From positions 1-21,757 of the forward strand of contig JAEYTQ010000458.1 in assembly GCA_023433965.1 (NCBI GenBank): a stretch of DNA of 21,757 nucleotides, given 5' to 3'. The translations under genes were made by a program, and so were the position numbers. The notes beneath the pieces are model-generated. The model saw nothing but the letters and a program-made list of their open reading frames with translations, was not told the origin of the DNA and ran no database searches. Below are positions 1 through 21,757 of the stretch, one piece after another; position 1 is the stretch's first letter, and the number at the start of each line of letters is the position of its first letter. Origin of the DNA: Pseudomonadota bacterium (GTDB taxonomy: Bacteria; Pseudomonadota; Alphaproteobacteria; Rhizobiales; Xanthobacteraceae).

Positions 1-734
1 CGGTAAAGCGGGTGGTCGATTACAACGTCAAGGTCCGCGTCAAGGGCGATGGATCGGGCGTTGAACTCGCCAACGTCAAGATGTCGATGAACCCGTTCGA
101 CGAAATCGCGGTCGAGGAAGCGCTGCGTCTGAAGGAAGCCGGCAAGGCGACCGAGGTCGTGGTGGTCTCCATCGGGCCGGCGCAAGCGTCGGAGACGATC
201 CGTACCGGTCTTGCCATGGGCGCCGACCGCGGCATCCTGGTGAAGGCCGAAGGGACCGTGGAGCCGCTCGCGGTCGCCAAGATCCTGAAGAAGGTCGCCG
301 AAGAAGAACAGCCGGGCCTGATCATCCTCGGCAAGCAGGCGATCGACGACGACAGCAACCAGACCGGCCAGATGCTGGCCGCGCTGCTCGGCTGGTCGCA
401 GGCGACGTTCGCCTCGAAGCTCGAGGTCGAGGGCTCCGACTTCAAGGTGACTCGCGAAGTCGACGGCGGCCTGCAGACCGTGAAGCTGAAGGGACCGGCG
501 ATCGTCACCACGGACCTGCGTCTCAACGAGCCGCGCTACGCCTCGCTGCCCAACATCATGAAGGCCAAGAAGAAGCCGATCGCGGAGAAGACCGTCGCCG
601 ATTACGGCGTCGACGTTGCCGCGCGTCTCGAGGTTCTCAAGACGACGGAGCCGGCAGGCCGCAAGGCGGGCGTCAAGGTCAAGGACGTCGCCGAGCTGGT
701 GTCGAAACTCAAGAACGAAGCCGGGGTGCTCTGA
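1..734 (+). CDS. etfB: Electron transfer flavoprotein subunit beta (5' end cut by window edge)
   Basis: Small subunit of the ETF heterodimer, which takes electrons from acyl-CoA and other flavin dehydrogenases and passes them to ETF:ubiquinone oxidoreductase. The frame is already open at base 3, encoding [17 protein letters not shown], which fits the usual EtfB start [14 protein letters not shown]. About six residues therefore lie outside the window, and the GTG at base 12 is not the real start. The stretch [17 protein letters not shown] is the conserved EtfB signature in the region that contacts AMP, and the [20 protein letters not shown] segment is also characteristic. The TGA stop overlaps the etfA ATG by one base (TGATG), so the two subunits are translationally coupled. 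There is no sign of disruption, and the identification is very secure. Confidence 0.96.
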
Positions 735-1678
735 TGACGACGCTTCTGATTGCCGAACACGACAATGCGTCGCTCAAGGACGCCACCAACAAGGCCCTGA
801 CCGCAGCTAGCGCGCTCGGCGCGGATGTCGAGGTCCTGATCGCTGGCCAGAGCGCCAAGGGTGCTGCGGATGCAGCAGCCAAGCTTGCCGGCGTCAAGAA
901 GGTGCTGCTCGCCGATGGCGACCTCTACGCGCACGATCTTGCCGAGCCGCTGGCCGCGCTGGTCGTGTCGCTGGCGTCCGGCTATGACGCGATCGTCGCG
1001 CCGGCGACCTCGCGCTTCAAGAACGTGATGCCGCGCATCGCCGCACTGCTCGACGTCATGCAGGTCTCGGAGATCATCAAGGTGGTCGCGCCGGACACGT
1101 TCGAGCGCCCGATCTATGCCGGCAACGCGATCCAGACCGTGAAGTCGAAGGATGCGAAGAAGGTCATCACCGTCCGCACCTCGACCTTCGCCGCGGCAGG
1201 CGAGGGCGGCAGTGCCGCGGTCGAGAACGTGGCGGCGGCCTCCGATCCGGGCCTGTCGACCTTCGTCGGTGAGGAAGTCGCCAAGAGCGATCGTCCCGAG
1301 CTGACTTCGGCCAAGATCATCGTCTCCGGTGGCCGCGCCATGCAGAGCCGGGAGAATTTCGCCAAGTACATCGAGCCGCTTGCCGACAAGCTGGGCGCCG
1401 GTGTCGGTGCCTCGCGCGCGGCGGTGGACGCGGGCTATGCGCCCAACGACTGGCAGGTCGGGCAGACAGGCAAGGTCGTGGCGCCCGAGCTCTATGTCGC
1501 GGTCGGCATTTCCGGCGCCATCCAGCATCTGGCCGGCATGAAGGACTCCAAGGTGATCGTCGCGATCAACAAGGACGAGGATGCACCGATCTTCCAGGTC
1601 GCCGATTACGGCCTGGTCGCCGACCTCTATCAGGCGGTTCCGGAGCTGACGGACGAACTCGCCAAGCTCGGCAAGTAA
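734..1678 (+). CDS. etfA: Electron transfer flavoprotein subunit alpha
   Basis: Large, FAD-binding subunit of ETF, 314 residues, the normal length for the family. The C-terminal FAD domain is obvious: [20 protein letters not shown], then [20 protein letters not shown], then [20 protein letters not shown], followed by [20 protein letters not shown]. These blocks hold the residues that grip FAD in EtfA. The start ATG shares its A with the etfB stop codon, as expected for subunits made in equal amounts. The gene is followed 11 bases downstream by a strong hairpin that probably ends the etfBA transcript. The dehydrogenase gene downstream suggests a fatty-acid or hydroxybutyrate oxidation context. 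Confidence 0.97.
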
Positions 1679-1689
1679 AAGGCATCGAA

Positions 1690-1724
1690 AACACCGGCCG
1701 GAGGTATAAACTCCGGCCGGTGTT
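1690..1724 (+). terminator. Hairpin terminator after etfA
   Basis: A perfect 14-bp inverted repeat, AACACCGGCCGGAG / CTCCGGCCGGTGTT, separated by the 7-base loop GTATAAA. It begins 11 bases after the etfA stop codon. The stem is very GC-rich and is followed by GCATTTCT, a weak T-run, as is common in high-GC alphaproteobacteria. It is symmetric enough to act on either strand, but only the plus strand carries a gene ending here. Confidence 0.85.
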
Positions 1725-1869
1725 GCATTTCTGAGGCGTTTTCTTTGGCGTGACGCGCGCCTTCGAAGCGATCCAATCTAGGTTTCGAGCCAAGGTTCTG
1801 ATTAAATCGGTCCTCCCGGCTCGGGGGATAGGCAGGCGCGACATGCGCGCCGTTCCGGTGGATGACAAT

Positions 1870-2751
1870 ATGGCGGCAGTGATCAAGAAGGTCGGCGTGA
1901 TCGGCGCGGGTCAGATGGGCAATGGCATCGCCCATGTTGCGGCGCTCGCCGGCTTCGACGTGGTGCTCAACGACGTTTCGGCCGACCGCCTCAAGTCTGG
2001 CATGGCCACCATCAACGGCAATCTGGCGCGGCAGGTCTCCAAGAAGGCCGTCACCGAGGAGGCCAAGACCAAGGCGCTGTCGCGCATCACGCCCGCCGAG
2101 AAGCTCGACGACCTCGCCGATTGCGACCTCGTCATTGAAACCGCGGTGGAGAAGGAAGAAGTCAAGCGCAAGATCTTCCACGAGCTCTGCGCCGTGTTGA
2201 AACCGGAGGCGATCGTCGCCACCGACACGTCGTCGATCTCGATCACGCGGCTGGCCGCCGCCACCGACCGCCCGGAACGCTTCATCGGCATTCACTTCAT
2301 GAACCCGGTGCCGCTGATGGAACTGGTGGAGCTGATCCGCGGCATCGCCACCGACGACGCCACTTTCGAGACCGCCAAGGAATTCGTCGGCAAGCTCGGC
2401 AAGCAGGTCGCGGTCTCCGAGGATTTCCCGGCCTTCATCGTCAACCGTATCCTGCTGCCGATGATCAACGAGGCGATCTACACGCTGTATGAAGGCGTCG
2501 GCAACGTCGAGGCGATCGACGCGGCGATGAAGCTCGGCGCGCATCATCCGATGGGCCCGCTCGAGCTTGCCGACTTCATAGGCCTCGACACCTGCCTCTC
2601 CATCATGCAGGTGCTCCATGAGGGGCTGGCCGACTCCAAATACCGCCCGTGCCCGCTGCTGGTGAAATACGTCGAGGCCGGCTGGCTCGGCCGCAAGACC
2701 CAGCGCGGTTTCTACGATTACCGCGGCGCCAAGCCGGTTCCGACGCGGTAA
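1870..2751 (+). CDS. hbd: 3-hydroxybutyryl-CoA dehydrogenase
   Basis: NAD(P)-dependent oxidation of 3-hydroxybutyryl-CoA to acetoacetyl-CoA, in short-chain fatty acid or polyhydroxybutyrate metabolism; cytoplasmic. With the start at MAAVIKKVGVIG the protein has 293 residues, the usual family length. The Rossmann motif GVIGAGQMGNGIAH is at residues 9-22, and DTSSISIT at 119-126. The catalytic pair fits His142 in GIHFMNPVPLMELVE and Glu154. The C-terminal domain (NRILLPMINEAIYTLYEG, then GPLELADFIGLDT) is complete. The frame is open further upstream (ATG at 1843 and earlier codons), but the extra residues do not look like family sequence, and a GGTGGA motif lies before 1870. It stands alone after the etfA terminator, and ETF next door fits a beta-oxidation role. 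Confidence 0.93.
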   Translation: MAAVIKKVGVIGAGQMGNGIAHVAALAGFDVVLNDVSADRLKSGMATINGNLARQVSKKAVTEEAKTKALSRITPAEKLDDLADCDLVIETAVEKEEVKRKIFHELCAVLKPEAIVATDTSSISITRLAAATDRPERFIGIHFMNPVPLMELVELIRGIATDDATFETAKEFVGKLGKQVAVSEDFPAFIVNRILLPMINEAIYTLYEGVGNVEAIDAAMKLGAHHPMGPLELADFIGLDTCLSIMQVLHEGLADSKYRPCPLLVKYVEAGWLGRKTQRGFYDYRGAKPVPTR

Positions 2752-2758
2752 GACAGTC

Positions 2759-2890
2759 TCGTGCCCCGGACGCTACGCGGCGCGTCAGCGATGCGCTGCA
2801 GAGCCGGGGCCCAAAAGCGGCGTACACGCTGATACATGGGTCCCGGCCCAGCGTCGCGTCATTGAATGCCGCGCCGCGTCCGGGACACGG
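2759..2890. repeat. RPE-like intergenic palindromic element
   Basis: About 130 bp of nested inverted repeats between hbd and the YjfB-like gene. The outer arms are GTGCCCCGGACG (2761-2772) and CGTCCGGGACAC (2877-2888), complementary with one mismatch. The inner arms are GAGCCGGGGCCC (2801-2812) and GGGTCCCGGCCC (2838-2849). This is the layout of the palindromic elements scattered through Bradyrhizobium and Rhodopseudomonas genomes. No coding frame here is convincing. It could form a long hairpin in the hbd 3' mRNA. Confidence 0.75.
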
Positions 2891-2976
2891 ACAGAGCCCC
2901 ACCTACGACGCTTGTGACAATTCATGACCCGTTAACCCCTCGCGCCTAGGTTACGCCCAGTACGAGGGTTCGCGTA

Positions 2977-3171
2977 ATGGACATGATGGCTATGGTCGGC
3001 GCCATGCTGGCCGCTCAGCAAGGCGCGCTGCAGTCGAATATTGCGGCGACGCTGACGAAACAGAACATCGACATGGAGAAGTCCACGGTCCTGACGCTGC
3101 TCGGCGCCGGCCAGCCCTCGCTCGCCAATGTCGATCCCGGCGTCGGCGTCAATCTCAACGTGACGGCCTGA
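2977..3171 (+). CDS. Small YjfB-like putative motility protein
   Basis: A 64-residue protein starting MDMMAMVGAMLAAQQGALQS, with a GAGGG ribosome-binding site about nine bases before the ATG. Its pattern is a short amphipathic helix rich in Met, Ala and Gln, then TLTKQNIDMEKSTVLTLLGA, then a loop ending LNVTA. It matches my memory of the YjfB family, which is annotated as putative motility proteins and whose biochemical role is unknown. There is no signal peptide, cysteine or metal site. No flagellar or chemotaxis gene lies nearby. The stop codon is only 4 bases from the tlpA stop on the other strand, so the two genes converge with no room for a separate terminator. The family assignment is moderately secure; the function is not known. 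Confidence 0.7.
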   Translation: MDMMAMVGAMLAAQQGALQSNIAATLTKQNIDMEKSTVLTLLGAGQPSLANVDPGVGVNLNVTA

Positions 3172-3175
3172 ACCC

Positions 3176-3841
3176 CTAAAGCGCTGCGGCGGCCTTGGCT
3201 GTCGCGGCCCGGATCAGCTTGAGCGCGTCCTCGCTCGCCCATTCCGCCGGTCCCGCGATCGTCGCGATCTCGCAGCCTTGTGGGTCGACCAGCACCGAGG
3301 TCGGCATGCCCAGCGCCCGGCCTATCGCCTTAAGATCCTGAAAGACCTTGGCTTTCGAGTCACTGAAATAGCCGAGCCTGACAAGATTGGCCTCTTTCAG
3401 GAAGGTCTTGGGCTTCTCCGGGTCGCGGGTGTCGATATTGATCGCCACCACCTCGAAACTCGGGCCGGCGAGCTTGCCCTGGAGCTCGTCCAGCGCCGGC
3501 ATTTCCTTTCGGCAAGGCACGCACCAAGTCGCCCAGAGATTTACCAGCAGTGTCTTGCCGCGGAAATCGGACAGCTTCTTCGGCTTGCCCTCGGCATCCT
3601 CGAAGGTGAGGTCGGGCAGCTTCAGCGGTGCGGCTGCCATCGTCAGCGCCGCGACCTCGCCATGGGCGAGCGGGGCAATCCTTTGCGCCGTTGCCACCGC
3701 CGCCTTGCAGGTCGGATCGCCCGAAGGCGCCCGGCTCGGGCTCAGCCCATACAGCGCAGCGAAGCCGGCCAGGCCCACCACTGCCACAGCAGCGACGATG
3801 AGGGGGATCCGGCGCGTTGCGGAGGGCGTCTTGTCGAGCAT
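3176..3841 (-). CDS. tlpA: Thiol:disulfide interchange protein TlpA (membrane-anchored thioredoxin)
   Basis: Membrane-anchored, periplasm-facing thioredoxin that keeps copper-site cysteines of the aa3-type cytochrome oxidase assembly pathway reduced (known for B. japonicum TlpA). A single helix near residues 12-33 ([20 protein letters not shown]) anchors it. The thioredoxin fold follows, with the active site [11 protein letters not shown], and the cis-proline loop is GMPTSVLVD. Starting at [11 protein letters not shown] gives 221 residues and puts the active cysteines at 107 and 110, the numbering I recall for the studied protein. An in-frame ATG four codons upstream (3853) is possible, but neither start has a strong ribosome-binding site. 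It is divergent from argH, with about 107 bases between the start codons. The C-terminus is intact. Confidence 0.93.
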
Positions 3842-3948
3842 ATCGTTTGTCATCCGGTCGCAGATATGGCTATCAGAGGCCTCTTAATACGGCTGGCAGC
3901 GGTCAGCAAACGTGCGGCGGCGACAAGCAAGGCGTGAAGCAGGGGATC

Positions 3949-5346
3949 ATGAGCAACAAGATGTGGGGCGGCCGATTCTCGGACCGTCCCGATGAGATCA
4001 TGGAAGAGATCAACGTCTCCATCGATGTCGATCGTCACCTGTTCGCCCAGGACATTGCCGCGTCCAAGGCCCACGCTGCGATGCTGGCCAGCCAAGGCAT
4101 CATCACGGCCTCTGATGCGAAAAATATCGGCAAGGGTCTAGACACGATCTTGTCAGAGATCGGCAAGGGCCGCTTCGCGTTCAAGCGCGCGCTGGAAGAT
4201 ATTCATATGAACGTCGAGAGCCGCCTGTCGGAACTGATCGGCCCCGCCGCCGGCCGCCTGCACACCGCGCGCTCGCGCAACGACCAGGTCGCGACGGACT
4301 TTCGCCTGTTCGTCCGCGACGTCATCGACGAGACCGAGGCGGCGCTCGCCGCGTTCCAGCAGGCGCTGGTCGAGCGCGCGCTGGAGCACGCCGGCACCGT
4401 GATGCCCGGCTTCACGCACCTGCAGACCGCCCAACCCGTGACCTTCGGCCATCATCTGCTGGCCTATGTCGAGATGGCCGCGCGCGACCGCGGTCGCTTC
4501 CAGGACGCGCGCAAGCGGCTCAACGAATCCCCGCTCGGCGCGGCCGCGCTGGCCGGCACCTCGTTTCCGATCGACCGTCACGCCACGGCGAAAGCGCTCG
4601 GCTTCGACCGCCCAATGGCGAACTCGCTGGATGCCGTGTCCGACCGCGACTTCGTGCTGGAGACGCTGTCGGCCGCCGCGATCTGTGCCGTGCACATGTC
4701 GCGCTTTGCCGAGGAGATCGTGATCTGGACCTCGCCACTGGTCGGTCTTGTCAAGCTCAGTGACAAGTTCACCACGGGCTCCTCGATCATGCCGCAGAAG
4801 CGCAACCCCGATGCCGCCGAGCTCGTGCGTGCCAAGACCGGCCGCGTCATCGGCGCGCTCAATGGCCTGCTGATCGTGATGAAGGGGCTGCCGCTCGCCT
4901 ACCAGAAGGACATGCAGGAGGACAAGCAGGGCGCGATGGAAGGCTTTGCCGCGCTGTCGCTGGCGATCCGTGCCATGACCGGCATGGTCCGTGACCTCGT
5001 GCCCGACGAAACCAGGATGAAGGCGGCTGCGGGCGAGGGATACGCCACCGCGACCGACCTCGCCGATTGGCTGGTGCGGACACTCAAAATGCCGTTCCGC
5101 GAGGCCCATCACGTTACCGGCCGCATCGTCGCCAAGGCGGCCGAGGGCGGCATCGCGCTGCACGAGCTGCCGCTGGAAGAGATGCAGGCCATCGAGTCCA
5201 GGATGACCAAGGACGTGTTCGGCGTGCTCTCGGTCGAATCGTCGGTGAAGAGCCGCACCAGCTTCGGCGGCACTGCGCCGAAGAACGTGACGTCGCAGGC
5301 CAGGGCCTGGGCGAAGCGGCTGGAAAAAGAGCGAAAATCGGGCTGA
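3949..5346 (+). CDS. argH: Argininosuccinate lyase
   Basis: Last step of arginine synthesis: argininosuccinate to arginine plus fumarate; cytoplasmic homotetramer of the fumarase/aspartase superfamily. The protein has 465 residues, normal for ArgH. The N-terminus [20 protein letters not shown] is typical, and AGGGG is placed 3-8 bases before this ATG, so the longer open frame starting at 3817 is not needed. Conserved blocks are [32 protein letters not shown], and the superfamily signature [12 protein letters not shown] at residues 277-288, which contains the catalytic serine loop. It is followed by the LptM-type lipoprotein gene and lysA, an order found widely in alphaproteobacteria. Confidence 0.97.
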
Positions 5347-5440
5347 GGGACAAAATTTCGCTGATGTTTCATGGTCATCCGGCTCTCGCCAGAGCGCGCC
5401 AATCTCTGTATGGTGCGCCCCGCGTAGTGGGGATCTCGTT

Positions 5441-5719
5441 GTGACGTCAAAGTTTCGCCCGGCCGGCTCGGGGTGGGCCATCATTGTCTTGAGCCTGACG
5501 GCGCTCGCGCTTGCCGGCTGTGGCCGCAAGGGCCCGCTGGACTTGCCGCCGACCGCGTCGACCACGGGTGCCGCACCGACCGATACCGAGGCCGAAGCCC
5601 AGAGGACGCCGAGCGTGTTCAACCCCACCTATGGTGTGGATGCAGCGCCCGCAGCGGGCAAGGGCAGCAAGAAACCGTTCATTCTCGACCCGCTCCTGGA
5701 CGACAAGCCCGGCAGATAG
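5441..5719 (+). CDS. lptM: LptM-type small lipoprotein (YifL family)
   Basis: A 92-residue predicted lipoprotein. The signal peptide has a short basic start, the hydrophobic stretch GWAIIVLSLTALALAG, and the lipobox LALAGCGRKGPLDLPP; the cysteine at residue 27 would be lipidated. The motif CGxKGPLxLP directly after the lipid site is the hallmark of LptM, which in E. coli assists oxidative maturation of the LptD lipopolysaccharide translocon. The rest is low-complexity Ala/Thr/Pro plus a tail KKPFILDPLLDDK that may be specific to the group. The start codon is GTG, with GGGG nine bases before it. The gene sits between argH and lysA, its usual place in proteobacteria. The family call is strong; transfer of the function from E. 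coli is inference. Confidence 0.85.
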   Translation: MTSKFRPAGSGWAIIVLSLTALALAGCGRKGPLDLPPTASTTGAAPTDTEAEAQRTPSVFNPTYGVDAAPAAGKGSKKPFILDPLLDDKPGR

Positions 5720-5742
5720 GCTGGGGCAACTGAGCCAATGCC

Positions 5743-7008
5743 ATGAACCATTTCGACTATCGCAACGGCGTGCTGCACGCCGAGGCGGTGAACCTGTCCG
5801 AGCTGGCCGCGACCGTCGGCACGCCGTTCTATTGCTATTCGACCGCAACGCTGGAGCGGCACTACCGCGTCTTCACCGAGGCCTTCGCGGGCGAGAAGGT
5901 GCTGGTCTGCTACGCCATGAAGGCGAACTCGAACCAGTCGGTGCTGCGCACGCTGGCCAAGCTCGGCGCCGGTGCCGACGTCGTCTCCGGCGGCGAGCTG
6001 AAGCGCGCGCTGGCGGCCGGCATTCCCGCCAGCAAGATCGTGTTCTCAGGGGTCGGCAAGACGGAAGCGGAGCTGCGCGCGGCGCTCGCCGCCGACATCC
6101 TCTGTCTCAACGTCGAATCCGAGCCGGAGCTCGAGCTGCTGTCGCGGTTTGCGACCGAGATGGGGAAGACCGCGCGGATTTCGCTCCGCGTCAATCCCGA
6201 CGTCGACGCCGGCACGCATGCAAAGATCTCCACCGGCAAGTCCGAGAACAAGTTCGGCATCCCGATCGTGCATGCCCGCGAGGTCTATGCCCGCGCCGCG
6301 AAGCTGCCTGGAATCAAGGTGACCGGCACCGACGTCCATATCGGCAGCCAGATCACCGACCTCTCGGGTATGGAGACCGCGTTCCGGATCCTCTCCGAAT
6401 TCGTGCAGACGCTGCGCTCCGACGGCCACGACATCAACCACGTCGATTTCGGCGGTGGCCTCGGCATTCCCTATGACATGGACCGCGAAGCCCCGCCGGA
6501 GCCTGCGGCCTATGCCGCGATGGTCAAGCGCGTCAGTCACAATCTCGGCTGCACGCTGATGTTCGAGCCGGGCCGCATGATCGTCGGCAATGCCGGCATC
6601 CTGGTCACGAAGGTAATCTACGTGAAGCACGGCGACGGCAAGAATTTCGTCATCATCGACGCCGCCATGAACGACCTCATCCGCCCGACGCTGTACGAGG
6701 CCCATCACGACATCCTGCCGGTGACGCAAGCCCCGAAGGGTGCCGCCACCATCATGGCCGACGTCGTCGGCCCGGTCTGCGAGACCGGCGACTATCTCGC
6801 GCTCGACCGCACGCTGCCGACGCCCGCGCCCGGCGACCTCCTCGCCATCATGACCGCCGGCGCCTACGGCGCGGTGCAGGCCGGCACCTACAACACCCGG
6901 CCGCTGGTGCCAGAGGTGCTGGTCAAGGACGACCAATACGCCGTGGTGCGTCCGCGCATCGAGGTCGAGCAGCTCATCGCGATGGACACGCCGGCGCCGT
7001 GGCTGTGA
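5743..7008 (+). CDS. lysA: Diaminopimelate decarboxylase
   Basis: PLP enzyme that converts meso-diaminopimelate to L-lysine, the last lysine step; cytoplasmic. It has 421 residues, the normal length. The PLP lysine is Lys60 in the motif VCYAMKANSNQ. The phosphate-binding glycine loop FGGGLGIPY begins at about residue 236. EPGRMIVGNAG follows, and the substrate motif GPVCETGDYLA holds Cys346 and Glu347. The C-terminus MTAGAYGAVQAGTYNTRPLV is typical. The ATG lies 23 bases after the lptM stop, so the two are probably cotranscribed with argH. No disruption is seen. Confidence 0.97.
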   Translation: MNHFDYRNGVLHAEAVNLSELAATVGTPFYCYSTATLERHYRVFTEAFAGEKVLVCYAMKANSNQSVLRTLAKLGAGADVVSGGELKRALAAGIPASKIVFSGVGKTEAELRAALAADILCLNVESEPELELLSRFATEMGKTARISLRVNPDVDAGTHAKISTGKSENKFGIPIVHAREVYARAAKLPGIKVTGTDVHIGSQITDLSGMETAFRILSEFVQTLRSDGHDINHVDFGGGLGIPYDMDREAPPEPAAYAAMVKRVSHNLGCTLMFEPGRMIVGNAGILVTKVIYVKHGDGKNFVIIDAAMNDLIRPTLYEAHHDILPVTQAPKGAATIMADVVGPVCETGDYLALDRTLPTPAPGDLLAIMTAGAYGAVQAGTYNTRPLVPEVLVKDDQYAVVRPRIEVEQLIAMDTPAPWL

Positions 7009-7078
7009 GGCCGCTACCAGAACCTCCAAAACAATCCCATGCACGGTAGACTGGGGGTTTTCGGAACGATGCGTGGTC

Positions 7079-7109
7079 GTCGGGCAAACCGGTTGAACTG
7101 TCGGGCAAA
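7079..7109 (+). repeat. Short direct repeat in the lysA / oxidoreductase intergenic gap
   Basis: The 10-mer GTCGGGCAAA occurs at 7079-7088 and again at 7100-7109, a 21-base period or two helical turns. It lies in the 131-bp gap between two convergent genes. Similar GTCGGGCAAA tracts are, from memory, common in Bradyrhizobium intergenic DNA. No function can be read from it. Confidence 0.4.
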
Positions 7110-7139
7110 TTCACCACGATCCCGCTGTTTCGTTGATCG

Positions 7140-8030
7140 TCAGTTTTTTCCGCCTACGATCACCCCGGCCTTCCGCTCGATCGGTTTGATCGCCGCGGTG
7201 AAGTCCGACTCTGCGCCTTCTGCGCTGATCACCGTTTCCCACAGCCGTCCGACCGCGTCCGCGACCTCCATCGACAGGCCGAGCTGCTTCATCTCCTCCA
7301 GCGCCAGCCGGACGTCCTTCACCATCAGTCCCGTGGCGAAGCCGAAATCGAAGCTGCGCGGCAGCACCGCGCGCGGAAACTTGTCGCGGCTCGCCGTGTT
7401 CATGCCGGATCCCGCGTTGATGACGTCGATCATCACGGCGGGATCGAGCCCGGCCTTCACGCCCATCACCACGGCTTCCGACGTCGCCACGATCGCGGTG
7501 GCCGACAGGAAATTGTTGGCCAGCTTCATGGTCTGGGCCGCGCCCGGCTTCTCGCCGATGAAGAAAACCTTTCCGATCACGTCGAGCGCCGGCTTGAGTA
7601 GCTCGAATTCGGCTTTCGGCCCCGACACCATCACCGCCAGCGTGCCCTTCTCGGCACCGCCGACGCCGCCGGAGACGGGACAGTCGATCTGAACGATGCC
7701 GCGCTGGGCGAGCAGCCCGTGAATCCTCGCGGCCATCGCCGAGCCGACGGTCGAGAGATCGACGAAGCGTTTGGCACGCTTGCCCTCGATCACGCCGTTG
7801 GCGCCGGTGGCAACGTCGAGCGAAGCTTGCAGTGAGGGCAGGCTCGCCATGACGGTCTCGGCCTGATCGGCGACGTCCTTCGGCGAGGTCGCGGCGCTGG
7901 CTCCGAGCGCCACGAGCTTGTCCGAGACGTCCTTGCGCGTGTCGAACACGACGAGCCTGTGCCCGGCCTCGATCAACCGCCGCGCCATCGGGAACCCCAT
8001 GTTTCCGAGCCCGATGAATCCGATTTCCAT
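7140..8030 (-). CDS. NAD(P)-dependent oxidoreductase of the 3-hydroxyisobutyrate dehydrogenase family
   Basis: A 296-residue beta-hydroxyacid dehydrogenase. The nucleotide-binding motif GFIGLGNMGFPMARRL is at residues 4-19. The substrate-binding motif CPVSGGVGGAEKGTL is at 117-131. The catalytic lysine fits Lys169 in MKLANNFLSAT. Family members oxidise 3-hydroxyisobutyrate or reduce tartronate semialdehyde or related short acids; the exact substrate cannot be read from the sequence. The start at MEIGFIGLG is preceded by AAGGAAACACC, a good ribosome-binding site, so the longer open frame beginning at 8165, which runs through a palindromic repeat, is not the real gene. The next gene upstream on this strand is a carboxymuconolactone-decarboxylase homologue, about 200 bases away. 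Confidence 0.88.
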   Translation of the reverse strand: MEIGFIGLGNMGFPMARRLIEAGHRLVVFDTRKDVSDKLVALGASAATSPKDVADQAETVMASLPSLQASLDVATGANGVIEGKRAKRFVDLSTVGSAMAARIHGLLAQRGIVQIDCPVSGGVGGAEKGTLAVMVSGPKAEFELLKPALDVIGKVFFIGEKPGAAQTMKLANNFLSATAIVATSEAVVMGVKAGLDPAVMIDVINAGSGMNTASRDKFPRAVLPRSFDFGFATGLMVKDVRLALEEMKQLGLSMEVADAVGRLWETVISAEGAESDFTAAIKPIERKAGVIVGGKN

Positions 8031-8068
8031 GGTGTTTCCTTGTGATTGTTGTTCGACCATTCTCCACT

Positions 8069-8218
8069 CGTCATCCCGGGGCATCGCGAAGCGATGAGCC
8101 CGGGATCGATAACCTCGAGAGGGGGGCGTGGCGCGAAGGCGGTCACTCCGAGTTTCCGTAACCACATCCGCCTGTGGTTATGGATCCGGGCTCGCGCATT
8201 GCGCGCCCCGGGATGACC
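8069..8218. repeat. REP-like palindromic element between two minus-strand genes
   Basis: The outer arms are CGTCATCCCGGGGC and GCCCCGGGATGACC. The left half forms its own hairpin, with ATCCCGGG (8073-8080) pairing to CCCGGGAT (8099-8106) and an inner CATCGC/GCGATG. A separate perfect hairpin, TAACCACA / TGTGGTTA with a TCCGCC loop, lies at 8159-8180. It fills most of the space between the oxidoreductase and the decarboxylase-like gene and may process or separate their transcript. Confidence 0.72.
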
Positions 8219-8230
8219 CCCGGATAGGTC

Positions 8231-8614
8231 TCACGCCTTGCCGTCGATCTCGGCGAACACCTCGCGCGCGATGCGGAAGCTGTCCACCGCGGCCGGCATG
8301 CCGCCGTAGATCGCGACCTGCATCAGGATCTCGCGGATCTCATCGCGGCTCACGCCATTGGTCAGCGCGCCCTTGAGATGGGCGCGAAACTCGTGCTGGC
8401 GGTTGAGGATCGCGATCATGGCGATGTTGAGCATGCTGCGGGTCTTGCGCGGCAGCTCCTCGCGTCCCCACACCGTGCCCCAGCAATATTCGTTGAGCAT
8501 CTCCTGGAACGGACGGTTGAAATCGTCGACGTTCTTCAGGGCGTTGTTGACATAGGCCTCGCCCAGCACCGCTTTGCGGACTTCCAAGCCCTTGTCGTGC
8601 ATCTTCTTGTCCAT
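8231..8614 (-). CDS. Carboxymuconolactone decarboxylase family protein
   Basis: A 127-residue protein of the CMD/PcaC fold. Motifs are LNEYCWGTVWGREEL, then RSMLNIAMIAILNRQHEFRA, then GALTNGVSRDEIREILMQVA and GGMPAAVDSFRIARE, all typical of gamma-carboxymuconolactone decarboxylases. It lacks the CxxC pair of AhpD-type peroxidase relatives, so a decarboxylase-like activity on an aromatic-degradation intermediate is more likely. No other protocatechuate-pathway gene is nearby, so the substrate is unknown. The start MDKKMHDKGLEVRK has a good AGAGGAA site seven bases upstream, and residues upstream of it do not look like protein. It probably shares a promoter with the oxidoreductase downstream, across the palindromic element. 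Confidence 0.85.
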   Translation of the reverse strand: MDKKMHDKGLEVRKAVLGEAYVNNALKNVDDFNRPFQEMLNEYCWGTVWGREELPRKTRSMLNIAMIAILNRQHEFRAHLKGALTNGVSRDEIREILMQVAIYGGMPAAVDSFRIAREVFAEIDGKA

Positions 8615-8793
8615 GGCGTTCCTCTCTCTGTTCGCATCTCTTCCGCGGGGATGGCGGGGGAAACTACGGGGTTGCGCCGCCCCAGTCACGTCCTCGTGTT
8701 ATGCGGGAAAAGGGGGCTCTCCCGTCCAGGAACGGATGCCTCAGTGCTGCCGTTGTGATAGGCTCTGCTCGACCGGGCAACCTGGAGAGTTGA

Positions 8794-11454
8794 TTGAACG
8801 GCGTCACCCCCGAGCCGTCAGACCCGATCCGCAGCAGTGAGGCGCTGTCGCGGCTGAAGCTGGCGCAGGCCCTCGAGCGGGCCACCTATGCCATCGCCTG
8901 GGAGCTTGCTTGGCCTCATGCGGCGCGCCTGTTGACCGTCGCCGGCCTGTTCCTGGTGGTGTCCTGGGCCGGCCTCTGGCTGGCGCTGCCGTCCGTCGCG
9001 CGGGCCGTTGGCCTTGTCCTGTTTGCCGCGATCGCGGCCGCCGCCCTGTTCCCGCTGATTCGCTTCCGCTGGCCGAACCGCGATGAAGCGCTGGCCCGGC
9101 TCGACCGGGGCTCGGGCATCCGTCACCGCCCCGCCACCACGCTCACGGACACGCTGACCTCGCAGGACCCGGTGGCGCAGGCGCTGTGGCACGCGCAGCG
9201 CGAGCGCACGCTGGCCTCCCTCAAGCGCATCCGCGCCGGGTTGCCGCATCCGCGGCTCGCGCTGCACGATCCCTGGGCGCTGCGCGCCCTCGTCATGGTG
9301 ATGCTGGTTGCGACCTTCTTCGCCGCCGGCGACGAGCGCGCGATGCGGCTTGGCGCGGCCTTCAACTGGAACGGGGTGCTGGCGCCGGCCAATGTCCGCG
9401 TCGATGCCTGGGTGACGCCGCCGCTCTACACTGGCAAGCCGCCGGTCATCCTGTCGGCCGCCAACAAAGAAGCCGCGGCGTTGCCGCCCAGCGGACCATT
9501 GGCCGTCCCTGCCGGCTCGACGCTGATCGTGCGCTCCTCCGGCGGCAGCCTCGACGTCGCCGTCTCCGGCGGCCTCAAGGAGGTCGCCCCGACCGAAGCC
9601 AGCCCCAAGGGTACCAACGAAAGGCACTTCGCCATCTCCGGCGACGGTACCGCGCATGTCCGGGCGCCAACGGGCCAGCCGCAATGGGCGTTCACGGCAA
9701 CGCCGGACCGGCCGCCAACGATTGCGCTCGCCAAGGACCCGGAGCGCCAGGCGCGTGGTGCGTTGCAGCTCTCCTACAAGATCGAAGACGATTACGGCGT
9801 CACCGGCGCCGAGGCGAAGTTTGCCCCGCGATCGGCCGATGCCAAGGATGGGGTCAAGGATGACGTCAAGGACGGCACCAAGGCTGCGGCGGGAGACGGC
9901 GACACCAAGGCGGCGCCGCGTCCGCTGTTCCAGCCGCCGCAGTTTGCGCTGGCCCTGCCGAATGCGCGGACCCGCAACGGTGTCGGACAGTCAGTGAAGG
10001 ATCTCAGTGAAGATCCCTATGCCGGCGCCGAGGTCACGCTCACCCTTACGGCCAAGGACGAGGCCGGCAACGAGGCCATGAGCGAACCGTTCAACATGCG
10101 CCTGCCCGAACGGCTCTTCACCAAGCCGCTGGCGCGTGCGTTGATCGAGCAGCGTCGTATCCTCGCGCTCGACGCCAACAAGAACTCCGACGTGTATGCC
10201 GCGCTCGACGCGCTGATGATCGCGCCCGAAATGTTCACGCCGGAGCCCGGACAATATCTCGGCCTGCACAGCGTGGCCCGGGAGCTCGAGTCCGCGCGCA
10301 CCGACGATGCCCTGCGCGAGGTCGTAGCGAGCCTGTGGGCGCTCGCGGTGACGATCGAGGACGGCAAGATCTCCGACGTCGAGAAAGCGTTGCGCGCGGC
10401 CCAGGACGCGCTGAAGCAGGCGTTGGAGCGCGGCGCGAGCGACGAAGAGATCAAGAAGCTCACGCAGGATCTGCGCCAGGCGCTGAACGATTTCATGCGC
10501 CAGCTTGCCGAGCAGTTCCGCAACAACAATGATCCGCAGCAGCTGGCCCGGCCGCTCGACCCGAATACCAAGGTTCTGCGCCAGCAGGACCTGCAGAACA
10601 TGATCGACCGCATGGAGCGCCTGTCGCGCTCGGGCGACAAGGATGCCGCCAAGCAATTGCTCGAGCAGCTCCAGCAGATGCTGGAGGGTCTCCAGATGGC
10701 GCAGCCGGGGCAATCCGGCGAGAGCGACATGGAGCAGGCGCTCAACGAGCTCGGCGACATGATCCGCAAGCAGCAGCAATTGCGCGACAAGACTTTCAAG
10801 CAGGGCCAGGATTCCCGCCGCGACCGCTCGCGCGGCAAGCAGCAGGGCGATCAGTCCATGTCGGAACTGCAGCAGGACCAGCAGGGGCTGCGCGACCGCC
10901 TCAAGAAGCTGCAGGAGGAGCTTGCCAAGCGCGGCCTCGGGCAGATGGGAGAAAAGGGGCAGAAGGGCCAGCAGGGACAGAAGGGTCAGCAAGGCGACCA
11001 AGGCCAGCCCGGCCAGAACGGCGATCAGGACGGCGATCAGGGCGATGACGACGGCAGCCTGGATGCCGCCGACGGTGCCATGGGCGATGCGGGATCGAGG
11101 CTGGGCGAGGGCAACGCCGACGGAGCCGTGGACTCGCAGGGCAAGGCGCTCGACGCGATGCGCAAGGGCGCGCAGAAGTTGGCCGAGGCGATGCAGCAGG
11201 GCGATGGTGACGGCCAGGGCAACGGCCCCGGCCAGCGCGCCGGCCGTCAGCAGAGCGGCGGCAACCAGACCGACCCGCTTGGCCGTCCGCTGCACGGGCG
11301 CGAATATGGCGACGATTACACGGTCAAGATCCCCGGCGAGATCGATACCCAGCGTGTCCGCCGCATTCTCGAAGAGCTCCGCCGCCGCCTCGGCGACCCC
11401 TCGCGCCCGCAGATCGAGCTCGACTATATCGAGCGGCTGCTGAAGGAGTTTTGA
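8794..11454 (+). CDS. Large membrane protein, TIGR02302 / DUF4175 family
   Basis: An 886-residue protein of an alphaproteobacterial family with no established function. Three hydrophobic helices lie at about residues 43-66, 70-90 and 162-178. A long soluble region follows, and then a very Gln-rich, probably coiled-coil section (about 500-720) with many QQ and LQQM motifs. Next is a low-complexity Gly/Gln/Asp tract with nine consecutive Gly-X-Y triplets (residues 719-745). The end is an ordered conserved tail containing DPLGRPLHGREYGDDYTVKI and RRILEELRRRLGDPSRP. The start is TTG with GGAGAG six bases upstream. It is divergent from the decarboxylase-like gene. The family call comes from the overall architecture and this C-terminal tail. 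Confidence 0.85.
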   Translation: MNGVTPEPSDPIRSSEALSRLKLAQALERATYAIAWELAWPHAARLLTVAGLFLVVSWAGLWLALPSVARAVGLVLFAAIAAAALFPLIRFRWPNRDEALARLDRGSGIRHRPATTLTDTLTSQDPVAQALWHAQRERTLASLKRIRAGLPHPRLALHDPWALRALVMVMLVATFFAAGDERAMRLGAAFNWNGVLAPANVRVDAWVTPPLYTGKPPVILSAANKEAAALPPSGPLAVPAGSTLIVRSSGGSLDVAVSGGLKEVAPTEASPKGTNERHFAISGDGTAHVRAPTGQPQWAFTATPDRPPTIALAKDPERQARGALQLSYKIEDDYGVTGAEAKFAPRSADAKDGVKDDVKDGTKAAAGDGDTKAAPRPLFQPPQFALALPNARTRNGVGQSVKDLSEDPYAGAEVTLTLTAKDEAGNEAMSEPFNMRLPERLFTKPLARALIEQRRILALDANKNSDVYAALDALMIAPEMFTPEPGQYLGLHSVARELESARTDDALREVVASLWALAVTIEDGKISDVEKALRAAQDALKQALERGASDEEIKKLTQDLRQALNDFMRQLAEQFRNNNDPQQLARPLDPNTKVLRQQDLQNMIDRMERLSRSGDKDAAKQLLEQLQQMLEGLQMAQPGQSGESDMEQALNELGDMIRKQQQLRDKTFKQGQDSRRDRSRGKQQGDQSMSELQQDQQGLRDRLKKLQEELAKRGLGQMGEKGQKGQQGQKGQQGDQGQPGQNGDQDGDQGDDDGSLDAADGAMGDAGSRLGEGNADGAVDSQGKALDAMRKGAQKLAEAMQQGDGDGQGNGPGQRAGRQQSGGNQTDPLGRPLHGREYGDDYTVKIPGEIDTQRVRRILEELRRRLGDPSRPQIELDYIERLLKEF

Positions 11455-11462
11455 GGCGCACT

Positions 11463-11535
11463 AGTAGCCCGGATAAGCGAAGCGATATCCGGCGCTGCCG
11501 GTCCCGCATCTCGCTGCGCTCATGCGGGCCGCGAA
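11463..11535. repeat. Two-hairpin intergenic palindromic element
   Basis: The first hairpin is CCGGATA (11469-11475) with TATCCGG (11486-11492) around the loop AGCGAAGCGA. The second is CCCGCAT (11503-11509) with ATGCGGG (11522-11528). It fills the gap between the convergent stops of the DUF4175 gene and the response regulator, so it may serve as a terminator for one or both. It resembles short palindromes common between Bradyrhizobium genes. Confidence 0.65.
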
Positions 11536-11544
11536 TGGCTGCTG

Positions 11545-11919
11545 CTACCCCTTCCTGGCCGCCAGCGCATCGGCCACCGCGGTGCGGATGTCCGCCACCG
11601 AGAACGGCTTGGTGACGACGTCATGCACCAGCGCATTCAGGTTCGAGGCGCGCTCGCGCTGGTCGGCAAAGCCGGTCATCAGCAAGATGGTCAGATCAGG
11701 GAAATCGCGCGCGACGGAGAGCGCCAGCGCGATGCCGTCCATCACCGGCATTTGGATGTCCGTGAGCAACAGGTCGAAGTCGCCGCCCTCGCGGGTCAGG
11801 ATCTCCAGGGCCTCGGCGCCATCCTGGGCGGTGACGATCTCGTGGCCGTCCATGGCAATGGCGCGCGCCACCAGCGTGCGCATCGAATCCTCGTCGTCGG
11901 CGATCAGGATTTTCGGCAT
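11545..11919 (-). CDS. cpdR: Single-domain response regulator, CpdR-like
   Basis: A 124-residue receiver domain with no output domain. Asp8 and Asp9 form the acidic pocket, Asp54 in LLLTDIQMPVMDG is the phospho-acceptor, and Thr82 and Lys104 (VTKPFS) complete the switch. The stretch LLMTGFADQRERASNLNALV matches rhizobial CpdR proteins as I remember them. CpdR controls ClpXP-mediated proteolysis in the cell cycle, being active when unphosphorylated (known from Caulobacter and Sinorhizobium). The family also has paralogues, so this could be a related regulator. The start is an ATG with AAGG about 10 bases upstream. It lies 38 bases downstream of the zinc-ribbon gene and is probably cotranscribed with it. 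Confidence 0.75.
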   Translation of the reverse strand: MPKILIADDEDSMRTLVARAIAMDGHEIVTAQDGAEALEILTREGGDFDLLLTDIQMPVMDGIALALSVARDFPDLTILLMTGFADQRERASNLNALVHDVVTKPFSVADIRTAVADALAARKG

Positions 11920-11957
11920 CAGACCAACCTTGGGATCAATCTCCCCCGAGGGGGCGA

Positions 11958-12836
11958 TTATACGCTGCCGCCGGCAATGTCGCGCCGATTGAAGAAGCGA
12001 ACGTCGATATTCCGGCCCTCCGGCGGCGGCGAGGCCAGGCGCGAGCGGAAGAAGGCGCGCTCGCCGGGCCGGAGCACGGTCTGTTCCAGCACCGTATTCC
12101 AGGCGTAGATTTCCGCCCCTTGCGCGTCACGCACGGCAAAGCGCAGGCGCGGAATGTCGAGCGGCTTCTTGCCCTGCCCCACGATCACGCCCTCGATCAC
12201 CAGCACCTGCTTACCGTCCACGGTTTCGCTGGAAAGCTTGACGTCCTTGAAGGCGAGGCCGCGCAGATTCACCTCGAGCCCGACCATCTTGTAGAACGCC
12301 GCCGTCTGGGGCAGCAGCCGCACCACGTCGCCGCGCCAGATCACCAGGGCCAGCACCAGCGCGCCCATCGCGGCGCAGGCGGTCGGCAGGCCGAGATAGG
12401 ATTTGCGCGGAGCAGGTGTCGCGAGGGGGCGGCTCACCCGCGCGCCGCGGCGGCTGAACAGGCCGCGGAACCAGGACTGGTGCTGCACGCCGACGGCCTC
12501 TTCCTCGGCCTGCCGGGCCGCCGCCGCCCATTCGTCCTCGGTGTCGCGGGCCTGCTCCTCCGGCCAGTCGCTGGCGATCGAGGGGCTGTCGACGACCGGC
12601 GCCTCGGCGGAGCCGTCGTCCTGGGCATAGGAGTTCCATTGCTCGGCGAGGTCGGACTGGTCGTCGGCTCGGCTGGCAGCGGCCATCGCGGGAACGGACG
12701 CCTCCTCGATGGCGTCCTCGGCATGGGCGATCCAGGTCTCCTTGCAGCGGGAGCAGCGGACCGCTCGTCCGTTCGCCCCAAGGCTCGCGAGCTTGATGGC
12801 GTAGGATGTCATACAATGGGGGCAGACGATATGCAT
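11958..12836 (-). CDS. MJ0042-type zinc-ribbon protein with DUF3426 domain
   Basis: A 292-residue protein. The N-terminal zinc ribbon has cysteines 5, 8, 28 and 31 (CPHC, then CSRC), the MJ0042 pattern. An acidic linker follows (about 40-130), then one transmembrane helix at about 148-168 (YLGLPTACAAMGALVLALVI), then a C-terminal extracytoplasmic DUF3426 domain at about 175-285 including RFAVRDAQGAEIYAWN and PGERAFFRSRLASPP. The ribbon would sit in the cytoplasm. The function is unknown for the family. The start MHIVCPHC has AAGG about 8 bases upstream; an ATG six codons earlier is less likely. It is divergent from ftsE across a 191-base gap, in which I see no RNA or clear operator. Confidence 0.85.
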   Translation of the reverse strand: MHIVCPHCMTSYAIKLASLGANGRAVRCSRCKETWIAHAEDAIEEASVPAMAAASRADDQSDLAEQWNSYAQDDGSAEAPVVDSPSIASDWPEEQARDTEDEWAAAARQAEEEAVGVQHQSWFRGLFSRRGARVSRPLATPAPRKSYLGLPTACAAMGALVLALVIWRGDVVRLLPQTAAFYKMVGLEVNLRGLAFKDVKLSSETVDGKQVLVIEGVIVGQGKKPLDIPRLRFAVRDAQGAEIYAWNTVLEQTVLRPGERAFFRSRLASPPPEGRNIDVRFFNRRDIAGGSV

Positions 12837-13027
12837 GGACGAGCCTTGATGCATGAACGAAGTCGTGGACCGGTCTTGACGCTGCCACGGTCGTGGAGAA
12901 CCGGGCGCCCTTCATGCTACAGGGCGACCGTTAACGAACCGGAAACCATAACGGCGGCAAAACCCGTTGATCGCGCCCGGCGGAGCGCCGCAATGCGAGC
13001 CGCATCCCCTCTCGAACGGAGCTGAGC

Positions 13028-13687
13028 TTGGTTCGGTTCGAAAATGTCGGATTGCGTTACGGCCTGGGGCCGGAGATCCTGCGCGATCTCAGCTTCCATA
13101 TCCCGGCGCATTCCTTCCAGTTCCTCACCGGACCGTCGGGTGCCGGCAAGACCTCCCTGCTGCGCCTGTTGTTCCTGTCGCATCGGCCGACGCGGGGTCT
13201 CGTCAATCTGTTCGGCCACGACATCTCGCAGCTCGGCAAGGACGAGATCGCGGATTTGCGCAAGCGCATCGGCATCGTGCTCCAGGATTTCCGTCTGCTC
13301 GACCATATGACGACCTACGAGAACGTCGCGTTGCCGTTCCGCGTGATGGGCCGCAGCGAGTCGAGCTACCGCAAGGAGGTGATCGACCTGCTGCGCTGGG
13401 TTGGACTCGGCGACCGCATGGACGCGTTGCCGCCGATCCTGTCGGGCGGCGAGAAGCAGCGCGCGGCGATCGCGCGTGCCGTAATCTCGCGGCCGCAGCT
13501 GCTGCTCGCGGACGAGCCGACCGGGAGCGTCGATCCGACGCTCGGCCGCCGCCTCTTGCGGCTGTTCATCGAGCTCAACAAATCAGGCACCGCCGTCATC
13601 ATCGCGACCCACGACATCGGCCTGATGGACCAGTACGAGGCGCGGCGCCTGGTGCTGCATCAGGGACGGCTGCACGTCTATGAGTAG
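13028..13687 (+). CDS. ftsE: Cell division ATP-binding protein FtsE
   Basis: ABC ATPase that, with FtsX, links divisome assembly to peptidoglycan hydrolase activation at the inner membrane. It has 219 residues, the usual size. Walker A is GPSGAGKT at residues 35-42, the Q-loop is VLQDFRLLDH, the ABC signature is LSGGEKQR at 138-145, Walker B is LLLADEPTG at 158-166, and the switch histidine is His195. The start codon is TTG, with GGAG seven bases upstream. The stop overlaps the start of ftsX by 8 bases, so translation is coupled. All catalytic residues are present. Confidence 0.94.
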   Translation: MVRFENVGLRYGLGPEILRDLSFHIPAHSFQFLTGPSGAGKTSLLRLLFLSHRPTRGLVNLFGHDISQLGKDEIADLRKRIGIVLQDFRLLDHMTTYENVALPFRVMGRSESSYRKEVIDLLRWVGLGDRMDALPPILSGGEKQRAAIARAVISRPQLLLADEPTGSVDPTLGRRLLRLFIELNKSGTAVIIATHDIGLMDQYEARRLVLHQGRLHVYE

Positions 13688-14648
13688 GACCGACGAGCGC
13701 GGCGTGCTGATCGACCTCGGGCAGGAGCGTCCGCAGCTTCCGGCCAAGGCGCGCAACATGTCGCCGATCGTGCCGCGCGCCTCGATCCACGGCAGGGCGC
13801 TGGTCGCCGTCGTCGCCATCATGACCTTCCTCGCCTCGATGGCCACGGGGTCGGTACTGCTGGTGAGCGCCTCCGCCGCCGAATGGCAGTCGGACGTCGC
13901 GAGCGAGATCACCATCCAGATTCGTCCGCAGGCCGGCCGTGATCTCGATCGCGACACCGCGGCGGTGACCGAGGCGATGCGCACGCAAGCCGGCATCGTC
14001 GAGGTCAGACCGTTCACAAGGGACGAGAGCGGCAAGCTGCTCGAACCCTGGCTCGGCACCGGGCTGTCAATGGACGATCTGCCGGTGCCGCGCATGATCA
14101 TCGCCCGCGTGCAACCGGGCACGCCGCTCGATCTCGGCGTCTTGCGCGCGCGCGTCACCGAAGTCGCGCCGAGCGCGAGCGTCGACGATCATCGTGCCTG
14201 GATCGAGCGCATGCGCTTGATGACGAACGCGACCGTTCTGGCCGGCCTCGGCATCCTCGCGCTCGTCATCATCGCCACCATCATCTCGGTCTCTTTCGCG
14301 ACCCGCGGCGCCATGGCGGCGAACCGTCCGATCGTCGAGGTCCTGCATTTCGTCGGTGCCGGCGACCGCTACATCGCCAACCATTTCCTGCGTCATTTCC
14401 TCAGGCTGGGCCTCGAGGGCGGCGTGATCGGCGGCGGTGCCGCCATGCTGCTGTTCGGCTTCTCCGAGTCCATCGCCGGCTGGTTTTCCGGTACCCCCGT
14501 CGGCGACCAGTTCGCCGCGCTGCTCGGCACCTTCTCGTTGCGGCCGTCCGGCTACATCGTGCTCGCCGTCCAGGCCGTGCTGATCGGTGCCATCACCGCG
14601 GTCGCCTCGCGTCAGACGCTGTTCGCGACGCTGAACGACGTCGACTAG
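13680..14648 (+). CDS. ftsX: Cell division permease FtsX
   Basis: Four-helix membrane partner of FtsE, 322 residues. Predicted helices are at about 38-64, 184-206, 243-266 and 290-310, the FtsX layout. The large loop between helices 1 and 2 (about 65-183) is the extracytoplasmic domain that contacts periplasmic regulators in other species. A long cytoplasmic N-terminus (about 37 residues) is usual in rhizobia. The motif GAGDRYIANHFLRHF between helices 2 and 3 is a conserved cytoplasmic coupling region. It overlaps ftsE by 8 bases and is followed 70 bases later by the YdcF-like gene. Confidence 0.92.
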   Translation: MSRTDERGVLIDLGQERPQLPAKARNMSPIVPRASIHGRALVAVVAIMTFLASMATGSVLLVSASAAEWQSDVASEITIQIRPQAGRDLDRDTAAVTEAMRTQAGIVEVRPFTRDESGKLLEPWLGTGLSMDDLPVPRMIIARVQPGTPLDLGVLRARVTEVAPSASVDDHRAWIERMRLMTNATVLAGLGILALVIIATIISVSFATRGAMAANRPIVEVLHFVGAGDRYIANHFLRHFLRLGLEGGVIGGGAAMLLFGFSESIAGWFSGTPVGDQFAALLGTFSLRPSGYIVLAVQAVLIGAITAVASRQTLFATLNDVD

Positions 14649-14718
14649 TTGAGAAACCGGACTCCACTTCGCCTCAAAACGTCATAAAATCACTTAGGGA
14701 AGGGACTACCGACATCGC

Positions 14719-15423
14719 ATGACCGCGCCGACCGACGATCAATCGCCGAAACTGCCGCGCGGCTGGCTGCGCGCGACCATCGTATCGATGATCGCGCTTG
14801 CCTTCGTCGGCGCGGCGGCGGGCTTCATTGCGTTCCTGGCGCAATTGCGCGGGGCCGAGAAGGTGCCGGATCGCAAGGCGGACGGCATCGTGGTCCTGAC
14901 CGGTGGCTCCTCGCGGGTGTCGGACGCGATGGAGCTGCTCGCAGCCGGCTATGGCAGGCGGCTCCTGATCTCCGGCGTGCATCCGCCCTCGACGGCGAGC
15001 GACATCTCCCGCACCTTGCCGGAAAACCAGTCCTTCATGACCTGCTGCGTCGACCTCGACCGCACCGCGCTCACGACCCGCGGCAATGCCGCAGAGGCGC
15101 GGCGCTGGGCCGATGGGCGCCGGTTCGAATCGCTGATCGTGGTCACCTCCAACTATCACATGCCGCGCGCGCTGGTGGAATTCTCGCATGCGATGCCGCA
15201 GACGACGCTGATCCCGTTTGCGGTGGTCGGCGACAAATGGCGCGAGGAGCCGTGGTGGACCTCGGGCTCGACCTTGCGGTTGCTCCTGTCGGAGTACGTC
15301 AAGTACGTCGCGGCAGAGCTCAGGGTCCGGCTGGAGGATTTCGGGATTGACCTTTGGCCCGAGATGTCGGAGCAGCCTGCAGGCCAGAAGCCGAAGCGGC
15401 CCGCCACCGCGCAGGCCAATTGA
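14719..15423 (+). CDS. YdcF / DUF218 family membrane-anchored protein
   Basis: A 234-residue protein with one N-terminal helix at about 21-43 (IVSMIALAFVGAAAGFIAFL) and a DUF218 domain behind it. Family motifs are DGIVVLTGGSSRVSDAMEL near residue 55, ALTTRGNAAEARRW, and IVVTSNYHMPRALVEF. Related proteins include E. coli SanA and YdcF, linked to envelope permeability; their chemistry is not settled. It stands between ftsX and plsC, which fits an envelope role. The start is an ATG after a GGAAGGGA tract lying 14 or more bases upstream, so the ribosome-binding site is not ideal. Confidence 0.85.
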   Translation: MTAPTDDQSPKLPRGWLRATIVSMIALAFVGAAAGFIAFLAQLRGAEKVPDRKADGIVVLTGGSSRVSDAMELLAAGYGRRLLISGVHPPSTASDISRTLPENQSFMTCCVDLDRTALTTRGNAAEARRWADGRRFESLIVVTSNYHMPRALVEFSHAMPQTTLIPFAVVGDKWREEPWWTSGSTLRLLLSEYVKYVAAELRVRLEDFGIDLWPEMSEQPAGQKPKRPATAQAN

Positions 15424-15445
15424 CGGGCAATTGATCGGACCATCG

Positions 15446-16219
15446 ATGTTCTTGATTTTCCTGCGCTCGCTCGTGTTCAACGTGCTGTTCTACGCGGTGC
15501 TGGTGTGCTTGGCGATCGTGGCGCTGCCGACCTTCGCACTGCCGCCGCGCGCGATGCTGACGGTCGCCGAATGGTGGGCGAAGGCAACGCTGTTCCTGAT
15601 GCGCGTGGTCTGCAACATCAAGGTGGAATTCCGGGGCGTCGAGAACATTCCGAAAGGCCCGCTGCTGATCGTGGCCAAGCATCAGTCGTTCTGGGAGACG
15701 TTCGTGCTGCCGGGATTCTTCCACCGACCGATCTTCATCCTGAAGCGCCAGCTGATGCAGATTCCGGTGTTCGGTCAGTTCCTGGTCAAGACCGGAATGA
15801 TCGCGATCGACCGCAATGCCGGCGTGAAGGCGCTGCTCGACATGACGCGGCGGGCGCGCGAGGCCGTGCGCAGCGGAAAGCAACTCGTCATCTTTCCGGA
15901 AGGCACGCGCCGCGCGCCGGGCGCGCCGCCCGATTACAAGACCGGCTTTGCCCAGATCTATTCGTCCTGCGGCGTACCGTGCCTGCCGGTCGCGCTCAAT
16001 TCCGGTCTGTTCTGGCCCCGCCGCACCTTCATGCGCTATCCGGGCACGCTGTTGGTGGAATTCCTCGCGCCCCTGCCGCCGGGCCTGCCGAAGGACGAGT
16101 TTCTCGCGCGCGTGCAAGCCGACATCGAGGAGGCGACCGGCCGTCTCGTCGAAGCGGGCCGGAAAGAGCAGGAGCAGTTGATCGGCTCCGCGCCGAGCTA
16201 CGCGCCGATTGGCGGCTGA
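15446..16219 (+). CDS. plsC: 1-acyl-sn-glycerol-3-phosphate acyltransferase (PlsC-type)
   Basis: Transfers an acyl chain to lysophosphatidic acid, giving phosphatidic acid for membrane lipids; inner membrane, cytoplasmic face. It has 257 residues. An N-terminal helix is at about 3-27. The catalytic motif is KHQSFWETF, in which His79 is followed five residues later by Glu84, an H(X)4E form of the usual H(X)4D. The phosphate-binding motif FPEGTRRAPG is at about 150-159, and a Pro-rich block near 180-190 is also typical. The start MFLIFLRSLVF has GGACC about seven bases upstream. The gap to the YdcF-like gene is 22 bases, so the block ftsEX-ydcF-plsC may be one transcript. It converges on the sulfatase-family gene, whose stop is 53 bases away. 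Confidence 0.9.
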   Translation: MFLIFLRSLVFNVLFYAVLVCLAIVALPTFALPPRAMLTVAEWWAKATLFLMRVVCNIKVEFRGVENIPKGPLLIVAKHQSFWETFVLPGFFHRPIFILKRQLMQIPVFGQFLVKTGMIAIDRNAGVKALLDMTRRAREAVRSGKQLVIFPEGTRRAPGAPPDYKTGFAQIYSSCGVPCLPVALNSGLFWPRRTFMRYPGTLLVEFLAPLPPGLPKDEFLARVQADIEEATGRLVEAGRKEQEQLIGSAPSYAPIGG

Positions 16220-16272
16220 GGTCGCGGCTCGCCTGCCGCCCCGATTCAATCTGCCGGCTCGGCCGTGTCCTT

Positions 16273-19146
16273 CTATTCGGTCGTGATGATCCTGACGACG
16301 TCCGTCTGCGGGTGCCGGCAGTTCTGGGCGGCAAAATCCGCACTGATCGGAATGTTCGTCTCGTCCTTGCTGGCCTCCGTCGTCGCGGCCTTTGCGACGG
16401 CCGGCATGTCGTTGATGCCCAGCAGCACGGCGGTGCAGACGGCGTTCGGCACGGAATACAGGTCGATGACCCACCGTCTGCCTTCCTTCTGAATTCCGAC
16501 CTCGCCCCACGGCAACGACAGCCGGTTCTTCTCCACCAGAACGTCCGGGACGGCGACGCCTGCCTCGCGCAACGTCCGCAATTCGGTTCGTCCGTTGGTC
16601 CTGATGCCTGACTGCTTCAGCGCGCCGACGAGCTGTGCGGCAGCCGCGACCACTTCGCTGGGAGACACCTGCCGCGCAGCCGGCTTGTTCGCTCCGGCAC
16701 GGTCGGAGACGATGATGCGAACGAACCCCTGACGAGCATCCGAACAGGACTGCTTGATTTCTTCCGGCGGTGCCGGAGCAGCCATTTCGTCCTTGGAATC
16801 GGAGGTGGTCGCGATCCGGGCGACGCCCGGGAGCCGATTGACACCGAGCAGAAGCGTCGTACAGGCGTCCTCGGAAACGGAATGGAAGTCGATGACCCAT
16901 TCCAATCTGTCCTGCGTGACGGCAAACTCGCCCCAAGGGCCGGCCAATTCGCCATCGTCGGTCAATATCTCGGGAACGGCGATGCCGCTCTCGCGCAATT
17001 CAGCCAGCGTCATGCGCTGCTGCCGCGTGACTTCGGGAGCCTTCAAGCCGCCGATCATGGTGGAGATCTCGGCAACCACGCGATCGGCTGACGTCTTGTC
17101 GACCGGGATTTCGGCGAGCTGCCCGAATGCGTCGACCACGAACACTCTGAGCTCGCGTTTTCGAACCGAGCCGAGACATTCCTCGGCGAGGAGCAGCGTG
17201 AATGTATTGGCTTCGTCGTTCACTTCGAGATCGGTCGTCCGCGCCGCGCCGCAGAAGCGGTCGTCCAGGGCAACCAGAACGTTGCGCGTCTCGCCGTCCT
17301 GTTGTCCTCCGGAGAGGCGCACGTCGATGCGCTCGGAGTCCGGGACCGCCGTACGCCGCACGCCGTTCGGTCCGAGGATCTGGGCGGTGGCGTCGGGCAT
17401 CAGGGTCGACTTGAACGCGCTGACGGGACGGCCGATGTAGTCCCGGAACTCCCCGAAGCCGTAGAGGTCCGCGCTCGACGTTCCTGTCCCGAACCAGTGG
17501 ATTCGCCGCTTCAGCGTCGGATCGGCGCGATGCGCGGTGGCCGTGACGGTCGCGGCCGGAGCCGCCGTCCGGATCGCGTTGAGGAGCGACGTGCCCTGAA
17601 GGTCGGCCGGCCGGGTGAGGCCAAGCTGGTCGAGGATGGTCGGATAGACATCGATCGTCTTGGCTTCTCCGAGCGCGACGCGCGCATCGCTCTGTCCCGG
17701 CAATTTCACCAGAAGCGGGACCGCCGAGATGTCGGGCCTGTGCGAGACGTTGGGACGGCGCGGCCACTCGCCCGGCCAGAGCGAAACGCCGTGATCCGCC
17801 ACCACCCAGATCATCGAGTTGTCGTACGCGCCGGTCGACTTCAGGCGGGCAATGGCCTCGCCGAGCAGCTTATCCGCATGCATGGATTGCAGCAGGTGCG
17901 CCTGGTAGTCGTGCATGACCCTCGCGTCGTCGGAGCCGAGCCGCGTGATCTTGCGATCGAGCGAGATGTAGTCGCCCCATCGCGACAGCGGATAGGGCTT
18001 GCCCGACGGATAGTGGTTCCAGGCGTTGTGGGGGTAGATGTTGTGATAGACGGCGAGGAACGGTTGTTGCGCGCCGCCCAACGCGGCCATGAAACGCTGG
18101 TGATGAGCGATGCCGTGCGGCGAAGTGGCGACGTCTTCGCCGAACCGATTGTGCTGCCGGTCGATGGGTGGGAGCTCGGCGCCGAACCGTGGCAGGGCGG
18201 CGATATGGCCGTAGATGATCGCGATATCGCGCGCGATCCCGCGCGTCCGCTCCGTGAACGAGGAGTCGGGGGCGTCTCCGCTTTGGGCGAAGGGGTTGAG
18301 ATTGGTGATGATCTGGAGATCCAGCACGTTGTAGCTGGCGCCCAAAGTGTAGAAGATGTTCTGCGGGTAGATCGCATACGTCGCCGGCACGCCTTTGCGC
18401 AGCCTTCCGGCCATGATCGCAGGGACCGCGGCCTCGGTTTCTCCCGACACCGAGCGCGCATCGGCAAACCACGTGCTGTTCTGCGAGAGTCGATGGAAGT
18501 TCGGAAATTTCTCCTTGTCGATCATTCCCTCGCCATCGAGGATCGTGGTGAGCGGAAGTTCGTCAAAGACGATGAACACGATGTTGGGCCGCCCCGCCAT
18601 CTCGATCGTCGGTGGCGGCGGCACTTTCGACAGCCGGATCACGCCGAGTTCGTAGCCGCGGAAGAGCATCAAGGCCGGAAAGGCGATCGTCAGCATCCCG
18701 AGGAGTCGAACCGCGCCGCGCAAGCCGGGCTTCGACAGAAGAAGCCAGGCCAAGCCGAGCGCGAGCGCCGGGAGCGCTATGCCCACGATACCGCTGGAGA
18801 TCGGAATATAGGGCGCCTGCCGTGCCAATTGCCGGAACACCCCGGTGACGGCGAGCCAGATGTAGCTCGAGAAGACGATGAACGCCAAAGCGAGACCCAG
18901 GCCCCGGTGCAGCCGGAAGCCAAGCCAGACCACCAGATAGGTCAGGACCGGCGGCACCAGATAGATGAGCAGGATCCATACTGCGAACTCCGGCCCGCTC
19001 GTTCGCCAAGCCACGAAGAAGTTCAGGTTCGTGCCGGTGACGGAGTAGAACGGTTGCGCGATCGCCATCGCCGCGAGTGCCAGATGCAGCAGGAAGGACG
19101 TCGGCTGGACCGGCGCGCCGCGGTCCCGCGCGGGAAGCGCGATCAT
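16273..19146 (-). CDS. Sulfatase/alkaline-phosphatase superfamily membrane enzyme with two C-terminal repeat modules
   Basis: 957 residues, far longer than the usual ~500-650. Five hydrophobic helices lie at about 18-40, 51-76, 83-104, 115-138 and 144-166. The extracytoplasmic catalytic domain (about 185-530) has IVFIVFDELP (Asp195, Glu196 as metal ligands), SVSGETEAAVPAIMAGR (likely nucleophile Thr237), YHNIYPHNAWNHY (His373, His378) and VVADHGVSLWPG (Asp451, His452). This fits the LtaS / phosphoethanolamine-transferase branch, but the substrate is unknown. A linker domain (about 570-685) precedes two tandem modules at 689-816 and 831-957, described separately. The start at MIALPARD has GGAGG seven bases upstream and overlaps the stop of a broken methyltransferase frame by ATGA; a frame start 32 codons earlier has less support. 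The gene looks accessory. Confidence 0.83.
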   Translation of the reverse strand: MIALPARDRGAPVQPTSFLLHLALAAMAIAQPFYSVTGTNLNFFVAWRTSGPEFAVWILLIYLVPPVLTYLVVWLGFRLHRGLGLALAFIVFSSYIWLAVTGVFRQLARQAPYIPISSGIVGIALPALALGLAWLLLSKPGLRGAVRLLGMLTIAFPALMLFRGYELGVIRLSKVPPPPTIEMAGRPNIVFIVFDELPLTTILDGEGMIDKEKFPNFHRLSQNSTWFADARSVSGETEAAVPAIMAGRLRKGVPATYAIYPQNIFYTLGASYNVLDLQIITNLNPFAQSGDAPDSSFTERTRGIARDIAIIYGHIAALPRFGAELPPIDRQHNRFGEDVATSPHGIAHHQRFMAALGGAQQPFLAVYHNIYPHNAWNHYPSGKPYPLSRWGDYISLDRKITRLGSDDARVMHDYQAHLLQSMHADKLLGEAIARLKSTGAYDNSMIWVVADHGVSLWPGEWPRRPNVSHRPDISAVPLLVKLPGQSDARVALGEAKTIDVYPTILDQLGLTRPADLQGTSLLNAIRTAAPAATVTATAHRADPTLKRRIHWFGTGTSSADLYGFGEFRDYIGRPVSAFKSTLMPDATAQILGPNGVRRTAVPDSERIDVRLSGGQQDGETRNVLVALDDRFCGAARTTDLEVNDEANTFTLLLAEECLGSVRKRELRVFVVDAFGQLAEIPVDKTSADRVVAEISTMIGGLKAPEVTRQQRMTLAELRESGIAVPEILTDDGELAGPWGEFAVTQDRLEWVIDFHSVSEDACTTLLLGVNRLPGVARIATTSDSKDEMAAPAPPEEIKQSCSDARQGFVRIIVSDRAGANKPAARQVSPSEVVAAAAQLVGALKQSGIRTNGRTELRTLREAGVAVPDVLVEKNRLSLPWGEVGIQKEGRRWVIDLYSVPNAVCTAVLLGINDMPAVAKAATTEASKDETNIPISADFAAQNCRHPQTDVVRIITTE
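16276..16656 (-). repeat. Second C-terminal module of the sulfatase protein (pilin-head-like)
   Basis: Residues 831-957 of the sulfatase protein. Landmarks are LREAGVAVPDVL, LPWGEVGI, RRWVIDLYSVPNAVCTAVLL, Cys904 and Cys943. Aligned with no gap to the preceding module at an offset of 142 residues (426 bases), about 50 of 127 positions are identical by eye count. At the DNA level GTCGATGACCCA recurs at 16462 and 16888, exactly 426 bases apart. The L..AG.VP / PWGG-like / VP..C pattern resembles the globular part of type IVb PilS-like pilins; that resemblance is inference from memory. Confidence 0.85.
16699..17082 (-). repeat. First C-terminal module of the sulfatase protein (pilin-head-like)
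   Basis: Residues 689-816. Landmarks are LRESGIAVPEIL, GPWGEFAV, LEWVIDFHSVSEDACTTLLL, Cys762 and Cys801. The Cys pair spacing of 39 residues is the same as in the second module, which suggests one disulfide per module in the periplasm. Between the two modules is a short Ala/Pro/Ser linker. Confidence 0.85.
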
Positions 19147-19379
19147 GCGGCGGCCTCCGCGCCGAACTCGAATATCCGCTCCAGGAAGTCCCGCATTGGA
19201 ATGTTCGGGGAGATGACCATGTGATGTATGAGCGCCAGGCACAGGATCAGATCGGGTCCGGCGCGGCGTTCGAACGACTTGCTTTCGCGGCCGCGCCAGC
19301 CCTGGTCAGGCGAGGTGTTGCTCAAGCGCATGACGAGGGGCGTGATGTTGCCCGGTTGCGGCGGCTTGGTGCGGCGATA
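19143..19379 (-). pseudogene. Remnant of a class I SAM-dependent methyltransferase gene
   Basis: In one minus-strand frame about 78 residues read like the middle of a methyltransferase: GNITPLVMRLSNTSPDQGWR, then GPDLILCLALIHHMVISPNI. This matches the family pattern (PLV.DL.NPSP..GW, then D.VLALALIHHL.I.NN.P) found in long rhizobial methyltransferases, as I recall them. The SAM-binding N-terminal part is absent. The C-terminal strands expected after the PMRDFLERIFEF helix are missing, since the frame stops at 19143. No start with a ribosome-binding site exists in this frame. The TGA stop overlaps the sulfatase ATG as ATGA, so operon-style coupling is retained. Family identity is moderately secure; that it is broken is likely. 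Confidence 0.65.
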
Positions 19380-19443
19380 AGGTGAAATAGAACCCCAGCC
19401 CCAGCGCAAGCGTGCCTGCGATGTTTTCGAGGCTGCCGAGCAT
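19306..19443 (-). CDS. 45-codon open frame with one hydrophobic segment, possibly a gene fragment
   Basis: Encodes 45 residues beginning MLGSLENIAGTLALGLGFYF, a convincing hydrophobic helix, then a Gln/His/Ala-rich tail ending at a TGA. GGAGG stands seven bases before the ATG, one of the best ribosome-binding sites in the window. The tail from about residue 25 is read out of frame from the methyltransferase remnant, so the likely history is the start of a small membrane-protein gene joined by deletion to the methyltransferase relic near 19371-19379. It may still be translated and could help load ribosomes for the downstream sulfatase gene. I do not recognise the family. Confidence 0.4.
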   Translation of the reverse strand: MLGSLENIAGTLALGLGFYFTLSPHQAAATGQHHAPRHALEQHLA

Positions 19444-19620
19444 CTCCAGTCCTCCGCAATCCTTACACGAATATGACAAGGTCTACCCTCGGGCAGGGTC
19501 CTTTGCAATTCGCGTCAGCAGCTCGGTACCCTGGTTTTCGGCATCGAACGACGTCTTCCGAACGTCGAGCGGACGATGTTTCTCAACGAAAACAAAGTGT
19601 TGCGCTTGGATCTCGCCGGA
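19444..19620. other. Unassigned stretch between chaC and the sulfatase segment
   Basis: 177 bases with a visibly lower GC content than the flanks. Both strands have an open frame in the same codon register without a good start. The minus strand reads HFVFVEKHRPLDVRKTSFDA and then ENQGTELLTRIAKDPARG up to a stop. The plus strand reads LGTLVFGIERRLPNVERTMF and then LNENKVLRLDLAGS. Neither is recognised. A small inverted repeat ACCCT/AGGGT surrounds CGGGC at about 19485-19499. The promoter for the sulfatase transcript, if it is not shared with chaC, should be here, but I cannot point to it. Confidence 0.4.
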
Positions 19621-20223
19621 TCATGCCTCGGGCGTCGTCGGTGCACGAGGATTGCCTGTGTGGTGGTCGTGCAACATCGCCGCAAGTTGATGCAGCTGCG
19701 AGTCGCGAAAGCCCTCGGCTTCGATCGCCTTCACCGTTGCGGTGACGTAGTCGCGGTTGGCGCCTGACTGGCCGTGGCCCTGGACGACATGGCGGTGCTG
19801 CTCGGCAAGCGACAGCCGGCCGGCATATTGCACATGGCCGCGATCGACGACGTAGGCGAGCGCGGAGACGCGCTGGCGCGCATCGTTCTCCAGCCACACC
19901 GAGCGCATCACCTCGCGATACACCGAGGTGACCTGCTCGCGGGCGCGCAAATACGCAACGACCTCGGTGCGGTTCTTCTCGGCTACGCGGAAGGCGATGC
20001 CGCGGCAAGCGCCGCCGCGGTCGAGGCCGAGCACCAGGCCCGGCTTTTCCGGCGTGCCGCGATGCACGAAGGAATAGACGCAGAGCGCGCGGTGTTCGCC
20101 GACCAGCCGCGCGGGGACGCGTTCCTCGAACTCGAAGCCCGGCCGCCACATCAGCGAACCGTAGCCGAACACCCAGAGGTCGCCCTTGGCGGTGGAGACG
20201 GAGGGGAGGGTGATTTCGGACAT
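19621..20223 (-). CDS. chaC: Gamma-glutamylcyclotransferase, ChaC family
   Basis: Cleaves glutathione (gamma-glutamyl peptides) into 5-oxoproline and Cys-Gly; cytoplasmic. It has 200 residues, normal for ChaC. The substrate-binding loop VFGYGSLMWRPGF is at residues 18-30, and the general acid/base fits Glu96 in YLRAREQVTSVYRE. Further family blocks are GLVLGLDRGGACRGIAFRV and ALAYVVDRGHVQYAG, with GQSGANRDYV near the C-terminus. The start MSEITLPS is chosen by family length; its ribosome-binding site is weak, and a GTG three codons earlier cannot be excluded. It is divergent from the DUF2125 gene, with 110 bases between them. Confidence 0.9.
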   Translation of the reverse strand: MSEITLPSVSTAKGDLWVFGYGSLMWRPGFEFEERVPARLVGEHRALCVYSFVHRGTPEKPGLVLGLDRGGACRGIAFRVAEKNRTEVVAYLRAREQVTSVYREVMRSVWLENDARQRVSALAYVVDRGHVQYAGRLSLAEQHRHVVQGHGQSGANRDYVTATVKAIEAEGFRDSQLHQLAAMLHDHHTGNPRAPTTPEA

Positions 20224-20333
20224 TTCGGGCACGGCTACCAGAACGAAGATCGCAAGCGAAGCGAATTCTCCGCCTTTCGCCGCAGGCCGCCCTCGCTTAC
20301 ATTTGCCAAAATCGGGCGTCAAAGGGTCGCTGC

Positions 20334-21518
20334 ATGTCCAATATGACCGTTGCCGCAGGCCGCCGCTCCCGTTGGGGCCTTTTCATCGCCCCCATTTTCG
20401 TTCTGGTCCTCGCCGTCGCGTGGAGCTGTTTCTGGTTCTATGCAGCCTCGCAAGCCGAAGTGGCCGCAGACGCCTGGCGGGCGCAGGAGGCCAAGGCCGG
20501 CCGCATCTATGATTGCGCCAAGCGCTCGATCGCGGGCTTCCCGTTCCGCTTCGAGGTCCAATGCTCCGGCGCCAGCGTCGCCCTGGTCTCGCAGAACGCG
20601 AGCAAGACGCCGTTCACGGCGAAGCTCGACAACATCCTGGTCGTCGCCCAGGTCTACGATCCCAAGCGCGTCATCGCCGAATTCTCCGCGCCGGCGACGC
20701 TGATCGACGGCATCACGCAAAACACCTTCATGGTCAATTGGAGCATGGGCCGCGCCAGCGTCGCCGGCCTGCCGGCCGTCCCGGACCGTGCCTCGATCGT
20801 GTTCGACGACCCCATCCTCAACCGTCTCGACGGCAGCGTGCAGGTGCCGCTCGCGCGGGCCAAGCAGATCGAGTTGCACGGGCGCCTCGCGGAGGGATCT
20901 TCGCCGGATCGTCCCGTGATCGAGACCGTGCTCCATGTCGCGCAGGGCAGCATCCAGGGCGTGCATCCGCTGCTTGCCGAGCCGTTCGAGGCCGACACAC
21001 GGGCGAAGATCACCGGCCTCACCGACCTCACGCCAAAGCCCTGGCCGCAGCGCTTCCGCGAGATCCAGGCCGCCGGCGGTCATATCGAGATCGTGCAGTC
21101 GCGGATCCAGCAGGGCGAGACGATCGCGGTCGCCGCCGGCACGCTCGGCCTGTCGCCCAATGGCCGGCTCGACGGCGAATTGCAGATGACGGTGACGGGC
21201 CTCGAGCGCGTGATCCCGGCGCTCGGCATCGAGAAGATGCTCGAGGAAGGCGTGCCGCAGGCCACGCTGGACCGCCTTGCGCCGGGCGTGAAGTCGCAGG
21301 ACCTCAACAATTTGTTCGGGGCGCTCGACCGCGCCGTGCCCGGGCTCGGCAAGGTCATCAAGCAGAACGCCAATGCGGGCGTCGCGGCCGGCATCAATTC
21401 GATCGGCAGCGAGACGACGCTGGAAGGCAGGAAGGCGCGAAGCTTCCCGCTGAAATTCGTCGACGGTGCCGTGCTGCTCGGCCCGGTCAAGGTCGGCCAG
21501 ATCCCGCCGCTGTATTGA
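20334..21518 (+). CDS. DUF2125 domain-containing membrane-anchored protein
   Basis: A 394-residue protein with one N-terminal helix at about 15-37 (GLFIAPIFVLVLAVAWSCFW) and a long extracytoplasmic part. The motif YDCAKRSIAGFPFRFEVQCS just after the helix is the hallmark of DUF2125, an alphaproteobacterial family without known function; its two cysteines may form a disulfide. The rest is beta-rich by pattern, with repeated short strands, as in AsmA-like or lipid-contact proteins, but that comparison is weak. AAGGG lies seven bases before the ATG. Its usual neighbours in Bradyrhizobium, chaC on one side and the tyrosine-pathway dehydrogenase on the other, are both here. Confidence 0.88.
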   Translation: MSNMTVAAGRRSRWGLFIAPIFVLVLAVAWSCFWFYAASQAEVAADAWRAQEAKAGRIYDCAKRSIAGFPFRFEVQCSGASVALVSQNASKTPFTAKLDNILVVAQVYDPKRVIAEFSAPATLIDGITQNTFMVNWSMGRASVAGLPAVPDRASIVFDDPILNRLDGSVQVPLARAKQIELHGRLAEGSSPDRPVIETVLHVAQGSIQGVHPLLAEPFEADTRAKITGLTDLTPKPWPQRFREIQAAGGHIEIVQSRIQQGETIAVAAGTLGLSPNGRLDGELQMTVTGLERVIPALGIEKMLEEGVPQATLDRLAPGVKSQDLNNLFGALDRAVPGLGKVIKQNANAGVAAGINSIGSETTLEGRKARSFPLKFVDGAVLLGPVKVGQIPPLY

Positions 21519-21529
21519 AACATCTCTCT

Positions 21530-21634
21530 CGTCATTCCGGGGCGATCGTAGCATCGCGCCCGGAATCCATTTCACCGCGTGCGCAGTGGCCTGATGAATT
21601 CCGGGCTCGCCCTTCGGGCGCCCTGGAATGACCG
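21530..21634. repeat. REP-like palindromic element after the DUF2125 gene
   Basis: The outer arms CGTCATTCCGG (21530-21540) and CTGGAATGACCGG (21623-21635) are complementary with a mismatch. Two inner hairpins are present: TTCCGGGGCGAT with ATCGCGCCCGGAA, and GGGCTCGCCC with a CTTCGGGCGCCC partner. The arms match those of the element at 8069-8218 (CGTCATyCCGGGG). It separates convergent gene ends and may terminate both. Confidence 0.7.
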
Positions 21635-21640
21635 GCGAAA

Positions 21641-21757
21641 CTACGGCTTCTTCAGCGCGCCATGCTGGCGGCCGAAATCGGGCGCCGCCGAATCCTGGCC
21701 GATCTCGACGATGCCGCGGCGGATGGCGCGGGTGCGGGTGAAGTGGTCGAACAGGGC
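21641..21757 (-). CDS. Prephenate/arogenate dehydrogenase, C-terminal end only
   Basis: The last 38 codons and stop of a minus-strand gene that continues beyond the window. The visible residues are ALFDHFTRTRAIRRGIVEIG, then QDSAAPDFGRQHGALKKP. The RTRAIRRGIVE...D.AAPDFGR ending is what I remember for rhizobial TyrA/TyrC-type dehydrogenases, which act in tyrosine synthesis. The active-site part is outside the window, so the call rests on the tail and on the neighbours. Confidence 0.7.
   Translation of the reverse strand, partial: ALFDHFTRTRAIRRGIVEIGQDSAAPDFGRQHGALKKP

What the first reader, a model, noticed from the sequence alone, without database searches (positions are those of the whole stretch)
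16276..17082. Sulfatase-family membrane enzyme carrying two tandem pilin-head-like modules
Seen directly: the C-terminal 270 residues contain two copies of a ~127-residue unit at an exact 142-residue offset without gaps. Each has a Cys pair 39 apart (762/801 and 904/943), a PWGE motif and WVID(F/L)xSV; about 50 of 127 positions match. Inference: the order of landmarks (L..AG.VP, then PWG, then a hydrophobic strand, then VP..C, then a second Cys) matches the globular domain of type IVb PilS-like pilins. A pilin-like head fused to a lipoteichoic-acid-synthase/phosphoethanolamine-transferase-like enzyme is not an architecture I know. It could target the enzyme to a pilus or surface polymer, or bind its acceptor.
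Basis: partly seen in the sequence, partly recalled or inferred. Interest (0 to 1): 0.75.

Follow-up and report, generated by a model that had tools for sequence, protein, structure and literature searches.

The report
Pilin-head modules on an envelope enzyme
A membrane enzyme of a Bradyrhizobium-like soil bacterium ends in two copies of a domain predicted to fold like the head of a type IV pilus subunit, and related copies sit on other kinds of membrane protein, several near sugar-coat genes, so a pilus part may have been reused as a plug-in for envelope enzymes.

The parts
16273..19146 (-). Whole gene, 957 aa: membrane-anchored alkaline-phosphatase-superfamily enzyme (PF00884) with two C-terminal pilin-head modules; an upstream in-frame GTG at 19242 would add 32 aa
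   Evidence: the ORF listing; Pfam Sulfatase E 1.1e-12; the ATG start aligns with relatives
18637..19098 (-). Residues 17-170: about five hydrophobic helices
   Evidence: Four hydropathy segments within 55-162, plus helix 17-36 in the low-confidence model
17437..18591 (-). Residues 186-570: catalytic domain (limits approximate)
   Evidence: Pfam match 356-509; PDB sequence matches, mostly within 360-535
18559..18564 (-). D195-E196, putative metal-ligand position (role recalled)
   Evidence: D in 88 and E in 86 of 90 aligned proteins
18436..18438 (-). T237, putative nucleophile (role recalled, site placed by eye)
   Evidence: T in 87 of 90, S in 2, gap in 1
18028..18030 (-). H373, invariant histidine
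   Evidence: 90 of 90
17791..17796 (-). D451-H452, putative metal ligands (role recalled)
   Evidence: Both 90 of 90
17092..17436 (-). Residues 571-685: beta-rich domain with Cys pair 632/657, Ig/FnIII-like at best
16693..17091 (-). Residues 686-818: pilin-head module 1 (Cys 762/801)
   Evidence: Pfam PilS below cut-off, residues 751-804
16666..16692 (-). Residues 819-827: linker between the modules
   Evidence: Residues 816-824 (model 130-138) have pLDDT under 50
16276..16665 (-). Residues 828-957: pilin-head module 2 (Cys 904/943)

Best explanation
The gene encodes an inner-membrane enzyme whose catalytic domain faces the periplasm. It moves a phospho-head-group (phosphoethanolamine- or phosphoglycerol-type) through a Thr-phosphate intermediate onto an envelope acceptor, most likely a surface glycan or its lipid-linked precursor. 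The two C-terminal modules are globular heads of the type IVb pilin kind without prepilin leader and hydrophobic alpha1-N helix. They no longer build a pilus; they act as periplasmic docking domains that hold the acceptor, or a partner carrying it, near the active site. Related modules are plugged onto other types of membrane protein, and copy number in the enzyme family varies from one to three. Shown here: the module repeat, the pilin-like predicted fold, conserved candidate active-site residues, several carrier types, sugar-gene neighbourhoods of several carriers. Inferred: topology, chemistry, acceptor and docking role.
Against: The window gene is not in a sugar cluster: the neighbours scanned are an ABC ATPase (ftsE-like), a weak FtsX match, DUF218, an acyltransferase (plsC-like), ChaC, DUF2125 and a zinc-ribbon protein (some gene names recalled). 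No binding was tested. Topology rests on a simple hydropathy scan. The best sequence matches of the catalytic part are phosphonate monoester hydrolase (E 9.1e-13) and other sulfatase-type entries, with LTA primase at 2.8e-5; NCBIfam likewise ranks PehA, arylsulfatase and choline-sulfatase above LtaS, all far below cut-off. The catalytic domain was poorly modelled. The window protein stays under the PilS cut-off (15.1 and 20.0 vs 22 bits) and its module 2 alone hits no Pfam family. The modules evolve faster than the catalytic part in three of four pairs, but the membrane and beta parts are often as fast, and module 1 is slower in one pair, so this does not single them out. L028 showed only a methyltransferase (one neighbour scanned).
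Confidence: 0.45

Rival explanations
1. The enzyme modifies pilin or a pilus: the fused heads imitate a pilin neighbour and capture pilin subunits (or are themselves the decorated acceptor), as PptA of Neisseria adds phospho-forms to PilE.
For: PptA is described as structurally related to EptB, necessary for PE and PC modification of gonococcal proteins and implicated in PC on PilE (PMC4010543, passages). Membrane glycosyltransferases decorate pilins too (recalled). The module has a pilin-like predicted fold. The neighbouring DUF2125 protein has a weak TadE match (E 0.081, 13.5 bits against a cut-off of 22.9).
Against: No Pfam pilus family passed its cut-off among the 7 window neighbours and none was listed at 1e-5 among the 30 neighbours of other carriers scanned; these are part of the neighbours, picked by me. 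The PF08805 genome search that might have shown free PilS pilins rang nowhere, controls included, and is uninformative.
Confidence: 0.2
2. The modules are spacers or self-association elements that hold the enzyme's periplasmic part away from the membrane or join subunits, without recognising an acceptor.
For: Tandem copies in variable number; C-terminal position on different bodies; invariance across carrier types is limited to seven positions, P40, G54, D68, C77, P106, C116 and R125 of module 2, which could be purely structural.
Against: Within the enzyme family a Trp-Gly and an Asp-Glu pair are invariant too (31 modules); single-copy carriers exist.
Confidence: 0.25
3. The resemblance to pilins is only a common alpha/beta arrangement, with no shared descent.
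Confidence: 0.08

Closest known systems
Type IVb pilins: type IVb pilin of Salmonella Typhi (3fhu; PilS in 1q5f), CofA (3s0t, 3vor), TcpA (3hrv, 1oqv); Pfam PF08805
   Same: Predicted globular head fold, weak sequence profile match, two Cys late in the domain
   Different: No prepilin leader or long hydrophobic helix before the head; fused behind a multi-pass enzyme; tandem copies
Phosphoethanolamine / phosphoglycerol transferases (EptA-like, LtaS-like; PptA of Neisseria)
   Same: N-terminal membrane helices, alkaline-phosphatase-superfamily domain, Thr at the presumed nucleophile position (comparison with EptA and LtaS recalled)
   Different: C-terminal beta domain and pilin-head modules; substrate unknown; far below the NCBIfam cut-offs for LtaS and YejM
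Phosphonate monoester hydrolases and choline sulfatases
   Same: Best sequence matches of the catalytic part
   Different: No Cys in the catalytic part and no [CS]xPxR motif; membrane helices; C-terminal modules
AT3-SGNH O-antigen acetyltransferases (OafA, OafB; PMC7448272)
   Same: Membrane enzyme of surface sugars with a fused periplasmic partner domain
   Different: The partner there is itself catalytic; here it is a pilin-like head with no recognised active site
Modular pilins (PilB, PilC of Streptococcus sanguinis; PMC10628169, passages)
   Same: Pilin head joined to another functional module
   Different: Those are true pilins with a grafted adhesin; here an enzyme carries a detached head

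Membership tests
Type IVb pilin | Pilin head alpha/beta fold | tested here: met
   [not shown]
Type IVb pilin | Sequence match to PF08805 at the curated cut-off | tested here: not met
   Whole protein 15.1 bits, C-terminal part 20.0 bits, cut-off 22; relatives P0011 and P0019 pass, 2 of 9 scanned
Type IVb pilin | Prepilin leader followed by a long hydrophobic alpha1-N helix directly before the head | tested here: not met
   No hydrophobic segment at the threshold used between residues 163 and 892; the head starts at residue 686 behind an enzyme
Type IVb pilin | Disulfide in the C-terminal part of the head | tested here: inconclusive
   Both Cys invariant in 31 of 31 modules and 13 of 13 of the wider set; bond and structural equivalence not measured
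Type IVb pilin | Assembly into a pilus | not testable with these tools
   Needs experiment
Sulfatase (formylglycine type) | Cys or Ser converted to formylglycine in [CS]xPxR | tested here: not met
   No Cys before residue 632 and no [CS]xPxR anywhere in the window protein; CxPxR in 0 of 24 module-bearing proteins; motif recalled
Phosphoethanolamine / LTA-synthase-type transferase | Thr nucleophile, acidic and Asp-His metal ligands, N-terminal membrane helices | tested here: inconclusive
   Residues conserved and hydrophobic segments present, but the roles are recalled and the site was placed by eye
Phosphoethanolamine / LTA-synthase-type transferase | NCBIfam LtaS or YejM equivalog cut-off | tested here: not met
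   18.0 vs 970 and 17.4 vs 825 bits
Phosphoethanolamine / LTA-synthase-type transferase | Transfer of a phospho-head-group to a known acceptor | not testable with these tools
   No biochemical data

The most novel reading that the evidence does not exclude
A type IVb pilin head has been detached from the pilus and turned into a general, swappable, copy-number-variable periplasmic domain of bacterial surface-sugar enzymes: the same plug-in serves phosphotransferases, polytopic glycosyltransferase-like proteins and, as a single-TM protein, possibly an acyltransferase in trans, and it selects their acceptor.
Probability: 0.33. Interest if true: 0.78.

Novelty: new variant of a known kind. Interest (0 to 1): 0.62.

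Why it matters
Pilin heads are known as parts of filaments. Here a pilin-like head appears on several types of membrane protein without the helix that makes filaments, and in one to three copies in one enzyme family. If the docking role is right, it would explain how different periplasmic enzymes can share one acceptor-recognition part, and it would give a handle on how Bradyrhizobium species vary the surface they show to plants, phages and soil. It also shows that a PilS hit in annotation need not mean a pilus.

Tried and rejected
A single-protein scan of genome contigs found no relative; an alignment query found three loci. A profile of the modules had no PDB sequence match at E up to 10, so the pilin link rests on Pfam and structure. 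Short, pilin-sized relatives were sought with the module profile: 7 proteins; six are on contigs of 0.9-3.3 kb and look like C-terminal pieces of the same enzyme family or shifted reading frames; P0092 (163 aa, 76-kb contig) is undecided; none is an evident pilin. The PF08805 search of 265 genomes rang in none and in none of the 14 controls, so it says nothing about absence. The idea that the module is widespread was not borne out: besides the centre genome, 0 of 396 in the order sample and 0 of 247 in the family sample, but in the rows shown at most 10 and 16 first-look candidates per genome were scored. A recent duplication of the window's modules was rejected: its module 1 and module 2 fall in separate starred clades with those of relatives. 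Recent swapping between carrier types was not seen: the other carriers' modules form one side of a branch (93/85); L029 and L024 sit on long branches that meet, and their place is unsure. No hit for pilin-like domain + glycosyltransferase + Bradyrhizobium (64), pilin domain + phosphoethanolamine transferase + fused (66), modular pilin + type IV + architecture + Pfam (68), Bradyrhizobium + O-antigen + lipopolysaccharide + gtrA (70); the ten papers listed of 11,541 for PF08805 or PilS were not about this (65, listing only). The library holds open-licence papers only and the terms were narrow, so this is no proof of novelty.

Full report
What was claimed and what is there. The gene is on the minus strand, 16273-19146, 957 codons from the ATG at 19146. 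Offset 142 gives 51 identities in the best 127-residue stretch; the best at any other offset from 20 to 399 is 22. BLASTP of residues 681-820 against 823-957 gives 51/132 identities, no gaps, E 4e-34; the ungapped score is 15.9 standard deviations above the mean of 10,000 shuffles.

Sequence evidence for the pilin reading. In Pfam the C-terminal part gives PilS (PF08805) at E 7.5e-4, 20.0 bits, under the cut-off of 22; the matched stretch lies in module 1. Of 31 module sequences scanned one by one, 16 match PilS at E up to 1 (best 4.3e-4) and 3 match Bundlin; seven other families match one or two members each, and the window's module 2 alone matches none. Of 9 full-length relatives scanned, 7 list PilS at E up to 0.1 and two, P0011 (26.7 bits) and P0019 (22.6), pass the cut-off. 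No PDB sequence matched the module profile at E up to 10. Sequence alone is suggestive, not conclusive.

The family. A profile search with the first 8-row alignment gave 90 proteins, one of them (P0001) the window's own. By an HMM built from that alignment 24 carry the module: 4 have three copies, 17 two, 3 one; 66 have none, among them P0025 and P0026, short relatives of 504 and 474 aa. Of the one-copy proteins P0021 and P0022 have tails that look out of frame, but L031 encodes an 858-aa one-copy version. The members named by a source are Bradyrhizobium. The gene lies between DUF218 (with plsC where present) and chaC/DUF2125 in the window and in the six loci compared (L001, L002, L003, L031, L032, L033); plsC was not detected in L002, L031, L032 and L033. 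In four codon comparisons pN is below pS in every part. The modules change faster than the catalytic part in three pairs (window/L001: 0.279 and 0.218 against 0.136); in L002/L032 module 1 is slower (0.062 against 0.077), and the membrane and beta parts are often as fast as the modules.

Other carriers. Searching genomes of the genus of G001 (the genome behind L001, titled Bradyrhizobium sp. YR681) with the module profile found 14 of 242, and with a wider profile, built in part from those hits, 16 of 265. Seven genomes have the sulfatase-like type (G001, G002, G003, G116, G127, G210, and G647 by 69% identity), five a ~950-aa protein (G033, G125, G149, G225, and G633 by 84% identity; 11-16 hydrophobic segments in the four scanned), three a DUF6056 protein of 621-637 aa (G057, G128, G153) and one a 169-aa protein with one hydrophobic segment (G117). 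The bodies of different types show no BLASTP match at 1e-3; the single-TM body is only 36 residues, and a remote relation between the two polytopic types is not excluded. In each of the 16 genomes one place or one tandem pair was found. The 169-aa protein has no Gly with Glu five residues on near its N-terminus, so it is not an evident prepilin; that motif is recalled.

Neighbourhoods. L023 (~950-aa type): NeuB, GHMP kinase with CBS, GtrA, methyltransferase, GT2, sugar dehydratase; one neighbour without a family. L024 (DUF6056): two GT2, DegT aminotransferase, two dehydratase/epimerases, TPP enzyme. L029 (single TM): NeuB, UDP-GlcNAc 2-epimerase, two nucleotidyltransferases, DUF6418, and an AT3-SGNH acyltransferase gene divergent from it. 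L025: NeuB, cytidylyltransferase, methyltransferase. L026: GT2, GHMP kinase. L027: cytidylyltransferase. L030: cytidylyltransferase, carbamoyltransferase, RmlD. L028: a methyltransferase. I chose these 30 genes by how their sequences begin, so this is no unbiased sample. NeuB points to nonulosonic acids; GtrA with GT2 resembles O-antigen modification sets, and DUF6056 a glycosyltransferase-like body (recalled). The sulfatase-like type is not in such a cluster, as far as its 7 scanned window neighbours tell.

Catalytic part. Thr237 is T in 87 of 90 aligned proteins, S in 2, gap in 1; D195 is D in 88, E196 E in 86; H373, D451 and H452 are in 90 of 90. The window protein has no Cys before residue 632 and no [CS]xPxR; CxPxR is in 0 of 24 module-bearing proteins; SxPxR occurs in 15 of them, in the 13 full-length or C-terminal cases near residue 516-541 or beyond 820 and in the shorter P0024 at 365, that is, away from the Thr site. 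A formylglycine sulfatase is therefore unlikely, and transferases with Thr (LtaS, EptA; recalled) are the closer chemical model. Against this, the best sequence matches are phosphonate monoester hydrolases and sulfatases, with LTA primase and synthase lower, so the activity is open.

Mechanism. I commit to this: the enzyme takes a phospho-head-group from a membrane lipid onto Thr237 and passes it to an acceptor held by the pilin heads in the periplasm. For: the same head on different membrane proteins, several in sugar clusters; the AT3-SGNH precedent, where a fused periplasmic partner is required and an extension of it constrains the acceptor (PMC7448272, abstract and section 10). Against: no binding data, no sugar cluster at the window gene, topology from hydropathy only, nearest matches to hydrolases. 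The main rivals are a spacer role and a pilin acceptor: PptA is described as related to EptB and necessary for PE and PC on gonococcal proteins (PMC4010543, passages). Nothing here excludes them.

Distribution and age. Besides the centre genome the wider profile found nothing in 396 genomes of the order sample and 247 of the family sample; few first-look candidates were scored per genome, so distant relatives can be missed. In the tree of 57 modules the sulfatase-like modules form one side of a branch and the other carriers' modules the other (93/85). The window's module 1 and module 2 lie in different starred clades, so their duplication is older than the split from the closest relatives; first, second and third copies each need at least two changes, so copies were gained, lost or moved along the way.

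Novelty. The literature searches told in Tried and rejected returned nothing on this fusion; the library is partial. Modular pilins, true pilins with an added module, are known (PMC10628169, passages); the reverse, a pilin head added to an enzyme, I did not meet in those searches. I rate it a new variant of a known kind.

Noticed in passing
[not shown]
   Followed up: partly
L023:9091-11946, L025:8850-11675, L026:8092-10956, L027:8595-11456: A ~950-aa polytopic protein family with no Pfam match at E 0.1 except a weak PilS match (0.043) in L027; bodies 49-71% identical.
   Followed up: partly
L029:8715-9224: A 169-aa single-TM protein that is little more than one module, divergent from an AT3-SGNH acyltransferase gene; a possible stand-alone partner.
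   Followed up: partly
C-termini of P0009, P0010, P0012-P0018, P0020, P0024: 11 of the 24 module-bearing proteins end in an extra amphipathic-looking tail of the KLAAAWRRLKR kind after the last module; the window protein lacks it.
   Followed up: no
P0021, P0022: Module arrays that seem to run out of frame after the first module; decay or sequence error not decided.
   Followed up: no
15347-16219: The plsC-like acyltransferase gene beside the enzyme gene is not detected in L002, L031, L032 and L033 although the rest of the order is kept.
   Followed up: partly
20334-21518: The DUF2125 protein has a sub-threshold TadE match in its first residues (E 0.081), probably just its membrane segment.
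   Followed up: no
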